A stretch of DNA of 64,000 nucleotides from Puniceicoccaceae bacterium. Its GTDB lineage: Bacteria; Verrucomicrobiota; Verrucomicrobiia; Opitutales; JAFGAQ01. A program made the translations under genes and the position numbers. Position 1 is the first letter of the stretch, and each line of letters opens with the position of its first letter. The stretch lies in the NCBI GenBank assembly GCA_028285755.1, contig JANQOQ010000014.1, positions 372,001 to 436,000 of the forward strand, in the 5' to 3' direction. The notes under the pieces were generated by a model that was not told where the DNA came from, searched no databases, and saw only the letters and a program-made list of their open reading frames with translations. Positions 1-64,000 of this stretch are shown here, one piece after another.

Positions 1-613
1 CAAAGACGATACCGGTCATTTTGCCTTCATCCGAAGCTATATTCTCTGCAGCTTGATGAATATCAATGTTGCTGAAAAGGGGAAGTAACTCAGCGTTGAC
101 GCCTATCTTTCGGAGTTGCGTCTGATAAAAAGGCGCCTGGGTGTGGATGCATTGGGGCGCCCATGTTTTTAGGAGTTTTTTGAAGGATCGTTTTTGCAGC
201 TGCCCCAGGAGTTTGTGCTTTAGGGGACTGTCTTTTTCGGCACCTATCCAGATTTCGTGAATCATGATATGGCGGAATATGGCTTCAGTATTAAGGGCCA
301 TGAGGACTTTGCGTAAACGGGTCGTTATTCCGTTTCCGTCATAGGCGTAAGCGACATATTGCAAGCTTATGCAATCAGTTTTTTGTTTCTTCAGGAATGC
401 GCGGATTCTTTCAATTTTTTGAGATTCCTTTGTGGATGTCCCAAACCGTAGCCATTGATCAGTTTCGTCACATTCATTTACATACAGATCATTCCATGCG
501 ATGTAAGTCACGTGATGGCCTGATTGGTTGAGCGTGTTTCCCAGCTTTCGGCTGTAGTCGCCCACTCCGTCCTTACCCGGTTCAAAGGATCCGACTATAA
601 ATGTTATTTTCAC
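1..613 (-). CDS. Glycosyltransferase, N-terminal part (runs off left edge)
   Basis: The reverse strand is open from a GTG at 611-613 to the window edge, about 204 codons. The translation begins MKITFIVGSFEPGKDGVGDY, the usual start of a GT-B fold (GT4-like) glycosyltransferase: a first beta strand, a glycine loop, then a donor-free N-domain. The C-terminal nucleotide-sugar domain with its E-x7-E motif lies outside the window, so the exact family cannot be confirmed. It starts 7 bp after the stop of the upstream GT2 gene and is the last visible member of the polysaccharide operon. The Shine-Dalgarno signal is weak, so translational coupling is likely. Confidence 0.75.
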   Translation of the reverse strand, partial: MKITFIVGSFEPGKDGVGDYSRKLGNTLNQSGHHVTYIAWNDLYVNECDETDQWLRFGTSTKESQKIERIRAFLKKQKTDCISLQYVAYAYDGNGITTRLRKVLMALNTEAIFRHIMIHEIWIGAEKDSPLKHKLLGQLQKRSFKKLLKTWAPQCIHTQAPFYQTQLRKIGVNAELLPLFSNIDIHQAAENIASDEGKMTGIVF

Positions 614-620
614 TTAAAAA

Positions 621-1460
621 TCACTCTTTTCGGAATAGTGCCCTAATGCCTTGCCAGAAGTAAAAGGCATCTGCACCCAGTGCTGTGCCTGCTCCCTTGA
701 ATCGATATTTAAAAAGTCTGGGGAACGTGACTTTTATAAATGTTCGAAAAGAGCGATGAAAGAAATAACGGGTTAAACTGGGAGGTCTAAGCTCAGGATA
801 CAGCCCGAGTAGATAATACCAGCTGGATAACTCCTGCTTTAAATGGGTGATTCCTTTGCTGCGTCTCCAGGGGTGGACAACGATAGCTTCTTTACAAAAG
901 GGAATGGGAATCTGAGCTTTCTTAATCTTCTCGTTCAGTTCGACATCCTCTATGGCAGGATAGGGGAAACCTTCATTGAAGCCGCCCATATTTTGGAATA
1001 GTTCCCTGTGGGTGGCCATGTTGCAGCTCCAGAGATACCCGCCGGTTTCGTTGACGGGAGACTCTTCATCCAAGCGTAGGCGGGGTCTATCGGTTATGGT
1101 TTTGCCCTCCAGGACTTCTGCATGGTTGGTTTGGTTTGCAAAAGCCTGTAACCAATGGGCATCGGGCAGGCAATCATCATCTGTAAATGCGATCCACTCG
1201 CCCTGAGCTTGGTCGGCCCCGTGATTTCGATTGGCAGCGGGTCCTTTCTGCGGTCCTTTTGTATATTTTACCCAAGGATAGTAACTTTCAACCATGTTGG
1301 CGGTCTCTTCCGAACGACTATCATCAGTTACGATCACCTCATATTTATTACCTTCGATGCCGTATGATTGGGTATCGTTTCGAAGGCAATCCAGTGTCAG
1401 CCTGAGCATCTCCGGGCGCTCATACGTCGGGATTACTACTGAAAACAGGATGTTATTCAT
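621..1460 (-). CDS. Glycosyltransferase family 2
   Basis: A 279-residue cytoplasmic GT-A fold enzyme. It opens with FSVVIPTYERPEMLR, the nucleotide-binding start of GT2 enzymes. A D-x-D-like metal site, FTDDDC, lies near residue 94, and a later stretch (YLWSCNMATHRELF) fits the acceptor-side loop. It should transfer a sugar from a nucleotide donor during assembly of a surface glycan; donor and acceptor cannot be read from sequence. It overlaps the upstream GT4 gene by 8 bp, typical of translational coupling, and lies inside a run of GT genes on the same strand. The ATG start is clear. Confidence 0.88.
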   Translation of the reverse strand: MNNILFSVVIPTYERPEMLRLTLDCLRNDTQSYGIEGNKYEVIVTDDSRSEETANMVESYYPWVKYTKGPQKGPAANRNHGADQAQGEWIAFTDDDCLPDAHWLQAFANQTNHAEVLEGKTITDRPRLRLDEESPVNETGGYLWSCNMATHRELFQNMGGFNEGFPYPAIEDVELNEKIKKAQIPIPFCKEAIVVHPWRRSKGITHLKQELSSWYYLLGLYPELRPPSLTRYFFHRSFRTFIKVTFPRLFKYRFKGAGTALGADAFYFWQGIRALFRKE

Positions 1461-2619
1461 TTAATCCCAAATATTCCAGGAGTCGCTGCTTCAGGCTATC
1501 TTTGTTGTATCGCTCTTGAATAAGTTTGCCTCCCCATTCCTGAAATTCTGAACGCTTGTTCCGGATGCTGATAATTTCGTCGGTATTTTCCAGATTTATA
1601 CCGAAGCGATATTGTTCGTTCATCTGCTGGATCTCCGAATCCAAAGGTGCATGAAAAATCACCGGTAAGCGGGCTTCGAGATAAGTAATGAGCTTCGTAG
1701 GAACTGAGTATTTGCCGAAACCGTCAGTTTCTTTAGGCATGTTCAAATATCCGGCGTCAAACGACTGCAGATGCGTAGCGATTTCATCCCGTGGAAGCAA
1801 TCCCCGTTTGACGAGCTTCACATTCTGCGGCCATACGCGGCCATCGGCGACTTTCAGGTTTTGATTATTGCCGAACCAGTGGATTTCAATGGCTCCAGCA
1901 ATCGATAGTTTGCTGAGCTTATCAATCAGGTGCTGAAACATTTCACCGCCGTATATCTGGCCTGTAATAGCAATGCGAAATGCATCCGGTTTGGATGTAG
2001 CGGGCTCGAGAGTGTTTTCGACATAGTCGTTGAGAATCACGGGTTCTCCTGGGAATCCCGATTCCTTAACGAGAGTTGCCATATTGTTGCCGATGACATC
2101 GACCCCTTGTATTCGTTGAAGTATTTGCTGTAAATGGGGCTTGAAGTCCCATTTGCCGGAATTCCAGAAGCCCGGTGGATCATAGAGACTGAACCTTAGT
2201 TGAACATCTGTAAATGTATCAGACTTCAATTGGTTAAATGCATAACTGCTGATCGGGAGATAATCGCCGCTCCACCAGATAACGTCCGGTCGAATCGTAT
2301 TGATGGTTTTTCGGATATTCTCGGCATCGAGACGTCCCGGCAATCGTAGATCCGGCACTCCGCCGTTCCAGCGTCGACTGAGTCTCCCATATACATCCCG
2401 CAAGGGTTTATGGGGAGCAAAATGGGGCGTGATCGATAGCTCGGTTTCATATCTGGCATTTATCGCTGTTTGAGAGTGGCTAAGCCAGGTGCTAATGCAG
2501 TGGTGAATTTCAACTTCATCCGGCAGCAGGCTAAGGAGGCGGCGATAAATCACTGCCGTCCCCGACCCATAAAACAGGTCGCTGAAGTGTATCAATAGCA
2601 GTTTAGGCTTTGAGCGCAT
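1453..2619 (-). CDS. Glycosyltransferase, GT4-like
   Basis: A 388-residue protein with the two-domain GT-B layout. The N-terminal half starts LLLIHFSDLFYGSGTAVIYR. The C-terminal half contains FRIAITGQIYGG and a loop around KLITYLEARLPVIF, which occupies the place of the GT4 E-x7-E donor site. The match to GT4 is looser than for its neighbours, so this is a divergent member. It overlaps the gene before it by 17 bp and the gene after it by 8 bp. Its context with an ABC exporter and other GTs indicates O-antigen or capsule synthesis. Sugar specificity is unknown. Confidence 0.8.
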   Translation of the reverse strand: MRSKPKLLLIHFSDLFYGSGTAVIYRRLLSLLPDEVEIHHCISTWLSHSQTAINARYETELSITPHFAPHKPLRDVYGRLSRRWNGGVPDLRLPGRLDAENIRKTINTIRPDVIWWSGDYLPISSYAFNQLKSDTFTDVQLRFSLYDPPGFWNSGKWDFKPHLQQILQRIQGVDVIGNNMATLVKESGFPGEPVILNDYVENTLEPATSKPDAFRIAITGQIYGGEMFQHLIDKLSKLSIAGAIEIHWFGNNQNLKVADGRVWPQNVKLVKRGLLPRDEIATHLQSFDAGYLNMPKETDGFGKYSVPTKLITYLEARLPVIFHAPLDSEIQQMNEQYRFGINLENTDEIISIRNKRSEFQEWGGKLIQERYNKDSLKQRLLEYLGLNE

Positions 2620-3766
2620 TCAGCAGGTTCTGTTCGCTTTGATTGTTCCAGTCAGTAAGCAAAAATGCACAAGATTGGTGTGCTTGTTCCCAAACAGTCT
2701 GAGATTGCAACAGTTCGGTTAGTTTTGCGGAAAAGAGTTTAGCATCTGATTCGATAAAGAGACATTTGTCTTCAAAAGGGTCTAATCCCCGGGCCCCTTC
2801 AGGAGTAGCGACTACTGGGAGGCCATAACTAAAGGCTTCCAAACACTTAATCGCTATACCGGAGCCTGAGGGCACTGGATTGATCGCGACTCTGCTTGAT
2901 GCATATGCCGCGGCGAGATCATCCACTCTACCGAGCAAATTTACTCCCTCTTGATCCGACATGGTCTCAGCAATACTGCCAACCACATTTAGTTCTGCAT
3001 CCGGGATTTCGTATTTAATGTGTTCCCAGCAGTTGTCCATAAACCACTCGATGGCCCGAAGATTCGCTGCATTTTGATTGCCGATGAACAAGATTGTATT
3101 TTGGTCCGTCTCAGGAACCGATTGAATCGGTGTGAAGGGTGGGTGATAATGCACTCTTTCGTCGAAATACTTCTGATAAAAACGGCAATCCTCCTCTGAA
3201 ATGGCGAGTAGGGTGTCTGCGCGCTTCAAACCCTTTCTTTCTTCTTTACCACTTGTGGAAAACCAATCGTTTACCTTACCGGCTTGAGCGGCCACCTCAT
3301 ACCGGTTTGTGAAGCGGTCATGAGTGTCCAACACCTTATGAATGTTATTCGGCAATCCTTCGAGTGCTTTGGAGAGATAAACATAGTGAACAATCACCGC
3401 ATCCGGCCGGATGCTATCAACGAGGGCCTTCCAGGCGGGAATTGTTTCCATATCGAACCAAGCATCCACGCAACTGTTTTGCTTGAGCGCGTAGTTCCCG
3501 CTGGGTAAATATTTGCGCAGTCGGGCACCCCAGCGTTGGGAGGAAGTACCATGAATGGACGGGTGGCGGTAGGGCAGTATGTGCAAGCGATTTCCCCAAT
3601 ATTCAGCCATCGCGTCCGTTGTAGGACCCATGGTTTCAAGGTAGGCGTAGTGAATATCGTATCCGTTTTTCCTGAGTATTTGTACCGTATTCAGAAGCCG
3701 GGTTATCGGTCCGCTACGGCTAGGATGTGTGATAAAGGGGGCAAATATGAGGAGCTTTTTATTCAA
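2603..3766 (-). CDS. Glycosyltransferase, GT4 family
   Basis: A 387-residue GT-B enzyme. The N-domain begins LLIFAPFITHPSRSGPITRL. The C-domain has NTILFIGNQNAANLRAIEWF and the donor-site region GSGIAIKCLEAFSYGLPVVA, which carries the conserved Glu and the G-x-PVVAT loop of GT4. The start codon is TTG at 3764-3766, forming a TTGA overlap with the TGA stop of the upstream gene. No ATG gives a better fit to the family start. It is part of the surface-polysaccharide operon; sugar donor and linkage are unknown. Confidence 0.85.
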   Translation of the reverse strand: MNKKLLIFAPFITHPSRSGPITRLLNTVQILRKNGYDIHYAYLETMGPTTDAMAEYWGNRLHILPYRHPSIHGTSSQRWGARLRKYLPSGNYALKQNSCVDAWFDMETIPAWKALVDSIRPDAVIVHYVYLSKALEGLPNNIHKVLDTHDRFTNRYEVAAQAGKVNDWFSTSGKEERKGLKRADTLLAISEEDCRFYQKYFDERVHYHPPFTPIQSVPETDQNTILFIGNQNAANLRAIEWFMDNCWEHIKYEIPDAELNVVGSIAETMSDQEGVNLLGRVDDLAAAYASSRVAINPVPSGSGIAIKCLEAFSYGLPVVATPEGARGLDPFEDKCLFIESDAKLFSAKLTELLQSQTVWEQAHQSCAFLLTDWNNQSEQNLLNALKA

Positions 3767-4773
3767 GGTGAGATGGATTCAATATGTCCATGCAGATCAT
3801 ATTTTTGCATCAGCGATCGAATGTAGTCTTCCGAACGGAACGGTTTTTTGCGGAGTTTTAAGGCGATGTAATAAATGCAATCTCGTGGAGATTTTCCAAA
3901 CCAGACTAAAACAGTGAATAGCTTTGTCAGGAGAGAGGGTGCCTTGGTTAATTCGAGGCTCAGTGCTGATAGCGTAAATGCGCGCTCCCAATCCGATCTT
4001 CGCAAATTCAAATCTTCAGGCAATTTTACCAGTCGACTCATTTTACGTAGTTTCATGTAAGCGCCTACGGTTTCGGTATCGGATAACGAAGTGACCTGCT
4101 GACTGTGTATGGTCCAGTCTGCCAAATATTCGGGTACATGGTAGGTTTTACAATGCATGCCGACTCGCATGCCCCATTCATAGTCAGCCTGCGGCCCCAA
4201 ATCCGTTTGAAATAGTCCGTGCATTTCAAACACTGATCTACGAATAAGTAATTGCGTGATCGATATATAGACGGTCCCTCCGTAGTAGTGCAATAAGCCA
4301 TCGTGAGGAGATTTTCGAATGTGAGCTAAATCGAGTTGCTCCTTAAAATACTTACCTGCCTTGGAGTGTTTAGCGTAGAAGTCTGGGATTTCCTGATCCG
4401 TTTCATTGAGGACCCGCAGATTACATTCTACAAGGTCGCAATCCGGGTTTTTTTGAAGTATATCTACCGTTTTTTTGAGAAAACTCGGCTCAAAACTATC
4501 GTCCGCCGTGGCAAAGTAGATGAAGTCTCCCTTGGCCTGCTCAATGGCAAAATTCCAGGCATCGTAAAGACCGGGGGGTGTTTGAAATAATCGCGCGCGT
4601 GGTTCGTCATTGAGTCGATCCTGAAAATATTCCCACGAGCCGTCATTGGAGTAACTATCAACTACAATGAGCTCCCAGTCGGTAAAAGTCTGGGCATAGA
4701 TAGAATCCAACCGTCTCTGTAAATACGACCGGTTGTTTAAGTTAGGCAGACAGATGCTAACAGCTACCGCCAT
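3763..4773 (-). CDS. Glycosyltransferase family 2
   Basis: A 336-residue GT2 protein. VSICLPNLNNRSYLQRRLDS is the canonical nucleotide-binding N-terminus, followed by LIVVDSYSNDGSWEYF. A metal site of the type FATADDSFEP lies near residue 93 and replaces the usual D-x-D. The segment QADYEWGMR provides the family's second acidic cluster. The C-terminal ~80 residues are basic and hydrophobic and may associate with the membrane. The ATG start directly follows the stop of the upstream GT4 gene with no gap. It probably adds one residue or branch to the exported glycan. Confidence 0.87.
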   Translation of the reverse strand: MAVAVSICLPNLNNRSYLQRRLDSIYAQTFTDWELIVVDSYSNDGSWEYFQDRLNDEPRARLFQTPPGLYDAWNFAIEQAKGDFIYFATADDSFEPSFLKKTVDILQKNPDCDLVECNLRVLNETDQEIPDFYAKHSKAGKYFKEQLDLAHIRKSPHDGLLHYYGGTVYISITQLLIRRSVFEMHGLFQTDLGPQADYEWGMRVGMHCKTYHVPEYLADWTIHSQQVTSLSDTETVGAYMKLRKMSRLVKLPEDLNLRRSDWERAFTLSALSLELTKAPSLLTKLFTVLVWFGKSPRDCIYYIALKLRKKPFRSEDYIRSLMQKYDLHGHIESISP

Positions 4774-5865
4774 TTAGATCAATTTTTGGTATTCCCTTAC
4801 CATTGCATCAGCGCACTGCCTCCAATGTAGCTTTTGGGTTTGTTGTTGAGCTTCTTTAAGCAATGGTTCCCGCAATTTGGAATCCGTTAGGGCAGTCATC
4901 GCTTCTGCGAGTTCTTGCGGTTGGGTAGCATCCACAAGTAATCCGCCTTTGCCCACAACTTCCGGAAGGCTGGAAGCATTATGCGCAATAACGGTGCTGC
5001 CGCAAGCCATTGCATCCAGGGCAGGCAAACCAAACCCTTCATAAAGACTTGGGTAGAGGAGTGCTACTGAGTGATAGTAAAAGGCTGCCAAGTCCTCATC
5101 CTCAAGAAAGCCCAACCATTCAATGTGTTGATCCAAATTCAGGGATGCTATGAGCTCCAGTTCGGATTCCGTTGGCTGGCTTCCGGCTACTTTCAGATTA
5201 AACGAGTTGCCTTCATCCTGACAGATCTTGAGGGCCTTTAGGGTCGATTCAAAGTTCTTATAACCCTCACGTGCACCGACATACGCAAAATAGTCGAGCG
5301 TTGGGTTTTTCATGTCCGAAGGTGGGGCTCGATCAGTTCCTGATAATGTGACTGTGATCTTATCAGAATGCCCAGGATAGTAATAATCGATGTCTGCGGC
5401 GGTATTTTCTGAGATACAGATGATCTTATCTGCCCGCTCAATTATTCGCTTTTTAGCAGAAACGGTAAACGGATCTTTTTCCTGATGCTCAGGATAACGT
5501 TCGTGAATGCAATCATGCACTGTGCAGACGATGGGCTTTTTCAACCGCTGAGGCTCGTGGCAGGATACCCAGTCGTAATAAGTCGGGTGGTAGATATCGA
5601 TTTCTTTCTTATTCCATTGATTCCATCGAAACCGATTGATCTGAAAGTCCAATTTGGGGTGGATACCACTCCGGTAAAGGTATTTGTAAATGGGTTGAGC
5701 TTTTGAGAACTCAAGATCCGGTATCGGCTTATCCAAAGTAACGGTCCAATCGCAATTATCAGCCGTATAATACATCAATCGGTCGAAGTAGGTATTTATA
5801 CCGCCGAACTTTTGGTGCTTATATATCCAGCCGTCGGAGTAAACGCGTATTCTCTTATTGGGCAC
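4774..5865 (-). CDS. Glycosyltransferase, GT4 family
   Basis: A 363-residue GT4 enzyme, among the most typical in the cluster. It has IVCTVHDCIHERYPEH mid-protein, as in mannosyl- and rhamnosyltransferases of the WbpX/WbdA kind, YFAYVGAREGYKNFE at the inter-domain hinge, and the donor site EGFGLPALDAMACGSTVIA, with Asp in the second acidic position of E-x7-E. The start is GTG at 5863-5865, overlapping the upstream gene by 11 bp. Relatives often use GDP-mannose, but specificity cannot be assigned from these motifs alone. Confidence 0.88.
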   Translation of the reverse strand: MPNKRIRVYSDGWIYKHQKFGGINTYFDRLMYYTADNCDWTVTLDKPIPDLEFSKAQPIYKYLYRSGIHPKLDFQINRFRWNQWNKKEIDIYHPTYYDWVSCHEPQRLKKPIVCTVHDCIHERYPEHQEKDPFTVSAKKRIIERADKIICISENTAADIDYYYPGHSDKITVTLSGTDRAPPSDMKNPTLDYFAYVGAREGYKNFESTLKALKICQDEGNSFNLKVAGSQPTESELELIASLNLDQHIEWLGFLEDEDLAAFYYHSVALLYPSLYEGFGLPALDAMACGSTVIAHNASSLPEVVGKGGLLVDATQPQELAEAMTALTDSKLREPLLKEAQQQTQKLHWRQCADAMVREYQKLI

Positions 5866-7099
5866 GCTGCAATATATCTACAAACTCTTTGGCTGTTTCC
5901 TGAATATCCAAATGTTCGCACGCGTAGTCCCGCATTCGTTGCCGGACGATGATAGCAATTTCTGGATTTGCCAAATAGTTTAACAGCAACTCCTTCAAAT
6001 AGGTAGGAGAATTCGTGGGGAAGATCGGTATTCCGGCATCACGGCATAACTCCCCGGCACCCCCGCTACCACTTGCAATCACCAGGCATCCGGCTGCCAT
6101 GGCTTCCTGCATGATGAGAGGAAGCCCTTCTCCGCGACTACTCGGGAAGATCAGGATATCCTGTTGACTTAGAATTTCGGGCATATCTGAGGGCTCAGCC
6201 CAGCCTGGCAGCTCTATGATGTCCCACACGTCACTATTGGCTGTGTCTGTTCGAAAACTTTTCCACCATTCTTCGGCCCATGCATTCGGAGGTCTGCCTA
6301 TTAGGTTTAAATGGAATTGATTTCTATCTTCGGCTTCCATCGAATTGAGCGCTTCGAATAATGTCTGAATACCGCGATCCGGAGTAAATCCACCTGCAAA
6401 CACAAGGCGTATGGGGCGGTGCAATTCCCATTGCCCGGGCAAACTCTGATTAATTGGAATCCCTGCATAGAGTATACGCTTGTCTTTGTATTCTATAAAC
6501 GAATCGCGGTTTTGCCATTCCTGGTAATGGGAGACGAAAATACCTTTTTTTGCCTCAATCTTGGCAGGTAGTTTTAGATTCTTGGAGATGGTCGGTGATT
6601 TCGGCAAAAAGGGCCTTATGATGTTTGGGATTCTTGAAAAACTGCCTGCCGGATTTTGCTGATGAATCTGGTACCAGGGGTGGAGAATAGCATCGGTGGT
6701 TTTGGGTGTTTTTTTTGACCAAATATCTTCGTGCCAAAATACTTGAGGTACTTCGTGCAGATGGGCAACTGCACAGATTGAAGGGCTTAAGCCATCAAGA
6801 TTGAAATGGCATACCCAATCCGGGTTCTCAGTTTTAATTATCTCTGAAAAGGCAATCGCATCTTTTTGACTTTGGATTGCCGCACTTATTTGATCACTCA
6901 ACGACTGAATTGGTTTTTGGGAATATTGTAGAATCCGATAGACTCCATTTTCATCGACTGTCTTTTGCTTTGAATGCTTGCTGGTAACGACCACGCACTC
7001 ATGATCCGACTTGAGTGCATTGACCAAATGAAATAGCCGTAACTCATAGCCGCCTTGAGTAGCGGGGGGGTAAAGGTTGCTGGCAAACAGGATTTTCAA
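5855..7099 (-). CDS. Glycosyltransferase, GT4 family
   Basis: A 414-residue GT-B enzyme. The N-terminus MKILFASNLYPPATQGGYEL carries the glycine-rich acceptor-domain loop. The C-domain contains RLVFAGGFTPDRGIQTLFEA and the E-x7-E signature in GEGLPLIMQEAMAAGCLVIA. The start is TTG at 7097-7099, overlapping the upstream TGA as TTGA, the same junction type seen at 3763-3766. An ATG alternative would cut into the first beta strand. It functions in cytoplasmic assembly of the polysaccharide or LPS chain; the sugar is unknown. Confidence 0.87.
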   Translation of the reverse strand: MKILFASNLYPPATQGGYELRLFHLVNALKSDHECVVVTSKHSKQKTVDENGVYRILQYSQKPIQSLSDQISAAIQSQKDAIAFSEIIKTENPDWVCHFNLDGLSPSICAVAHLHEVPQVFWHEDIWSKKTPKTTDAILHPWYQIHQQNPAGSFSRIPNIIRPFLPKSPTISKNLKLPAKIEAKKGIFVSHYQEWQNRDSFIEYKDKRILYAGIPINQSLPGQWELHRPIRLVFAGGFTPDRGIQTLFEALNSMEAEDRNQFHLNLIGRPPNAWAEEWWKSFRTDTANSDVWDIIELPGWAEPSDMPEILSQQDILIFPSSRGEGLPLIMQEAMAAGCLVIASGSGGAGELCRDAGIPIFPTNSPTYLKELLLNYLANPEIAIIVRQRMRDYACEHLDIQETAKEFVDILQRAQ

Positions 7100-8232
7100 T
7101 GAAGTTGATTCTTTATGAGAGAAACAAAATCCTTTGTAGGATCGACCGAGTAAGTGTTTCGGATACTTTCATGAGCTGCTTCTCCCATCGTTTTCCATTG
7201 GGATCGGTTTTCCCAGGCTTGCATGAGTGTATCATTTACGGAGGCTGCCTGTAGATCTGGTATCAGATAACCGTTGGTGCCGCTGTTAATGAGATCTGGG
7301 TTACGGCCACAATGGGTCACAATGGGTATTCTCCCCATGCGCATGGCTTCTATCGTTACCATCGGGAGTCCTTCAAATCTTGAACTGAGTATCAAACCGG
7401 CGTGTTTTTGATAAATCTCTTGAGGTGAGTTTACATAGCCTCCAAATGAAAAGTGCTTTTCGAGGTTCCGGGCTGCGATTGCTGCTTTGAGCTGTTCGGT
7501 ATTACCCTGATCTTCACCATAGAAGGTGATGAGTATATCGGTGTTTCGCCAGAAGGGTTGAGCGAGTGCTTCAACCAGCAAATCCTGGCCTTTGGATGCA
7601 AATTGGATACGCCCAATGCATGCGAGAGAGTGTGGGGTACTTTCTGGAAATGGAATAATGGTTTGGGTATGCGAAACCTTGGTTGGATTATCGACAATCT
7701 TATAAGGTTTCATGGATGGTTGCAGGAGTTTTTGCATGATAGTGCGATTTTCCTCACATAAAAAGCAGCGATACTTGGCACCTGAATATAGATCCTTTAA
7801 CTTAAGCCAGAGAGAGTCTTCGGGATAACTTTGATTATGGGCAACCTGCAAATTGATAATATAAGGGATCCCGGACTTTTGAATGATTTCCAGATCATCG
7901 CTCCAATCCAAATGATAACCAATTGTGATGACCCAAAGGTCAGGCTGCTGGCTCCTGATCCATTCTTGATCGGGATCTGTGAGCGATTGACCCAGTCGCA
8001 TTCTAAGTTTGCGAGCACGTCTGTCATTCGCGGAAATGGGCTTGCGGCGGTAGTGTATTTCGGCTCCTTTAGCTTCTAGTTTTGCAAGGTGTTTTGAAGG
8101 GGTTTCCCAATAACTGAAATTGATAATCACTTCATGACCCTCGTCCAGCAGATGCTCAGCTGCACTTGCCCAGAGTACTTCAGAGCCTCCCCAGGGCAGT
8201 GCGGTCATGGTTGAGTAAAAGCCGATTTTCAT
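7096..8232 (-). CDS. Glycosyltransferase, GT4 family
   Basis: A 378-residue GT-B protein starting MKIGFYSTMTALPWGGSEVL, where the WGGSE loop marks the GT4 acceptor domain. The C-domain has SLACIGRIQFASKGQDLLVE and the donor site EGLPMVTIEAMRMGRIPIV, a clear E-x7-E. I chose the ATG at 8230-8232 because it makes an ATGA overlap with the stop of the upstream methyltransferase; an in-frame upstream start would add eight residues without family support. It belongs to the same translationally coupled operon. Confidence 0.87.
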   Translation of the reverse strand: MKIGFYSTMTALPWGGSEVLWASAAEHLLDEGHEVIINFSYWETPSKHLAKLEAKGAEIHYRRKPISANDRRARKLRMRLGQSLTDPDQEWIRSQQPDLWVITIGYHLDWSDDLEIIQKSGIPYIINLQVAHNQSYPEDSLWLKLKDLYSGAKYRCFLCEENRTIMQKLLQPSMKPYKIVDNPTKVSHTQTIIPFPESTPHSLACIGRIQFASKGQDLLVEALAQPFWRNTDILITFYGEDQGNTEQLKAAIAARNLEKHFSFGGYVNSPQEIYQKHAGLILSSRFEGLPMVTIEAMRMGRIPIVTHCGRNPDLINSGTNGYLIPDLQAASVNDTLMQAWENRSQWKTMGEAAHESIRNTYSVDPTKDFVSLIKNQLH

Positions 8233-8981
8233 GATCTGGGAGTCATCAGAAGCCAATACATTCCGGCGGGTCGGCGCTCATCCATATAGGGTTGAAGATA
8301 AAGCGTTGGATCAAAAGGGAGTTTGGGTATTTCAGACGGATAGTCTTTTAACGTTCTTTCAAGAACTTTTATGCGTTCAATCTGGTGGGAATTTGAGAAG
8401 CGTGTCATTAAGCGATCGCCAATACCTGGCAGGAAACAGTCGTGCACTTCAACCAGAATAGTTGTTTGCTCCAGCTCAGGAATGAACCGGGGATCCAACA
8501 GGCAAAATTCGGCCGTTTCAACATCCACCAGCACGAAATTATTTTGGCAGCTACGCAAAGTATCCTGAAGGTCTCCCAAATCACAGGCACCCCGTAAATC
8601 GATGCGATCCGACACGCCGTTTAGTGTTGCCAGTTCAGGAAGCGGAGTTTGCGGGTCAGCTTCGAATGCGATAATAGGCCAATCGGTCCTAAGCGCCATA
8701 CCCACTGCATAATAGCCCTCGGCGGCTCCGATATCAATGAATTGGTCAAACTCAGTTTGAATTATACGTTCGAAGATTCGTGCTAATTCCTTCTCGTAGG
8801 TGCCTAACACTTTGGGATAGAATTCACTGCCGATGCTGCGATCAATATAGCGCATACCGGTAAATGGGCCCGATAGGCTTTTGCCCTCTGCGGTTGCCTC
8901 ACCGACGATTTGCTCAATCTTCCGGGCAGGCCAGTCGTTGGTGAGTGCTTTTACCAAGCGACTCTTCCATTGTCTAATCAT
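8229..8981 (-). CDS. FkbM-like SAM-dependent methyltransferase
   Basis: A 250-residue protein with a Rossmann-type SAM site QFIDIGAAEGYYAVGMALR, followed by the acidic strand end IIAFEADPQTPL and the motif FVLVDVETAEFCLLD. This is the usual order in FkbM-family O-methyltransferases. Such enzymes in polysaccharide clusters typically methylate a sugar, sometimes capping the chain, but the acceptor here is inferred only from context. The ATG at 8979-8981 starts 2 bp after the ATPase stop; an upstream in-frame start would overlap the ATPase by 52 bp and is less likely. It overlaps the next gene by 4 bp. Confidence 0.75.
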   Translation of the reverse strand: MIRQWKSRLVKALTNDWPARKIEQIVGEATAEGKSLSGPFTGMRYIDRSIGSEFYPKVLGTYEKELARIFERIIQTEFDQFIDIGAAEGYYAVGMALRTDWPIIAFEADPQTPLPELATLNGVSDRIDLRGACDLGDLQDTLRSCQNNFVLVDVETAEFCLLDPRFIPELEQTTILVEVHDCFLPGIGDRLMTRFSNSHQIERIKVLERTLKDYPSEIPKLPFDPTLYLQPYMDERRPAGMYWLLMTPRS

Positions 8982-8983
8982 GT

Positions 8984-10243
8984 TCAATCGATCTTTTCGG
9001 TGTGCCAATGCATTTTCGGGCGGATCATGCCCCACCAGGCATGCTGGAACTCTTTGCGCATGGAGCCGGTGTCGTGAACGGTAAAGCTTATGACGTTTTC
9101 GAGATAAGCGTTGGTATGCGAGGCATCTGTGCTCAGTGCGATATCGATGGTGTAGAGCCCATCATTCAGGAAGTTCGCGGGAATTTCCATTTTGCTGACA
9201 TACACACCGGCTGGATGATCCCGGTATCCCCAATCATCCTTATTTGCAATTGCTGAGGGCAAATTAGGGGATGATAGGATGCGTGAACCCAGGCTGTTGT
9301 TGATGATAACCGAGGCGTTTAATTTGCTGCCGGGCTTCAGGCATCGGTAAGTCACTTCAACTTCAACGGCCTGATCGATATTTACATGCTCATTGATGTC
9401 GCCATCCGTAATGATTCTGACTTTTTCGACTTGGGCGATATCATCGCCTTCTAGGCCTTCCCACACGGAGCTGGATTTCTGGTTTTCGTCCTTTTTCAGA
9501 TAATCCCTTACGAGATCGGTCGTTGCTCCATCCTGCATGAATTTACCTTTATGCAGGCGAATGGAGCGTGGGCAGAGATTGGACAATACGTCGAGCTGGT
9601 GGCTTACAAAAAAGATAGTGCGCCCTTCCCTGGCCAGGGACTTCATTTTTTCAATGCATTGCTTGCGATAAACTACATCCCCAACAGCCAATACTTCATC
9701 CACAAGCAGTATCTCAGAGTTCAGGTGTGCGGCCACCGCAAACCCCAGTCTCACATACATGCCGCTGGAATAACGCTTAACCGGAGTGTCGATATGTTTC
9801 TCGATTCCGGCAAAAGCCACAATCTCATCAAAGCGTTCCCGGATTTCATTACGAGTCATTCCAAGGATGGTACCGCTCAAATATATATTATTACGCCCGG
9901 TGAGTTCCGGATGAAAGCCGGTGCCCACTTCCAGCAGACTGGCAACTCTTCCACGTATAAAAGCCTCGCCTTCAGTAGGTTCCGTGATGCGGCTCAGTAG
10001 TTTTAGCAGCGTACTTTTACCGGCACCGTTTTTACCGATGATGCCGACCACTTCACCCTGCCTTACCTCAAAACTGATATCCCGCAAGGCCCAGAAGTCA
10101 CTGGTCGCAATACGCTCGCTTTCGGATTTTCCCGACAGGCGTTTACCCAGGTTGCTGAGTTCATCCCTGAGGCTGCGCGCACCTAGCTGCCCTAAACGGT
10201 ATCGTTTTCCCAGATTAATGACTTCGAGGATTGGCTTGGTCAT
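8984..10243 (-). CDS. Polysaccharide ABC transporter ATPase with Wzt-type C-domain
   Basis: A 419-residue protein. Residues ~1-250 are an ABC ATPase with Walker A GKNGAGKST, signature YSSGMYVRLGFAVA and Walker B EILLVDEVLAVGD; the H-loop is FFVSHQ. Residues ~270-400 form a beta-rich tail of the Wzt C-terminal type, which in O9a-like systems recognises the capped chain end. Together with the permease just upstream it should export undecaprenyl-linked glycan across the inner membrane. The ATG at 10241-10243 is used here; a TTG six bases upstream gives a TTGA overlap with the permease stop and is possible. Confidence 0.92.
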   Translation of the reverse strand: MTKPILEVINLGKRYRLGQLGARSLRDELSNLGKRLSGKSESERIATSDFWALRDISFEVRQGEVVGIIGKNGAGKSTLLKLLSRITEPTEGEAFIRGRVASLLEVGTGFHPELTGRNNIYLSGTILGMTRNEIRERFDEIVAFAGIEKHIDTPVKRYSSGMYVRLGFAVAAHLNSEILLVDEVLAVGDVVYRKQCIEKMKSLAREGRTIFFVSHQLDVLSNLCPRSIRLHKGKFMQDGATTDLVRDYLKKDENQKSSSVWEGLEGDDIAQVEKVRIITDGDINEHVNIDQAVEVEVTYRCLKPGSKLNASVIINNSLGSRILSSPNLPSAIANKDDWGYRDHPAGVYVSKMEIPANFLNDGLYTIDIALSTDASHTNAYLENVISFTVHDTGSMRKEFQHAWWGMIRPKMHWHTEKID

Positions 10244-10245
10244 GA

Positions 10246-11124
10246 TCAAACGGTATCTACGAAGGTTCGCTCTATTTTTCCATAGAGCGTTAGGCCGATT
10301 ATAAACAGTAGTAGGGTCAGTCCAATTGAAATTCCGGTTCCCGCAAGATCAAAGCTCCCGGTGCCCAGTAATAGATGCTTCAGATTCTCAACGACCATGG
10401 TCATGGGGTTGAGTAATGCTGCCCATCGCCATTCATCCCCGATGATTGAAAGAGGATAAACAATCGGCGTGATATACATCCAGGTTTGCACAATAAAAGT
10501 CTGCATGTGTTGGAGATCCCGATACTTCGCGGTAAGCGCGGATAAACAAAACCCGGTACCCAGGCCAATCATCCCGGCTTGCAATATGCAAAGCGGGAAA
10601 AGCAGGGCATTCCAACCAAGGGTGAGTGTGTTTCCAGCATCAGTAAATAAGACAAAATACAGATAAAAGACAACAAAGGTCAGAAATTGAATAAACCACC
10701 CAATCAATTGCGAGATGGTCGCTGCCAGCGGTACTATAATCCGGGGGAAGTAAACTTTGCCAAACAGATCCAGATTCTGTTGGAAGGTATTGCCCGTAGC
10801 TTGCAGGACGGTTGCGTGGTAATTCCAGGCCAGCAGCCCTCCCAGGTAGAATAGTATGCCCGGTACTCCTTCGGTGGATATACCGGCGACCCTTCCAAAA
10901 ATGATCGTGAACACAAGGGTAGTGAGCACGGGTTGGATAACGAACCACGCCGGACCCAGGATCGTCTGCTTATAGCGGGCTGAAAAATCGCGGTAAAGCA
11001 GCAGTAAGAGCAGGTCCTTATACCGTATGATTTCCGAAAGATCGAATGTAAACAAACCTCGCCGTTTACGTATATGAATTTCGTAGGGTATTGAGCTTTC
11101 TGTCATTAACAGGTGTTCATCCAT
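10246..11124 (-). CDS. Polysaccharide ABC-2 type permease (Wzm/TagG-like)
   Basis: A 292-residue inner-membrane protein with six predicted membrane segments, starting after an amphipathic N-terminus (LLLLLLYRDFSARYKQTILG). That region, followed by GPAWFVIQPVLTTLVF, is the hallmark of Wzm/TagG/KpsM permeases. NPMTMVVENLKHLLLG near the C-terminus is also typical. It pairs with the downstream ATPase as the exporter of the glycan made by the following GT genes. It is the first gene of the operon, with 131 bp of non-coding DNA before it. Confidence 0.92.
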   Translation of the reverse strand: MDEHLLMTESSIPYEIHIRKRRGLFTFDLSEIIRYKDLLLLLLYRDFSARYKQTILGPAWFVIQPVLTTLVFTIIFGRVAGISTEGVPGILFYLGGLLAWNYHATVLQATGNTFQQNLDLFGKVYFPRIIVPLAATISQLIGWFIQFLTFVVFYLYFVLFTDAGNTLTLGWNALLFPLCILQAGMIGLGTGFCLSALTAKYRDLQHMQTFIVQTWMYITPIVYPLSIIGDEWRWAALLNPMTMVVENLKHLLLGTGSFDLAGTGISIGLTLLLFIIGLTLYGKIERTFVDTV

Positions 11125-11185
11125 GCTACCGCCCTCGGTCTGTCCTTAATGCAGGCCTTATGCGGTATTCATAGGTATCGTCTGC

Positions 11186-11209
11186 TTTCCAGTTTACTGG
11201 GTCTGGAAA
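11186..11209. promoter_or_regulatory. Inverted repeat upstream of the polysaccharide operon
   Basis: TTTCCAG at 11186-11192 and CTGGAAA at 11203-11209 form a perfect 7-bp inverted repeat with a 10-nt spacer. It sits about 60 bp before the permease start on the minus strand, between the operon and radC. No U-tract follows on either strand, so it is more likely an operator or a 5' leader hairpin than a terminator. Confidence 0.35.
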
Positions 11210-11219
11210 TTGTAAAAAG

Positions 11220-11238
11220 TTATTCACAATTATTCACA
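11220..11238 (+). promoter_or_regulatory. Two tandem DnaA-box-like 9-mers
   Basis: TTATTCACA occurs at 11220-11228 and again at 11230-11238, the second copy exactly 10 bp after the first. Both match the bacterial DnaA-box consensus TTATNCACA without mismatch. They lie in the 131-bp gap between radC and the polysaccharide operon. Functional binding by DnaA is an inference. Confidence 0.5.
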
Positions 11239-11255
11239 AAGGTAAAGCATATCCT

Positions 11256-11951
11256 TTAGAGAAAGCCGTTGTCTGCGAAGCTGTAATAGCCAATATTTCG
11301 CGGATCCGTTTCAGGTTTTCCAATGATCACGTGGTCGAGCATCTGGATGTCCAGAACTTGAGCTGATTTGCGCAGATTCTTGGTGACCTTGATATCTGCG
11401 CTGCTGGGCGAGGGATCCCCGGTGGGGTGGTTGTGTATAAAAATGACCACCGAGGCATTCAATTTTATGGCCTCACGAAAAGATTCACGAGGGTGCACCA
11501 TGCTGCCACTCACGGTACCCGAGCTGACTTCTTTGGCCTTGATCAGGTGGTTTCGCTTGTTAAGTGCCATCATGTAGAACTTCTCAACTTCCAGATTCTG
11601 CATGAGGGGCTTGAAAAATTGATATACCTTGTCGGGATTATCCATCACTTTGGGTGCTTCACTCTGGGCTCGCAGCACGCGTTTTGAAACCTCCATCACG
11701 GTTTTAAGCTGTAGGGCCTTGATTTTGCCGATCCCGTGAACGGTTGTGAAGTCTTCAACACTCCATTTTGTTAAATTTGCCAGGGAGCCCGCTTCAGCAA
11801 TCAGATCAAAGGAGATCTCAAGCACATCTTTTTGCTTACTGCCACTACGCAGTAACATTGCGAGCAGTTCGACGTCCGTCAGCGCTTCAGCCCCCAGGCG
11901 CTCCAATCTTTCCTGAGGTCTGCCCTCTGTCGCCAATGCGCTCAACTTCAT
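11256..11951 (-). CDS. radC: DNA repair protein RadC family (JAMM domain)
   Basis: A 231-residue protein of usual RadC length. Residues 1-100 carry a helix-hairpin-helix-like region (TVHGIGKIKALQLKTVMEV). The C-terminal JAMM/MPN+ metalloprotease-like domain has the zinc motif HNHPTGDPSPSSAD and ends with LDHVIIG, both diagnostic of RadC. The biochemical role of RadC is not settled; the family name is historical. It lies 52 bp downstream of the chemotaxis-like gene on the same strand and may be co-transcribed with it. Confidence 0.95.
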   Translation of the reverse strand: MKLSALATEGRPQERLERLGAEALTDVELLAMLLRSGSKQKDVLEISFDLIAEAGSLANLTKWSVEDFTTVHGIGKIKALQLKTVMEVSKRVLRAQSEAPKVMDNPDKVYQFFKPLMQNLEVEKFYMMALNKRNHLIKAKEVSSGTVSGSMVHPRESFREAIKLNASVVIFIHNHPTGDPSPSSADIKVTKNLRKSAQVLDIQMLDHVIIGKPETDPRNIGYYSFADNGFL

Positions 11952-12003
11952 AAGGCCGCATTCTTAAGTGCAATCCGTGGGTTGCCAATCCTTTTTGGTG
12001 TGG

Positions 12004-13080
12004 CTATTGGATGTGATCCAGTAATTTAACCATATCAAAATCAGCGCCCAGTACCCCTGCGAGTTCACCCTGAGTATCCAGAATGGGGGCGGAAACCGTG
12101 AAGCAAAATTTATCGGTACTTACAGATCGGTATATGTCTGAAATTTGCAGCTCCTGAGTTCTTGCCACACTGGAGTACCATGGACGGTCACTCCAGTCGC
12201 TTCCAAATGCCTTTACGCCTTCTTCATGAGTTACTGCAGGTCCGATATTGGAGGTTATTTGAGTTCCTTGTGCGTTCGTCTGATAGACCAATTGGATGTA
12301 AGGGTATTGCATGGTTACTACATGCATTTGATCTTCAATCATCGCGCGGTCGCTACTTTTGTAGGCATCTTCCAGCGCAAGATTTTCGATGATAGCTGCT
12401 GCCTGTTGATGGAAATCGAGTCGGAATTTTCCAAAGTTCAGAATCAGATCTTCGGCGAGCGTACGGGTATGTCCGCCAAGTTCACGCAAATTAAGCACGT
12501 TACTTTGCTGTTGTTCAGCACTGGAGGCGATTTCACTGATCTGATCGTGGATTTCGTGAATTCCGGTAATAGCTGCCTCGCTTTTTGCCTCTTTATGCTG
12601 GGTTTCATTTTCGTGCTTGCGAACGACTTTGGAGACGCGGTCTACATTGTCCCGTATCGTGGTGATGTTTTTCTCAACATCTCCCGTTGCGCTGGATGTA
12701 TCGGTTGCGAGTTTTTTAATGTTATCGGCGACAGCGAGAAATCCCTTGCCTGCATCCCCTACGCGTGCCGCCTGAATACTGGCATTGATAGCGAGTATTT
12801 TCGTAGCTCCGGCGATGCCTGAAATGGTATCAATGATTTGGGTGGTGCGGTCCGAGTTGTGGTGAAGCTCCTTAATCGCCTCATCCATCTCGTGCGTTAA
12901 ATTTTGAGTGAGATCGGCTACGATGCGTGCGCTCTCGGCTTGTTTGCGTGCGTGAATTTCCATTTCCTGGCTAACGTCTGCCAGGACGGGTACGATGTCG
13001 GAGAGGCTGGCTGCCGCATAGGCGATCTGATTCAGTTGCCTGGTAGTCTCTGGAGGAGTGGAATTATATTCGGAGTTCAT
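12004..13080 (-). CDS. Soluble methyl-accepting chemotaxis-like protein with C-terminal Cache/PDC-like sensor
   Basis: A 358-residue protein with no membrane segment. Residues ~20-240 are coiled coil. At its tip lies ISGIAGATKILAINAS followed by QAARVGDAGKGFLAVAD, the MCP hairpin motif with changes from the canonical LLALNAAIEAARAGE. The C-terminal ~110 residues resemble a Cache/PDC fold (DRPWYSSVARTQELQISDIY, then APILDTQGELAGVLGADFD). The sensor at the C-terminus reverses the common MCP order. The ATG at 13078-13080 is used because a longer reading frame would cross the terminator at 13178-13209. No che genes are nearby. Confidence 0.8.
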   Translation of the reverse strand: MNSEYNSTPPETTRQLNQIAYAAASLSDIVPVLADVSQEMEIHARKQAESARIVADLTQNLTHEMDEAIKELHHNSDRTTQIIDTISGIAGATKILAINASIQAARVGDAGKGFLAVADNIKKLATDTSSATGDVEKNITTIRDNVDRVSKVVRKHENETQHKEAKSEAAITGIHEIHDQISEIASSAEQQQSNVLNLRELGGHTRTLAEDLILNFGKFRLDFHQQAAAIIENLALEDAYKSSDRAMIEDQMHVVTMQYPYIQLVYQTNAQGTQITSNIGPAVTHEEGVKAFGSDWSDRPWYSSVARTQELQISDIYRSVSTDKFCFTVSAPILDTQGELAGVLGADFDMVKLLDHIQ

Positions 13081-13177
13081 GGAAAAACGATGAGGGAAGC
13101 GAATCCATATGAAGCATGGATTAAAAAACTCTCCCGTAGCTTGAGATATCGGTTTACACTGACGGAAATTAAGCACA

Positions 13178-13209
13178 AAAAAGCCCGCGAAGAATATTCG
13201 CAGGCTTTC
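13178..13209 (-). terminator. Intrinsic terminator after the small basic protein gene
   Basis: On the minus strand AAGCCTGCGAA and TTCGCGGGCTT form an 11-bp stem with one G-U pair around a short AU-rich loop, directly followed by a run of six T. It lies 21 bp after the stop of the small basic protein gene and before the chemotaxis-like gene, so it separates these two transcription units. Confidence 0.85.
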
Positions 13210-13230
13210 ATAATCGTTTATAAAGAAAAT

Positions 13231-13389
13231 TTATATGATCGGCTTGGTCTTCTTAAGGGCTACCACACGATCGCCTTCTTTCCATTCTCCTCGTTTGCGG
13301 AGTAATTCTACACGCTCGAAACGTTTCAGGACATTACGCTTTTTGAGGCTGGCTGCCCCGCCTACTTTAAAACTGTTATGCTGTGACAT
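13231..13389 (-). CDS. Small basic protein, Chlamydiae/Verrucomicrobia family
   Basis: A 52-codon gene read directly from the sequence. It begins MSQHNSFKVGGAASLKKRNV and ends RVVALKKTKPII, rich in Lys and Arg. Sequence, size and charge fit the small basic protein family described for Verrucomicrobia and Chlamydiae and thought to be ribosome-associated; that role is family-level inference, not shown here. It is followed within 21 bp by a strong terminator. The cutA gene lies 62 bp upstream on the same strand. It is a useful lineage marker for the window. Confidence 0.8.
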   Translation of the reverse strand: MSQHNSFKVGGAASLKKRNVLKRFERVELLRKRGEWKEGDRVVALKKTKPII

Positions 13390-13451
13390 GGCTCTTGTTG
13401 ATTAAAAAAAGTTTTATAAAGGACTGCTTTTGGATGATTTTCAAGCGTAAA

Positions 13452-13769
13452 CTACGTTGTGGATTCAATTACCCATTTTTCGTAGTCTTTGGAGCTCCCC
13501 GATAGCTCCAGCCAGCTCCATTGCGGGGTTTCGTAAGGATGATTCTGCATTAGGTATGCTTCCAGGCTCTTGCGTTTTTCGAGCGGGAACTTCAGCGTTA
13601 TGCGGTATTCCTCTTCCCGTTCTATCTTATCTTTCCACGTGTAAATAGAGGTGATGGGGCCTGAAATTTGCGCGCAGGCCACCCACTTGCCTACTACCAG
13701 TGCGTTCGCGAGCATCTCCGCCTGGATTTTATTCGAGACGGTCGTCCAGCCTATTGCGATTGAATTCAT
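13452..13769 (-). CDS. cutA: Divalent cation tolerance protein CutA
   Basis: A 105-residue protein of typical CutA1 length. It has the family landmarks: WVACAQISGPITSIYTWK near residue 32, EEYRITLKF in the central strand, and HPYETPQWSWLEL toward the C-terminus. CutA forms a trimer with a PII-like ferredoxin fold and has been linked to copper and other metal tolerance, although its exact role is unresolved. It is divergently oriented to rpoZ across a ~120-bp promoter region. Confidence 0.95.
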   Translation of the reverse strand: MNSIAIGWTTVSNKIQAEMLANALVVGKWVACAQISGPITSIYTWKDKIEREEEYRITLKFPLEKRKSLEAYLMQNHPYETPQWSWLELSGSSKDYEKWVIESTT

Positions 13770-13888
13770 ATTGTGATTTTTAGATTGAAAATTAGTTAGA
13801 GCCCGCTACTTTGAAATGTTTTATCTGCAGAAATCCAGTTATTTTGTCTGCTTTACGCGAATAAATTTAATCTTAAACGGGCCGCAAA

Positions 13889-14107
13889 TTGAAACCAGAA
13901 CTTTTAAAGCAAGCACAACAGGTAATCCCTGATCCCAATATCCTTATCAATGTTGTTTCACGTCGCGTGAAACAATTGAAGCATGGTAGCCGCCCGCTCA
14001 TAGAATCTCTCGAGAAGCTGAATCCCGAGGATATTGCGTTGCGTGAGATTGTTGACGGCAAAATCACTTACCAGCTGCATAATTTCGAGGACACTGCGAA
14101 CCTGTAA
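13889..14107 (+). CDS. rpoZ: RNA polymerase omega subunit
   Basis: A 72-residue protein. LINVVSRRVKQLKHGSRPLI followed by DIALREIVDGKITYQL matches the conserved core of bacterial omega, in which the N-terminal helix contacts beta-prime and the A-L-R-E-I motif is characteristic. Omega stabilises RNA polymerase assembly. The frame starts with TTG at 13889; there is an upstream in-frame stop and no earlier ATG, so TTG is the probable start. It lies 77 bp before smpB on the same strand. Confidence 0.85.
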   Translation: MKPELLKQAQQVIPDPNILINVVSRRVKQLKHGSRPLIESLEKLNPEDIALREIVDGKITYQLHNFEDTANL

Positions 14108-14184
14108 TTCAGGCGGGCTGATTAGCCATCCTGAACGAGAACGGCTTGTTGATTCATACTCAACAGCGGGCAAAGTGTAATACG

Positions 14185-14658
14185 ATGGCTAAATCCAAAA
14201 AAGAGACGCGTTTTAAGGAAATTCGAAACGCAAAGGTCTACCATAATTATCATGTGGGTGATAAATATGAGGCCGGGATTGTACTCGTGGGAACCGAGGT
14301 TAAGGCTGTTCGTGAGGGTAAAGCACAGATCGCGGATGCCTTTGCTCACATTAAAAACGCGGAGATCTTCCTGCACAATGCCCATATAGATGAGTATGCG
14401 TTTGGAAATTTTAACAACCACAATCCAACCCGTGTTCGCAAATTACTGCTCAACAAACGTGAGATCTTTAAGCTGCTGGGTGCCGTGGAAGCCGGAGGAA
14501 AGTCTCTAATTCCCACACGCATGTACATTAAGCACGGACTGGTTAAAATCGAAATTGCGGTTTGCACCGGCAAAAAACTCCACGATAAGCGGGAAACGCT
14601 CAAGAAGAAGATTGATATGCGCGAAGCCGAGAAGGCGATGAAGCGCAACTTCCGTTAA
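14185..14658 (+). CDS. smpB: SsrA-binding protein SmpB
   Basis: A 157-residue protein with all the family landmarks: NAKVYHNYHVGDKYEAGIVL, then LVGTEVKAVREGKAQIADAF, and a basic C-terminal tail DKRETLKKKIDMREAEKAMK. SmpB binds tmRNA and delivers it to stalled ribosomes for trans-translation. The ATG at 14185 (MAKSKKETRF) is the family start; an upstream in-frame ATG at 14146 would add 13 residues without similarity. The tmRNA gene itself was not found in this window. Confidence 0.97.
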   Translation: MAKSKKETRFKEIRNAKVYHNYHVGDKYEAGIVLVGTEVKAVREGKAQIADAFAHIKNAEIFLHNAHIDEYAFGNFNNHNPTRVRKLLLNKREIFKLLGAVEAGGKSLIPTRMYIKHGLVKIEIAVCTGKKLHDKRETLKKKIDMREAEKAMKRNFR

Positions 14659-14703
14659 GCCGTATCTGGCAGAGGATGGAAAATAGGATTGTCACCGGAA
14701 GCC

Positions 14704-16548
14704 ATGAAGAATAAAAAAACCCCGGAGACAAAAGTGGAAAAGCGTAAATCACTCCTTAACAAACTCTATGAGGATCTGAACCTGAAATCCATCCGGGATT
14801 TTCCGGATTGGATGCGCTGGAAGTTAACCGATGCCCAGCGGTTTCTGTTCCTCTGTATCCTATCGGGTTTGGCCTGTGGATTGGTTGCAGTGGGGTTTCA
14901 TATGACGATCCACTGGATTTATGAAACCTGGATGCATAGCAGTCAGGAGATGGGTGGAGCGTTGCAGGGATGGGTGCTTATCCTGACGCCATCAATCGCA
15001 GGGCTCGTTGTGGGATTGTTACTCCAATATGGATGCTCCAGTGCTGTGGGTAGCGGAATTCCTCAGGCAAAGCAGGCGTATTATTTGAACTTTGGTATCA
15101 TGCATCTGAAGGATGCGATCTTTCGTTTTGTAGCCGGCTCGTTGTCCGTAGGGCTGGGGAACAGCCTTGGGCGGGAAGGGCCTACTGCGCATATCAGCAG
15201 TGCAGTGGCTTCAAAGATCGGGCAATGGTTTGGGCTGGCGAAGAGCAGCGTGCGTTCGATGGTGCCCGTAGGAATGGGGGCCGGGATTGCAGCTGCATTT
15301 AATACTCCGTTTGCGGCTATATTTTTTGTATTTGAGGAGCTACTGGAGGATTTCAGTAGTAAGGCGCTCGGGGGGATTCTGATCGCCGTGGTGATTGCTG
15401 CGGTGGTGGCACGCTCTATATTGGGTGAGCATGCGACCTTTGAGCTCGATCTGCCTACCTATTCCACGCACTACTGGATGCTAATCGTCCTCGCGATGGG
15501 GCTTAGTGCAGGCCTGCACGGGCACTTTTTTGTTACACTCTTGCTCTGGCTACGCAGTAAAACGAAGGGGTGGAAAAAAATCCCGCAATGGGTTAAGCCC
15601 GGTATCGGGGGTTTGAGTGTAGGGTTGATTGGTTACACGGTTTTTCAGATCACGAATGGGAGCACCGGTGTATTCAGTATGGGCTATGATGATCTGAGCT
15701 CGGCGCTTAGCGGCAATCTGGTTTGGACAGTGTTGCTTCTGCTTTTTATCGGTAAATTTTTTGCGACGGCCTTCGCATATTCGCTGGGAGGCAGTGGAGG
15801 GATATTCGCACCGGTGCTTTTTCTGGGGGGGATGCTCGGTGGGCTCTACGGAGAGCTGCTCTATGGCCTCTTTGATCTGCCGGAAGGTGTCGATGCTGCT
15901 TGTGCGGTGCTCGGGATGGGTGCCTTCTTTGCGGCGGTGATCCGCTGCCCACTTACCTCGATCCTCATGATTTTTGAGATGACGCGCAACTACTCGCTCA
16001 TTCTGCCCTTGATGCTCGGGAACATGCTCGCATATGTGGTGGCAGGCCGGTTGCGTTCGGTATCGATTTATGATGCATTGCTGATTCAGGATAAAATCAG
16101 CCTCAAGCGCATGCCCAGCTATCGCGGACAGCGGGACTGGCGTAATCTGCCGGTATCTACGATCATGACACACGATCTGGTCACGCTCCAGGCGGACTGG
16201 ACGACAGAGGATGCGATGAATAATGTCATTAAGCCGCACCGTCACCACGCGTATCCGGTGCTCAATGAGCACGGAGAGCTCGATGGGATTGTGACTTGCC
16301 ACGAGATCGAGTCCGCTATCCAGGAGGGCTCCGATGCCAGGGTAGGTGAGCTCTCACATGCAAAAGCGCTCATTACAGTGAATCCGGATACCTCAATCCG
16401 TGATGTGGCGAATCGCCTCGTGCTCGGTGAAGTGGAGCAGGCCCCGGTGGTGAGCAAGCGGGACAGCAAGCGCTTGTTGGGCATCATTACTCTCCACGAT
16501 ATCGCCCGCCAGCAAAACGCCATCCTCGATAAACGCGAGGAGGATTAA
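14704..16548 (+). CDS. ClC-family chloride channel or antiporter with tandem CBS domains
   Basis: A 614-residue inner-membrane protein. The ClC signatures are present: VGSGIPQAKQAYY (anion filter), SLGREGPTAHIS with the gating Glu, FVFEELLEDF with an internal Glu at the position used for protons in exchangers, and SGGIFAPVLFLGGMLGG. Residues ~490-610 carry two CBS domains (VSTIMTHDLVTLQ; ALITVNPDTSIRDVANRL) likely to sense adenine nucleotides. Both glutamates favour a Cl-/H+ antiporter. The ATG at 14704 is preferred over a TTG at 14689. It converges with mscS, overlapping it by 4 bp. Confidence 0.93.
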   Translation: MKNKKTPETKVEKRKSLLNKLYEDLNLKSIRDFPDWMRWKLTDAQRFLFLCILSGLACGLVAVGFHMTIHWIYETWMHSSQEMGGALQGWVLILTPSIAGLVVGLLLQYGCSSAVGSGIPQAKQAYYLNFGIMHLKDAIFRFVAGSLSVGLGNSLGREGPTAHISSAVASKIGQWFGLAKSSVRSMVPVGMGAGIAAAFNTPFAAIFFVFEELLEDFSSKALGGILIAVVIAAVVARSILGEHATFELDLPTYSTHYWMLIVLAMGLSAGLHGHFFVTLLLWLRSKTKGWKKIPQWVKPGIGGLSVGLIGYTVFQITNGSTGVFSMGYDDLSSALSGNLVWTVLLLLFIGKFFATAFAYSLGGSGGIFAPVLFLGGMLGGLYGELLYGLFDLPEGVDAACAVLGMGAFFAAVIRCPLTSILMIFEMTRNYSLILPLMLGNMLAYVVAGRLRSVSIYDALLIQDKISLKRMPSYRGQRDWRNLPVSTIMTHDLVTLQADWTTEDAMNNVIKPHRHHAYPVLNEHGELDGIVTCHEIESAIQEGSDARVGELSHAKALITVNPDTSIRDVANRLVLGEVEQAPVVSKRDSKRLLGIITLHDIARQQNAILDKREED

Positions 16549-17372
16549 TTGACCTTTGCATCCGTTGGGAATTCGGTAACTTCCAAGGTACGGTGCGGGA
16601 ATGGGATGGTTATTCCTTCCTGATCAAAGGCCTCCTTAATATCCTGCATGATGCTGTTTTTCAGCTTCAGGTAGTTATCTTTCTGAAACCAGATGCCCAG
16701 CAGAAAATCCAGCGACGATTCCCCAAAATCCCGAAAAATGATGAGTGGATTGGGCTCATCCAGTGAATAAGGGTTTTTATCGGCGACTTCCGAGAGGATT
16801 CTCATGACTTTTTCTACATCATCTTTATAGGAAACACCGACAAATACATCCAGCCTGCGGATGGGGAACTTCGTCACGTTGGTGAGTTTGTTTTTGATGA
16901 TGTTCTCATTGGGGATGCGTACATACTTGTTGTCGAACTCCTTGATTTTAACGGACATTAAATCAATTGAAAGAACAACCCCCATGGTATCGTCGATGCG
17001 TATAATATCCCCGACTTGAAAGGGTTTCTCCCAAAGTACGAATATCCCGCTGATTATGTTCGACAGGCTCGTCTGAGCTGCAAAGCCAATGGCAACGGAG
17101 GCAATGCCCGCGGCACCCAGAAATGCAGTCAGGTTAAAACCAAATTCGAACATGATCGTGAAAGTGACGAGGATGATCCCCACGATGGTCGTGATTTTGG
17201 TAAATAACTGGATGTTATGCTCAGAAACGCGCTTCTTGAGCAGCCTGCCGAGTATTCGGGAAACGATAAAAACAACCGGGTAGCCTACTACTGCGATGAT
17301 GCCTGCCCGCATGAGGCTGTAGAGGTTTTCTTCGCTGAAAAGCACACTTAAATCAAAAGGTAATACATCCAT
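16545..17372 (-). CDS. mscS: Small-conductance mechanosensitive channel, MscS family
   Basis: A 275-residue protein, close to the size of E. coli MscS. It has three N-terminal membrane helices, then the pore-lining TM3 and beta domain: GAAGIASVAIGFAAQTSLSN, followed by GIFVLWEKPFQVGDIIRID and RIPNENIIKNKLTN. These are canonical MscS features. It releases solutes on hypo-osmotic shock. It is the last gene of a minus-strand unit with the DUF432-like gene (7 bp upstream) and corA. Confidence 0.95.
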   Translation of the reverse strand: MDVLPFDLSVLFSEENLYSLMRAGIIAVVGYPVVFIVSRILGRLLKKRVSEHNIQLFTKITTIVGIILVTFTIMFEFGFNLTAFLGAAGIASVAIGFAAQTSLSNIISGIFVLWEKPFQVGDIIRIDDTMGVVLSIDLMSVKIKEFDNKYVRIPNENIIKNKLTNVTKFPIRRLDVFVGVSYKDDVEKVMRILSEVADKNPYSLDEPNPLIIFRDFGESSLDFLLGIWFQKDNYLKLKNSIMQDIKEAFDQEGITIPFPHRTLEVTEFPTDAKVN

Positions 17373-17379
17373 GATAAGG

Positions 17380-18165
17380 TTAGATGATGGTATGAAGGTA
17401 GCTGCCTAAAGTGCGACGTAGTAAATTCTTCTCAGGCTTTTTGCGTGAGGATTTCACGAGTGTTGCCTTAGGGGCCATCGAAGGAGCTTTGGTTGCGTAG
17501 TCGAGTTCGGTGGGATGATTTGCGCCTTTGAAGTTTACGGTGACTTCATTGGTCCAATAGTTTTTTTGGTCGCTGTATATGGAGAGATAATTGACGCGCA
17601 GATTAAATTTCAAGATGGGCAGTTTTTCTGCAGAATGGTTGGCGATTTTCACTGGGCAGATAGCATAATAGTTTTCACGGCTCAACTCATCTATGCTCCT
17701 TACTGCCGGGCTTTTCACCGAATAGCAGAGTTCCCCGTCCTCGGGTGTGCCAAACCAAGTGTCCGACAGGATCTCCGTTGGGAGCTCGGCGAGATCGTAG
17801 CTCTCTTTTTTGAGCACGACTTTCAAGCTAATCCAGAGCGGGATACGTACCAGGAATACCACCTTGGTTTTGGGATGCAGAGTAAGGGGGATAATCGGCC
17901 GTACAACCACTGCACGGTCTGGCATGAGGGGTTTGGTTTCCAGAGTATCGGAAGGGCTGTGAAGCGCCCATCGCTGCCAAGTGGATTCTTCCATGTCTTC
18001 AATCGCAGTCGGTTCTGCAGGTGCTTTGCGTATACGTACGTTATCATGGGAGTAGTTCATCAACCAATCATTTTCACGCCGACGGACCCACAGATTGAGC
18101 TCCCCGATGCGGGCGTAGCGTGTTTCTGATTGGGTGAGTGTTTGTTTCTCATCCACAAATTTCAT
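17380..18165 (-). CDS. Conserved hypothetical protein, possibly DUF432
   Basis: A 261-residue soluble protein with no signal peptide or membrane segment. It is beta-rich with many charged turns; RPIIPLTLHPKTKVVFLVRI and DTWFGTPEDGELCYS are the most distinctive stretches, and the tail is very basic. The sequence and its position between mscS and corA are consistent with the DUF432 family as I remember it, but I could not test this. The 1-bp gap to corA and 7-bp gap to mscS imply a shared role in ion or osmotic homeostasis, perhaps as a channel accessory protein. Confidence 0.6.
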   Translation of the reverse strand: MKFVDEKQTLTQSETRYARIGELNLWVRRRENDWLMNYSHDNVRIRKAPAEPTAIEDMEESTWQRWALHSPSDTLETKPLMPDRAVVVRPIIPLTLHPKTKVVFLVRIPLWISLKVVLKKESYDLAELPTEILSDTWFGTPEDGELCYSVKSPAVRSIDELSRENYYAICPVKIANHSAEKLPILKFNLRVNYLSIYSDQKNYWTNEVTVNFKGANHPTELDYATKAPSMAPKATLVKSSRKKPEKNLLRRTLGSYLHTII

Positions 18166-18166
18166 A

Positions 18167-19249
18167 TTAAAACCATCTTTTACGTCTGAAAAAAAGCAAC
18201 ATCCCGGTGATCATAGCAATACACATACCCCAAAAGATTATGTACGAATATTTCCAGCCGAGTTCAGGCATATGTTGAAAATTCATACCATAAATACCTG
18301 CAAGGAAGGTTGCCGGCACAAAAAGGCTCGTGAGTAAAGTGAGCACTTTCATGACCTCGTTCATGCGATTGGATACCGAGGAGGTGTAGAGATCATGGAG
18401 ATTGTTAACTTCCTCCTTGGAGAGTTCGAGGGTATCGATCACCTGTATACAATGATCGTAAACGTCTTTGAAATAAGGACGTATCGATTTGGGTATATGG
18501 GTGGTGTCAATGCGAAGCAGCTGGTTAATGATATCCCGGGTAGACCAAAGCAGGCGTATGAGAATAACGATTTCCTTGCGTAGTTGGTGTATTTTCTTCT
18601 GGTGCGCCTGATCCGGGTTTTGAGATAAATCGTTTTCTAATTGTTCTATGAGTAATTGATAAGCATCGATTACAGGAAAGAGGTGATCCACAATTGCATC
18701 GATCAGCGCGTAGAATAGATATATAGTCCCACGGGACTGGAAACGTGAGGATTTTGTCTGTATGCGTTTGCGCACATTATCCCAGACATCGCCCGCGTAT
18801 TCCTGAAAGGTGATCATGGTATTACCGAGGAGTAATATGCTCACTTGCTCGGTGAAGACCTGCTCATTCTGAAGGCGCAACATCTTAATCTGGCAAAATA
18901 CACAGTCGTCATACTCTTCCACTTTGGAGCGCTGGTTGGGGCTGACGATATCCTCTGCGATCAATGGGTGGATTTTATATACTTCCTGGAGCTCGGCAAC
19001 CACATGGGGATGCAGTCCTACGATGTTTAGCCAACGAAAGGGAGCATTTATGGATTCAGGCTCTGCGAGGAACTTCGATAAATCTTCAAGCGTACTTATT
19101 GCGTGGGTACCTTCGCCAAATTCGATTAACTCATATTGAATGCTCTGAGGCTTGGGGGGTGCACTGAGTTCGATAATATGCTCAATGCCGGGTGGAGCTC
19201 CCAGTGAATAGGCTTCCTTCTTTCGCCGTAAACGTAGTAATGATTTCAC
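18167..19249 (-). CDS. corA: CorA-family magnesium/cobalt transporter
   Basis: A 360-residue protein. Residues ~1-290 form the cytoplasmic alpha/beta and long-helix funnel. The C-terminal two membrane helices carry the diagnostic Y-G-M-N motif (FLAGIYGMNFQHMPELGWKY) and end in the basic tail FFRRKRWF. CorA pentamers mediate Mg2+ uptake with Co2+ and Ni2+ as alternates. It is the first gene of the corA/DUF432-like/mscS operon and is divergent from the Gfo/Idh gene across a ~110-bp promoter region. Confidence 0.95.
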   Translation of the reverse strand: MKSLLRLRRKKEAYSLGAPPGIEHIIELSAPPKPQSIQYELIEFGEGTHAISTLEDLSKFLAEPESINAPFRWLNIVGLHPHVVAELQEVYKIHPLIAEDIVSPNQRSKVEEYDDCVFCQIKMLRLQNEQVFTEQVSILLLGNTMITFQEYAGDVWDNVRKRIQTKSSRFQSRGTIYLFYALIDAIVDHLFPVIDAYQLLIEQLENDLSQNPDQAHQKKIHQLRKEIVILIRLLWSTRDIINQLLRIDTTHIPKSIRPYFKDVYDHCIQVIDTLELSKEEVNNLHDLYTSSVSNRMNEVMKVLTLLTSLFVPATFLAGIYGMNFQHMPELGWKYSYIIFWGMCIAMITGMLLFFRRKRWF

Positions 19250-19359
19250 TGAGAATAAATTTTGACGCCTATATTTGGGGATGACGAGATTTAAATTTCT
19301 GCTTTGACTTGAGGGGTCTTTCGAATCGTTATTAGATTAGCCCACTTTTATTGAGGACT

Positions 19360-20391
19360 ATGGAAAAAGTTAGGATAGGATTTATCGGTGCCGGGGCGAA
19401 TACCCGGGCAAAGCATTTGCCCAATTTTCAGGCGATACCCGGAATTGAGTGTGCCGCGGTTTGCAACCGGCGTCTGGCGAGTGCCAAGGCGGTCGCCGAA
19501 GAGTTTAAAATCCCTAAAGTCCGGGAGAGCTGGCAGAGCATCATCAACGATCCGGATATCGATGCAATCTGTATCGGTACCTGGCCCTATCTGCATTGCG
19601 ATGCTACGATTGCCGCACTCCAGGCGGGTAAACATGTGCTCTGCGAGGCGCGGATGGGCATGAATCTCACCGATGCCCAGGAAATGGTGGCTGCGGCGAA
19701 GGCGAATCCTGAATATGTAGCGCAGCTCGTGCCTTCACCCCTGTCGCTGGATTTTGACCATGTGATTAAAAATACGCTGCAAAAGGAGGAGCTGGGGGAG
19801 ATCCGGGAAATTGTCGTGACGCACTCCAGTCGCGATAATATGGATGCAGAGTCTCCCATGCATTGGCGACAGGACTCCGATCTGAGTGGATGTAATGTGA
19901 TGCAGCTGGGCATATTTTTTGAAATGATACAGCGCTGGTATCCCCATGAGCCGGAATGGCTAATGAGTGATGCGGAGATTTATACCAAGTTCAGACAGGA
20001 TAAACTCACGGGTAAACTGAAGGAGGTGAATATCCCCGACAGTATATCTGTATTGGGGCGATACCCGGAGGGTGCGCGTCTTGTGATGAATATTACAGGT
20101 GTCGATGCAGGCCAGCCGATATCAGAGATTCGCATCCATGGCAGTGAGTCCACACTGCGGATCGATTTTCTGGAGCTTTATCTGCTTTTTGCGAGGGTGG
20201 GGCACGACTATGAAATTCCGATTGATGTACCCCGGCAGACCCGCCGCGGCTGGAAGGTAGAGGAAGACTTTATTAATAGCGTTCGGACGGGAGCCCCAGT
20301 TGAGCTAACCAATTTTGACGATGGGCTTAAATACATGCGCTTTACTCAAAGGGTTTATAACTCCTGGACCAATGGCGGCATCCGCACCTGA
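19360..20391 (+). CDS. Gfo/Idh/MocA-fold protein, atypical active site
   Basis: A 343-residue protein with the family's N-terminal Rossmann fold (RIGFIGAGANTRAKHLPNF) and C-terminal beta-sheet domain. Two normally conserved catalytic elements are changed. The E-K-P motif reads CEARMGMN, so the lysine is lost. The segment expected to carry the catalytic histidine reads CNVMQLGIFFEMI, with Phe in its place. NAD(P)-dependent sugar oxidoreduction is therefore doubtful. The ATG at 19360 has GAGG five bases upstream; the in-frame TTG at 19351 lies just before this ribosome site. It overlaps rdgB by 20 bp. Confidence 0.8.
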   Translation: MEKVRIGFIGAGANTRAKHLPNFQAIPGIECAAVCNRRLASAKAVAEEFKIPKVRESWQSIINDPDIDAICIGTWPYLHCDATIAALQAGKHVLCEARMGMNLTDAQEMVAAAKANPEYVAQLVPSPLSLDFDHVIKNTLQKEELGEIREIVVTHSSRDNMDAESPMHWRQDSDLSGCNVMQLGIFFEMIQRWYPHEPEWLMSDAEIYTKFRQDKLTGKLKEVNIPDSISVLGRYPEGARLVMNITGVDAGQPISEIRIHGSESTLRIDFLELYLLFARVGHDYEIPIDVPRQTRRGWKVEEDFINSVRTGAPVELTNFDDGLKYMRFTQRVYNSWTNGGIRT

Positions 20392-21007
20392 GCCTTTGCA
20401 AATCATCATCGCAACATCCAATCCGGGCAAAGTGCGTGATTTTTCGGTGCTTTTGGGAACTGATTTTCCCGAGGCGCAATTTGTGGGTACTGAGGTTATC
20501 GGGGGGATGCCTGAGGTAGATGAGACCGGCACTACCTTTGAAGCGAATGCACGCCTGAAAGCGGAAGCAGTCTGGCAGCTTACCCAGGCTAAGGGTGGGT
20601 ATGCAGTGATGGCGGATGACAGCGGGCTCGCAGTTGATTATTTGGGGGGAGCACCCGGGGTCTATTCTGCACGTTATGCCGGTGTGGGTGCCAGTGATGG
20701 AGAAAATAGGGATAAGCTACTCGATGCTCTTCAAGAGGTTCCAGTTGACCAACGAAGCGCGAGATTTGTTTGTAATCTTTGCCTGATTCTGCCTGAAGGC
20801 CAGTTGCATCAATTTGAAGCTTACTGTGAAGGCACTATTGCAAACAAGGCTCGGGGTGAAAATGGCTTTGGCTACGATCCTGTATTTATCGGTGAAGGAA
20901 TGACCGAAACCTTTGGAGAATGTAGCCCGCAGGAAAAGGCGCAGCGCAGCCACCGCGCTAAAGCGGTGGGGCTTTTAAGGGATTTTCTCAGTCAACAGGT
21001 TGGATAG
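20372..21007 (+). CDS. rdgB: Non-canonical purine NTP pyrophosphatase (RdgB/HAM1)
   Basis: A 211-residue protein. It contains IIIATSNPGKVRDFSVLLG, FEANARLKAEAV, MADDSGLAVDYLGGAPGVY and GFGYDPVFI, then RSHRAKAVG, which are the full set of HAM1 motifs. It hydrolyses ITP, dITP and XTP to monophosphates and keeps them out of nucleic acids. The ATG at 20372 (MAASAPEPLQ) is chosen because it leaves the normal short leader before the first strand; an earlier start would overlap the upstream gene by 77 bp. Its 3' end overlaps the convergent GH95 gene by 20 bp. Confidence 0.95.
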   Translation: MAASAPEPLQIIIATSNPGKVRDFSVLLGTDFPEAQFVGTEVIGGMPEVDETGTTFEANARLKAEAVWQLTQAKGGYAVMADDSGLAVDYLGGAPGVYSARYAGVGASDGENRDKLLDALQEVPVDQRSARFVCNLCLILPEGQLHQFEAYCEGTIANKARGENGFGYDPVFIGEGMTETFGECSPQEKAQRSHRAKAVGLLRDFLSQQVG

Positions 21008-23312
21008 TTTTCGTTTCTCCTGCTTCAAAATTCAGGGTGATGATTTCCCCCTGAAACAGTAGACCGTCCACGGTGACGCGCTCACCCAAATTGTGTGCCA
21101 GAGTGAGACTACCTCCGGCAAGGCTATGAACCTGAACGTATTCGCGTTGCTTGTCCTTAACAGTGGCACTGATCTGGAATGCGCCTTCCACGCGAATATT
21201 CTCGAAGGAATAGTCCTTCCAGTCCCGGGGAATTTCAGGCAACACGTGGAGCACGTCCTGATGCTGCTGAACCATAAAATGGTGAATGGCATCCAGAGCT
21301 CCGAAAGCTGCATCCAACTGCATAATTTCGCCATTGTGTGCCATGAATGGCAGCTTATGGTGGTCGTTGGAGCCAATGCGGGACATACCACGGTAGCCTA
21401 CATTATGCAGGGTGTTGCCGCCCTCGTTTACATAATTCTGATGCCAGTAATGCAGCCATGCGAGTGCGGCTTCAGTCTGGCCGATGCGATTGTGTAAGAT
21501 CGATGCCCAGGGTACACACCAGCCGCTCCATTGGCCTGTTCCTTTGATGGTCCATTGCCGGTAGCTGTTGAGCACGATGTCTTCATGTTCTTCGCTGAAG
21601 ATATCGATGGTGTTAAAGGGATATACGGCTGCGAGGTGAGAGTGGTGGCGGTGGCTTTCGATTAAATCCAGTCCATCCCAGAGCCCGATGCGGTAACGGA
21701 TATTTTCCGGGTTTTGATGGTGGGGGAATGGGATGACCGCATAGTGAGGCACCCGTTCGGTTACCTCCTGCCACCTTGGGTCAGCCTCTTGTTCCAGGAG
21801 ATCAGCGGCCTTTGTCAGGTTTTGACAGAGCATATGCAAGGCAGCCAGTTGGAAGGATGCATTTTGCCCCCAGGCATTTATACTGCGGCCCCGAAATTCC
21901 GGACTCACGGATACGGGCAGGCTTAGAATCGTTTGCCCATCTTCGCGCTGGACTTCCTCCAGCATGGACCAGTATCCTTCAAATGCCCCCACCATGATCG
22001 GGTATGCGATCTCTTCCAATATGCGTTCATCCATCGTGTAGCGGTAGTGTTGCCAGGCGAGCTGACCCATCCATGCGGCGCAGGCCTGATCGATGATGCC
22101 CGTCCAAAAGCTGCCGACAATCTGGCCCTGATCATCCACAGCATGGGGCATGATTATTGCGTTTTCGTTGCCATAAAATTGTTTGGCGTTCTCCTGCAAT
22201 AAGGGCATCCAGCTCATGAGCATTTCCCACATGGGCCAGAAGTGGTCAGGCCGGTTGCTCGCCAAACTGGGCAAATACATCATCTGCACATTGATGTTAA
22301 AGTGATAATCGTTGCTCCAGGGCGGGAGTTTGTGCTCCTCCATGAATGGGCCTTGCAGAGTGGCGGCTACACCGTGAGGGGGGTTGACGCACGCTTGCTT
22401 GAACAGCCCGTAATCATACACCCGCTGCAACATAGGATCGGGAATCACCAGATGTGGTACATCCTGCCAATATTGGCTCCACCATTCCAGGCGCTCTGCT
22501 TCGTATTCGCTGAAGTCAATCGCTTCAATGGATTGTTTCACCGTGTTTTCAGCGTCCTCCCCAAGGACGGTCATCAGTGCGATTTGGTCTCCATTACGAT
22601 GATAGCCAAGAGCGAGGGGGTCGTCCTCCGGTAAGTATTGGCAGAAGCCTTCAGACTGATCCTCACTTGAGCCCCATTTAACCGGTGCATCCACTTCTGC
22701 ATATTCCAGCGGCTCGCTGACGGCTTCATGATCAAACGAAGCAACCAATCGCGTTTGTATAGGTAAATTTTCGGGCAGATCGATTACGGCTACTTCATCT
22801 TTTATTGCCTGACGGAGAGTTAGTACGTGTGGAGTTTTGTTTTCGTCGGATACGGTTATTTCCAGAGTTGCATTAGTAAGGGTAAGTGTAGCGGCATTTA
22901 GTTTCCAGCCAGTGGGGAAGTGGAGCTCCAGGCGCCCCCCGCCAATTTGACGCGTTCGGAAACTAAATCTTTGAAATGCGCTGTCATTTCCGAAGATCTC
23001 GTTAATACGTTCTTCGTCGTAATCTTCAAGAATTTCACGCAGTTCCTGGAAATCAACTTTTTGAGTGAACTCTCTTCCTCCGCGGCGATCCCAAAAACCT
23101 GCGCGTGCGATCGAAATATTTAGCTGGTTATCCTGTCCCCAGACCATCAGGCCCTGGATGCCATTGCCCAGCACTACACCGGTATGCACTCGTGGCAATG
23201 GGAAGTCCCAGTGCAAAACCTTTTCGGTCGAAACACTTGCGTGACTGTTTTGGAATATCAGCAGGCTTAATACTAGAGTGAAAATAGGATTTCGGAGTGA
23301 GTAGAGTTTCAT
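20988..23312 (-). CDS. Secreted GH95-like alpha-L-fucosidase
   Basis: A 774-residue protein with a signal peptide (cleavage near NSHA-SV). An N-terminal beta-sandwich (~25-280) precedes an (alpha/alpha)6 barrel. The barrel carries NDYHFNINVQMMYLPSL, where the two Asn match the GH95 catalytic Asn pair, PVSVSPEFRG with a candidate acid Glu, and MQLDAAFGALDAI in place of the usual QIDGNFG. GH95 enzymes cleave alpha-1,2-L-fucosyl or alpha-L-galactosyl bonds. FGALDA and the MMYLP variant suggest a divergent member. It is monocistronic, and it lies 24 kb away from the sulfatase cluster. Confidence 0.72.
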   Translation of the reverse strand: MKLYSLRNPIFTLVLSLLIFQNSHASVSTEKVLHWDFPLPRVHTGVVLGNGIQGLMVWGQDNQLNISIARAGFWDRRGGREFTQKVDFQELREILEDYDEERINEIFGNDSAFQRFSFRTRQIGGGRLELHFPTGWKLNAATLTLTNATLEITVSDENKTPHVLTLRQAIKDEVAVIDLPENLPIQTRLVASFDHEAVSEPLEYAEVDAPVKWGSSEDQSEGFCQYLPEDDPLALGYHRNGDQIALMTVLGEDAENTVKQSIEAIDFSEYEAERLEWWSQYWQDVPHLVIPDPMLQRVYDYGLFKQACVNPPHGVAATLQGPFMEEHKLPPWSNDYHFNINVQMMYLPSLASNRPDHFWPMWEMLMSWMPLLQENAKQFYGNENAIIMPHAVDDQGQIVGSFWTGIIDQACAAWMGQLAWQHYRYTMDERILEEIAYPIMVGAFEGYWSMLEEVQREDGQTILSLPVSVSPEFRGRSINAWGQNASFQLAALHMLCQNLTKAADLLEQEADPRWQEVTERVPHYAVIPFPHHQNPENIRYRIGLWDGLDLIESHRHHSHLAAVYPFNTIDIFSEEHEDIVLNSYRQWTIKGTGQWSGWCVPWASILHNRIGQTEAALAWLHYWHQNYVNEGGNTLHNVGYRGMSRIGSNDHHKLPFMAHNGEIMQLDAAFGALDAIHHFMVQQHQDVLHVLPEIPRDWKDYSFENIRVEGAFQISATVKDKQREYVQVHSLAGGSLTLAHNLGERVTVDGLLFQGEIITLNFEAGETKTIQPVD

Positions 23313-23578
23313 AAAAGGGGGGATTCAGTAATTATGGGTTAACATTTCAACTTAATCTAGCATTTGCAATCAATAGGGCATTAAAAATTGTGATATTTTG
23401 AGCATTTTTGTGGGTATATCTGTCCAAACCAATGTTTAGAGGGGAATTCGTGCTGTATCGGCTTGACTACTAGGAATCGCTGATATCAAGTGGGCTTTTA
23501 TTTGCCCGCAAACTTTCCGCTTTTTTTACAAGTTTAATGAGATGTTTCACTGTGTTTTTTGGATTCATGGATTTGATA
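23313..23578. other. Intergenic region between GH95 and the Tol-like operon
   Basis: A 266-bp AT-rich gap between divergent genes that should hold both promoters. GTGGGC at 23490-23495 and GCCCGC at 23504-23509 can form a short hairpin around an AU loop in the leader of the TPR gene. A stretch of seven T lies about 12 bp further on, so attenuation is conceivable. Nothing else was recognised. Confidence 0.4.
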
Positions 23579-26500
23579 ATGATTTTTTCTAAGAAATTTC
23601 GCTCACTTTTACTCGCATGCTGCATGCTTGCGTTTACAGGGCTTTCAATCAATGCACAAGAGAATGACCCTGCGATGGAGAGCTATTATGCTGCAAATGC
23701 ACTCTACAATAAGCGTTTGTTCGAGCTCGCTATTGATGAATATCGTTCATTCATCGCCCGTTATCCCCGGCATGAAAAAATACTCGACGCTAAATTCGGC
23801 CTGGCGCTTTCGCTTTATGACCTACAGCGTTATGCAGAGGCTGAGCGACTCTTTGAAGAGCTCGCTGCGAACCGCGAAAGTCCGCGCAAGGAACAGGTAC
23901 ACAACCTTTGGGGGCAGTGTTTGCTGATTTCCGGGCAATTTGCCAAGGCGGAGGCTGCTTTTCTATGGTCCGTAAATCGTGGTAAGGAGAGACTTTTTCT
24001 GGACTTGCCGGGACTGGGTGGAGAATACCAGGAAGCTCCCGAACTCTCGGCGACCGCAATACAGGATCTGGATCCTCTGGAAATTGCCCTCGTAGGATTG
24101 GTGGAAGCGCTTTTTCGCCAGCAAAAGTGGGAAGACGTGATCGAATACAGTGGTGAGTTCATTCGCCTGGTTCCTGAGGGTAGGTATGCTCCCCGTGTGC
24201 GGTTTTTGTCCGGGTTTGCTCACTATGAGGTGGAGCTTTATGAGAATGCCATTCCCATCCTGCAGGATATCCAGCTTTATGGGAAGAATTCGCCCTACTA
24301 CGAGCATGCCATCTACCTGCTGGCGGAGTGCCAGCGTGAGTTAGGGGTTCTTGATGATGCCGCACGCAACCACGAAGAAGTGGCGCGGGAGATTCGGGGA
24401 AGTTTTGCAGGCAATGCGCTCTTTCGCCTCGGGTTCATCCGCTTCACTCAGGGAGAGTTTGCAAAGGCAGCCACCGATTTTGAGGATCTGCGCATTTTGT
24501 TTCCGGGCAGCGATTTTTACAATGATGCGGGCATCTACCTGGGTCGCTCCTATTTGGGAACCGGCGAATACCAAAAAGCGCAGGAGCTTTTTGGTGAGCT
24601 GAGCTCGATTTCGGATACCTCGGCTGAGGCGACTATCTGGCTGGGCAGGACCTTCCTGAATCAGGAAAATTATCGCCAGGCAGTGGATGTGCTCAGGCCT
24701 GCGATTCGCCGTTTTAATAATGACCCATTGCTGAATCAGTTTGTATTTGAGTATGGTAATGCGCTTTTGGGTCTCGAGCAGTTTACGCAAGGAGCGGAAG
24801 TGTTCCAGCGCGTGGTGACTGAATTTGATGCCGATTACCTGACTCCGCAGGCGCTCCGTTTGCAGGCATTCTGCCTGATGAAAGCAGAGGACCATGTGGC
24901 CAGCCTGGACGCGTGTGATCAATTCCTGCAGGGATACTCGAATGACCCTTCTTACCGCGATGTAGCCTTCATGCGCGCGGAGAATATTTTCTTCCTCAAT
25001 CGTCTGGATGAGGCCACCCGTGCTTATGAGCAGTTTATCCCCTGGGAAAACCGCACCCAATACACGGACGAAGCCCGTTTTCGCATCATTCAGATTTATG
25101 CAGAGCAACAGCGATGGGGAGAAGCCCTGGATGAGATTTACGACTTGCGTGAAAATACAGATGTCAGCGATGAGTTCTTTGAGCAAATCGATTACATTGA
25201 AGGCCTGACCTATTTTAATCTGGATCGTTGGGATAATGCTGTTGAAGCGCTGGAGCGGTTTATTCGCGAGGACAGTAGCCGGCAAAATGCGGATATTGCC
25301 CAAATCAAGCTTGCCCAGGCCTACGAGTCCAAGCGCGAGGTGGACACTGCGAAACTGGTGCTCGAAGTGCTGATCAATGAAAACCCGAACAGCCAGTATC
25401 TCGATCAGGGGCTTGCTGAGATGGGGCGTCTGACTTACAACGATGGTGATTTGGACGCTGCACGCGTCTACTTTGACCGGGTCGCGACTGAGTTTCCTTC
25501 ATCCGCGTTTTTTCCGCAGGCTCAATATTACCTCGGTTGGATTTCACTGAACGAGAATGACAATTTGCGTGCGATCAGTTACTTTGACCGGGTCTCCCGA
25601 GACTTTCCCAATAATGAGCTTGCTCCTGACTCGCTCTATAAGAAAGGGTTGCTCTACATGGATCTTAGCCAGCCGGGTAATGGGCAGATTGCGCTTAAGA
25701 ACTTCATCGATATCTACCCGAATGATGAACGATTTGACCAGGCCTCTTTCCATTATGGGCGTGCCCTATCGCAACTGGAGCGCTACGGGGAGGCTAAAAC
25801 CATATTGGAAAGTTTGATTGGGCGCACCCGCGAGGAGGATCTTTCCGTTCGATCACTCTATGAGTTGGCTTGGGTGAACCAGGGTCTGGACGCGCCGGAA
25901 ACGGCTAAAGCGCGTTACGAAGATATCTTAAGGAATTTCCCGGATCACGACCTTGCGAAACGGGCTAACTTTGAGCTCGCTGAAATGGAATATCGGGACG
26001 AGAAATACGACTCGGCGATCGGCCGGCTCGACACGCTGCTGGCTTCCCGTATCGACAGGGACCTGCGTGAGAAAGTGATTAACCGTATGGGTTGGTCATT
26101 ACTGGGCAGAGGTCAGGAGCTGGCTGCTGCCGAGGCTTTCGAGCAATTGCTGCGTGATTTCCCGGAAACTGAGTTTTTTGCAATCGCCTCTTACCAGGCG
26201 GGTGAAATTCGCCTGGGGCGCAAGGAGTATCGTGATGCGCTGCCACTTTTTAGCCAGGCCCGGGTGGATGCGCTTGATCAGCGGGTGCGCCAGCAGGCGT
26301 GGCTGCGTGAAGCCGAAACCCACACCTTTCTCGCGCAATGGGAGCAGGCCGAGGCACTATTCTCTGAGTTCTTTACCCTGTATTCGACCACTGAATTTTC
26401 ACGTCGCTGTGTAATGTGGCTGGGGTGGTGCCAGGAAAATCTCGGTCGTTACGAACAGGCGATTGCCAATTACCGCATCGTGCTGCGGGGCCGCCAGCGC

Positions 26501-26791
26501 GATGAATTAGCCGCACGTAGTCAGTTTCAGCTGGGGCAGTGCCTTATGAAGATGAACGAGCTGGATCAAGCTGTGCGTGAACTGATCCTGGTTGACCTGA
26601 ATTTTGCATATCCTACCTGGAGCGCCCGTTCCATTTTGGAAATAGGACGTATACTCGACAAACAGGGTAGGGCACGCGAGGCGAATGATCGCTTTCGCGA
26701 AGTCATGCAAAAATATCCCAATACTGACGAAGCTGCACTCGCTGAGGACTTGCTCCAAGCGTCCGAAGTATCGGTGAGTGCTAACTTTTAA
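23579..26791 (+). CDS. Giant periplasmic TPR protein of a Tol/Ton-like operon
   Basis: A ~1070-residue secreted protein. A signal peptide (MIFSKKFRSLLLACCMLAF, cleavage near INA-QE) is followed by tetratricopeptide-like repeats to the end. Typical units are LYNKRLFELAIDEYRSFIAR, AEAERLFEELAANR and DLDAARVYFDRVATEFPSSA, often ending in FP/YP as in CpoB/YbgF and BamD. It is roughly four times the length of E. coli CpoB. It lies 15 bp upstream of the exbB-like gene and should act as a periplasmic scaffold for the motor. The ATG at 23579 is chosen because the basic-hydrophobic signal begins there; an in-frame start at 23537 is possible. Confidence 0.85.
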   Translation: MIFSKKFRSLLLACCMLAFTGLSINAQENDPAMESYYAANALYNKRLFELAIDEYRSFIARYPRHEKILDAKFGLALSLYDLQRYAEAERLFEELAANRESPRKEQVHNLWGQCLLISGQFAKAEAAFLWSVNRGKERLFLDLPGLGGEYQEAPELSATAIQDLDPLEIALVGLVEALFRQQKWEDVIEYSGEFIRLVPEGRYAPRVRFLSGFAHYEVELYENAIPILQDIQLYGKNSPYYEHAIYLLAECQRELGVLDDAARNHEEVAREIRGSFAGNALFRLGFIRFTQGEFAKAATDFEDLRILFPGSDFYNDAGIYLGRSYLGTGEYQKAQELFGELSSISDTSAEATIWLGRTFLNQENYRQAVDVLRPAIRRFNNDPLLNQFVFEYGNALLGLEQFTQGAEVFQRVVTEFDADYLTPQALRLQAFCLMKAEDHVASLDACDQFLQGYSNDPSYRDVAFMRAENIFFLNRLDEATRAYEQFIPWENRTQYTDEARFRIIQIYAEQQRWGEALDEIYDLRENTDVSDEFFEQIDYIEGLTYFNLDRWDNAVEALERFIREDSSRQNADIAQIKLAQAYESKREVDTAKLVLEVLINENPNSQYLDQGLAEMGRLTYNDGDLDAARVYFDRVATEFPSSAFFPQAQYYLGWISLNENDNLRAISYFDRVSRDFPNNELAPDSLYKKGLLYMDLSQPGNGQIALKNFIDIYPNDERFDQASFHYGRALSQLERYGEAKTILESLIGRTREEDLSVRSLYELAWVNQGLDAPETAKARYEDILRNFPDHDLAKRANFELAEMEYRDEKYDSAIGRLDTLLASRIDRDLREKVINRMGWSLLGRGQELAAAEAFEQLLRDFPETEFFAIASYQAGEIRLGRKEYRDALPLFSQARVDALDQRVRQQAWLREAETHTFLAQWEQAEALFSEFFTLYSTTEFSRRCVMWLGWCQENLGRYEQAIANYRIVLRGRQRDELAARSQFQLGQCLMKMNELDQAVRELILVDLNFAYPTWSARSILEIGRILDKQGRAREANDRFREVMQKYPNTDEAALAEDLLQASEVSVSANF

Positions 26792-26806
26792 TTTTTTTAG
26801 CTACCT

Positions 26807-27574
26807 ATGAAGATTCCTTCAAACGAAAACCGCAAGCGCATGTTTTGGTTCATCGCGGCTGGGTTTATGCTTTTGGCAACTCAGTCTTTGCTTGGCCAAA
26901 CTGTGGAAACTACCGAAACGGTCGAGCGTTCAGAAACGCTGATCTCCCTGCTCTTTAAGGGAGGTTTTGTGATGATACCGCTCGTGCTGTGTTCTTTTAT
27001 GGCCGTGGGGCTTACGATTGAGCGTTTTATCAGTCTGTCAGGCAAAACGATTGCGCCCGATTCTCTGGATGATGAGCTGGAAAAAGTGTTGGGCAGCAGC
27101 TCGCCTAACAAGGTAGCTGCGGGTGTTGAAGTCTGTGAGCAATCCAATGCTGTGGTTTCCAACATTTACCGGGCCGCGATTGATAACTGGGAAGCGGACA
27201 TTGAGGATGCGGATGATGCAATGAGTAACGCAGGGCGCATCCAGATCAAGAAGCTGCGACGCAGTATACGTTGGCTGCGCTTGATCGCAGGTATTTCGCC
27301 GCTGCTGGGACTGCTTGGGACCGTGGTGGGTATGATTCAGTCCTTCCAGACGGTTGCTTTGTCCAGTATGAGCATTGGTAAGGCGGAGCTGCTCGCTGAA
27401 GGTATTTATCAGGCGATGGTTACAACGGCTGCGGGCCTTTGTATTGCGATACCGACACTCGTCGCATTCTCCTATTTCAGTAATCAGATCGACCGTCGGG
27501 CAGAGCTCATAGAAACCAAAGGCAACGATTTTCTTACCAAGTATTTCCGCAATCGCTTTAAGTTAGAGGCCTGA
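26807..27574 (+). CDS. MotA/TolQ/ExbB proton channel protein
   Basis: A 255-residue protein. It has an extra N-terminal hydrophobic segment that looks like a cleavable signal (MFWFIAAGFMLLATQSLLG, then QTVE). Three membrane helices follow: the first near FVMIPLVLCSFMAVGLTIER, and the conserved pair GISPLLGLLGTVVGMIQSF and AMVTTAAGLCIAIPTLVAF. These match ExbB/TolQ stator subunits that convert the proton gradient into motion with ExbD/TolR. It is followed by the exbD-like gene after 4 bp. Confidence 0.95.
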   Translation: MKIPSNENRKRMFWFIAAGFMLLATQSLLGQTVETTETVERSETLISLLFKGGFVMIPLVLCSFMAVGLTIERFISLSGKTIAPDSLDDELEKVLGSSSPNKVAAGVEVCEQSNAVVSNIYRAAIDNWEADIEDADDAMSNAGRIQIKKLRRSIRWLRLIAGISPLLGLLGTVVGMIQSFQTVALSSMSIGKAELLAEGIYQAMVTTAAGLCIAIPTLVAFSYFSNQIDRRAELIETKGNDFLTKYFRNRFKLEA

Positions 27575-27578
27575 TTGA

Positions 27579-27995
27579 ATGAAAGTAGAGTCTGACGAAG
27601 AAATCGAAGAGTCTGAAAGCGGTGTCATTGATACTTCCGCTCTGGTGGATATCATGTTTCTGCTGATTATCTTCTTTCTGGTGGCATCTTCCTTTCACGA
27701 GGAAGAAACGGATATCGCTGTCAATCTGCCGGAGACGGATTTGAGCCTGAGTTCTGCAGTGCAGGTTCTGGTTATCAATGTGCGTGATGATGGCAGCTAC
27801 TTCGTGTCTGAACGGCGTATGGATATTGATGGCCTGCGTGAGGAGCTTATCCGGGTAGTCCAGCAAAATCCGGATCAGAAGGTACTGGTGCGCGGGGATC
27901 GTAATGCGCTGCACGGGAGAGTTGCAGAGGCGATAGCCGCATGCCGCCGGGTAGGCATCAATGAGGCCAATATCGGCTACATGACAACCTTGTAG
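27579..27995 (+). CDS. ExbD/TolR family motor protein
   Basis: A 138-residue protein. A short acidic cytoplasmic N-terminus is followed by one membrane helix, DTSALVDIMFLLIIFFLVAS. Asp24 in ALVDIMF is the proton-carrying residue of ExbD/TolR. The periplasmic domain (LVINVRDDGSYFVSERRMDI to the C-terminus) has the family fold with the VLVRGDRNA strand. It works with the ExbB-like channel encoded directly before it. The next gene, 26 bp on, carries the candidate energised partner. Confidence 0.95.
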   Translation: MKVESDEEIEESESGVIDTSALVDIMFLLIIFFLVASSFHEEETDIAVNLPETDLSLSSAVQVLVINVRDDGSYFVSERRMDIDGLREELIRVVQQNPDQKVLVRGDRNALHGRVAEAIAACRRVGINEANIGYMTTL

Positions 27996-28021
27996 GTTAA
28001 TCAATGAGAGGGATGCCCTGA

Positions 28022-30253
28022 ATGTTCATTTTTGGCAAAATAAAGCAGATTATCACGTTTATAATCAAGTCGCCGATCTTCCTGGTTTTGGCGGCGTTCA
28101 TTGCATTTGCCTTTGGAATGTTGTTCGGCATGGGCTACTTACGCTATTATGTGGACGGGGATTCCATCAACCGCCGCCACAATGTCGCGAACTTGACGCT
28201 TAATCTTTGGGAAAACCCCACGTTTCTAACGGGAGATCTCAATCTGATTAAGGGAAACCAGGAAGCTACGATTTCTGAAGACGGTTCCACCGTGATCATT
28301 TCGCGCATTTACTCGCGGGACAATTCTGACCTATTTATTGCTGAGAATGTGAACGGTGAATGGGCCAAGCCCAGTGCGCTCAGCGGTTTTATTAATACAG
28401 GCTATGATGAGCGTGGGCCGAGTCTCAGCCGCGATGGGAATTGGCTGCTGTTTCAATCCAACCGACCGGATACCCGAGGAGGATTTGACCTCTACATGTC
28501 ACGTCGGCTGGATGATCGCTGGTCGGAGCCCATCAATCTGGGAGATGTGATCAACTCGGAATTTGATGAGGGCTTCGCGGCGTTTTCTGCGGATAACCGG
28601 GAGATCTATTTTTCCAGCCGCCGCCCCAAGCCGGAAGGGGTAGGCCTCGTGCCGGGTGCCGAAGGCGATGAGGTGGATTGGGATATCTACCGCGCAAGGA
28701 TTGAAGGCCATCGCGGAGAAGGGGATAGCTGGGAACCCATTTTCAGCGAGCCCGAGTATATGAGAATTATTAATACCTATGCCAATGAGTTTCACGTGGC
28801 GATGCCGTCGCACGGGCTTTCCCTGTATTTTGTATCTGATCGTGAGGGGGGTATGGGCGGCCATGATATCTACATGAGCCGGTGGTTCGAGGGGCAATAC
28901 AGCCTCCCTGAAAATTTGGGTGAGCCGATTAATTCGAATAAGGACGAGCTCTATCCGACATTTGCCAATCGGGGCAGTAAGTTGCTCTACGTTTCCAATG
29001 TCTACAGCATTCACCCGCGTGCATTGAAGCTATACGAGAGTGCTTCCCGTGAGGTGCTTGCCAAAATCGACTATGAGCTGCTGCGCAATGTCTTACTCAT
29101 CATTTTAATGATTTGTGTTGCAGGCATCGCGATCCACTACCTGTTGAAATTCCTGTTGGATTCGGAGCTGAAGTTGCTACCGCGCTGCCTGATCGCCTCA
29201 TTCCTGCTGCACCTGATTCTTGCAGCACTCACAGGTTCTCTCATTCTTTCGTCGAAAATTGAGGAAACCGTAACCCAGAACCTGAATGAGATGACGGTCA
29301 ACCTCAACGCACTTGCGCAGGAGAGCATTTCAGTAGCCATTCGCGAGAGTGTTGCCGCTTTACCGCAGCTGCAATCACCCAATACGGTAGAGCAGGTACA
29401 GACAGAAATTCCCCTGCAGACGGAATCTCCCATCAATAACCGCGTTACGCCATTTCCCCAAACGGTGGCCGTCTCTCAAAATGTAGTGACCTCGCAAAAT
29501 TTTACCGAGGTCAGGCAGACAACGAGTCAAATCGCACGTGCTAATACGATGCAGCAAGTAGCCCAATTAAATTTCAGTAATTCGAATGCAGTGCTTGAGA
29601 GCCCGGAAGGCATCGTTCAGCAAGGGGATGGTGACCAGAACGATCCTGATTACCGGGAGCCCGAGCCCCGAACGATACCGGAACAGCCTCGATTTGAAAG
29701 CGAGCCTTTTGAGCCGATTGTAGCGATCGAAGGCACCTTCGAAGATACTTTGACCCCTGAAATTCAGTCCAGTTCCATTGCCCAGACTGCACGGAGTATG
29801 GTTTCGGGTGAACTTACTACCGAGCTGGTTCGCGGGGTGCGGGAGTCCAGTGTGCGCGAACGCGTGATTGATTTTTCAACCAGCTCCCCTACGAGCATCG
29901 CATTTGATCAAAACTACGGAGCGTTGGTATTTGAGACTGATTTTACCCTCGAAGTGATCGAGGAAGACGAGGAAGAGGAAACCATTGATGAGTTCATGGA
30001 GTTTGAAACCGAATTTGCAAATCGCGTTGACCATATTTTTGGATTTGATCGGGATTTTGAAGAATTAGTCAGAGTACAACCGACCGGGGAAATTGGTGAA
30101 GTCCAGGATTTTGAGCGTTTGCGGGAAATCGAAAAACGCGTGATTGACCCCAGCTTAGGCAGAGTAGGCGGTGAGATTGCGGATGGTGTAGAGCTTCTGG
30201 TGATGGGGGTAGATTCCGAGCTGGAGATTCCTGAGTATATGCTCGATGAGTAA
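28022..30253 (+). CDS. TolB-like PD40 propeller protein with a TolA/TonB-like membrane helix
   Basis: A 743-residue protein. TM1 is at 18-40. Residues ~60-335 are PD40-type propeller repeats (SRDGNWLLFQSNRPDTRGGF, ADNREIYFSSRR, GLSLYFVSDREGGMGGHDIY). TM2 is at ~354-377 and TM3 at ~387-410. TM3 reads CLIASFLLHLILAALTGSLI: Ser393 and His397 reproduce the S-x3-H motif of the TonB and TolA helices that engage ExbB-ExbD or TolQ-TolR. The C-terminal ~330 residues are low-complexity, Gln/Glu-rich and predicted periplasmic, without a classical TonB C-domain. It appears to combine TolB- and TolA-like roles in one chain. The topology and role are inferred. Confidence 0.7.
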   Translation: MFIFGKIKQIITFIIKSPIFLVLAAFIAFAFGMLFGMGYLRYYVDGDSINRRHNVANLTLNLWENPTFLTGDLNLIKGNQEATISEDGSTVIISRIYSRDNSDLFIAENVNGEWAKPSALSGFINTGYDERGPSLSRDGNWLLFQSNRPDTRGGFDLYMSRRLDDRWSEPINLGDVINSEFDEGFAAFSADNREIYFSSRRPKPEGVGLVPGAEGDEVDWDIYRARIEGHRGEGDSWEPIFSEPEYMRIINTYANEFHVAMPSHGLSLYFVSDREGGMGGHDIYMSRWFEGQYSLPENLGEPINSNKDELYPTFANRGSKLLYVSNVYSIHPRALKLYESASREVLAKIDYELLRNVLLIILMICVAGIAIHYLLKFLLDSELKLLPRCLIASFLLHLILAALTGSLILSSKIEETVTQNLNEMTVNLNALAQESISVAIRESVAALPQLQSPNTVEQVQTEIPLQTESPINNRVTPFPQTVAVSQNVVTSQNFTEVRQTTSQIARANTMQQVAQLNFSNSNAVLESPEGIVQQGDGDQNDPDYREPEPRTIPEQPRFESEPFEPIVAIEGTFEDTLTPEIQSSSIAQTARSMVSGELTTELVRGVRESSVRERVIDFSTSSPTSIAFDQNYGALVFETDFTLEVIEEDEEEETIDEFMEFETEFANRVDHIFGFDRDFEELVRVQPTGEIGEVQDFERLREIEKRVIDPSLGRVGGEIADGVELLVMGVDSELEIPEYMLDE

Positions 30254-31166
30254 TTGGATTACCCGCTTTTTCCCGATATTGGCGGTTGCTTTTTCGGTTA
30301 TTGCTTATTTCACGGCGGATTGGTTTTCCCAGTGGCGATCCAGCATCGTGCCGATGTTGATGGTGGTGATGCTGGGTATGGGGCTCACGCTCAAGGCATC
30401 GGATTTTCTGGATGTGTTGAAGAAGGCCTGGATCATTTTAATCGGGGTCGGTATTCAATACACAGTGATGCCTGCGGCTGCATTTTTCTTATCCTTAGGG
30501 CTTGGCCTCGAGAAAGAACTCCTTATTGGCATGGTTCTCGTGGGGGCAACTGCAGGGGGCACTGCATCCAATGTCATTTGCTACCTGGCAGGCGGATGGG
30601 TTGCCCTTTCGGTATCCATGACGCTCGTTTCCACATTGTTTGCGGCATTGCTAACTCCTTTCATAACTTGGCTCTATTTGGGAGAAGCTGTGAATGTGCC
30701 GGTTTCGGATATGATGCTGAGCATGGTGAAAATGATCGTTTTACCGCTAACGCTAGGCATTGTCGTGAATACGCTGTTTGAAAAGCAAGTGAGTAAATTA
30801 CGGGGTATTGCTCCTGTAATCAGCGTATTGGCGATCGTCTGGATCATCGCCATTGTCGTAGCCCTGAACGCATCAAGCCTACCATCGGTGGGTATCCTGC
30901 TGGCTGTAGCGGTGATCCTCCACAACGCCATCGGTATGCTTGCAGGTTATCTGGGGAGTCGTTTGTTGAATCAGAATGAACAAATTGCACGAACCGTTGC
31001 CATTGAAGTGGGAATGCAAAATTCCGGGCTCAGTGTTGCTCTGGCGACTCAATTTTTCACAACTTTATCCGCGTTGCCCGGTGCACTCTTCAGTATCTGG
31101 CACAATGTGTCGGGCTCTCTGGTGGCAAGCTGGTGGAGCCGCAGGATATCTGAGGATAAGCAGTAA
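30246..31166 (+). CDS. Bile acid:sodium symporter (BASS) family transporter
   Basis: A 306-residue protein with about nine to ten membrane helices. Family features are GATAGGTASNVICYLAGGWV (the crossover region near helix 4), MQNSGLSVALATQFF (helix 9), and an N-terminal SIVPMLMVVMLGMGLTLKAS. Members move bile acids, pantoate or other organic anions with Na+; the substrate here cannot be named. It overlaps the preceding propeller gene by 8 bp, so it is co-translated with the motor operon although no functional link is obvious. Confidence 0.9.
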   Translation: MSNWITRFFPILAVAFSVIAYFTADWFSQWRSSIVPMLMVVMLGMGLTLKASDFLDVLKKAWIILIGVGIQYTVMPAAAFFLSLGLGLEKELLIGMVLVGATAGGTASNVICYLAGGWVALSVSMTLVSTLFAALLTPFITWLYLGEAVNVPVSDMMLSMVKMIVLPLTLGIVVNTLFEKQVSKLRGIAPVISVLAIVWIIAIVVALNASSLPSVGILLAVAVILHNAIGMLAGYLGSRLLNQNEQIARTVAIEVGMQNSGLSVALATQFFTTLSALPGALFSIWHNVSGSLVASWWSRRISEDKQ

Positions 31167-31329
31167 TTACTCTAGCATTATGGGGAGAAAACCTATTCAG
31201 GCTGGAAGCTGAAGAGCGTCTATTTTGGGAGATTTGAAGTTTTTTTAAAGTATTTCTTGACGCGCTTATTAATTAAGATTGAATCTCAATATCATGAATT
31301 GGGCTTGCAAAAGCCAAGACTTAACAAAC
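31167..31329. other. Intergenic region before the siderophore-type receptor
   Basis: A 163-bp AT-rich gap. ATTGA-ATC-TCAAT around 31278-31290 is a small inverted repeat close to the start of the receptor gene. It is too short and divergent to be called a Fur box. No clear -35/-10 pair or terminator was seen. Confidence 0.3.
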
Positions 31330-33495
31330 ATGAAATTCGATCTATATCTGGAATTAAACTATGGGTTATTAACGCATCTGCTCCGAGCAGTGGGGCTGTC
31401 GCTAATGCTTGGGGGTCCCTTGACTTTTACGCAAGCTTCACAATCGCCCGGACAGGATAGTATTATGGAGCTGGACCCCTATTCAGTGGTCGGAAGATTT
31501 CTCTATACTGATCAGGTGAATGCGCTCAAATCGCCGACACCGGTCATCGACGTGCCGCAAAGTCTTTCGATATTTACCGCTGACCAGATGACCCTGCAGG
31601 GGTTTGTCAGTATCGGTGATATAGTGGATTATACACCGGGTATAAATACTTCTCAGGGTGAGGGACACCGGGATGCAATTGTATTTCGCGGCGTGCGCTC
31701 TACTGCTGATTTTTTTATCGATGGGGTACGTGATGACGTTCAGTACTACCGCTCACTTTACAATCTCGAGCAGGTGGAAATTCTACGGGGTCCCAACGCG
31801 CTCTTCTTTGGACGGGGTGGAACTGGAGGTGTTTTGAATCGTGTCACTAAAAAGGCGATGATTGGCGAGAATTTCACAGGATACCAGGCGAGTATCGACT
31901 CATTAGGTGAGTTCCATGTGCAAATCGATTCGAATGTCTCGGGCGATGATCATGCAGCTTTTCGAATAAATGCGCACTACGACAGCCTCGATAATCACCG
32001 TGATTTCTATGAAGGAGATCGTTTTGGCGTAAATCCTACTGCGAAATTCGAGCTGAGCCAGGCCACGCTTTTGGATGTATCCTATGAATATATCAATCAC
32101 GAGCGATTTATTGATCGGGGCATTCCCACAGGTGCAGACGGACGCCCGGTAGAAGCTTTCAGGGACATTGTTTTTGGGGATCCGGAGCTCAATGTCACAG
32201 AGCTGGAAGCACACTTGCTTCGTGCCAAACTCGACCATCGATTTGCTGATAATTTGAAAGGCCGCCTCAGTGCCTATTATGGTGATTTCGATAAGCTCTA
32301 TCAAAATTTCTATGCTTCCGGGTATAACCAGGCGACTACTCCAAATGTGGTTACCCTGGATGGTTATATAGATACCACACAACGGCAGAATTTAATCCTG
32401 TCCGCAGACTTGATTGGCGAGTTTGAGACGGGCGGTGTAAGCCACACGGTCGTCACGGGTGTGGAATTTATAGACACCGTGAATAATAACGACCGTTTTA
32501 ACCCTGTTTTTGATCAGACCCAGGATGACAATGAAAGATTTATCATCGAGCGACCACTCAATCTTAGAGGCGGTGTCGGAGTCAATGCGGACGGTTTAAC
32601 CACAACCAACGATTACACGATCGATCTGAATGACGACACCGAAGCCGACGTAAGCGTATTCTCCTTCTATATACAGGATGAAATTGCGATTACGGATGCA
32701 CTCGATGTAGTCGTAGGTGCCCGTTTCGACAGTTTCGACATTGAGGTCTTCAACGTGAAGGATAATGAAACCAGAGATCGGAAAGATGAGGAAATTTCGC
32801 CACGTTTGGGTTTGGTGTATAAACCTGCCGAGAATATCTCCATTTATGGCAGCTACAGTGAATCCTTTCTTCCACGCAGTGGTGAGCAGTTTGCAAGTAT
32901 CAACGGCAATAACAATCAACTGGATCCGAACACATTTACCAATCTGGAGGTTGGAGTTAAGTGGGATTTTTATGACAGGCTAAGTCTGACGACATCGATT
33001 TTTGAAATCGAGCAAAGTTCCCCGCAGGTTGCTGATAATGATCCATCCACACTCGATGTCATTGATTCGGAGACGACCGGATTTGAGGTGCAGTTACAGG
33101 GTAGAGTGACTGATGAATGGTTCATATCTGCAGGCTACAGCTATCTGGATGGAGAGCAGGTGAATCGTTCCGGTGCAACGGGATTACGCCCGCGTGAGTT
33201 GCCCGAGCACATGTTTTCGCTCTGGAACAACTATCAGGTGACGGATCAATTTGCAATTGGCCTGGGGCTCACTTATCAGGACGAGACTTTCATCAACAAT
33301 GGAAATACAGCAGTTCTCCCAAGTTATACCCGAGTAGATGCTGCCGCTTATTATGATCTCTCTGAGAAATTGCGCCTACAACTCAATATTGAGAATCTTA
33401 CGGATGAACTCTATTTCCCAAATGCACACAGCACCCATCAGGCTACGGTGGCGGCTCCTTTGAACGCTCGATTTACAATCATCGGGAGGTTCTAA
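31330..33495 (+). CDS. TonB-dependent siderophore-type receptor
   Basis: A ~721-residue outer-membrane receptor without an STN domain. After a signal segment (LLRAVGLSLMLGGPLTFTQA) it has a TonB-box-like MELDPYSVVGRF. The plug follows (VIDVPQSLSIFTADQM, then ILRGPNALFFGRGGTGGVLN) and then a 22-strand barrel ending in a C-terminal aromatic (NARFTIIGRF). The plug motifs match the ferric-siderophore receptor group. No sigma/FecR pair or siderophore synthesis gene is adjacent, so the ligand is probably a scavenged xenosiderophore. The ATG at 31330 is preferred; an ATG at 31294 and a TTG at 31279 are alternatives. Confidence 0.88.
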   Translation: MKFDLYLELNYGLLTHLLRAVGLSLMLGGPLTFTQASQSPGQDSIMELDPYSVVGRFLYTDQVNALKSPTPVIDVPQSLSIFTADQMTLQGFVSIGDIVDYTPGINTSQGEGHRDAIVFRGVRSTADFFIDGVRDDVQYYRSLYNLEQVEILRGPNALFFGRGGTGGVLNRVTKKAMIGENFTGYQASIDSLGEFHVQIDSNVSGDDHAAFRINAHYDSLDNHRDFYEGDRFGVNPTAKFELSQATLLDVSYEYINHERFIDRGIPTGADGRPVEAFRDIVFGDPELNVTELEAHLLRAKLDHRFADNLKGRLSAYYGDFDKLYQNFYASGYNQATTPNVVTLDGYIDTTQRQNLILSADLIGEFETGGVSHTVVTGVEFIDTVNNNDRFNPVFDQTQDDNERFIIERPLNLRGGVGVNADGLTTTNDYTIDLNDDTEADVSVFSFYIQDEIAITDALDVVVGARFDSFDIEVFNVKDNETRDRKDEEISPRLGLVYKPAENISIYGSYSESFLPRSGEQFASINGNNNQLDPNTFTNLEVGVKWDFYDRLSLTTSIFEIEQSSPQVADNDPSTLDVIDSETTGFEVQLQGRVTDEWFISAGYSYLDGEQVNRSGATGLRPRELPEHMFSLWNNYQVTDQFAIGLGLTYQDETFINNGNTAVLPSYTRVDAAAYYDLSEKLRLQLNIENLTDELYFPNAHSTHQATVAAPLNARFTIIGRF

Positions 33496-33623
33496 TTGGG
33501 CCTCCTGAAATTTAAGTGAATGGTTACGCTGACTGGTACTTGAAATTGGAACTGGAAACAGGTAAATAATTGATAATTAGCACCATTCGGGGTGATCTTT
33601 CTCACTTATCGAGAAAAGCCATA

Positions 33624-33640
33624 CTTCGGGTTTGCCGAAG
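33624..33640. other. Short hairpin in the gap after the siderophore receptor
   Basis: CTTCGG and CCGAAG form a perfect 6-bp stem with a 5-nt loop, 44 bp before the YdeI-family gene. No T-tract follows, so it is probably a weak terminator or leader element. The rest of the 188-bp gap showed nothing recognisable. Confidence 0.3.
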
Positions 33641-33683
33641 ATCGCTACAGTGAAGAAAAATCAATATTAAAGTAGCTGTTTGA

Positions 33684-34280
33684 ATGCCTGAAATCGATCC
33701 AACGAAAATTATGACCTTTGAATCATCTGTAGCGCTTCACGAATGGTTAGAAAAGAATCATGCCACTGAAAGTGAACTTTGGATCAAGGTTTTCAAAAAA
33801 TATACTAAAATACCAAGCGTCGATTGGAACGAGATTGTTATTGAAACGCTGTGCTGGGGCTGGATTGATGGTATGAAGAAGTCCATCGATGACCGAACTT
33901 ATCTTCAACGGATAACGCCCAGAAAGGAGCGTAGCACCTGGTCCAAGAAAAATACTGAGCATGCTGAGCGTTTGATCAAAGAAGGTCGAATGCAGGAGCC
34001 CGGACTCGCCAAGGTTCATGCCGCAAAAGCGGATGGACGGTGGGAAAAAGCATATCTGCCGCCGAGCGAGACACAAGTGCCCGAAGATTTTGTAGTCGCT
34101 CTTGAAAAGAAGCCAAAGGCAAAAAAATTCTTTGAAACAATTAATAAGTCCAGTAAATACGCAATCACGTATGGCCTTACTACTGCTAAGAAGCCTGAAA
34201 CCAGATTAAGGAGATTTAAAAAGTATATGGATATGCTGCTGCGTCAGGAAGAGCCCGGATTTGGCTTTAAGAAGAAATAG
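33684..34280 (+). CDS. YdeI/OmpD-associated family protein
   Basis: A 198-residue soluble protein. Family marks are ALHEWLEKNHATESELWIKV, then ETLCWGWIDGMKKSIDDRTY and RITPRKERSTWSKKN, and the C-terminal FFETINKSSKYAITYGLTTA with basic tail. Members are widespread in bacteria; some are linked to peptide resistance or outer-membrane stress, but no activity is established for this type. It is followed 26 bp later by the alkyltransferase gene and may share a transcript with it. Confidence 0.85.
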   Translation: MPEIDPTKIMTFESSVALHEWLEKNHATESELWIKVFKKYTKIPSVDWNEIVIETLCWGWIDGMKKSIDDRTYLQRITPRKERSTWSKKNTEHAERLIKEGRMQEPGLAKVHAAKADGRWEKAYLPPSETQVPEDFVVALEKKPKAKKFFETINKSSKYAITYGLTTAKKPETRLRRFKKYMDMLLRQEEPGFGFKKK

Positions 34281-34306
34281 CAGGACGTTCAACTCGAAGG
34301 GCAATT

Positions 34307-34780
34307 ATGAGCTTATTTTACGATACACTGGATACGCCTATTGGCGTTTTAATGATTGAAGCGGATAACGAACATGTTCTTAAGATTTTGTTTGATCAGG
34401 ATGAGGTTGCAGCGAATCCCAACGCGTTAACAGAGAAATGCAAGGTGCAGCTTCAGGAGTATTTTGAGGGTAAACGAACTGACTTTGATTTACCTGTGAA
34501 ATTTCAAGGTACGGTATTTCAAGAACGAGTGTGGCAGGCCTTGCTCCATGTGCCATTTGGTGAAACAGCCACATACGCCGAGCAAGCAGGAAAAATCCAT
34601 AATCCTAAGGCCGTTCGTGCGGTAGGCGCTGCAAATGGTCAAAACAAAATCAACATTGTAGTGCCTTGTCACCGTATCATTGGCAACAACGGATCACTCA
34701 CGGGATATGGGGGTGGCATAGATCGTAAGCAATGGTTATTGGAACATGAACAAAAAGTCGCGGGAAAAATTTTGCTTTAA
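34307..34780 (+). CDS. ogt: Methylated-DNA--protein-cysteine methyltransferase
   Basis: A 157-residue Ogt/AGT-type protein. It has TVFQERVWQALLHVPFGETA, a helix-turn-helix minor-groove reader around NPKAVRAVGAANGQNKI, and the suicidal active site IVVPCHRIIG, in which the Cys takes the alkyl group from O6-alkylguanine, followed by the GSLTGYGGG loop. It repairs O6-methylguanine stoichiometrically. No Ada-type regulatory domain is present. Confidence 0.96.
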   Translation: MSLFYDTLDTPIGVLMIEADNEHVLKILFDQDEVAANPNALTEKCKVQLQEYFEGKRTDFDLPVKFQGTVFQERVWQALLHVPFGETATYAEQAGKIHNPKAVRAVGAANGQNKINIVVPCHRIIGNNGSLTGYGGGIDRKQWLLEHEQKVAGKILL

Positions 34781-34829
34781 GCTCTTAATCTATTGTCCGC
34801 ACTTGTAATTATTACCTTTAATAGTCGGT

Positions 34830-34848
34830 AAAAGCGGATTCGGCTTTT
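34830..34848 (+). terminator. Weak intrinsic terminator after ogt
   Basis: AAAAGC and GCTTTT form a 6-bp stem with a 7-nt loop, 50 bp after the ogt stop, followed by T-rich sequence. The stem has only two G-C pairs, so the call is tentative. The remaining ~175 bp up to the sigma gene should carry its promoter; no motif was recognised. Confidence 0.4.
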
Positions 34849-35024
34849 TATTTACTCTCGTCAGAAGGGGACCCTTTTAGTCAGTCGGCCAGAGCATACT
34901 TATAGTTCAATCGTTAATGAGCGCTTACTGGATGCGTATTTTAAATTCAATAAAATGAATGGATTATTAGATTTTGTGCATCTTATGCGTCTGAGAGAGT
35001 GTACTTACATAATCTACGAAGCAA

Positions 35025-35579
35025 ATGAGCAAAACTTTAAAACCACCCAATGATGAGCTTGTTCATGATAAATGGTTTGAAAACGAAGTGAGGTGTCATG
35101 AACCCCTTGCTCGGGCATGGCTACTTTCTCAGTCATTGAGTAGTGGGGATATAGATGAGATTTTGCAGGACGCGTATTTAAAGATTTGTGAGGCCCGTAA
35201 GGCGGTCGAAATTAAGTCACCTAAAGCTTATCTAATGGCAACGGTGAGGAACAATGTGTACATGCGTTTAAGAAGGGAAAAGATTGTGCAAAACGTTTTT
35301 ATCTCGGATATGGACACATCCTACCTGTTTGAATCGGATGATGATATCGCACGGAATGTTGAGCGATCTGAAGAGCTTGAGTTGTTAACTCGAGCCATAC
35401 AGCTCATACCCAAGCGATGCCGTAGGGTATTGACTCTAATGAAGATATATGGAATGTCTCAAAAACAGGTAGCTGCAGAATTGGGAATTTCCGTAAACAC
35501 CGTTGAATGCCAGTCGGCAAGAGGGATGAGGCGTCTGAGTAGATTTTTTGAACGATACAAGAAGGAAACGGGTAGATGA
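35025..35579 (+). CDS. ECF sigma factor, FecI-like (module 1)
   Basis: A 184-residue sigma-70 family protein with regions 2 and 4 only. Region 2 includes GDIDEILQDAYLKICEAR and SPKAYLMATVRNNVYMRLRR. Region 4 includes LIPKRCRRVLTLMKIYGMSQ followed by an HTH, QVAAELGISVNTVE. It should be held by the FecR-type protein encoded next, with an ATGA overlap, and released when the STN receptor of this module is occupied. Its target promoter could not be read. Confidence 0.93.
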   Translation: MSKTLKPPNDELVHDKWFENEVRCHEPLARAWLLSQSLSSGDIDEILQDAYLKICEARKAVEIKSPKAYLMATVRNNVYMRLRREKIVQNVFISDMDTSYLFESDDDIARNVERSEELELLTRAIQLIPKRCRRVLTLMKIYGMSQKQVAAELGISVNTVECQSARGMRRLSRFFERYKKETGR

Positions 35580-36610
35580 GTGGGGAAGATTCACAGCATA
35601 AAGTAAATCTGGAGACCATTGATAAGCAGGCAAGCCATTGGTTTATGCGTATCCAAAGAGGGCTGACCCCAACTGAGCAGGATGATTTATTTGATTGGGT
35701 AGCTGAAAACCCGTTACACGGGGAAAGGCTAAACCACTATAGGCGCAATTGGAAACGGCTCGATTTAATGGCAGACTGGAAACCCGAAAATGCGGATAGG
35801 CCGAATCCGGATTTATTGGAAAGCGATACCCGGAAAGTGATTTCTTTCTGGTGGTCTATACCCATTGCTGCCTGTTTGCTATTGGGTCTTGTTTTTTGGA
35901 GCTTTTTTGACTCCGGTTCAACGATGAACCAGGAAGTAGATCTTGTTTTTGCCGAGGAAAATCGTGCGCGGTTATTTGATGGTTCCGTAGTCAAGGGAGA
36001 TGAAAACGCAATTGTATATGCGGAATACACAAGCAACAGCCGTCGCTTACATATGGTTCAGGGGAAAGCATTTTTCGATGTGGTATACGATCCCGGCAGA
36101 CCCTTTATCGTAGAAGTGAATGGAATAGAAGTAGTAGCTGTAGGAACTGCATTTAATGTAAGTTTAGAAGACGATATATTAAGAGTTATCGTTTCGGAAG
36201 GAAGAGTAGAGCTGCGAAATGTTGAAGGGCAGGTTTCTGTGGAGGAAAGTAAAGATATCCAAACCAATCCAGTTCTGGAGAGAAATCAGGCTGCGACCAT
36301 ACAGCTCAAATCTGAGCGGAAAGATGTAGCCCTTGACTCACTTTCCGAAGATGAAGCTATGTCTGAAATTACCTGGCAACATGGCCCTCTTAAGCTCGAG
36401 GGGGAAACCCTGTCCTTTATTGTTAATGAGTTCAACCGATTGAACCTTACAAAAATGGTGATAGCGGATCCGAGCATTAGTGATATGTCTATCAGTGGGT
36501 CTTTCCGTTCGGATAATGTGGAAGGGTTTGCGCGAATACTGGATCTGGCATTTCAGGTTGAGTCCACTTATGTGTCCGAATTTGATGAATATCATTTGCG
36601 GGCCAAATAG
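35576..36610 (+). CDS. FecR-type anti-sigma / signal relay protein (module 1)
   Basis: A 344-residue protein with one membrane helix (ISFWWSIPIAACLLLGLVFW) near residue 90. The cytoplasmic part has the DUF4880-like sigma-binding segment QASHWFMRIQRGLTPTEQDD. The periplasmic part has the FecR fold (RLHMVQGKAFFDVVYDPGRP, EVNGIEVVAVGTAFNV) and a DUF4974-like tail that resembles an STN domain (LSFIVNEFNRLNLTKMVIAD). It relays receptor status to the sigma factor. It overlaps the sigma gene by 4 bp. Confidence 0.92.
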   Translation: MSGEDSQHKVNLETIDKQASHWFMRIQRGLTPTEQDDLFDWVAENPLHGERLNHYRRNWKRLDLMADWKPENADRPNPDLLESDTRKVISFWWSIPIAACLLLGLVFWSFFDSGSTMNQEVDLVFAEENRARLFDGSVVKGDENAIVYAEYTSNSRRLHMVQGKAFFDVVYDPGRPFIVEVNGIEVVAVGTAFNVSLEDDILRVIVSEGRVELRNVEGQVSVEESKDIQTNPVLERNQAATIQLKSERKDVALDSLSEDEAMSEITWQHGPLKLEGETLSFIVNEFNRLNLTKMVIADPSISDMSISGSFRSDNVEGFARILDLAFQVESTYVSEFDEYHLRAK

Positions 36611-36725
36611 GGACATTATGTATTTTTCTTTTTAGAGTCATTGAGTGCTTTGTGAGCTCCACGAGCTGTGTGCAAACCTAGAATGTTATCATTTTGCAAT
36701 AAAGTCGGAAGACATGTCGATTACA

Positions 36726-36751
36726 GTAACCAAAGGGAGCCCTTTCTTTAC
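36726..36751. promoter_or_regulatory. 26-bp imperfect palindrome between fecR and the receptor gene
   Basis: The core AAAGGG-AG-CCCTTT (36732-36745) is a perfect inverted repeat, flanked symmetrically by GTAA on the left and TTAC on the right. It lies ~190 bp upstream of the receptor start. No U-tract follows. It may be an operator. Confidence 0.4.
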
Positions 36752-36839
36752 AGATAGTGCTATTCAGCTTCGCGAATCTTTATGTTCAGCTTTGTTTAAT
36801 ATATTCTAACTTATTCTTTGAGAATCATTTAAAAAACAG

Positions 36840-36907
36840 TGAGTGGATATTTGAAAATCACTCATCCTATTAGGCAAGTGACGTTATGTCTATGCTTGCC
36901 CCTAATA
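36840..36907 (+). promoter_or_regulatory. Two hairpins in the 5' leader of the module 1 receptor
   Basis: TGAGTG (36840-36845) pairs with CACTCA (36859-36864). TATTAGGCAAG (36868-36878) pairs with CTTGCCCCTAATA (36895-36907), apart from a 2-nt bulge. The second hairpin ends 36 bp before the chosen ATG at 36944. Their presence argues against translation starting at the upstream GTG at 36839 and suggests a structured leader. Confidence 0.5.
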
Positions 36908-36943
36908 GAATACTGCATTTTATATGGTTTGTTGGTCAGACGA

Positions 36944-39900
36944 ATGAAGAAACCAACATGCCTGCTTGCTTGCCTGTGTCTGTTTTTCGCGGGGGTCGCT
37001 TTTGGGGAGCAGGCGGAGATGGATTTTCAAGTATCTGCCGACAATATCGAAACCGCAATCGAGGATTTTATCGATTTTACAGGCGTAGATATCATTTACA
37101 GAAGCGAGGATATCAGAGGATTCCAAAGCAATGCAGTCTACGGGTTAATGACTCCGCTGGAAGCGTTGCAGCAAATGGTTTCAGGAATCGGGTTAGAGGT
37201 GCTCCGGGATAGTAAGACCAATTCATACGCGATCATAAGGTCTTCAAAGAATCAAGAGGACTTCTCAACTAAGAAAACGGATAAACAAACTGAATCTAAT
37301 AATACCCATAAAACCAAAGAGATGAAATTTAATAGAAAACCCTTGTCAGCAACCAACCGCATATACCGTGCTTTAATTGGAGTTTTGCTGGCTGCAAACA
37401 CGAGCGTAATTGCTCAAAATGTCACAGATGACGAGAATGTGTTGATGCTGGATGCATTTGTAGTGACCGGCCTGAGGCAACAGCTTGCTGTGGCGGCAGA
37501 AGTCGAACGCCAAAATACTACCGTTACTTCGGTACTGACCGCGGATGATGTCGGTAATTTTCCAGACCAAACCCTGGCGGAGTCCCTTTCACGGCTTCCG
37601 GGTGTATCCGTCCAGGATGAGGAGGGAGAAGGCCGTTTTATAAACATTCGCGGGATGCCCACGGATTTTGCCCAAGTCACCATTAATAATGCTGAACTTG
37701 GATCTTCTGACCCTAACGGTGATCGTTCTGTGGCTCTGGATGTGGTTCCCGGGGACCTTTTTCAACAGATAGAGGTCGGCAAATCTTTATTGCCGGATAC
37801 GGATGCAGGATCCTTTGGGGCAAAAGTCGATTTGAGACCACTCTCGGCATTTCTCCGTCCTCCTGAATTCGTAGGACGTATCTCCGTACGCAGCACATAC
37901 AGCAGTCTTGCAAAAGAGTGGGATCCCAATTTAAGAGCGAACGTGAGTAAGCAATTTCTTATGGAAGACGGTTCCCGTTTTGGGGTCGCAGCGGCTCTCA
38001 GTTATAGTTATCGAACCGTTCACGGAGACCAGTTGATTTCGACTTCAGGAAGCGGTATACGATATGCGCGGGATTATCTGACTCCGGAAGGCAGTGAAGT
38101 GCTCGCAATTCAGGAACTCGATCAACGCATGGATCGTGGCGATCGTGAGCGTATTGGAGGTACTCTTGTTCTGGATTGGGAAAACAACGACAATCTGAGG
38201 CTCCAGTTATCGGGCATTTATGGCAGGCTCGATGATAATGATATCCGTATACAGCAAGAAGTAGAATTACGGGACGCCAGTAATGGCTTTAACAGTACTG
38301 GACGTAATGAGATTTACCTGCTGGAACCCGGGCATGGAATATTTACAGATGTTGACCTGGAGCGCCAGATCGCCTTCTTCGGGGGCGTCGAAACCACTTA
38401 TGCGATTCACTTTGAAGGAGATTATACCTTCGGTGATAATGATGAATGGGTGCTGTTCTTTGGTGCTGATTATTCCAGAAATGATTATGAAATACCTACA
38501 GAAGCCAATCGTGGCCAATGGCGTGAGCGCGATCAGATCGTGGAAGCCTGGTGGGGTAAGGACGATGCTGTTTACCGCGTATTAGGACGTGGGGATCTGA
38601 ATAGCGGCGATATTGAAGACCTTGAGTTTGGCAGGTTACCTACAGCGGAAGATCTTGCGTTCTCGCAGGTAGGTACTATCGAAGAAGATCGTTTTGACGA
38701 GATTCTTTCATTCAATGCAGACCTGCAGCGCGAAATTACGTTGTTTGATCGCCTTTGGACAATCAAGGCCGGAGTCAAGCACCGAAAACGTGAGCGGGGT
38801 TTTGTGCGCGGTGAATTGTTTCAGGGGGTCAGTGCCAGTGATATTGAGGAACTTGGGTTTCCCAGTAACCTGAGTACCGTACCGACGATTGTGCCTGAAA
38901 CTGCCTTTGATATCAATGGGGGTATACCGGGTGGTGCTGTTTTTCCCAATGTGGGCTGGGCTCGCAATTTTCTTGCTGAAACTCGCCAGGCCTTTGGTAT
39001 TGAGCCTAACACTTTGCGACGCGACTACGAAGCAGGGGAAGAGATCATGGCAAGTTATTTAATGGCTACCATCGATCTTACGAGTAAGTTGCAAATGATC
39101 ATCGGGGCTCGTTTAGAAAGTACCGACTACACTGCAACTGGCTTAACCAGAAACACCATTGAGCTGGAGCGCCTGGATCCCAATAATCCTAATGAAACGA
39201 TTGTAGAAACTTTGTCCTCTACGAATGAAGTGACTGACCATGAACACAGTTATGACGAACTACTTCCCGGCCTGTTTTTCGTATGGGACATCAGTGATGA
39301 AATCGTGGCGCGATTTAGCTACTCCAAGGGGATGGTGCGCCCGAGTTTCGGTGATTCCAACGGTCTGGTCCGTAATGATTGGGAGTTTGTTGAGCGCAGT
39401 GCGGATATTGATGGTCAAAGCACGCAGTTTGTAACGGTGAATCTTGCCGGAACCGATTATGAGGTGTCAGCACAGGATTATACGATTGAATCCCGCGGGG
39501 GTAACCCTTTCCTCGATCCGATTACCGCCGATCAGTTCGACGCGAATCTGGGCTGGTATCCAAACTCGCACAGTAATTTGACGATTGCGGTATATCACAA
39601 GGATTTGACCGATTATATTATCGGCGTGAATACAAGAGATGCGGATATCATCCAACAATTGGGCGGTCGTGCCATTGATCCATTATCCGGGCTTGCCCCA
39701 ACAAGATACTCAAGAAATATCAATGTGTCGAGCGCCAGTTTATCGGGTTTAGAGCTTGCGGGGCGTTATGGGTTTGTGAATCTGCCCGGGTTCCTGAGTA
39801 ACTTCTTCGTAGCGGGAAATGCGGCTTGGCTGAGTGGTTCCACCAGTACGCCGTTCATTGACAATGGCCAGGATTTTGATTTACCCGGTTTGGCAGACTT

Positions 39901-40216
39901 TATTGGTAATATCTCACTGGCCTACGAAAACAACCGGTTCAGCTTTCAGGTTTCCGCCCGTTACCGCACCGAGCGTGTAAGAGGCCGAAATAGTAATGAA
40001 CCTGAGAAAAACACGTTTGACGACAGCGATTTCCGCCTGGGCGCGAATGTTCGTTACGATATCAACGACACATTCCGGGTGTTTGCAAACGTGCAGAACC
40101 TGAGTAACGAAAATTCAATCCGTTTCTTTCAAGGTGACGACGTTTCAGGACCTCTCATCAATCGCCGTGCCGACTTCGGCCGCACTTGGCAGGTGGGCGT
40201 CGATGCACGCTTCTAA
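36944..40216 (+). CDS. STN-domain TonB-dependent transducer/receptor (module 1)
   Basis: A ~1090-residue outer-membrane protein. A signal peptide (MKKPTCLLACLCLFFAGVAF) is followed by an STN signalling domain at ~25-99 (MDFQVSADNIETAIEDFIDF to SYAIIRS) and a hydrophilic linker. At residue 127 there is a second signal-like segment (MKFNRKPLSATNRIYRALIG, then VLLAANTSVIAQN). The TonB-box-like LMLDAFVVTG, the plug (ADDVGNFPDQTLAESLSRLP) and the barrel, ending RTWQVGVDARF, follow. Ligand occupancy would be signalled through STN to FecR. The very large extracellular loops suggest an oligosaccharide or other bulky ligand. No SusD gene accompanies it. Confidence 0.9.
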   Translation: MKKPTCLLACLCLFFAGVAFGEQAEMDFQVSADNIETAIEDFIDFTGVDIIYRSEDIRGFQSNAVYGLMTPLEALQQMVSGIGLEVLRDSKTNSYAIIRSSKNQEDFSTKKTDKQTESNNTHKTKEMKFNRKPLSATNRIYRALIGVLLAANTSVIAQNVTDDENVLMLDAFVVTGLRQQLAVAAEVERQNTTVTSVLTADDVGNFPDQTLAESLSRLPGVSVQDEEGEGRFINIRGMPTDFAQVTINNAELGSSDPNGDRSVALDVVPGDLFQQIEVGKSLLPDTDAGSFGAKVDLRPLSAFLRPPEFVGRISVRSTYSSLAKEWDPNLRANVSKQFLMEDGSRFGVAAALSYSYRTVHGDQLISTSGSGIRYARDYLTPEGSEVLAIQELDQRMDRGDRERIGGTLVLDWENNDNLRLQLSGIYGRLDDNDIRIQQEVELRDASNGFNSTGRNEIYLLEPGHGIFTDVDLERQIAFFGGVETTYAIHFEGDYTFGDNDEWVLFFGADYSRNDYEIPTEANRGQWRERDQIVEAWWGKDDAVYRVLGRGDLNSGDIEDLEFGRLPTAEDLAFSQVGTIEEDRFDEILSFNADLQREITLFDRLWTIKAGVKHRKRERGFVRGELFQGVSASDIEELGFPSNLSTVPTIVPETAFDINGGIPGGAVFPNVGWARNFLAETRQAFGIEPNTLRRDYEAGEEIMASYLMATIDLTSKLQMIIGARLESTDYTATGLTRNTIELERLDPNNPNETIVETLSSTNEVTDHEHSYDELLPGLFFVWDISDEIVARFSYSKGMVRPSFGDSNGLVRNDWEFVERSADIDGQSTQFVTVNLAGTDYEVSAQDYTIESRGGNPFLDPITADQFDANLGWYPNSHSNLTIAVYHKDLTDYIIGVNTRDADIIQQLGGRAIDPLSGLAPTRYSRNINVSSASLSGLELAGRYGFVNLPGFLSNFFVAGNAAWLSGSTSTPFIDNGQDFDLPGLADFIGNISLAYENNRFSFQVSARYRTERVRGRNSNEPEKNTFDDSDFRLGANVRYDINDTFRVFANVQNLSNENSIRFFQGDDVSGPLINRRADFGRTWQVGVDARF

Positions 40217-40256
40217 TCGAAGTATGTTGAACCCATATATTTGATCCTCTCACCTC

Positions 40257-40269
40257 GATAATCGTTATC
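40257..40269. promoter_or_regulatory. GATAA-TCG-TTATC palindrome
   Basis: A perfect 5-bp inverted repeat with a 3-bp centre just downstream of the module 1 receptor. It resembles part of a Fur-type operator, but the surrounding bases do not extend the match to the 19-bp consensus. Function is unassigned. Confidence 0.3.
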
Positions 40270-40308
40270 ACAAAGGGCAAAATGCATGCCTGCTTTCGCC
40301 CTTTGTGA
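40268..40308 (+). terminator. Strong hairpin after the module 1 receptor
   Basis: TCACAAAGGGC and GCCCTTTGTGA form a perfect 11-bp stem with a 19-nt loop. It begins 52 bp after the receptor stop and most likely ends its transcript. The following bases are pyrimidine-rich rather than a clean T-run, so it may be a 3' stabilising or weak-U terminator. Confidence 0.7.
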
Positions 40309-40446
40309 GTTCCTCCTCAAGCGAATCATGATTAAATAATTTAGCGTGAAAAGAGTAATTATTTGGAATGCAATTCAGGCTAGGTTTGGATGAAGCTGGA
40401 TGCTGATTATTAACAGAATAGAAAATCGGAAACTGTAATATTAACT

Positions 40447-41088
40447 ATGAAATCAATAATAATAGTTGGGGCTGGCGAAGGCATTTCCAAAGCAGTCGCT
40501 ATCAAATTTGGGAAGGAAGGCTTTAGTGTAGGTCTCGTCAGTAGAAATGGAGCAAAGCTGGAGAAATTGTCAGAAGAATTGAAAGAACTGGGTATAAACA
40601 CCGAATACCTGGTGGCAGACGCATCCAATTTGGTTGAATTGAGAAAGGCTACTAAAGAGTTGGCGGCTGCATTGCCGAACCTTGAAGTGCTGCATTACAA
40701 TGCGGCATCATTAAGGCCCTTGTATTTGCTGGATAATGATGTGAGTGAAGTAGTGAAAGACCTTCATGTAGGTTTGTTTGGAGCCATTGCAGTTATACAA
40801 GAACTGAAAGCTACTTTATCCGATAATAGAGGAACCATTTTATTGACGGGGGGCGGCTTTGCCGATTACCCCTCTGCAGAATACGGCTCGGTATCTTTAG
40901 CCAAAGCCGGTATCAAAAACCTGGCACTTCAATTACGTTCCCCATTATTGGAAGATGATATTTCCATAACGGCAATTAGTGTAAATGGGAGGGTGGACCC
41001 TGATGATCCCAAGCACAACCCAACGTCAATAAGTAACGTTTTTTGGGATGCTTACTCAGGGAAAGCTGAAGCGGTAATGCACTACTAA
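40447..41088 (+). CDS. Short-chain dehydrogenase/reductase family protein
   Basis: A 213-residue Rossmann protein. The nucleotide motif is IIIVGAGEGISKAVAIKFG (G-x-G-x-G-I), DASN sits at the adenine-binding place and NAAS at the N-A-G position. The active-site region reads YGSVSLAKAGIKNLALQLR, with Tyr and Lys seven residues apart instead of the classical four and no clear catalytic Ser. It is therefore an atypical SDR, and its oxidoreductase activity is uncertain. It stands alone between hairpin-rich gaps. Confidence 0.8.
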   Translation: MKSIIIVGAGEGISKAVAIKFGKEGFSVGLVSRNGAKLEKLSEELKELGINTEYLVADASNLVELRKATKELAAALPNLEVLHYNAASLRPLYLLDNDVSEVVKDLHVGLFGAIAVIQELKATLSDNRGTILLTGGGFADYPSAEYGSVSLAKAGIKNLALQLRSPLLEDDISITAISVNGRVDPDDPKHNPTSISNVFWDAYSGKAEAVMHY

Positions 41089-41288
41089 GTTAGGCGATTG
41101 CCTGCTCTTTGAGATTCAATTAATAGAGAGTGATTTTTTGAGGGATGCAGCTTTGTAAGTGACTTACAAATGGGCACTCAAAATTTACAAGCCGTTTAGT
41201 ATGCTCGGGGATACTACTGATTATATGCTACATGTAGAAATGCACAACCTTTTGATTATTAGACTATTGAGAGCCCTTAAACAGATAG

Positions 41289-41366
41289 TTTAGTCTTTCG
41301 GTACCGGCTATACGATCCGGACTAAATAACCTCGTAAGTTAATTTTATTCAGATACTTATGAGGTT
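41289..41366 (+). ncRNA. Two adjacent strong stem-loops, possible structured RNA
   Basis: TTTAGTC (41289-41295) pairs with GACTAAA (41320-41326), with a further CGG/CCG inner stem. Directly after it AACCTCGTAAGT (41328-41339) pairs with ACTTATGAGGTT (41355-41366) through 12 positions including one G-U, around a 15-nt AU-rich loop. The G-U pair makes the fold better as plus-strand RNA than as DNA. No family was recognised; it could also be a recombination or protein-binding site. Confidence 0.4.
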
Positions 41367-41369
41367 GAA

Positions 41370-41398
41370 TGGTATACCGGTCGTGACTCGAACCCGAC
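41370..41398 (-). other. tRNA 3'-end-like remnant (possible attachment-site relic)
   Basis: Read on the minus strand, a T-arm-like TCGGG-TTCGAGT-CACGA (four of five stem pairs) is followed by seven bases, one discriminator-like A and CCA, which is exactly the spacing of a tRNA 3' end. The matching acceptor 5' strand and anticodon arm are absent, so this is not a functional tRNA. A chance match cannot be ruled out. Confidence 0.3.
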
Positions 41399-41744
41399 AA
41401 TAAAAGTATACAAGCTGTTGATAATCAAGATTGTTGTAGAATTGAAGATGTCGAGCATACAGCAATAGATTCACAAAGATTTGTCTCAGATGATCCTGTA
41501 TTGGCGCAAATAGTCAAAAATCAGAGCAGCTGAATGTTAATCAAAAAAAGATTATCATGACGGTGCTTAGCTTGATTTAATGGTTTGTGTGAATACATCC
41601 GCTTAAATAAATTCATTAGTCAGTGAGCAGCGGTTAGGTAGTCTGGCTGATTAAAGTATTGAAAAGTAGGGTTACCTTAATTTTGAAAAAACCTATAGTA
41701 ACTATCTGCATGCTGGTGCGACTCACTTAAGAGTAGTTGTATCT

Positions 41745-42104
41745 ATGCTAAATTTATCCACCATCACATCAGTGTTTCCCCGGTTAATATTACCTGTTTT
41801 GGGGTTGATTTTTTTACTGACGAACGGTTGTTTTTCCGACTCAGAATCGCTGGCTTCTGAAGAAGCTTTAAGTAAAAAGTTTAATATAGAATCGGGAGAT
41901 GCTATTATCTCATTAAGGATTGCAGCTGAGCAGGCCGATGCTGAGTTCCTATACAGTGTTCAAGATGTTGAGGGAATACAAACGAATGCCGTTAATGGAT
42001 ATTATACCTTGGATGATGCGTTAGCCATCATGCTTTCTGATACGCCCTTAGTCTTTATCAGCGATGATTCAAGAGGTTATTCGATAAGAACTAAACAAAA
42101 ATGA
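41745..42104 (+). CDS. Stand-alone STN-domain exported protein
   Basis: A 119-residue protein consisting only of a signal segment (LILPVLGLIFLLTNGC) and an STN (secretin/TonB short N-terminal) domain: SKKFNIESGDAIISLRIAAE, AEFLYSVQDVEGIQTNAV, GYYTLDDALAIML, then a C-terminal GYSIRT strand. The Cys after the hydrophobic stretch hints at a lipoprotein, but N-G at -2/-1 is a poor lipobox. STN domains usually sit at the N-terminus of a receptor. Here it is free, 40 bp upstream of the module 2 sigma gene, and may compete for or relay the FecR signal. Confidence 0.75.
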   Translation: MLNLSTITSVFPRLILPVLGLIFLLTNGCFSDSESLASEEALSKKFNIESGDAIISLRIAAEQADAEFLYSVQDVEGIQTNAVNGYYTLDDALAIMLSDTPLVFISDDSRGYSIRTKQK

Positions 42105-42144
42105 CCGTATATTATAAATAAGCAAAAGCATTATTTTATACTCA

Positions 42145-42663
42145 ATGAAGGAAGAAGACATACAGTGGTATCATAGTAGCGTGAAACCTCATGAGGAGAT
42201 GATCCGCCACTGGATTAAAAGCAAGTACGGTAAATACTGTGATGTGGATGATGTCATGCAAGAAGCACTTTTGCAACTATTCAAGGCCAAGGAAGGTAAG
42301 GTCATCGAGTCTCCCAAGGCTTATTTTTTTTCTGTCGCCCGCAATATCGCCGTCAGCCAGATTCGTAAATCCCGTGTGAGGCTTGCCGAATCGATCTACG
42401 ACGAGTCTGCATTACAGATTATAGATGATGATGTTTGCGTGGAGGAAGAGGCGGCGCGCAATCATGAACTGGAGATTTTGACTAAGGCGATTCAATCGTT
42501 GCCGGAACGTTGCCAGTGTGTATTTACTTTAAGTAAGGTTTACGGCATGAGCTATAAGAACATCGCGAAAGAGTTGGGAATCTCATTTCACACTGTAACC
42601 AATCAGATAGCGACCGGAATTTCCAAAATTACGGACTATATGCACCGACACGGGCGTAATTAA
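42145..42663 (+). CDS. ECF sigma factor, FecI-like (module 2)
   Basis: A 172-residue protein with sigma region 2 (CDVDDVMQEALLQLFKAKEG; SPKAYFFSVARNIAVSQIRK) and region 4 (SLPERCQCVFTLSKVYGMSY with HTH NIAKELGISFHTVTN). It lies between the free STN gene (40 bp upstream) and fecR (11 bp downstream). It is the probable inducer of the module 2 receptor and perhaps of the sulfatase cluster behind it. Confidence 0.93.
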   Translation: MKEEDIQWYHSSVKPHEEMIRHWIKSKYGKYCDVDDVMQEALLQLFKAKEGKVIESPKAYFFSVARNIAVSQIRKSRVRLAESIYDESALQIIDDDVCVEEEAARNHELEILTKAIQSLPERCQCVFTLSKVYGMSYKNIAKELGISFHTVTNQIATGISKITDYMHRHGRN

Positions 42664-42674
42664 AAATTTGAGTT

Positions 42675-43712
42675 ATGAGGGATATGGAAAGAAACGAATT
42701 TGAGGAACAGCGGATTGACGCTGAGGCAGCAAGCTGGGTATCCAAGCGCATCAAGGGGCTGACCGCCGAAGAGCAGGATGCATTTTTTGAATGGATGGCT
42801 GCCGACCCCAGGCATAGTGCCTGGTATAAGCGGCACATGAAAAGCTGGAAGCAGTTGGACTTGCTTGCACAGTGGAAGCCCGAGCACAGCGAAAAGCCAA
42901 ACCCCTACCTGCTGAAACAGAAGATGAGATGGCACTCACTTCCGTTATGGCTGGGAATGGCGGCTACGCTTATATTAGGCTTTTGGTTGCTTTTAAATTC
43001 AACAATGTTGCAAAATAGGGGTGACGACCCCACCATTAAGAATCTTGTGGCGGAAACTTATCAGGAGCATCTGCTTTCGGATGGCTCTGTCGTGGGAATG
43101 AGGGAAGGTGCCGCCTTGAAAGTGGATTTTAGCAAGAATGAACGCAAGGTTGAACTGGTCTCGAGTGAGGCACATTTCGACGTGAAAGCTGATCCTGAGA
43201 ATCCTTTCATAGTCAGAGCCAGGGGAGTTGAATACCGCGCTATCGGTACTGCTTTCAGTGTCAGTATTCGTGAGAATCAGGTAGAGTTACTAGTGACAGA
43301 GGGAACGGTTGTTATGGCTCGGGTTGAAGACCCGATTGCACTGCAGAGTTCTGAAACATCCTTTGAGGTGGAAGTAACCGCCGGGCAGCGTACGGTCGCC
43401 TTTGCAGAGCCCCAGAATGAGGGTTATAAACTCTACGAAGTAAATGATAACGAAATTGATCAACTACTGAAATGGAAGCCGAAATCGCTAAGTTTCGATC
43501 AGGTTTCGCTGCAAGAGGTGGTGGATGAGTTTAATGCAAGAAACCGAGTCCAAATAGTAATTCTTAACTCCGATTTAAAACAGGTAAGAGTGGTTGCTTC
43601 GTTTCATAGCGCGAACGTCGATAAGCTGCTTACTCTACTTGAAACAACGATGGATATCCAGGCAAGTTACGCAGAGGAGGACAGAATCCTGTTGGACTAT
43701 GAAACCCCCTAG
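42675..43712 (+). CDS. FecR-type anti-sigma / signal relay protein (module 2)
   Basis: A 345-residue protein with a cytoplasmic DUF4880-like segment (AASWVSKRIKGLTAEEQDAF), one membrane helix (LWLGMAATLILGFWLLLNST), a periplasmic FecR fold (VELVSSEAHFDVKADPENPF; GVEYRAIGTAFSVSI) and a DUF4974/STN-like tail (LSFDQVSLQEVVDEFNARNR). It is the partner of the preceding sigma factor. A second in-frame ATG at 42684 is also possible as start. Its tail would receive the signal from an STN domain, of which two candidates exist here: the free one and that of the receptor. Confidence 0.92.
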   Translation: MRDMERNEFEEQRIDAEAASWVSKRIKGLTAEEQDAFFEWMAADPRHSAWYKRHMKSWKQLDLLAQWKPEHSEKPNPYLLKQKMRWHSLPLWLGMAATLILGFWLLLNSTMLQNRGDDPTIKNLVAETYQEHLLSDGSVVGMREGAALKVDFSKNERKVELVSSEAHFDVKADPENPFIVRARGVEYRAIGTAFSVSIRENQVELLVTEGTVVMARVEDPIALQSSETSFEVEVTAGQRTVAFAEPQNEGYKLYEVNDNEIDQLLKWKPKSLSFDQVSLQEVVDEFNARNRVQIVILNSDLKQVRVVASFHSANVDKLLTLLETTMDIQASYAEEDRILLDYETP

Positions 43713-43832
43713 ATACCCTTCAGTGTAATGGGTAATTCCCAAGTATTAAAAGAACACCCCTGAAAAACGACACCCATAAAAATAATTAACCGATGTTATA
43801 GTAATATTTGCTTTGCTGAGGCGACACATGCA

Positions 43833-46800
43833 TTGAAGCATGTCTACACTACGTTACCCAGAAAACAGTTTAAACCCCTTAGATACATTAAGTTCACTCT
43901 GTTTTATTGGTGCGTATGGACTGCATGTTTTGACAGTCAAGGTGTATCTGCGCGCATATCGCCAGGCAAAGTTTATATGTCTGTCCCGCAAGGTCGTGCA
44001 ATAGAGACTTTACAGGATGCGGCTGAACAATCGCAGGTGGAAATTTTTTACCGAGCAGATGTCGTTGAAGGGTTTTATACGCACCCGGTAGAGGGTGAGT
44101 ATGAGCCCATAGAAGCTTTCAGGCTTATGTTAATAGGTACGCCGCTCGCCGTTTTCAGTGATGAGAAAACCGGCGTTTACGTGATTAAGGAGGGAGTTAT
44201 TAACGACCTCCCTGAAATCGAACCAAACCCTAAAAACAATAAGCAAATGAAAATTGATAACCAACAACGCAATAACTTGTTTTCCCGGTTAATGAGGGGA
44301 ATAAGCGCTGTTATGATTGCAGGTGCTACGGCAAACGCAAATGCTCAGGATGAACTTGAGGATGAGGATGTCTACTTACTGAGCCCTTTTGTGGTGGATG
44401 CCTCTGAGGACAGCGGATACTACGCAACGAATACACTGGCGGGCACCCGTCTGAAGACCAGCCTGCGGGATGTAGGATCAGCACTATCGGTATACACCAA
44501 TGAATTTCTTGGAGATATCGGTGCATCCAGCGCAGGTGAGCTATTGACTTATACCACCAACACTGAGGTGGGTGGTCTATTGGGTAATTTCTCTTCCGGA
44601 ACTGCTGGAGATGCATTCGTGCGGGTAGATACTCAGCGCAGGAATCCCCAGTTTGCAACGCGGGTGCGGGGCCTTTCGGGTGCGGACTTGACCCGTGACT
44701 ACTTTCTGACGGTCATACCGTTGGACAGCTACAATACGGATCGTGTGGAAATTAACCGTGGACCCAATGCGATATTATTCGGACTAGGCAGTGCCGGGGG
44801 GATCATTAACAATGGTCTGTCCAAGGCTCAGTTTGCAAATAAGACTTTTGTGGAAACCCGTGTCTTTGGTGAAGGTGGAGCCCGTGGGGTCCTTGATATC
44901 AATCGGGAAGTGATTGAGGGCAAGTTGGCTGTTCGCCTGATCGGCTTGGCCGAAGAGGAGCAGTTTGTACAGGAGCCTACCTACGAGCAGGACAACCGCC
45001 TGTATACCAATGTGCTTTATAAGCCTTTGCAGAATACGACCATTCGCTTTACCGGTGAAACGGGGCGTATCGAGGCGATCCGGCCCAATCCGATATCCCC
45101 GGTGGACGCTTTATCCCACTGGTTTGATTTGGGAAAGCCTACTTGGGATCCTACCTTGCCCGCGTCGGCGCAAAACACCTTTGGCGGAGCGATTGCGCAT
45201 CCGCAAACCAATCGCGGTATTTCAATGATCCGGGATAATAGTGGCATTTTCCCATACGGAGTTCCGAACCAGGTGAGGGGCCGCCCTGTTAGTGAGATGC
45301 GTTCTACCCGGTCGCTTAATCGTACTCCGGTATCCAGCTTGCCTGCGGATCACCCGTTAGCGGGGGTTACCGCGCCACTGAAGCACCAGGGGTTTACGGA
45401 TTTGAATACATTTAATTTCCGCGATTATCTCCTGTCCGGAGAGGCGAACCGGCAGTTTCAGCGCTTTAACGCGATCAATTTCACAGTCGAGCAGACTTTT
45501 CTGGATCAACATCTCGGTGTAGAGCTTGCCTATGATAAGCAGGATTATGACGATCATTATATTGATAACTTCGGCAGTCAGAATCGTAATGTTATCTATA
45601 TTGATATGAATACGGTGCTTCCGGACGGAGTGGCCAATCCTAATTTCGGACGTCCTTTCCTGAGCTTTCAATCCAGAAACTCTACCAACAATGAGGGTTG
45701 GAATGATCGTGAAGCTGTGAGGGCTACGGTGTTTGCCGAGTGGGATATGGCGGACGTGATTGACGGTTGGGGCAAATGGCTGGGACGCCACGTGGCCACC
45801 GGCTTTTTTAACACTCAGACCGTGGATTCATTCTCTTCGGGTATCGCGTATGCATGGGAAGGGGAAAACGCAAACACGCTGTCGCCGCGTTTAACAGACT
45901 TTCCGCGCCGGGTAGCCACCTACTATTACATCGGCGATTCTATTGCCAATGCGCAGTCTATCGATGATGTGAAGATTACCGGAGTTCCCAATATCGCCCC
46001 GGAAGCGTTTTGGGATTTCGGAGGTCCGGTTCGTGCGAAGTTGTTTAACTCCAATGGAGACTTGGTGGAACAGGATTTAACTCCGGCTATGTATCGTAAT
46101 AGCGGAAGCATCACCCGTAACACAGTAGATTCTTACGCGGCGGTTTTGCAGAGTCATTGGTTCAGCGATACGATCGTGACCATAGTAGGCTGGAGAAAAG
46201 ATGAATCCGAATCTTACCTGTCAGATGTTGGACGCTTCCCAGACAATTCGATCGATCTCAGCACCCTTGCGCTGCGTGAGGATCCGAGCCTTGAGGCCGC
46301 TGGCGAAAATTTCACCTACAGTATTGTGGCACACTTGCCTGACTCCTGGAAAGAAAAGATGCCTTGGGGGATGGATATCAGTTTGCATTACAATGAATCC
46401 GAAAACTTCCGTCCGGCATTACGCCGAAACATTTTTAATGAGCCGATTGCTCCTCCTTCGGGCCGGACGACCGAGTATGGGTTTACCCTGTCGGCTCAGG
46501 AAAATAAATACGTGCTCAAAGTAAATTGGTATGAGACTTCCACGCAGAATGAGACTGCGAGCTTCAATGGAGCCGGATTCCTGAACAATCTGGAGCTGGA
46601 AACGATTATAGCATGGAATCGTACGGGTAGTATGGGTGGCTTTGATGCCGACGGCCGTTATCAGACTCTTCTCTTAACCGGTGTTGATCCGACTACGGGT
46701 GAGCGTATTGGCAACGGTATTCCTCAAAATATTCTGGATGCCTGGAGGTTTAATATCGTGACTGATCCTGAGACCGGCTTCCGGGATGGGGATTATCTGA

Positions 46801-47486
46801 ACCCGGGAGTTAACGATATCACCAACGTGGTTTCCGAGGGTATTGAGTTTGAAGGCATTATCAATCCAACCAATAATTGGCGAATTGCCTTTAATGCTTC
46901 GAAACAAGAAGCGGTCCGCAGCAATACCAACCCCTTTACCGCAGAGTGGTTGGAATTTCGCAAACCTGTCTTTGATGCGGTCAGCCATTTGATATGGAGG
47001 CCTGACCTGAATGGAACCCAAACCTTTGGGGAGCGGTTGGAGGAGTTTGGTACCATCCCGCTTGCACAGGCGCAAAATCTGGATGGTACGGTGACTCCCG
47101 AGCTGCGTGAGTGGCGTTTTAATCTGATCAGCAACTACCAGTTTTCTGAAGGTCCTTTGGATGGTTTCGGATTCGGGGGTGCTGTGCGCTGGCAGGATGA
47201 TGTGGCTATCGGGTTTCGTCAGTTTCGTGATGAGCAGGGCACAGTCATTGTAGATACCGGTACTCCGTATTTTGGTCCGGCTGAGACAAATGTGGACGTA
47301 TGGTTCGGCTATGAGCGACCCATATTCGACGGTAAAGTCGACTGGAAAATTCAGCTGAATATTCGTAACATTAATACGAGTGATGACGATCTCATCCCCA
47401 TTAATACCCAGCCGAATGGGGTAGTTTCCCAGGTTAGAGTAGCTCCGCCCAGAACCTGGTTTGTGACGAATACATTCAGTTTCTAA
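43833..47486 (+). CDS. STN-domain TonB-dependent transducer/receptor (module 2)
   Basis: A 1217-residue outer-membrane protein. A hydrophobic leader (KFTLFYWCVWTACF) is followed by an STN domain at ~45-118 (SVPQGRAIETLQDAAEQSQV to GVYVIK). At Met139 a second signal-like segment (MKIDNQQRNNLFSRLMRGIS, ending ATANANAQD) precedes the TonB-box-like LLSPFVVDAS, the plug (LRDVGSALSVYTNEFLGDIG; VEINRGPNAILFGLGSAGGI) and the barrel, which ends TWFVTNTFSF. The start is TTG at 43833; the nearest ATG upstream is out of frame and hits TGA at once. It is followed by a strong terminator and then the catabolic cluster. Confidence 0.9.
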   Translation: MKHVYTTLPRKQFKPLRYIKFTLFYWCVWTACFDSQGVSARISPGKVYMSVPQGRAIETLQDAAEQSQVEIFYRADVVEGFYTHPVEGEYEPIEAFRLMLIGTPLAVFSDEKTGVYVIKEGVINDLPEIEPNPKNNKQMKIDNQQRNNLFSRLMRGISAVMIAGATANANAQDELEDEDVYLLSPFVVDASEDSGYYATNTLAGTRLKTSLRDVGSALSVYTNEFLGDIGASSAGELLTYTTNTEVGGLLGNFSSGTAGDAFVRVDTQRRNPQFATRVRGLSGADLTRDYFLTVIPLDSYNTDRVEINRGPNAILFGLGSAGGIINNGLSKAQFANKTFVETRVFGEGGARGVLDINREVIEGKLAVRLIGLAEEEQFVQEPTYEQDNRLYTNVLYKPLQNTTIRFTGETGRIEAIRPNPISPVDALSHWFDLGKPTWDPTLPASAQNTFGGAIAHPQTNRGISMIRDNSGIFPYGVPNQVRGRPVSEMRSTRSLNRTPVSSLPADHPLAGVTAPLKHQGFTDLNTFNFRDYLLSGEANRQFQRFNAINFTVEQTFLDQHLGVELAYDKQDYDDHYIDNFGSQNRNVIYIDMNTVLPDGVANPNFGRPFLSFQSRNSTNNEGWNDREAVRATVFAEWDMADVIDGWGKWLGRHVATGFFNTQTVDSFSSGIAYAWEGENANTLSPRLTDFPRRVATYYYIGDSIANAQSIDDVKITGVPNIAPEAFWDFGGPVRAKLFNSNGDLVEQDLTPAMYRNSGSITRNTVDSYAAVLQSHWFSDTIVTIVGWRKDESESYLSDVGRFPDNSIDLSTLALREDPSLEAAGENFTYSIVAHLPDSWKEKMPWGMDISLHYNESENFRPALRRNIFNEPIAPPSGRTTEYGFTLSAQENKYVLKVNWYETSTQNETASFNGAGFLNNLELETIIAWNRTGSMGGFDADGRYQTLLLTGVDPTTGERIGNGIPQNILDAWRFNIVTDPETGFRDGDYLNPGVNDITNVVSEGIEFEGIINPTNNWRIAFNASKQEAVRSNTNPFTAEWLEFRKPVFDAVSHLIWRPDLNGTQTFGERLEEFGTIPLAQAQNLDGTVTPELREWRFNLISNYQFSEGPLDGFGFGGAVRWQDDVAIGFRQFRDEQGTVIVDTGTPYFGPAETNVDVWFGYERPIFDGKVDWKIQLNIRNINTSDDDLIPINTQPNGVVSQVRVAPPRTWFVTNTFSF

Positions 47487-47523
47487 TCATTTTGGGGTGT
47501 AAAAAAATGTAGTTCGCAAGAAC

Positions 47524-47567
47524 GCGCCGGGTTTACTGAAAGTCTCGTGGAAGCCCGGCGCATTTTT
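47524..47567 (+). terminator. Strong intrinsic terminator after the module 2 receptor
   Basis: GCGCCGGGTTT (47524-47534) pairs with AAGCCCGGCGC (47551-47561), 11 bp with one G-U, and is followed by ATTTTT. It lies 38 bp after the receptor stop and separates the receptor transcript from the sulfatase cluster. It also argues that the first sulfatase starts at 47607, not at the upstream in-frame start at 47547. Confidence 0.9.
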
Positions 47568-47606
47568 CCACAAAATCACAAAAAGCTAAGGAGCAAGGGG
47601 AAATCG

Positions 47607-49055
47607 ATGTTTAAGAGTTTTAGCGTTGTAGGCGGATTTAGTGTGCCTTCGCAGACCGTTTTTATTTTTGGGGTCATGTTTGCTCTTCTTGGCAGTTTGC
47701 AAATGGCATCAGCCCAAGCGGCAGATACAGCGAAGCCGAATATAGTTCTCATTCTGACCGATGACATGGGGTATGGGGACGTCGGTATTTACGGGCATCC
47801 GACTATTAAGACCCCACATATCGACTCACTCGCCATTGGCGGCCAAAAGTGGACGAGTTTCTATGTGGCTTCCAGCGTTTGCACACCGAGCCGGGCCGCA
47901 TTGATGACAGGCAGGATGCCTATACGCAACGGCATGTGCAGCAATGTAAGACGTGTTTTGTGGCAGTCTTCCAAAGGAGGGTTGCAGCCTTCGGAAGTAA
48001 CGATGGCCGAATCTTTGCAAGCGTCCGGCTATGCGACCGCTTGCATAGGCAAGTGGCATTTGGGGCATAGCGAAGCGAAGTATTTACCCACATCGCAGGG
48101 CTTCGATTATTACTACGGTATTCCCTACAGCAACGATATGGATAAAACGCAGACCATCACCAAGGAGGATTATCTGAACCCCCGAATCGGGCATTATAAT
48201 GTTCCTTTATTGGAAAATGAGAGTATCGTTGAACGCCCGGTGGACCAAACCACGATCACCCAACGCTACACAGCAAAGGCGGTTGAATTTATACGGGATC
48301 GTGCAGAGAGGCCTTTCTTTTTATTTCTCTCCCACAGTATGCCGCATGCGCCCCTGTTTGCTTCGCAGGAGTATTTGGGGAAAAGCGAGCGCGGTATTTA
48401 CGGGGATGTGATCGAGGAGATTGACTGGAGCGTTGGTGAGGTCGTCCGCACCCTTGACGAGGAGGGGTTAACCGAGAATACGCTCGTCATTTTTACGTCG
48501 GATAACGGGCCATGGATGATGCTCGACCAGCACGGTGGCTCTTCGGGTCTTCTGAGAGGTGGCAAGGGCGAAACCTGGGAGGGCGGTTATCGGGTGCCTG
48601 CAATTTTTTCTTGGCCGGGCAGAATAGAGCCGGGGGTGATCGGGGAGCTAGGTTCTACGGTAGATTTATTTAAGACGTTTTCTACAATTACCGGTTGTGC
48701 CTACCCGGATGATCGGGTGATGGACGGTTATGACTTATCCGCAACACTTTTGAAAGCTGAGAAAAGCCCGCGGGAAGTGATCTGGTACTATCAGGGTCAG
48801 GATTTACAGGCAGTGCGTATGGGTGACTATAAAGTGATCTTTAGCCTGAATGAGTACGTTGGATTTCGTGAGAAAAAAACAACCATTTTCCAAAAAGCGC
48901 TCGTGTATAATCTGAGTGTGGATCCTGCGGAGCGGTATAACCTGGCAGCCACGCATAGTAGTGTCATCGAAAAAGCAAGGGGGTTGATAGGAGAACACCG
49001 GGACAGTCTGGGAGAGATCTTTGATTACCTGGCTCCCTTACCTGAAGATCACTGA
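47607..49055 (+). CDS. Secreted sulfatase 1 (C-T-P-S-R type)
   Basis: A 482-residue alkaline-phosphatase-superfamily S1 sulfatase with a signal peptide ending near SAQA. The metal site [19 protein letters not shown] and the modification motif [13 protein letters not shown] are present; the Cys becomes formylglycine. [10 protein letters not shown] and the later [10 protein letters not shown] supply further active-site His, Lys and Asp/Asn. It is an arylsulfatase-A-like carbohydrate sulfatase; the position desulfated is unknown. AAGGAG lies 14-19 bases before the ATG and a closer GGGG sits 7-10 bases before it. It is 10 bp upstream of the GH36-like gene. Confidence 0.95.
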
Positions 49056-49064
49056 TTTAGAAGC

Positions 49065-51152
49065 ATGAAGTATTGGTTTACATATGTTTTCTGTTTATTG
49101 GCCCTGACTGCCGGCTCTGTGGTGGCGATGAACTTTACGCAGCAGGACTGCTATTTTACCTTGGAGGAAAATACGCTGCGGTTGGGTAATCAAAGTATCG
49201 AGCGGGTGTTTACACTTAATGGCGGGGTCATTGTGTCGAGAGCGATTCACAATAAGGAAACGAATAAAGGTTTTGAATTTTCCGTGGATGCTGCCTCGTC
49301 AAGATTTCCCGGAGGGCATACGGTTGAAGATATCAAGTATCGCACTGCATGGGTTGCCGATGAGGTGGCGCATGCCTCTCATATGGAAGTGAGCATTCGT
49401 TATCACCTTGGTAAACTGGTCGTTAAGGAGGTTTTTCGGGTGTACCAAAAGTTACCGGTAATTGGAAAAGATATATACCTGAAGGGGAAGAGCGATCAGG
49501 ACTGGGGTGCGGGGCTGAATGCGCTTAGTGTAATAAACGGAGATGAAAAGGCACTTTTGAGGGCGGTCGCATCGGATGTGAATACTCCCATCCTTGAGTA
49601 TTTGCCCCTAGAGGGAATGCATTATAAGCTGAGAGCAGTGCGGTTTCGTGATGTTACAGATGTTAATAACACGCTTGTTCAGGAAGATGATTATCTGCTG
49701 TATACGCAGCCTTTGTTATTATCCGGCAATCTTCTGCTGGTGGAGGATCTGAGTAATCAGCAGCGTCTCTTTATTTTGAAGGAGGCTCCTTTGGGAGATG
49801 CGCAGGCTGCGTATCCGGGCTATGATTTTTATGCAGAGAAGGGTGAGCTCCGTGTGGTGGGTGCCGGTATCCAATCCACAGATATTGAGCCGGATGTGTG
49901 GGTAAAAGCTTACAGTGTTGTTATCGGGCTCAGTGAAGACAGTGAGCTGTGCCTGCTGAAGACTCTTCGGGATTACCTGAAGGACAAACGCCCTTACAGA
50001 CCCAAGTACGATGCGATGATTATGATGAACACCTGGGGAGACCGGGGGCGTGACGCCCGGGTCAATGAGTCTTTTGTATTGAGTGAGCTGGAGGCAGGGC
50101 ATCGGTTGGGGATCACCCATTTTCAGATTGATGACGGGTGGCAAAAGGGCCTATCGAAGAACTCCGTAAATGAGGCAGGAAATCTTTGGAGCTTGTGGGA
50201 TGCGGATAGCTGGAGCCCTCATCCTGTGCGATTTCCGAATGGACTGTCACCCGTGGTGGAAAGGGCGAAGGAGTTGGGCATTGAGCTCGGGTTGTGGTTT
50301 CACCCCAGTGATGCTGATGAATATGCGAATTGGAAGCAGGATATAGATGTCATTATCGGCCTGTATGAGAAATACGGTATCCGTTATTTTAAAATTGACG
50401 GTATTGAGATCCCCACGAAGCAGGCGGAGGTTCGTTTACGTAAGTTCTTTGATAGCGTGGTAGAGGCTTCGGGTGGTAATATCCGATTTAATCTGGATGC
50501 GACTGTGGGCCGACGGGGCGGATATTTTTACCTGACAGAGTATGGCAATGTATTCCTGGAAAATCGTTATACGGATTGGGGAAACTATTACCCTCACTGG
50601 ACGTTGCGAAATCTTTGGATGCTGTCGAAATATGTGCCGCCGGAAAACCTTCAGATTGAATTCTTAAATAAGTGGCGAAATGCAGAGGTATATGGCAAAG
50701 GGGATCGATATCGTCCTTATGATGTCCCCTTTGATTACCAGTTTGCCATTACGGCGATGGCTCAACCGTTGGCCTGGTTTGAAGGTGGCAACCTGCCTGA
50801 AGAGGCTTTTGCGACGGCTCCGCTCATTCATACATACTACTCGGTGATGCATGAAATTCATTCGGGTAGGATTCTGCCTATCGGCGATGAGCCTTCGGGG
50901 AGCGGTTGGACAGGGTTTCAGTCGATCCGGGACGAGAACAGCGGGTATGTGATTATCTTCCGTGAACTTAACGAAGGCTCAAGCGCACTGGTGAAGACCT
51001 GGTTCAGTGCGGGTGAGGAAATAAAGTTCAGGCAGATTCTGGGCCATGGCAGAGATTTCGAAGCACTGGTTAATCGACACGGTGAAATTGAATTCAGCCT
51101 GCCAAAGGTTCACAGCTTCTCACTCTATAAATATTTAGTGCAAAATGACTAA
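49065..51152 (+). CDS. Secreted GH36-like alpha-galactosidase
   Basis: A 695-residue protein with a signal peptide (cleavage near VVA-MN), an N-terminal beta-supersandwich (~25-300) and a TIM barrel. GITHFQIDDGWQKG and GIRYFKIDGIEI are clan GH-D motifs; Asp445 in FKIDG is the likely nucleophile. Asp504 in ENRYTDWGNYY, 59 residues on, is a candidate acid/base in place of the usual cysteine-rich motif. The C-terminal ~90 residues form a beta domain. It probably removes alpha-linked galactose from a sulfated glycan. It overlaps the next sulfatase by 8 bp. Confidence 0.82.
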   Translation: MKYWFTYVFCLLALTAGSVVAMNFTQQDCYFTLEENTLRLGNQSIERVFTLNGGVIVSRAIHNKETNKGFEFSVDAASSRFPGGHTVEDIKYRTAWVADEVAHASHMEVSIRYHLGKLVVKEVFRVYQKLPVIGKDIYLKGKSDQDWGAGLNALSVINGDEKALLRAVASDVNTPILEYLPLEGMHYKLRAVRFRDVTDVNNTLVQEDDYLLYTQPLLLSGNLLLVEDLSNQQRLFILKEAPLGDAQAAYPGYDFYAEKGELRVVGAGIQSTDIEPDVWVKAYSVVIGLSEDSELCLLKTLRDYLKDKRPYRPKYDAMIMMNTWGDRGRDARVNESFVLSELEAGHRLGITHFQIDDGWQKGLSKNSVNEAGNLWSLWDADSWSPHPVRFPNGLSPVVERAKELGIELGLWFHPSDADEYANWKQDIDVIIGLYEKYGIRYFKIDGIEIPTKQAEVRLRKFFDSVVEASGGNIRFNLDATVGRRGGYFYLTEYGNVFLENRYTDWGNYYPHWTLRNLWMLSKYVPPENLQIEFLNKWRNAEVYGKGDRYRPYDVPFDYQFAITAMAQPLAWFEGGNLPEEAFATAPLIHTYYSVMHEIHSGRILPIGDEPSGSGWTGFQSIRDENSGYVIIFRELNEGSSALVKTWFSAGEEIKFRQILGHGRDFEALVNRHGEIEFSLPKVHSFSLYKYLVQND

Positions 51153-52593
51153 ACGGGGATATCGGTTTATGAAGTTTTTTTATCCATATTCGGGCAGGCA
51201 ACGGATGATGATCTGCATCTGTCTGCTATGGGGGATTCTGCATGTGCATGCTGCGGTTATCGATTCGGGTGAGCAGTTCAATGTACTGTTCATTTCAGTG
51301 GATGATCTGAGGCCTGAATTAAATTGTTATGGGCGGGAGCATATTGTATCACCGCATATTGACCGATTAGCTGCTGAAGGCTTTTTATTCAAGCAGGCTT
51401 ACTGTAATGTGCCGGTATGCGGCGCATCCCGCGCCAGTATACTAACGGGACTCAGGCCTACGCCGCGTCGTTTTCTGGCGCATAACTCCTACATCAATGA
51501 GGATGCCGCAGATGTGGTTACTCTGCCTGCATTGTTGAAAGAACACGGCTACCATACTGAAAGTTTGGGTAAGGTGCTCCATCACTGGAAGGAGGATTCG
51601 CTCAATAGCTGGAGTGAAGCTCCCTGGCACCCTTCTCTTTCAAAAACAGGTTCAAAAGGGCGGCTTCGGCTGGATTTTCAGCTCCCGGAAAATGCGAACC
51701 GCCGAATGGCGTTTGAAAATGCAGAGGTGCCTGATACGGCCTATATTGATGGCAAAATTGCCGCTCGTGCTGTAGAAAGGTTGTCCTGTTTTTCGAAACA
51801 AGGAATACCCTTCTTTTTGGCAGTGGGTTTTGTGAAACCACATCTGCCTTTTAATGCGCCAAGCAGTTATTGGGAGCTTTATGACGCCGAGCGTGTCGAA
51901 CTGCCGGACTTCATAGAAATTCCCGAGGCAGCTCCCGCGCAGGCGAATCATAACTCGAATGAACTGCGTACCTATGATAATATACCGGGCGAGGGGAGCT
52001 TGAATGAAGAGCTTAGCCGCGAGCTGATTCGGGGGTATTATGCCTGTGTCTCCTATGTAGATGCCCAGATAGGCAAGTTGCTGGAAGCACTGAAAGATTC
52101 GGGGCTCGAGGACAACACAATCGTGGTCCTTTGGGGAGACCATGGTTACAGTCTCAAGGAGCATAGCCTGTGGAATAAGCACTCGACTTTTGAAGTGGCT
52201 TTGCGTGTGCCGCTTATTCTGAAGGTGCCCGGTGTTTCGGGGGGTGCTGAAATCGGGGCGCTCACTGAGCTGCTGGATCTTTATCCCACTGTTTGCGATT
52301 TGCTGGGCATAGCCCAGCCCGATCACCTCCAGGGGGATAGCTTCGTTCCTATTTTGCACAATCCCCGGGCCATGGGGAAGGAGGTGATCTACGGCAGGTG
52401 GAAAGAGGCTGATTTTGTGAAGACGCAGAGGTATTTATACACCGAGTGGTTTGATGATGATGAGTCGATGGCCCGCATGCTCTACGACCATCACAACGAT
52501 CCTCACGAAACCGTCAATATCGCCGAACTTCCCGAAAATCGTGAGCGCGTGGCCCAATTCAGCAAACAACTGCGGGAGATGCGAAAACTTTAA
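51145..52593 (+). CDS. Secreted sulfatase 2 (C-G-A-S-R type, iduronate-2-sulfatase-like)
   Basis: A 482-residue sulfatase. Signal segment MMICICLLWGILHVHA is followed by VLFISVDDLRPELNCYG, and PVCGASRASILTGLRP holds the formylglycine Cys with Ala at the third position. SLGKVLHHW, VGFVKPHLPF and LWGDHGYSLKEH are typical of the iduronate-2-sulfatase-like group. The first ATG (51145) overlaps the GH36-like stop, suggesting translational coupling; the ATG at 51169 is an alternative. It removes sulfate esters from a glycan in the periplasm or outside. Confidence 0.94.
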   Translation: MTKRGYRFMKFFYPYSGRQRMMICICLLWGILHVHAAVIDSGEQFNVLFISVDDLRPELNCYGREHIVSPHIDRLAAEGFLFKQAYCNVPVCGASRASILTGLRPTPRRFLAHNSYINEDAADVVTLPALLKEHGYHTESLGKVLHHWKEDSLNSWSEAPWHPSLSKTGSKGRLRLDFQLPENANRRMAFENAEVPDTAYIDGKIAARAVERLSCFSKQGIPFFLAVGFVKPHLPFNAPSSYWELYDAERVELPDFIEIPEAAPAQANHNSNELRTYDNIPGEGSLNEELSRELIRGYYACVSYVDAQIGKLLEALKDSGLEDNTIVVLWGDHGYSLKEHSLWNKHSTFEVALRVPLILKVPGVSGGAEIGALTELLDLYPTVCDLLGIAQPDHLQGDSFVPILHNPRAMGKEVIYGRWKEADFVKTQRYLYTEWFDDDESMARMLYDHHNDPHETVNIAELPENRERVAQFSKQLREMRKL

Positions 52594-52622
52594 GTGAATC
52601 GAAAATTCCATGCCTTTAGAAA

Positions 52623-53747
52623 ATGAATAAAGTGAAAAAAACGAATAAACTGCCTCTCGGTAGAATCTGTGCTCGCTCCCTTTGCAACTGGTTGGCTGCG
52701 ACGATAATTTGCCTTACGTTTGCAAGCTGCGACATAGCAGAAAAGCAGAGGTCGCAGACGGATTCGTGGACTTTCGTGAGCGTGCCTGATTTTCTCAATA
52801 AGGATACGCTTTATCCGCATCCGGGTTTTGAAGAGGGGCTGACTTACTTCCTGCAGACCCTTAAAAGCGAAGACCCCGATTTTTTGCTCGTTGCCGGAGA
52901 TATGGTGGACGGTCGGTGGCCCTCCAAGCTGGAAGCGACCCCGGAAGCGGTTATTGAAAGCGCTGCTATCTATTACCCTGCCTGGATTGAGCGCATGAAA
53001 GCGCATGATCTTAAGTTTTATACGGCAGTGGGCGATCACGAGATCGGAGACAACCCATGGCCTGAAGAGAAAACGAAAGTCGTGCCGGTCTTTGAGGAGC
53101 AATATCGAAAGTATTTTCAAATGCCTGAAAATGGTCCTGCTTCAAAAAAGGGTCTCACTTACTATGTTTTGCATAACAATACGCTGATCCTCTCGCTCGA
53201 CGTGTTTGAGCAGGCTGAGAGTGAGGAGGGGTACATCGCTGCGCAGTTTACCGGTGAGCAGCTGGCATGGCTGGAGGAAATACTGGAAAAATACAGTGAA
53301 GTGGATCATGTGATTGCCATGGGGCATACTCCCATTCTCGGGCCCGTCAATAGAAGGCACTCGAGCGGAATGATGCTCGAAGGGGGTCGGGATTCCGATC
53401 TCTGGAAAACCCTGAGCAAGTATGGGGTCGATGTTTATCTTTGCGGTGAGGTGCACGCTATCACCTGCACCGAGAGAGACGGAGTGCAGCAGATCGCTCA
53501 TGGAAGTCTTTTTGGCTGGGCTTCGACGGTGAACTACCTGGTGGGGAGGGTGACGTCTGAGCGCATCGAGCTGGAAATGAAGCAGATCGATATCATCCCC
53601 AATGTGGTGGATCGGAAATCCCTGAGCATTGGCTTTACCGAGGAAGCGATGGATGCGGGTTTCCGCGTGATCGGCAGCATGGTCGTCGATAAGTCCGATG
53701 AGCAGGCAGAAAAGATCAAAACCGGGTGTTTTGTGGAATCGGAGTAA
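52623..53747 (+). CDS. Exported metallophosphoesterase, calcineurin-like
   Basis: A 374-residue protein with a probable lipoprotein signal (LAATIICLTFASC). Calcineurin-fold motifs are LLVAGDMVDGRW (G-D-x-x-D), FYTAVGDHEIGDN in place of GNHE, HVIAMGHTPILG and DVYLCGEVHAITC. The first metal motif D-x-H is replaced by VSVPDFLNKD, which lacks the histidine, so the metal site may differ. It lies between sulfatases 2 and 3, so a role on a phosphorylated or sulfated sugar is possible; no substrate can be named. Confidence 0.82.
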   Translation: MNKVKKTNKLPLGRICARSLCNWLAATIICLTFASCDIAEKQRSQTDSWTFVSVPDFLNKDTLYPHPGFEEGLTYFLQTLKSEDPDFLLVAGDMVDGRWPSKLEATPEAVIESAAIYYPAWIERMKAHDLKFYTAVGDHEIGDNPWPEEKTKVVPVFEEQYRKYFQMPENGPASKKGLTYYVLHNNTLILSLDVFEQAESEEGYIAAQFTGEQLAWLEEILEKYSEVDHVIAMGHTPILGPVNRRHSSGMMLEGGRDSDLWKTLSKYGVDVYLCGEVHAITCTERDGVQQIAHGSLFGWASTVNYLVGRVTSERIELEMKQIDIIPNVVDRKSLSIGFTEEAMDAGFRVIGSMVVDKSDEQAEKIKTGCFVESE

Positions 53748-53897
53748 ATCTGTGAGAAACCTCCAAATGAGTAAATATATACGTGTTTTCAGGGGCTTTT
53801 ACACGCATTGCCGGCAAGCTGGAGAAAAAATGGGCAGCCTGGGCCGATAGAGTGGGGGCCAAAGCGGAGATATGGAAATGAAAAAGAGATAAGATTT

Positions 53898-55622
53898 ATG
53901 AAACGTGTGATTAATAATTCTAAAGTGAGGTTGTGGCGGTGCATACTAGGGATATGCATGGCCTGTTTGTGCAGTGGCTTTATGCATGCGGGGGATTCCC
54001 CGAGGCCAAATATACTGATAATACTGGCGGATGATCTGGGCTATTCCGACCTGGGTTGCTATGGAGGAGAAATCGAAACCCCGGCACTGGACGGACTGGC
54101 CGAAACCGGTGTGCGCTTTACGCAAATGTATAATTCGGCACGGTGTTGCCCGAGTCGGGCGTCGTTGCTGACCGGGCTCTATCCACACCAGGCGGGCATG
54201 GGCAGGATGGCACAGGTGGATCAAAAACTGCCCGGCTACCGGGGTATGCTGAAACCCAGTACCGTTACGATTGCCGAGGTATTGAAAGATGCCGGCTATC
54301 GCACATTTGGTACGGGCAAGTGGCATGTGGGCTTTCCGGGGCCTATTGAGCGGGGCTTTGAAGAGTATTACGGTTTTCTGGAGGATTATGGGCTCGATAG
54401 CTGGGAGCCGAAGTGGATGAAACGCTACCCGGAGGGCAGGGAAGAACGTGTTTACAAAGAAGGTGAGTTTTTCGCGACGAACGCCATTACGGATTACGCG
54501 CTCGATTTCATAAAATCGGCGGAAGATACCCCCGAAAAGCCATGGTTTGCCTATGTCTCTTATCAGGCGGTGCATTTTCCGGTGCAGGCACCGCTGCAAG
54601 ATACGGCGAAATATGCGGATACCTACCTGGAAGGCTGGGATGCCTTAAGGAAAAGCCGCCTGCGCAGAATGAAGGAGATCGGTGTGGTTAGCGAAGATAT
54701 TACGATGTCGCCACGGGGGCAACTGCCGAGGCCCGAAATAGCCGAAAGGCATGGAGTGCCGGGTGATGGTATCAATAACCCTGCCTGGGATATTCTGGAT
54801 GCTGACCGGCAGGCGGACCTCGCAAGGCGCATGGCAGTGTATGCGGGTATGGTCGATAATATGGATCAAAATATAGGCAGAATGGTGACTTATCTTAAGG
54901 AGAGCGGGCAGTTGGAAAATACCCTGATCCTGTTTTTAAGTGACAACGGAGGCTGCGGGGAGTGGGACACTTTTGGGTTTGAATATCCCGGTTTGAATGA
55001 CCGGGTGCATGGTAACTCGCTGAAGAACCTGAATGTACTGCACACGGGCGAGAGTCTTGAAAAACTGGGGGGGCCTGACAGCCCGCTGTTTAGTTACGGC
55101 TCAGGCTGGGCCAATGCCAGCAATACGCCGCTAACCCTCTATAAAATGTATACTCATGAGGCCGGCATCAGCACACCGTTTATTGTTCATTGGCCTGCCG
55201 GGATTCCTGATGTGAATCGCATATTTACTGAAAACTACCTGCATTTGATCGATATTATGGCCACTTGCGTAGATGTGGCCCAAGCCGAATATCCCGTAGA
55301 ATATAATGGCAATGAGATCATCCCGATGGAAGGAGTCAGTATTCTTAAAACGCTGAGCGGAGAGACGGATCCCGAGCGGGTGATCTCGTTTGAACATTGG
55401 GGGCACCCGGCCTTGCGGGTCGGCGATTGGAAGCTGGTGAGCCGGGATCGTGCAGTGCGGGGCGACGGCCTTGAGCCGGGTGCGCGCTACGAGCTTTACA
55501 ACATCAGCACCGATCGCTCCGAAACCAATGACCTGGCCGAAGCCTACCCGGAGAAAGTGTCCGAAATGAAAGCCCTAATGCTTTCGGAGTTTAAGCGCAC
55601 ATTCGTAATTCCAAGACCCTGA
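53898..55622 (+). CDS. Secreted sulfatase 3 (C-C-P-S-R, arylsulfatase type)
   Basis: A 574-residue sulfatase with a signal peptide (LGICMACLCSGFMHA). It has NILIILADDLGYSDLGCYGG and the motif NSARCCPSRASLLTGLYP, whose second Cys is the formylglycine position; the preceding Cys is an unusual neighbour also seen in some arylsulfatases. GTGKWHVGF, LFLSDNGGCGEWD and FEHWGHPALRVGDWKL follow. A long insert at ~190-310 distinguishes it from sulfatase 1. The ATG at 53898 is the signal peptide start; an upstream in-frame start would add 30 unrelated residues. Confidence 0.94.
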   Translation: MKRVINNSKVRLWRCILGICMACLCSGFMHAGDSPRPNILIILADDLGYSDLGCYGGEIETPALDGLAETGVRFTQMYNSARCCPSRASLLTGLYPHQAGMGRMAQVDQKLPGYRGMLKPSTVTIAEVLKDAGYRTFGTGKWHVGFPGPIERGFEEYYGFLEDYGLDSWEPKWMKRYPEGREERVYKEGEFFATNAITDYALDFIKSAEDTPEKPWFAYVSYQAVHFPVQAPLQDTAKYADTYLEGWDALRKSRLRRMKEIGVVSEDITMSPRGQLPRPEIAERHGVPGDGINNPAWDILDADRQADLARRMAVYAGMVDNMDQNIGRMVTYLKESGQLENTLILFLSDNGGCGEWDTFGFEYPGLNDRVHGNSLKNLNVLHTGESLEKLGGPDSPLFSYGSGWANASNTPLTLYKMYTHEAGISTPFIVHWPAGIPDVNRIFTENYLHLIDIMATCVDVAQAEYPVEYNGNEIIPMEGVSILKTLSGETDPERVISFEHWGHPALRVGDWKLVSRDRAVRGDGLEPGARYELYNISTDRSETNDLAEAYPEKVSEMKALMLSEFKRTFVIPRP

Positions 55623-55647
55623 ACCTCTAAACAAATTTATAGAAATC

Positions 55648-58197
55648 ATGAAAATATACACTCTATTTCGCATGGCAGGCAGTTGCTTGTTATTTTTATT
55701 CGCAGTCAATCTGCAGGCTACCAAAAACGACCAAACGTTTATCCTGAATCCGGATGATTACAGGCACTACATCGATCAGTTTAATGAGGAGGACATACAC
55801 GGAGCCAAGACCTACGTTTACAACGACAAGGCGTGGGGGTGGCTCAGGGGGCAGATTCCCCTGCTGGACTGCCCGGATGAGGCGATTGAAAAGACCTACT
55901 ATTTCAGGTGGTGGACTCTTCGCAAGCACCTGAAAAAGACGCGGGAAACCTTCGTGATGACGGAGTTTCTGCCCAATGTGTCCTGGGCCGGACCACATAA
56001 CACGATTGTATGTCCCGTTGGGCATCATTTAAATGAGTTTCGCTGGTATCACCTGACCAACTATCTCGATGATTATGCGACTTTCTGGTTTAAAGAGGGT
56101 GAGGTGGATCGCTACTCCAACTGGATTATCTATGCGCTTTATGAACGGTATTTAGTGACGCAGGATAAGGATATGCTCATTGCGCTATTGCCGAAGCTTA
56201 CGGAGTTCTATGAAAGAATCGAACAGAAGCAACTCGATGAGAGCGGGCTTTTCTGGAGTATCGATACGCGCGAGGGTATGGAATTCAGCATCAGCGGTGT
56301 GCCGGATGAGGTTGTGCAAAAAAGCCACAAACACAGTGAAGTGTATAGGGCGGGGCTGGCTCTCAAGGGATACCGTGTTGCGACCAACTCCTATATGTAT
56401 GCAAATGCATTGGCCATTTCGAAGATTGCGGAGTTGGCCGGCGAAGCTAACATCCATGCTAAATACGCCCGAAAGGCTGAGAGCCTGAAGTCGCTCACTC
56501 AGGAGAAGCTTTGGAATCCTGAGGCAGGTTTTTTTAAGTCCTCTGTGACCCGTGGAGATGCACCGGAGTTGTCAGATGCCAAAGAACTCAGTGGATTTAT
56601 TCCCTGGTATTTTAATATACCGGACGCCACTCATGCAAGTGCCTGGAAGTATGTCACGGATGAGGAGGTATTCCGTTCTCAATACGGGTTAACTACGGCT
56701 GATAAATCGCACCCCCATTTCAAATATGAAAACGGACATATGTGTTTTTGGAATGGGCCTTCCTGGCCTTTTGCTACGACTCAGACTCTGGTCGCTCTGG
56801 CGAATCTGCTCAATGAGTATGGGCAAAACTATGTGAGTAAGGAGGATTATCTGGATTTACTGAGTACGTATGCGAGTTCGCATCGTTTGAAGCTGGATGA
56901 CGGGCAGGAAATCTCCTTTATCGGGGAGAGCATGGATGCTGAGACCGGTGAGTGGATCTCGCGCAGGATTATGTATGAGCGGGGGCGCGAGGATAAGGAC
57001 CGCGGCACCTATTATAATCATTCCGGCTATGTGGATTTGATCATTACGGGTTTGGCCGGTTTAAGGCCCCGTGCAGACAATATACTTGAGGTCAATCCGT
57101 TGGTTCCCCATGGCACCTGGCAGTACTTTAGCGTGGATAATATCTTATACCGGGGGCATACTATTTCGATCATCTATGATAAAACCGGGAAGCATTATGG
57201 CAAGGGTAAGGGACTGCAGGTGTTTGTGAATGGCGAGTTAAAGGCTTCCAGTGCCAACATAGGCAATCTGCAGGTGGAGCTTCCCCCCGCAGAGCCTTAC
57301 AGCGAGACCTCCGCCGGTTGGGTAAAATACGAGGGCAACCCTGTGCTGGGAGGCGATTTGGGTACCTGTTTCGATGTGTCACTCCTTAAGGAAGACAATT
57401 ACAAGATGTGGTTTTCATGGCGTCCAGAGAGGAGCATCGCGCTCGTAGAAAGCAGTGATGGCAAACACTGGAATGACCCGCGGATCTCCCTCGGTCCTAA
57501 TGAGAGTTCTGGCTGGGAATATCAGCTGAACCGACCGGTAGTGATCCAAAAGGACGGAGAATATAAGATGTGGTATACCGGGCAGATTAACCGGCCCGTG
57601 CAAGCGTCCGAAATTGGACTGGCCACCAGTAGTGATGGTAAGCATTGGCAAAGGGCTCAGGCAGATCCTGTGCTTAGCCCTGATGAGCCCTGGGAAAAAG
57701 TGGCCGTGATGTGCCCCCACGTAATTTGGGACGAGGAAAGCGGTATTTACAAGATGTGGTATTCGGGCGGTGAGCAGTATGAGCCGGATGCGATTGGCTA
57801 TGCGACCAGTACCGATGGTATCAACTGGGAAAAAGACTCACGTAACCCGATTTTCAAGGCGAATAAAAGCAACGGCTGGGAATATGAGAAAGTGACCGCA
57901 TGCCAGGTCGTGAAACGAGGCGATTGGTATTACATGTTTTACATCGGGTTCCATGATGTACACTGGGCCCAGATCGGCATAGCGCGTTCGCGGGACGGTG
58001 TCACCGGTTGGGAAAGGCACCCTGAAAACCCGATTATCAAAACCAGCAAGAAAGGTTGGGATCGGGATGCATGCTATAAACCTTATGCCATTTTCGATGA
58101 GGAAAACGACCGGTGGATGCTCTGGTATAACGGTCGCAAACTCAGGTGGGAGCAAATCGGTCTGGCTATCCACGAAGGAGAAGATCTTGGTTTTTAA
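55648..58197 (+). CDS. Secreted GH-barrel fused to a five-bladed beta-propeller
   Basis: An 849-residue exported protein. After a signal peptide (1-24), residues ~35-530 form an (alpha/alpha)6 barrel of the MGH1/GH63-like type (FWNGPSWPFATTQTLVALAN at ~367-386; YNHSGYVDLIITGLAGLRPR at ~456). A short beta segment leads to residues ~556-849, a propeller with five repeats of the form YKMWYSG...IGYATSTDGINWE, like GH43/GH117/GH130-type propellers. The two modules could be two activities or a catalytic barrel plus a sugar-binding propeller. It sits 25 bp after sulfatase 3 in the cluster. Substrate is unknown. Confidence 0.75.
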   Translation: MKIYTLFRMAGSCLLFLFAVNLQATKNDQTFILNPDDYRHYIDQFNEEDIHGAKTYVYNDKAWGWLRGQIPLLDCPDEAIEKTYYFRWWTLRKHLKKTRETFVMTEFLPNVSWAGPHNTIVCPVGHHLNEFRWYHLTNYLDDYATFWFKEGEVDRYSNWIIYALYERYLVTQDKDMLIALLPKLTEFYERIEQKQLDESGLFWSIDTREGMEFSISGVPDEVVQKSHKHSEVYRAGLALKGYRVATNSYMYANALAISKIAELAGEANIHAKYARKAESLKSLTQEKLWNPEAGFFKSSVTRGDAPELSDAKELSGFIPWYFNIPDATHASAWKYVTDEEVFRSQYGLTTADKSHPHFKYENGHMCFWNGPSWPFATTQTLVALANLLNEYGQNYVSKEDYLDLLSTYASSHRLKLDDGQEISFIGESMDAETGEWISRRIMYERGREDKDRGTYYNHSGYVDLIITGLAGLRPRADNILEVNPLVPHGTWQYFSVDNILYRGHTISIIYDKTGKHYGKGKGLQVFVNGELKASSANIGNLQVELPPAEPYSETSAGWVKYEGNPVLGGDLGTCFDVSLLKEDNYKMWFSWRPERSIALVESSDGKHWNDPRISLGPNESSGWEYQLNRPVVIQKDGEYKMWYTGQINRPVQASEIGLATSSDGKHWQRAQADPVLSPDEPWEKVAVMCPHVIWDEESGIYKMWYSGGEQYEPDAIGYATSTDGINWEKDSRNPIFKANKSNGWEYEKVTACQVVKRGDWYYMFYIGFHDVHWAQIGIARSRDGVTGWERHPENPIIKTSKKGWDRDACYKPYAIFDEENDRWMLWYNGRKLRWEQIGLAIHEGEDLGF

Positions 58198-58306
58198 TTG
58201 GGTGGATTATCTCCCGATGCTATGCCGGCTAGTGCTAAATGCGCCAATACGGTAGAAGCATCGAGTAAATGAAAGACAAAGCATACCTGAAGTTTTTTTG
58301 CTGACC

Positions 58307-59878
58307 ATGAGTGTTTACTATAGAGCTACACTATATGTCTTTCTTTGGATTGCCGTGAAAGCACATGCTGCGGATAGGCCTAATTTTGTGTTTATTTCCG
58401 TGGACGATCTTAACCAGTGGGTAAGCTTTTTGCAGCATAGCGAAGGTAATTTCATCCAAAAGATATATCCGGATGAAAAAGTGAGAAATCGGGTGGCCGC
58501 AGAGTTAAGCCCAAATCTGGACAGGCTCGCGAAGCAATCCATGATCTTCACTCAAGCATACTGCACACAGGCACTTTGCGGACCCAGCCGCACATCTATG
58601 TTGACAGGCGTTCCCCCGCATATTTCCGGCTATGATAAGCACGATATGCATTTCCGGTACTACGAATCGCTGGCAAATGTAGTTACCTTGCCTCAGTATC
58701 TGAAAAATCATGGCTACTTCACGACGGGGCTGGGCAAAATTTTCCACAGTGCTTCGGTAAGATTTAAGGATGGCAGGCAGCATGATTGGCCGGATCGCCT
58801 GTTCTCATGGTCACATTGGGTGGACAGGCCCGTAGGAGTGCATACTTCGACATCCCGGCACATCAATTATTCTCCTTACAGCCCTCGTTCGAATAATTTC
58901 AGATTTGGAACCACCGATCATGCGATCAAGGATACCCATGACTTTATGAACGCCGCCTTTGCGGCTGAGTTGATAACAAAGGGCCGTTCAAGTATACTGG
59001 ATGTGCACGGCGTGGAGCACACGGTTGAATTACCGGACGATCAGCCATTTTTTATTGCATGCGGAATCTTTGCGCCCCATCTCCCCTGGGCGGTTCATCA
59101 GCAGTACTATGATCGATTCCCAGTTGGGGAGATGGCAATCAACGGAGATTTGAGGGAATGGACCCAAAACGACACTGAAGATTTATCCGCCTATGCTGTG
59201 GAAAGATACATAGGCGGCGATGTCGCCATGCTCGATTCAGTTGCGGGCACAGTTGATAGCAGCAGTTCAGATCATCTTGATGCCTGGAAAGCAGCAGTGC
59301 AGGCTTATCTGGCAACCATTGCGTATGCGGACGATTGTCTGGGCCAACTGGTGGATGCCATCGAATCAAATCCTCGTTCAGATAACACCGTAGTCATCCT
59401 GCACAGTGATCACGGTTGGCACCTGGGGGATAAATACAGATACCGCAAGCAGTGTTTGTGGGGGCCCGCCAATAAATCGGTGCTCCTCATCCGGGATCCC
59501 CGATACCCGGCGAGCACCCGGGGCAGCTATTGTGATAACCTGGTATCTCTGCAGAATATTTACCCGTCTATTGCAAGCAGAGCTGGCCTGGATATTCCCG
59601 AACATGTGCATGGTAACGACTTATCTCCCTTACTTGACCAACCGGACGCCCCATGGGATCATACCATACTTGCCAGCTACCGAGGAGGCGATTACGCAAT
59701 CCGGACGACTCAATACCTCTACATTGAGTATAATAACGGTTTAGCAGAGTTATACGATACGGAAAAAGATCCTTGGGAATACACTAATTTATACAACCAC
59801 CCGGAGTACACAGATGTCGCTTTAGAAATGAAACAACTACTCCAGAATCGTATTACAAATTCAATGTATTTTGAATGA
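58307..59878 (+). CDS. Secreted sulfatase 4 (C-G-P-S-R, iduronate-2-sulfatase-like)
   Basis: A 523-residue sulfatase with a signal peptide (LYVFLWIAVKAHA). It has PNFVFISVDDLNQWVSFLQH, ALCGPSRTSMLTGVPP with the formylglycine Cys, TGLGKIFHS, CGIFAPHLPWAVH and VVILHSDHGWHLGDKYRYRK, which place it near iduronate-2-sulfatase and choline-sulfatase-like enzymes. The region ~150-290 is enlarged relative to sulfatase 2. The ATG at 58307 is used; the TTG at 58298 is in frame just upstream. It is the last gene of the catabolic cluster. Confidence 0.94.
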   Translation: MSVYYRATLYVFLWIAVKAHAADRPNFVFISVDDLNQWVSFLQHSEGNFIQKIYPDEKVRNRVAAELSPNLDRLAKQSMIFTQAYCTQALCGPSRTSMLTGVPPHISGYDKHDMHFRYYESLANVVTLPQYLKNHGYFTTGLGKIFHSASVRFKDGRQHDWPDRLFSWSHWVDRPVGVHTSTSRHINYSPYSPRSNNFRFGTTDHAIKDTHDFMNAAFAAELITKGRSSILDVHGVEHTVELPDDQPFFIACGIFAPHLPWAVHQQYYDRFPVGEMAINGDLREWTQNDTEDLSAYAVERYIGGDVAMLDSVAGTVDSSSSDHLDAWKAAVQAYLATIAYADDCLGQLVDAIESNPRSDNTVVILHSDHGWHLGDKYRYRKQCLWGPANKSVLLIRDPRYPASTRGSYCDNLVSLQNIYPSIASRAGLDIPEHVHGNDLSPLLDQPDAPWDHTILASYRGGDYAIRTTQYLYIEYNNGLAELYDTEKDPWEYTNLYNHPEYTDVALEMKQLLQNRITNSMYFE

Positions 59879-60176
59879 AATCTCATGCGATTAAAATCGT
59901 TCCAGTCGTTTTTTAGTTGTATTTCACTTTTTCTACATCAGTGCCAGGATAAAACAATTCATGCCTGAGGTGTGTTCCGCTCAAGATAAGTGGGTGTGTT
60001 GTGTGCTTTGTATCCAAAAACAGCGTATGTGAGTAGATTCATAAGAAATTTAACATACCGCTTAGGGGTAATTGGTCTTTCGATTGTTTTGTGTATGTGG
60101 GTTATAGCCTCAAATTTGACTTTAATGAGGTTCTCAGTCCGTTAATAGTTAAGTTATTGCACGCAAAGCGTTAATT
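59879..60176. other. Intergenic region between sulfatase 4 and module 3
   Basis: A 298-bp AT-rich gap that should end the catabolic operon and hold the module 3 sigma promoter. A weak GATT/AATC stem near 59887-59900 precedes a T-run around 59911, a poor terminator candidate. Nothing else was recognised. Confidence 0.35.
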
Positions 60177-60701
60177 ATGCCCCAGGTTGATAAGCAGGAA
60201 AAAGATTGGTTTCTGAAGGAGTTACATCCGCATGAACCCATGTTGCGCGCCTGGTTAGCCAGTCGTTTTCCAACCATTTCTGATTTTGAGGATATCATCC
60301 AGGAAGCTTACATGCAGACCATAAAAAGGCATCGTAAGAAGGAGTTGGATGCACCGAAGGCCTTTCTCTTTGCGATAACACGTAATTTGTGTATCAACTT
60401 GCTGAGGAGGAACAAGATAGTCAGTTTCGAATCTATCAAGGATTCGGATACGCAGACTTATACCGATCAGAGTAAATACATACCGGACACTGTCATGGAT
60501 AAGGAGCAGTATGTTACGCTCACTCGCGCGATACAGTCTCTCCCGAAGAAGTGTCGGCGGGTATTTACTTTGCGTAAAATCTATGGCATGAGCCTCAAAG
60601 AGATATCTGAAGAACTGAATATTTCTATCAAAACCGTGGAAGCTCAAATCACAATTGGGGTGAAGAAGTCCCAAGAGTATTTTATGAAGCTCCAAGACTG
60701 A
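60177..60701 (+). CDS. ECF sigma factor, FecI-like (module 3)
   Basis: A 174-residue protein with sigma region 2 (FEDIIQEAYMQTIKRHRKKE; APKAFLFAITRNLCINLLRR) and region 4 (SLPKKCRRVFTLRKIYGMSL with HTH EISEELNISIKTVEA). It is clearly paralogous to the module 1 and 2 sigmas. It is followed by its fecR after 8 bp. Confidence 0.93.
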   Translation: MPQVDKQEKDWFLKELHPHEPMLRAWLASRFPTISDFEDIIQEAYMQTIKRHRKKELDAPKAFLFAITRNLCINLLRRNKIVSFESIKDSDTQTYTDQSKYIPDTVMDKEQYVTLTRAIQSLPKKCRRVFTLRKIYGMSLKEISEELNISIKTVEAQITIGVKKSQEYFMKLQD

Positions 60702-60709
60702 TTTCCTCA

Positions 60710-61759
60710 ATGGACGGACATTACAAAACGTTTCTAAAGACCTTTGATAAGGCACAAAGACAACAGGCGGCTGAGTGGGTAACCCTGCATGAGCGCGGGC
60801 TCACTGATGAGGAAAAAAGCGCGTTTGAAAAGTGGTTATCAAAAGATCCAAGCAATGAGGCCTGCTTTTTTGAGTATCAAGTTACTTTAGCCGGTTTTGA
60901 AGCTATGGACGAATGGAAGCCTGCCTACAGCACTTCTCCAAATCCTGATTTGTTAGACAATAAATCTCATGTTAAGACGAAGGTATTTGTCGCTTTAGGG
61001 GGCTTAGCGGCAGCCATAACAATAGCAGTCTCTCTCTTAACAATCATGCAATTTGGGACGGGTAATGCAGAACAAGTCATCGTTAAGACTTACCAGGCAC
61101 AATCCTATGAAAAGCATTTTTTAGATGATGGCTCTGCGTTTTATTTGCAGAAAGGCAGTGAAGTTGCGGTCTCTTATAACTCATCGGAAAGGCACATTGA
61201 GCTCATTAAAGGTGAGGCGGAATTTGTTGTAAATCATGACCCTCGTCGTCCTTTTATTGTTTCAACTGAGGTGGGTCGGGTTACCGCTCTGGGGACTGTA
61301 TTTTCTGTTTTTGAGGATGCAGGTTATTGGGAAGTATTTGTAAAGGAGGGCAAAGTGAGAGTGGCAGAGGTCAAAGAAGACTCAAGACCTGATCGTTCAA
61401 GTGAGCATTACACGACCGAGTTAGTTGCCGGCCAGAGAATTATTGAGCTACTGACGGATGAAGAGTTTTCACCCGAGGTTGAAACCCTCGTGGGAGAGGC
61501 ACTGGAAGCGAGATTAGCGTGGAAAGATCAGATTATAGAAATGGTCTCTGTCCCATTATCCGAAATCCTCCTGGAATTCAAAGACTTTAGTAGTCAAACA
61601 GTCGTGATCTCAGATGAGGAACTGAAAACCATGCGCATGACCGTTGCCATCAAACCGGACAGTTTATACGACTTTATCGACCTACTGGCTTTGACTGCGG
61701 GCGTAGAGGTAAACGATACATCACCAGGTCCCATTTACCTTACCAAAGCCAGTAATTGA
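60710..61759 (+). CDS. FecR-type anti-sigma / signal relay protein (module 3)
   Basis: A 349-residue protein: a DUF4880-like cytoplasmic part (RQQAAEWVTLHERGLTDEEK), one membrane helix (VFVALGGLAAAITIAVSLL), a FecR fold (IELIKGEAEFVVNHDPRRPF; VGRVTALGTVFSVFE) and a DUF4974/STN-like tail (VSVPLSEILLEFKDFSSQTV). It relays the state of the module 3 receptor to the sigma factor encoded just upstream. Confidence 0.92.
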   Translation: MDGHYKTFLKTFDKAQRQQAAEWVTLHERGLTDEEKSAFEKWLSKDPSNEACFFEYQVTLAGFEAMDEWKPAYSTSPNPDLLDNKSHVKTKVFVALGGLAAAITIAVSLLTIMQFGTGNAEQVIVKTYQAQSYEKHFLDDGSAFYLQKGSEVAVSYNSSERHIELIKGEAEFVVNHDPRRPFIVSTEVGRVTALGTVFSVFEDAGYWEVFVKEGKVRVAEVKEDSRPDRSSEHYTTELVAGQRIIELLTDEEFSPEVETLVGEALEARLAWKDQIIEMVSVPLSEILLEFKDFSSQTVVISDEELKTMRMTVAIKPDSLYDFIDLLALTAGVEVNDTSPGPIYLTKASN

Positions 61760-61880
61760 TTCTATATCAGGCAAATTTTTCAAACGAACCACTGATTTTG
61801 TGCGTGATGAATACTCTTTTAACGTTATGCAAAATTACCCAAATATTTTTTAAGGGTTACTAAGGCTTCGTACGATTTGG

Positions 61881-61898
61881 GAGTGAACATCGTCACTC
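61881..61898 (+). promoter_or_regulatory. Leader hairpin before the module 3 receptor
   Basis: GAGTGA (61881-61886) pairs with TCACTC (61893-61898) around a 6-nt loop, ~60 bp before the receptor reading frame. Its arms share the GAGTG/CACTC core with the first leader hairpin of module 1 (36840-36864). Confidence 0.35.
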
Positions 61899-61959
61899 TC
61901 GTGAATATAATTCATACCCATAAGCGCTCTAAAACTCCAGGCTATAAAATGGAGGAGAA

Positions 61960-64000
61960 ATGCTCAATTACTGAGCTTTCTCCTGAGCTTGCTTGTTTTG
62001 TTTTTGGAGCCACTTCATGGAGACAGCGAAACACCCAAACCTTTCAACTTACCGGAAGGCAGGGCAATAGAGACCTTACGAAAAGCTGCGCTACAGGGCG
62101 AAATCCAAGTCATTTTTTGGGATTCTGTAGTCGAAGGCGTTATGACCAATGCTATACAGGGAAGTTATCTTCCGGGGGCCGCATTGGAAATCATGCTGGC
62201 AGGTACCGGTCTCGAATTCGCTCAGGCAAATCGCAATGATGCTTATGTCATCAGGCAAATCCAAAGCGAGGGCGAAATCTACGGCAGTGACGATACAACC
62301 AACACAACTAAGTTAAATACTGAAAAAAAACCCGATTCTGAAATGAATACAATAAAGAATAATTGGTTAAAGTCACTTGCCGCCGTACTAAGTCTGGGAA
62401 TCGCATATACTCCCAATACGTCGTTTGCCCAGAACCCTGATGAGGGTGAACCGTTTGAACTGCCTGCATTTGTGGTCGTCACTGAAGAGCAGACGGGCTA
62501 CCTGGCTGCGAATGTCTATAGTGGAACCCGGACCCGGCAATTACTGCGGGATTTGCCGAAGACCATCAATGTTGTTACCGCCGATTTTTTGGACGATCTG
62601 TCCATTTTTGATCTTGCGGAGTCGACCCGTTATAGCAGTGGTATTATCCCTCATGCCAGTGAGAATGCGATCTTCAATGAAAATGTATATACAATCCGCG
62701 GATTTCGCACAAACATCCACTCCCGCGAAGGGGTAACCCGGCTCATCGGGCCCTCGAATTCGGCCGGCATCGAGCGCGTAGAAATCGTTAAAGGTCCATC
62801 AAGTTTGCTGTATGGGCAGATATCTCCTGCGGGAACGGTAAACTACATTATGAAACGACCCCTCGGGCGTAAACATGCTGAAGTAGGCGTGTCTATCGGC
62901 AGTTGGGAAAACTATCGGGCTACCTTGGATGTCGGGAATAGTTTTGGCACGAGCGAGGCGTCATGGAGGTTAAATGCGGCATTTCAGGATACCAATACAT
63001 GGCGCGACTTTGAGAACTTTCAAAACACTTATCTCGCACCTTCTTTCAACACACGCTTCAATAATGGGCGCACCGTATTGACTGTTTGGGCTGAGTGGTT
63101 GGATCGGCAAGGGTCACCCGGATCGATCCCTGTTCGCAGAGTAGACAACACAGGCCCGGCAGACGGGTTGCCCTGGTCTTTCAATGCAAATGGGCCGGAT
63201 GGCGTTCGCGATCAAAGGCGCTACAATATCACTGCAGAACTCGTACAGGATATTACCTCATGGGTGGATTTCCGTTTCTTCTATGATAGGGCCAGTGATG
63301 AGATTTACGAGAATACTGCTCGGGTTCTTCGTATTGATCCTAATGGCGAAACCATGAATCGTAATGCAACATTAGATCAAATCGAAAGGGAGTTTGATAC
63401 CATACAGGCATCTTTGCTTTTCGAGCGCCAAATCGGTGAGTTTAACTTAAACTTTCTTGTAGGCTATGACCGCACGGAAAATGAACAGGATCAGGTTCGT
63501 TTCGATAACCGCAGTCTCCCCAGAATCAATTGGAGAAACCCCACACCTGAGCAGTATGCTTACGGAGATCCTTCAGACTATACCCGTTTGCGCGCTGATC
63601 GCAAAAACCAGGGGGTGACCTCTGCGTGGTTTGGGACTCTGCATGGAAGCGCGTTTGACGATCGCCTTCACTTCCTGTTTGGAGTGCGTGATGACAGTCA
63701 GGAGGCTGAGGTTCTTAATCGAGCCAGGGGAGATACGGGTTTCACTCAAACAGCCGACCGGGGCGCTACTGTAGAGCAATATGGACTGTCTTACCGCATT
63801 ACACCCAATATTAGCATATACGGGAGTTTTGCGGAATCTTACTTGCCGCCGGGACGGCCCACCAACAACGACGGAACCGTAACATTTGGTCCACAGGTGG
63901 GTGAGGGCACTGATATCGGATTCAAATTCAGTTTATTTGAACAAAGGGTCTCGGGTACCGTAGCCTGGTTTGATATCGATAACACGAATATCGTACGTTT
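61960..64000 (+). CDS. STN-domain TonB-dependent transducer/receptor (module 3), partial, start disrupted
   Basis: The frame open from 61962 to the right edge encodes a hydrophobic leader (AQLLSFLLSLLVLFLEPLHG), an STN domain (NLPEGRAIETLRKAALQGEI, then VIFWDSVVEGVMTNAI) and a linker. At Met 62343 a second signal-like segment (NWLKSLAAVLSLGIAY, ending SFAQN) precedes the TonB-box-like ELPAFVVVTE, the plug (VEIVKGPSSLLYGQISPAGT) and part of the barrel. The only ATG with a good ribosome site (61960, after GGAGGAG) is out of frame and meets TGA after four codons; one extra base would join it to the STN frame. The C-terminus is outside the window. Confidence 0.75.

Follow-up and report, generated by a model that had tools for sequence, protein, structure and literature searches.

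The window, the whole 64,000-nucleotide stretch of DNA analysed here, contains a cluster of forward-strand genes for a TPR-repeat protein, an ExbB/TolQ-type and an ExbD/TolR-type motor subunit, and a 743-residue propeller-bearing protein (Table 1), which we call the transducer after the role proposed for it below. The transducer ORF lies at the coordinates given by an earlier, sequence-only reading of this DNA, with the ExbB and ExbD genes just upstream as that reading described, and the only Pfam match in the transducer is to PD40 repeats (E = 6e-22), in agreement with the propeller which that reading had placed at about residues 60-335. Hydropathy revealed three membrane helices (about residues 19-37, 349-367 and 390-408), as did the AlphaFold2 (AF2) model (18-44, 351-380 and 385-423). 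The sequence-only reading had counted two: the helix bearing S393 is real, but the count was wrong, having omitted TM1, which is strong by both methods and lies ahead of the propeller. Positive-inside bias lends modest support to the proposed topology, in which the propeller and tail would both be periplasmic.

Table 1. Features of the transducer cluster, with positions in the window
Feature	Position	Strand	Evidence
TPR-repeat protein, 1084 aa, N-terminal signal-like segment, first cluster gene	23537..26791	+	Pfam TPR_6, E 1e-57
ExbB/TolQ-type motor subunit	26807..27574	+	Pfam MotA_ExbB, E 1e-27
ExbD/TolR-type motor subunit, proton-carrying Asp D24	27579..27995	+	Pfam ExbD, E 2e-24
Propeller-bearing putative transducer, 743 aa	28022..30253	+	ORF call, Pfam, homologue searches
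TM1, residues about 18-44	28073..28153	+	Hydropathy, AF2 helix 18-44
PD40 beta-propeller, residues 57-347	28190..29062	+	Pfam PD40, AF2, Foldseek, VIA-align 2
TM2, residues 351-380	29072..29161	+	Hydropathy, AF2
TM3, putative motor helix, residues about 385-411	29174..29254	+	Hydropathy, alignment, AF2
S393	29198..29200	+	Ser 31/37, Ala 5/37
H397, invariant	29210..29212	+	37/37
D-box/motor-box-like motif M424-T-V-N-L-N-A430, then invariant L431	29291..29311	+	Alternating hydrophobic pattern, PMC10907165 definition
Putative periplasmic tail, residues 447-743, acidic, predicted disordered, no Pfam domain	29360..30250	+	AF2, Pfam, composition
C-terminal motif D731-SELEIPE-738, short-tail class	30212..30235	+	Alignments

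Downstream, a gene for a transporter of the PanS-like/bile-acid-symporter family (30246-31166) shares 8 bases with the end of the transducer ORF and is not apparent beside the clusters of close relatives. It is followed by a gene resembling those for TonB-dependent siderophore receptors (31279-33495) and by an apparent sigma-factor and FecR-like pair (35025-36610), judged from the translations only. The receptor was considered as a target of the transducer and set aside, as no common receptor-like gene is apparent beside close relatives' clusters.

We searched 273 genomes of the same order, 388 of the phylum, and two further sets chosen around distant members (137 and 288 genomes) for proteins sharing the putative motor helix. 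This revealed a family of 37 members (the window's included) from 32 genomes and 16 families, all in the window's phylum; most members share just 26-37% identity with the window protein. When the GTDB species collection was scanned with a single protein and poor patterns, one Bacteroidetes PD40 protein was the only return, matches in a plasmid tblastn search were confined to the PD40 domain and came mostly from OmpA-family proteins, and a profile search against PDB sequences gave no match.

The gene order that the sequence-only reading had pointed to in the window recurs across this family. ExbB and ExbD genes directly adjoin the transducer in every one of the 33 members whose flanks are long enough (the other 4 of the 37 are cut off by contig ends), and a TPR gene occurs in the same cluster in 29 of the 33, with the 4 exceptions forming one family, f80. 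Where a genome carries two transducers, each has a motor beside it as far as the contigs allow this to be seen. The window genome itself contains ten ExbB-type loci and 18 TonB_C matches; a TonB_C protein follows two of its other ExbB-ExbD clusters by direct scan, and further clusters have, by coordinate, TonB_C matches beside them. The window cluster therefore represents a dedicated motor alongside ordinary Ton systems. The same genome carries another TPR-ExbB-ExbD cluster (L146, C15:684500-692500), after which a DUF4214/Big_7 protein and an M48 peptidase stand in place of a TonB. At L035 (15380-17854) and L048 (2-1927), a second motor cluster, with ExbB, two ExbD-like genes and a protein beginning IYISRNKEKFGPYT, is separated from the transducer gene by a few kilobases.

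Conservation of ExbD D24 (at least 97% across 33 family ExbDs) and of ExbB T172 and T207 suggests that these motors are functional; S63, T172, T207 and P216 are each found in 33 of 33 family ExbBs. We take T172 and T207 to be the pore threonines, P216 to be equivalent to ExbB Pro190, and S63 to TolQ Ser28/ExbB Ser34, in the register of E. coli ExbB and TolQ. In E. coli structures, TolA His22/TonB His20 contacts TolQ Ser28/ExbB Ser34 on TM1, and the same His reaches a Pro on TM3 of TolQ/ExbB through a Trp (PMC12215075). Among 18 ExbBs outside the family in the same genome set, only 9 have Ser at the position equivalent to S63, versus all 33 in the family, a count to which shared ancestry of the family ExbBs adds. 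In the family, Val or Leu mostly takes the place of the Trp, so the family's contact network is not identical to that of TolQ/ExbB.

The third helix of the window transducer, LLPRCLIASFLLHLILAALTGSL, contains S393-x3-H397 in a setting (RCLIASFLLH) that matches RAIIISAVLH of TolA, whose structurally resolved helix is KLKRAIIISAVLHVILFAALIWSSF (PMC12215075); Arg, Ser and His have identical spacing in the two. Across the family, His is universal (37 of 37), while the position four residues earlier is held by Ser in 31 members, by Ala in 5 (L093-L096 and L098) and by Lys in 1 (L138, which has a local deletion in TM3). The strict Ser/His pair is thus not universal, and only its His withstood the alignment of homologues, which agrees with a published account in which Ton and Tol activity depends essentially on the His (PMC12215075). 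In a 25-sequence alignment, V345, H397 and L431 (full-length numbering) were the only invariant columns after the propeller. The remainder of the SHLS motif is out of register in the window, where T404 and I408 occupy the Leu-Ser positions, and TM3 does not carry the full motif of the TonB/TolA family. The f80 members (L093-L096) have Ala at the Ser position and also have no TPR gene adjoining the cluster.

A second motor-related element may follow the helix. In TonB, the strand 45-ISVTMVT-51, 25 residues past His20, is recruited by the ExbD dimer, and the published D-box pattern is an alternation of hydrophobic and hydrophilic residues (PMC10907165, PMC12215075). The window sequence MTVNLNAL begins ~27 residues past H397, compared with 25 in E. 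coli TonB, and MTVNLNA fits five of the seven published positions. Relatives have EMTINVN, EIAISID, EVAVDLD and similar sequences here, although the pattern is weaker in some (for example, EANLDTD in L035), and the residues that follow are strongly conserved (L431 in 31 of 31, A432 in 30 and E434 in 29). From this pattern and spacing, M424-A430 is probably a motor box, placed as is the ExbD-binding D-box of TonB.

The tail, counted as 332 residues, is acidic, as had been read from the sequence (net charge -46, with Asp+Glu at 20% and Gln at 7%), and AF2 pLDDT falls below 50 across residues 447-735. No convincing Pfam domain besides PD40 was found in 11 short-tail members, and no TonB_C or TolA C-terminal domain matched in them at Pfam E values up to 1; together with the probability of 0.1 that hhalign gave when the tail profile was compared with a TonB C-domain from the window genome, this bears out the earlier statement that a classical TonB C-domain is lacking. 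A cryptic folded C-domain was rejected after AF2 modelling of the C-terminal 120 residues of L093 with nine homologues gave helices only (pLDDT 54, pTM 0.21). Two tail motifs, NxxMESPxG and a C-terminal DSE[LM]E[IV]PE, are retained across families; the latter, as DSELEIPE, is invariant or nearly so in alignment A5 (10 members) and weaker in L099 and L102. It is the one hard clue, by conservation, to what the tail may contact. NxxMESPxG recurs in the short-tail class (window tail, 29285-30250; alignment A3, columns around 558-590).

Long relatives end instead in a toroid resembling squalene-hopene cyclases and prenyltransferases (PF13249, E = 1.4e-8 in L047 and below the cut-off in L035). Many operons of this toroid class also encode a sister protein, in which a squalene-cyclase-like toroid is inserted between the blades of a PD40 propeller and which has a membrane helix at or near its ends, without the His helix. 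Sister genes lie between ExbD and the transducer at L040 (5603-7960), L042 (10080-12422), L043 (8797-11184), L047 (8088-10514), L133, L136 and L138. At L137 the transducer gene, here ahead of ExbB-ExbD, forms a fusion with a second propeller-toroid protein; single genes joining the propeller-toroid sister protein and the transducer are found at L137 (4567-10206; 1,879 aa) and L139 (1-3530; incomplete).

In the AF2 model of the propeller (pLDDT mostly 80-92 across residues 60-345), the strands fall into five groups, which suggests five blades. Foldseek placed TolB first among PDB matches (E = 4.5e-11, TM-score by target 0.42), and structural re-alignment with VIA-align 2 placed five-bladed GH43/GH62 folds first (Z about 21, 3.2 Å over about 240 residues). 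The propeller of TolB has six blades. A common fold with TolB or with glycosidases shows no function. By sequence, the closest named families (NCBIfam) are the PorE and CHU_0125 OmpA proteins (E = 4e-33), and PorE likewise pairs a TPR with a propeller; the PorE-type match, however, scores 115 bits, far under the cut-offs of 600-620, and the window transducer has no OmpA domain by Pfam and carries a motor-type helix instead.

These comparisons bear on the proposal of the sequence-only reading that the protein joins the roles of TolB and TolA. Such a fused Tol protein would use the propeller for the job of TolB and TM3 with the tail for that of TolA, mobilizing a Pal-like lipoprotein and stabilizing the outer membrane. 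The PD40 fold, with TolB giving the best Foldseek PDB matches, a propeller probably periplasmic and tied to an ExbB/TolQ-type motor, the TolA-like helix and the resemblance of the upstream TPR gene to CpoB/YbgF are all in its favor, yet we regard it as very unlikely. TolB_N, the Rossmann domain of TolB, is absent by Pfam from all 11 short-tail members scanned, the model has five blades rather than six, and the propeller would be membrane-anchored on both sides. Similar PD40 propellers occur in PorE/OmpA-type proteins, which are the nearest by sequence. Nothing points to Pal binding: no Pal/OmpA gene was seen in the window cluster, and the cluster maps of relatives have no further gene in common. 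Because TolB_N is absent, the model is five-bladed and the nearest sequences are PorE and CHU_0125, we do not accept the TolB and TolA combination. A search of seven genomes for TolB_N gave nothing at E = 1e-3 in six of them, the window genome among these, a result that is not firm for a divergent TolB.

The Ser/His helix could also have arisen by chance, or be a trait of the lineage, in a scaffold protein that makes no motor contact, since S-x3-H does occur in unrelated hydrophobic segments (8 of 494, or 1.6%, from 424 unrelated proteins in the same loci, with any His in 41, or 8%). The motif exceeds chance, and conservation is a stronger test than segment frequency: with His in every member across 16 families and ExbB-ExbD adjacent in every case with enough flank, we find this explanation barely credible. 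The sister propeller proteins of the same operons provide a negative control inside the family, as they end at a TM2-like helix and those inspected have no S-x3-H helix. Less improbable, though still unlikely, is that the protein binds the motor through TM3 without carrying force, as an anchor, assembly factor or regulator that localizes or gates ExbB-ExbD while others, such as the TPR protein, do the mechanical work. The propeller and the tail could be docking modules, and the tail is disordered, with no known receptor-binding domain. What counts against such a role is the retention of the D-box-like strand beside the motor helix and of a defined terminal element, DSELEIPE or toroid, past a long linker, as in a tether under load.

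We consider it likely, from these sequence features, their conservation and the gene order, that the transducer serves a dedicated ExbB-ExbD motor as its force- or energy-transducing subunit, TonB/TolA-like in action and different in build. That it would be the energized partner of the upstream ExbB/ExbD pair, as the sequence-only reading had proposed, is well supported by the universal His, the spacing of the D-box-like motif, the constant adjacency, the motor residues and the ExbB Ser. For topology, motor contact, force transmission and target, we propose that TM1 would anchor the N-terminus, the PD40 propeller would lie in the periplasm, TM2 would return the chain to the cytoplasm, and TM3 would cross from inside to outside, in the same direction as the TonB/TolA helix. 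H397, with S393, could then dock at S63 on TM1 of ExbB, and the periplasmic ExbD dimer could recruit the strand M424-A430. Proton flow through ExbB/ExbD would move ExbD and so pull on or reorient the flexible acidic tail, thereby loading it, and the DSELEIPE end would hold a partner in the envelope; given that nearly every cluster encodes it, the ~1,050-aa TPR protein is the first candidate, as partner or as relay. In long relatives, an alpha/alpha toroid would replace DSELEIPE at the tail terminus. For the propeller, docking or sensing beside the motor is the most likely role.

A non-TonB transducer driven by ExbBD is a kind of protein already proposed, and the new part is the architecture with its two interchangeable ends. 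The closest precedent is the class of vWA-domain force transducers from the PVC group proposed in 2025, which have an SHLS helix, a motor box and TPR-tolQ-tolR-tolR neighbors (Williams-Jones et al. 2025, PMC12204202); more such systems are expected to be found (same reference). The window family shares with these an SHLS-type helix, a predicted motor box, a disordered linker, TPR-tolQ-tolR neighbors, the PVC group and the lack of a TonB/TolA C-domain. It is a distinct variant, with three TM helices, a PD40 propeller before the motor helix, and a DSELEIPE or alpha/alpha toroid end, and with no Pfam VWA match in 11 short-tail members and two long relatives. Unlike the tolR pair of the vWA systems, the window has TPR-ExbB and a single ExbD, and no second ExbD-like gene lies directly beside the transducer in the family cluster maps. 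Compared with TonB and TolA, the family likewise has a motor helix with the essential His (and usually Ser), a D-box-like strand, a probable flexible periplasmic linker and a dedicated ExbB-ExbD/TolQ-TolR pair, but it is polytopic, the motor helix coming third rather than as a single N-terminal TM, with an N-terminal propeller and no TonB_C or TolA C-domain. The main text of PMC12204202 mentions neither PD40 nor squalene, and its passages on propellers describe no propeller-bearing transducer. Across the open-access full texts searched, PD40 and ExbD came up together in a single paper, which its title and abstract place in bacteriocin work, and we found no description of a propeller-bearing ExbBD transducer in that library.

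To our knowledge, the accepted clients of ExbB-ExbD-type motors come from very few families. Whether the present one amounts to a separate class of proton-driven force transducers, with a periplasmic propeller before the motor helix and driving a trans-envelope process distinct from both TonB-dependent uptake and Tol-Pal, we judge to be evenly balanced; the same even judgment applies to its composition, in which one chassis of TPR superhelix, ExbB, ExbD, propeller, motor helix and D-box would take interchangeable ends, either a short peptide motif or an alpha/alpha toroid. H397, ExbB S63, the strand 424-430 and the C-terminal DSELEIPE offer testable residues, and the short-tail and toroid ends on one chassis are natural designs for asking which parts of TonB-like transduction are generic. 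A conserved operon that keeps its motor-coupling residues while swapping its output suggests that these motors power more than uptake and Tol-Pal.

Follow-up and report, generated by a model that had tools for sequence, protein, structure and literature searches.

The 64,000-nucleotide stretch of Puniceicoccaceae DNA analysed here (the window) contains, at 41745–42104 on the forward strand, a gene for a stand-alone STN domain protein (free STN) placed directly before a sigma factor and FecR gene pair. The free STN probably serves as a small integral regulator, with a brake as the likeliest role, rather than being debris, because some related bacteria have comparable genes in comparable positions. 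The direct support comprises the gene itself, its lipobox sequence, its recurrence beside FecR genes, its predicted fold and the constraint seen in one pair of relatives. From these and from known systems we infer that the protein binds FecR and that the effect of binding is to restrain signalling.

The free STN gene and its module

The gene begins with ATG and encodes 119 amino acids before its stop codon. Its product consists of a hydrophobic signal peptide (residues 1–28) ending at Cys29 (codon 41829–41831), a spacer, and an STN domain covering approximately residues 44–117. The protein scores 29.7 bits against PF07660 (E 5.7e-7), above the curated Pfam cut-off of 28.4, and adopts the STN fold in its predicted structure, which places it in the STN domain family. 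The stop is separated from the sigma gene start at 42145 by 40 bp, bearing out the initial annotation, which had described a 119-residue exported STN protein at this distance upstream. An AlphaFold2 model was obtained with a mean pLDDT of 82.4, the ten-residue blocks from residue 41 onwards having means of at least 90. The top match to this model in the PDB is 6ovm_B, the STN of PupB bound to PupR, and the profile and model of the free STN both match the STN domains of PupB, FpvA, PupA and FecA. No Secretin domain was matched in the protein at E 0.001, and the plug and barrel that define a TonB-dependent transducer are absent both from the protein and from the surroundings of its gene.

A hydrophobic N-terminus ending in a lipobox cysteine is the sequence signature of a lipoprotein, and the free STN has it. 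The cysteine is invariant in all 22 aligned free STNs and is the sole invariant residue outside the STN domain; a 23rd free STN (G064:C104) also has the cysteine, in the lipobox LTGC. The free STN therefore looks like a lipoprotein, with presumed lipidation and a presumed membrane of residence. A loose lipobox pattern also fits the first signal peptide of 8 of 37 receptors, that of the module's own receptor included, so that lipidation of some receptor STNs is conceivable.

Downstream of the free STN, on the same strand, lie an ECF sigma factor that is related to FecI and scores below that model's cut-off (42145–42663), a FecR anti-sigma regulator (42675–43712) and the module's TonB-dependent receptor (43833–47486). 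The sigma and FecR genes are 11 bp apart, and 120 bp separate FecR from the receptor. With an ECF sigma factor, a FecR containing both FecR and FecR_C domains, and an STN-bearing receptor, this is a FecI/FecR cell-surface signalling module, with a putative signal route from the receptor STN through FecR to sigma. The FecR has a C-terminal STN-like subdomain and an invariant G-T pair, kept in all 41 aligned sequences, which corresponds to the self-cleavage site of FoxR-type regulators (PMC11637429). The receptor has its own signal peptide and, as first annotated, its own STN (approximately 43971–44192); Pfam does not report this STN, which a profile of free STNs recovers at E 4.6e-15. Its outer TTG start (43833) is a guess, as there is no in-frame ATG 5′ of the STN.

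The 40-bp spacing suggests that the free STN is co-expressed with sigma and FecR. Promoter-like sites were fewer than in shuffled sequences (2 versus 6.8) and terminator-like sites about equal in number (3 versus 2.6). Rfam gave zero matches in 36500–48000 and no tRNA was found within the window. The ~650 bp 5′ of the free STN (41089–41744) contain no likely gene and have no Rfam, tRNA or receptor match. Near the module receptor are two sulfatases (PF00884; 47547–49055 and 49065–51152) and a melibiase-like protein (PF02065; 58298–59878), on account of which the module may serve the uptake of a sulfated glycan.

Recurrence and origins of free STNs

The genome searched (4.25 Mb) is assigned to the order Opitutales (Verrucomicrobiota) through its nearest named relatives. 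It has 38 FecR genes, with frames of 333–382 amino acids. PF07660 identified five short STN frames, and a reading of the gaps between FecR and receptor genes added three; a profile built from these eight found no further free STN in the genome. All eight adjoin FecR genes (8 of 38), and at the other 30 FecR genes no adjoining free STN was found. We distinguish two layouts, sigma–FecR–STN–receptor (type A) and STN–sigma–FecR–receptor (type B). Seven of the eight are type A, and 41745–42104 is the one type B. The only PF07660 matches in this genome, out of 32, that fall outside receptors and free STNs are the two in a secretin (PF00263; L035:7244–9442, equivalent to G000:C2:870243–872441).

A search of 132 sampled genomes of the order at a threshold of E 1e-10 gave matches in 18, among which free STNs were read in six (G000, G002, G004, G010, G031 and G064); contig-end frames aside, none was found in the other 126. 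Uncounted short frames lie at contig ends in G098, G088, G031:C48 and G064 (C12 and C202), among which the three that were read (G088:C174, G064:C12 and G031:C48) resemble cut receptors. The frame on G031:C48 (L171, positions 1–346) has a partial STN, a linker, the beginning of a second signal-peptide-like stretch and a stop, and is possibly a truncated receptor. Named Opitutaceae MAGs contribute two further type A cases (L187 and L188). The total is thus 23 free STNs from eight Opitutales genomes, 19 of type A and four of type B, and the 15 beyond this genome also adjoin FecR genes.

The four type B genes are divided between two families: the one described here and G004:C133 belong to the same family, G010:C49 and G064:C118 to another. 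Homologues at this position in relatives, whose absence would have counted against the initial annotation, are thus present in three cases. A scan with an alignment of sigma factors gave at least 74 loci, with sigma factors counted as related at 43% identity or more. Where a named locus has such a sigma, the type B free STN is seen in L174 (the record of G004), and L176–L180 show none 5′ of the sigma gene; L175 is cut too near the sigma for a free STN to be read.

A tree was built from 77 STN domains over 84 columns, with unsettled bootstrap support. Its 16 type A free STNs fall into two adjacent, weakly supported groups (of 5 and 11) with zero receptor STNs inside, and the receptor STNs that partner them form one 20-row group (96/82), which also contains the G004:C133 type B free STN and three other receptor STNs. 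The G010 type B free STN pairs with the receptor STN of its own module (100/75) and forms a clade with the three type B receptors in the tree (96/92). Type B free STNs are thus scattered and do not make up one group, and the position of the 41745–42104 protein among the receptor STNs is not settled by the tree. Five changes of label are needed, three of them forced by well-supported branches; more than one origin of free STNs is likely, one gain with losses being the alternative. The case for common descent of the 41745–42104 gene and G004:C133 is made by position, sigma, FecR and receptor, not by the STN tree. The type B proteins of G010 and G064 are 70% identical, and because their pN is 0.175 against a pS of 0.818 (saturated), the free STN protein is constrained in this one pair.

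Internal signal-peptide-like segments in receptors

The receptors of this genome have a further, unexpected feature. Of 77 plug matches, 67 were examined: 37 with a FecR gene no more than 3.5 kb upstream and 30 without. The difference between 37 linked receptors and 38 FecR genes reflects one receptor without a listed plug match, and one of the 37 has its FecR on the opposite strand. In 36 of the 37, the STN is followed by an in-frame Met ahead of a hydrophobic stretch and an acidic start as in other receptors, the exception being receptor C3:30835. Receptors without FecR start at the place equivalent to this internal segment. The window's three FecR-linked receptors (36839–40216, 43833–47486, and 61989–64000, which continues beyond the window) all have an STN and then an internal ATG with a signal-peptide-like segment, located on the forward strand at 37322–37414 (module 1), 44247–44345 (the module described here) and 62343–62429 (module 3). 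The segment at 44247–44345 ends A-N-A before Q, and an AACCC leader motif (44226–44230) lies 21 nt 5′ of its ATG.

Placement of the internal Met was manual in three receptors; in the rest it is the most distant Met lying no more than 22 residues ahead of the hydrophobic stretch. Of the 36 internal Mets, 33 combine hydrophobicity with an A-x-A-Q-like site, a combination seen at none of 257 further Mets of these genes; in this comparison the choice of Met favours the 36. Independently of that choice, a profile of the N-termini of 27 non-FecR receptors matched internally in 37 of 37 cases, 36 via the signal-peptide part and 22 from the first position, with the mature segment contributing to the score; reversed and shuffled controls gave no match to it at E 0.05. 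The profile and the comparisons of Mets and of hydrophobicity leave aside three non-FecR receptors whose N-terminus is of another kind. Compared with true signal peptides, the internal stretches have a lower hydrophobicity (2.05 versus 2.46, p 6.5e-5).

The extended leader AACCC[AT][ACG]A was looked for within 36 nt 5′ of start codons. It occurs at 23 of 36 internal ATGs and, in receptors without FecR, at 7 of 30 starts; none of 206 other predicted starts has it, nor does any of the first ATGs of 42 receptor-like frames. These counts are descriptive, given that the motif was defined after these leaders had been viewed. The AACCC leader is found in the three phases 18, 5 and 3 times, encoding N-P or K-P, and the phases do not distinguish nucleotide from residue conservation. 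Among receptor ATGs, a Shine-Dalgarno core precedes 1 of the 36 internal and 2 of the 30 external; among other starts, 29 of 206 have one. The same scoring applied elsewhere detected the internal segment in 32 of 57 STN receptors from other Verrucomicrobiota and in 1 of 31 from Proteobacteria (L212, Pseudoduganella rivuli). Within those Verrucomicrobiota, family f13 scored 0 of 14, although one of its receptors, in G016 (L137), resembles the segment by eye.

The internal segment may be a second start, a cleavage site or a mere fusion scar. Its occurrence in 36 of 37 FecR-linked receptors means that the receptor STN may be generally separable. We extend this tentatively, and with more doubt than confidence, to a scheme for this Opitutales branch in which the STN would be generally detachable: genes would yield both STN-bearing and STN-less receptors, by internal starts or signal peptidase cleavage, some modules would add a lipid-anchored STN, and FecR would read a competing pool of STNs in trans and not a tethered domain.

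Proposed FecR docking, candidate roles and known systems

The C-terminal STN-like subdomain of FecR was modelled with a mean pLDDT of 88.7. By profile alignment, its S-G-x-F strand aligns with PupR residues 286–289, which pair with PupB (PMC7186176), and the next residue with PupR 290, a position aligning between PupB-contacting residues of PupR; we matched the PupR and PupB residue numbers to the published ones ourselves. Trp occupies this position in 20 of the 95 distinct FecRs; the 74 others all lack it, one gapped row being set aside. The 20 are the FecRs of all 19 type A modules and that of G010:C35, whereas the FecR of the module described here has His at this position (His311, codon 43605–43607). 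The G010:C35 FecR (L134, approximately 5290–6414, reverse strand), with its type A Trp, is followed by a 250-bp gap without a free STN, and the receptor there is also without a second signal peptide. On the facing STN strand, E or D is present in 15 of 16 type A free STNs (16 of the 19 being covered), S or G in 15 of 16 of their partner receptors, and D, E or Q in 33 of 40 other receptors, the facing position having been set between PupB His72 and Leu74 by a weak STN–PupB alignment (E 0.17). These type A differences in FecR and STN are suggestive of a re-tuned interface, though ancestry alone could explain the Trp class, as type A looks like one lineage.

Surplus free signalling domain in the periplasm is reported to block Fec induction (PMC9249621) and to inhibit Fox, Fiu, Iut and Hxu signalling, and the FoxA signalling domain to block proteolysis of FoxR (PMC11637429). 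The initial annotation had offered two families of explanation, a competitor, decoy or adaptor on the one hand and a relic of a lost receptor on the other; in the light of these reports the first remains the best. Our preferred reading, to which we assign a probability of roughly 0.55, is that the lipid-held free STN binds FecR at its C-terminal STN-like subdomain, shields it from proteases and acts as a brake or threshold. Export would bring the protein to the periplasmic side of a membrane, where a lipid on Cys29 would anchor it. It would occupy the face of the subdomain that the receptor STN also uses, preserving the fold of FecR and denying access to the proteases that release sigma, so that a loaded receptor must overcome it. 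Made together with sigma and FecR, it would therefore be a standing brake, given that surplus free STN blocks signalling and that FecR keeps its G-T pair.

The free STN could instead relay in trans, as an activator or adaptor that carries to FecR the state of a receptor made or matured without its STN by an internal start or cleavage. The internal Met and signal-peptide-like segment after the STN in 36 of 37 FecR-linked receptors would suit this, as would the equivalent start of receptors lacking FecR, but the FecR-linked receptors have complete STNs in their own genes and known surplus free STN is inhibitory, making a relay unlikely. It is quite unlikely that the protein senses in the manner of VreA, taking input from another protein or the envelope apart from the module receptor: the gene order is that of vreA–vreI–vreR, yet the free STN has no second domain for input and its module has a full receptor with an STN.

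Two further explanations would deny the protein a role. A duplicated STN without distinct function, carried along with the module, might be expected to have the patchy distribution observed (6 of 132 genomes, and none 5′ of the related sigma genes in L176–L180); since all 23 divergent copies retain the cysteine, more than one origin is probable and one pair is constrained, we consider this very unlikely. A relic of a receptor that lost its plug and barrel would account for an STN that falls among receptor STNs in the tree, and the free STN may descend from one. However, comparison of 41089–42144 with receptors gave matches to the signal-peptide and STN part only, the remainder reaching E 0.066 or worse, and no receptor remnant was found in the 40-bp gap to sigma (42105–42144); the attached degraded receptor envisaged by the relic reading was thus not found around the gene. 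As the lipobox is kept, the layout recurs in three relatives and one pair is constrained, we reject the relic reading as extremely unlikely.

How an outer-membrane receptor reaches the inner-membrane FecR is described as still debated, as is the question of a tethered or a free mode of action for the STN (PMC11637429). A separately encoded, apparently membrane-anchored STN beside FecR is a natural experiment on the free STN as a physiological brake, and the second signal peptide inside receptors opens the same question of tethered or free STN to test. In the open-access literature, no stand-alone STN lipoprotein is named in the titles and abstract openings of the matches listed, and nothing was found on two or internal signal peptides with TonB receptors.

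Three known systems invite comparison. The STN of PupB and the C-terminal domain of PupR (PDB 6ovm; PMC7186176) share the fold and, by alignment, the kind of docking pair, although the PupB STN is part of a receptor. The cleaved FoxA signalling domain is likewise a free periplasmic STN; bound to a FecR-type regulator, it shields that regulator from proteolysis (PMC11637429). A protease (CtpA) is proposed to release it from its receptor, whereas the free STN described here has its own gene and a lipobox. The closest known system is VreA (PA0674) of the Pseudomonas aeruginosa PUMA3 system, also described as a barrel-less STN protein encoded just before an ECF sigma factor and a FecR-type regulator (PMC2729926, PMC4971064). 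In these accounts VreA has a C-terminal TolA/TonB-like domain, which is absent from the free STN, and is mostly soluble, whereas the free STN has a lipobox. It is also the receptor-like component of its own operon, with no partner receptor, while the free STN shares its module with a full STN receptor. VreA is reported to be dispensable for sigma-VreI-dependent expression under phosphate starvation; strong regulation is therefore not to be expected of every free STN. Thus, VreA provides the precedent for a barrel-less STN before a sigma/regulator pair, and what appears to be new is a lipoprotein that consists of an STN alone and is accompanied by a complete STN receptor.
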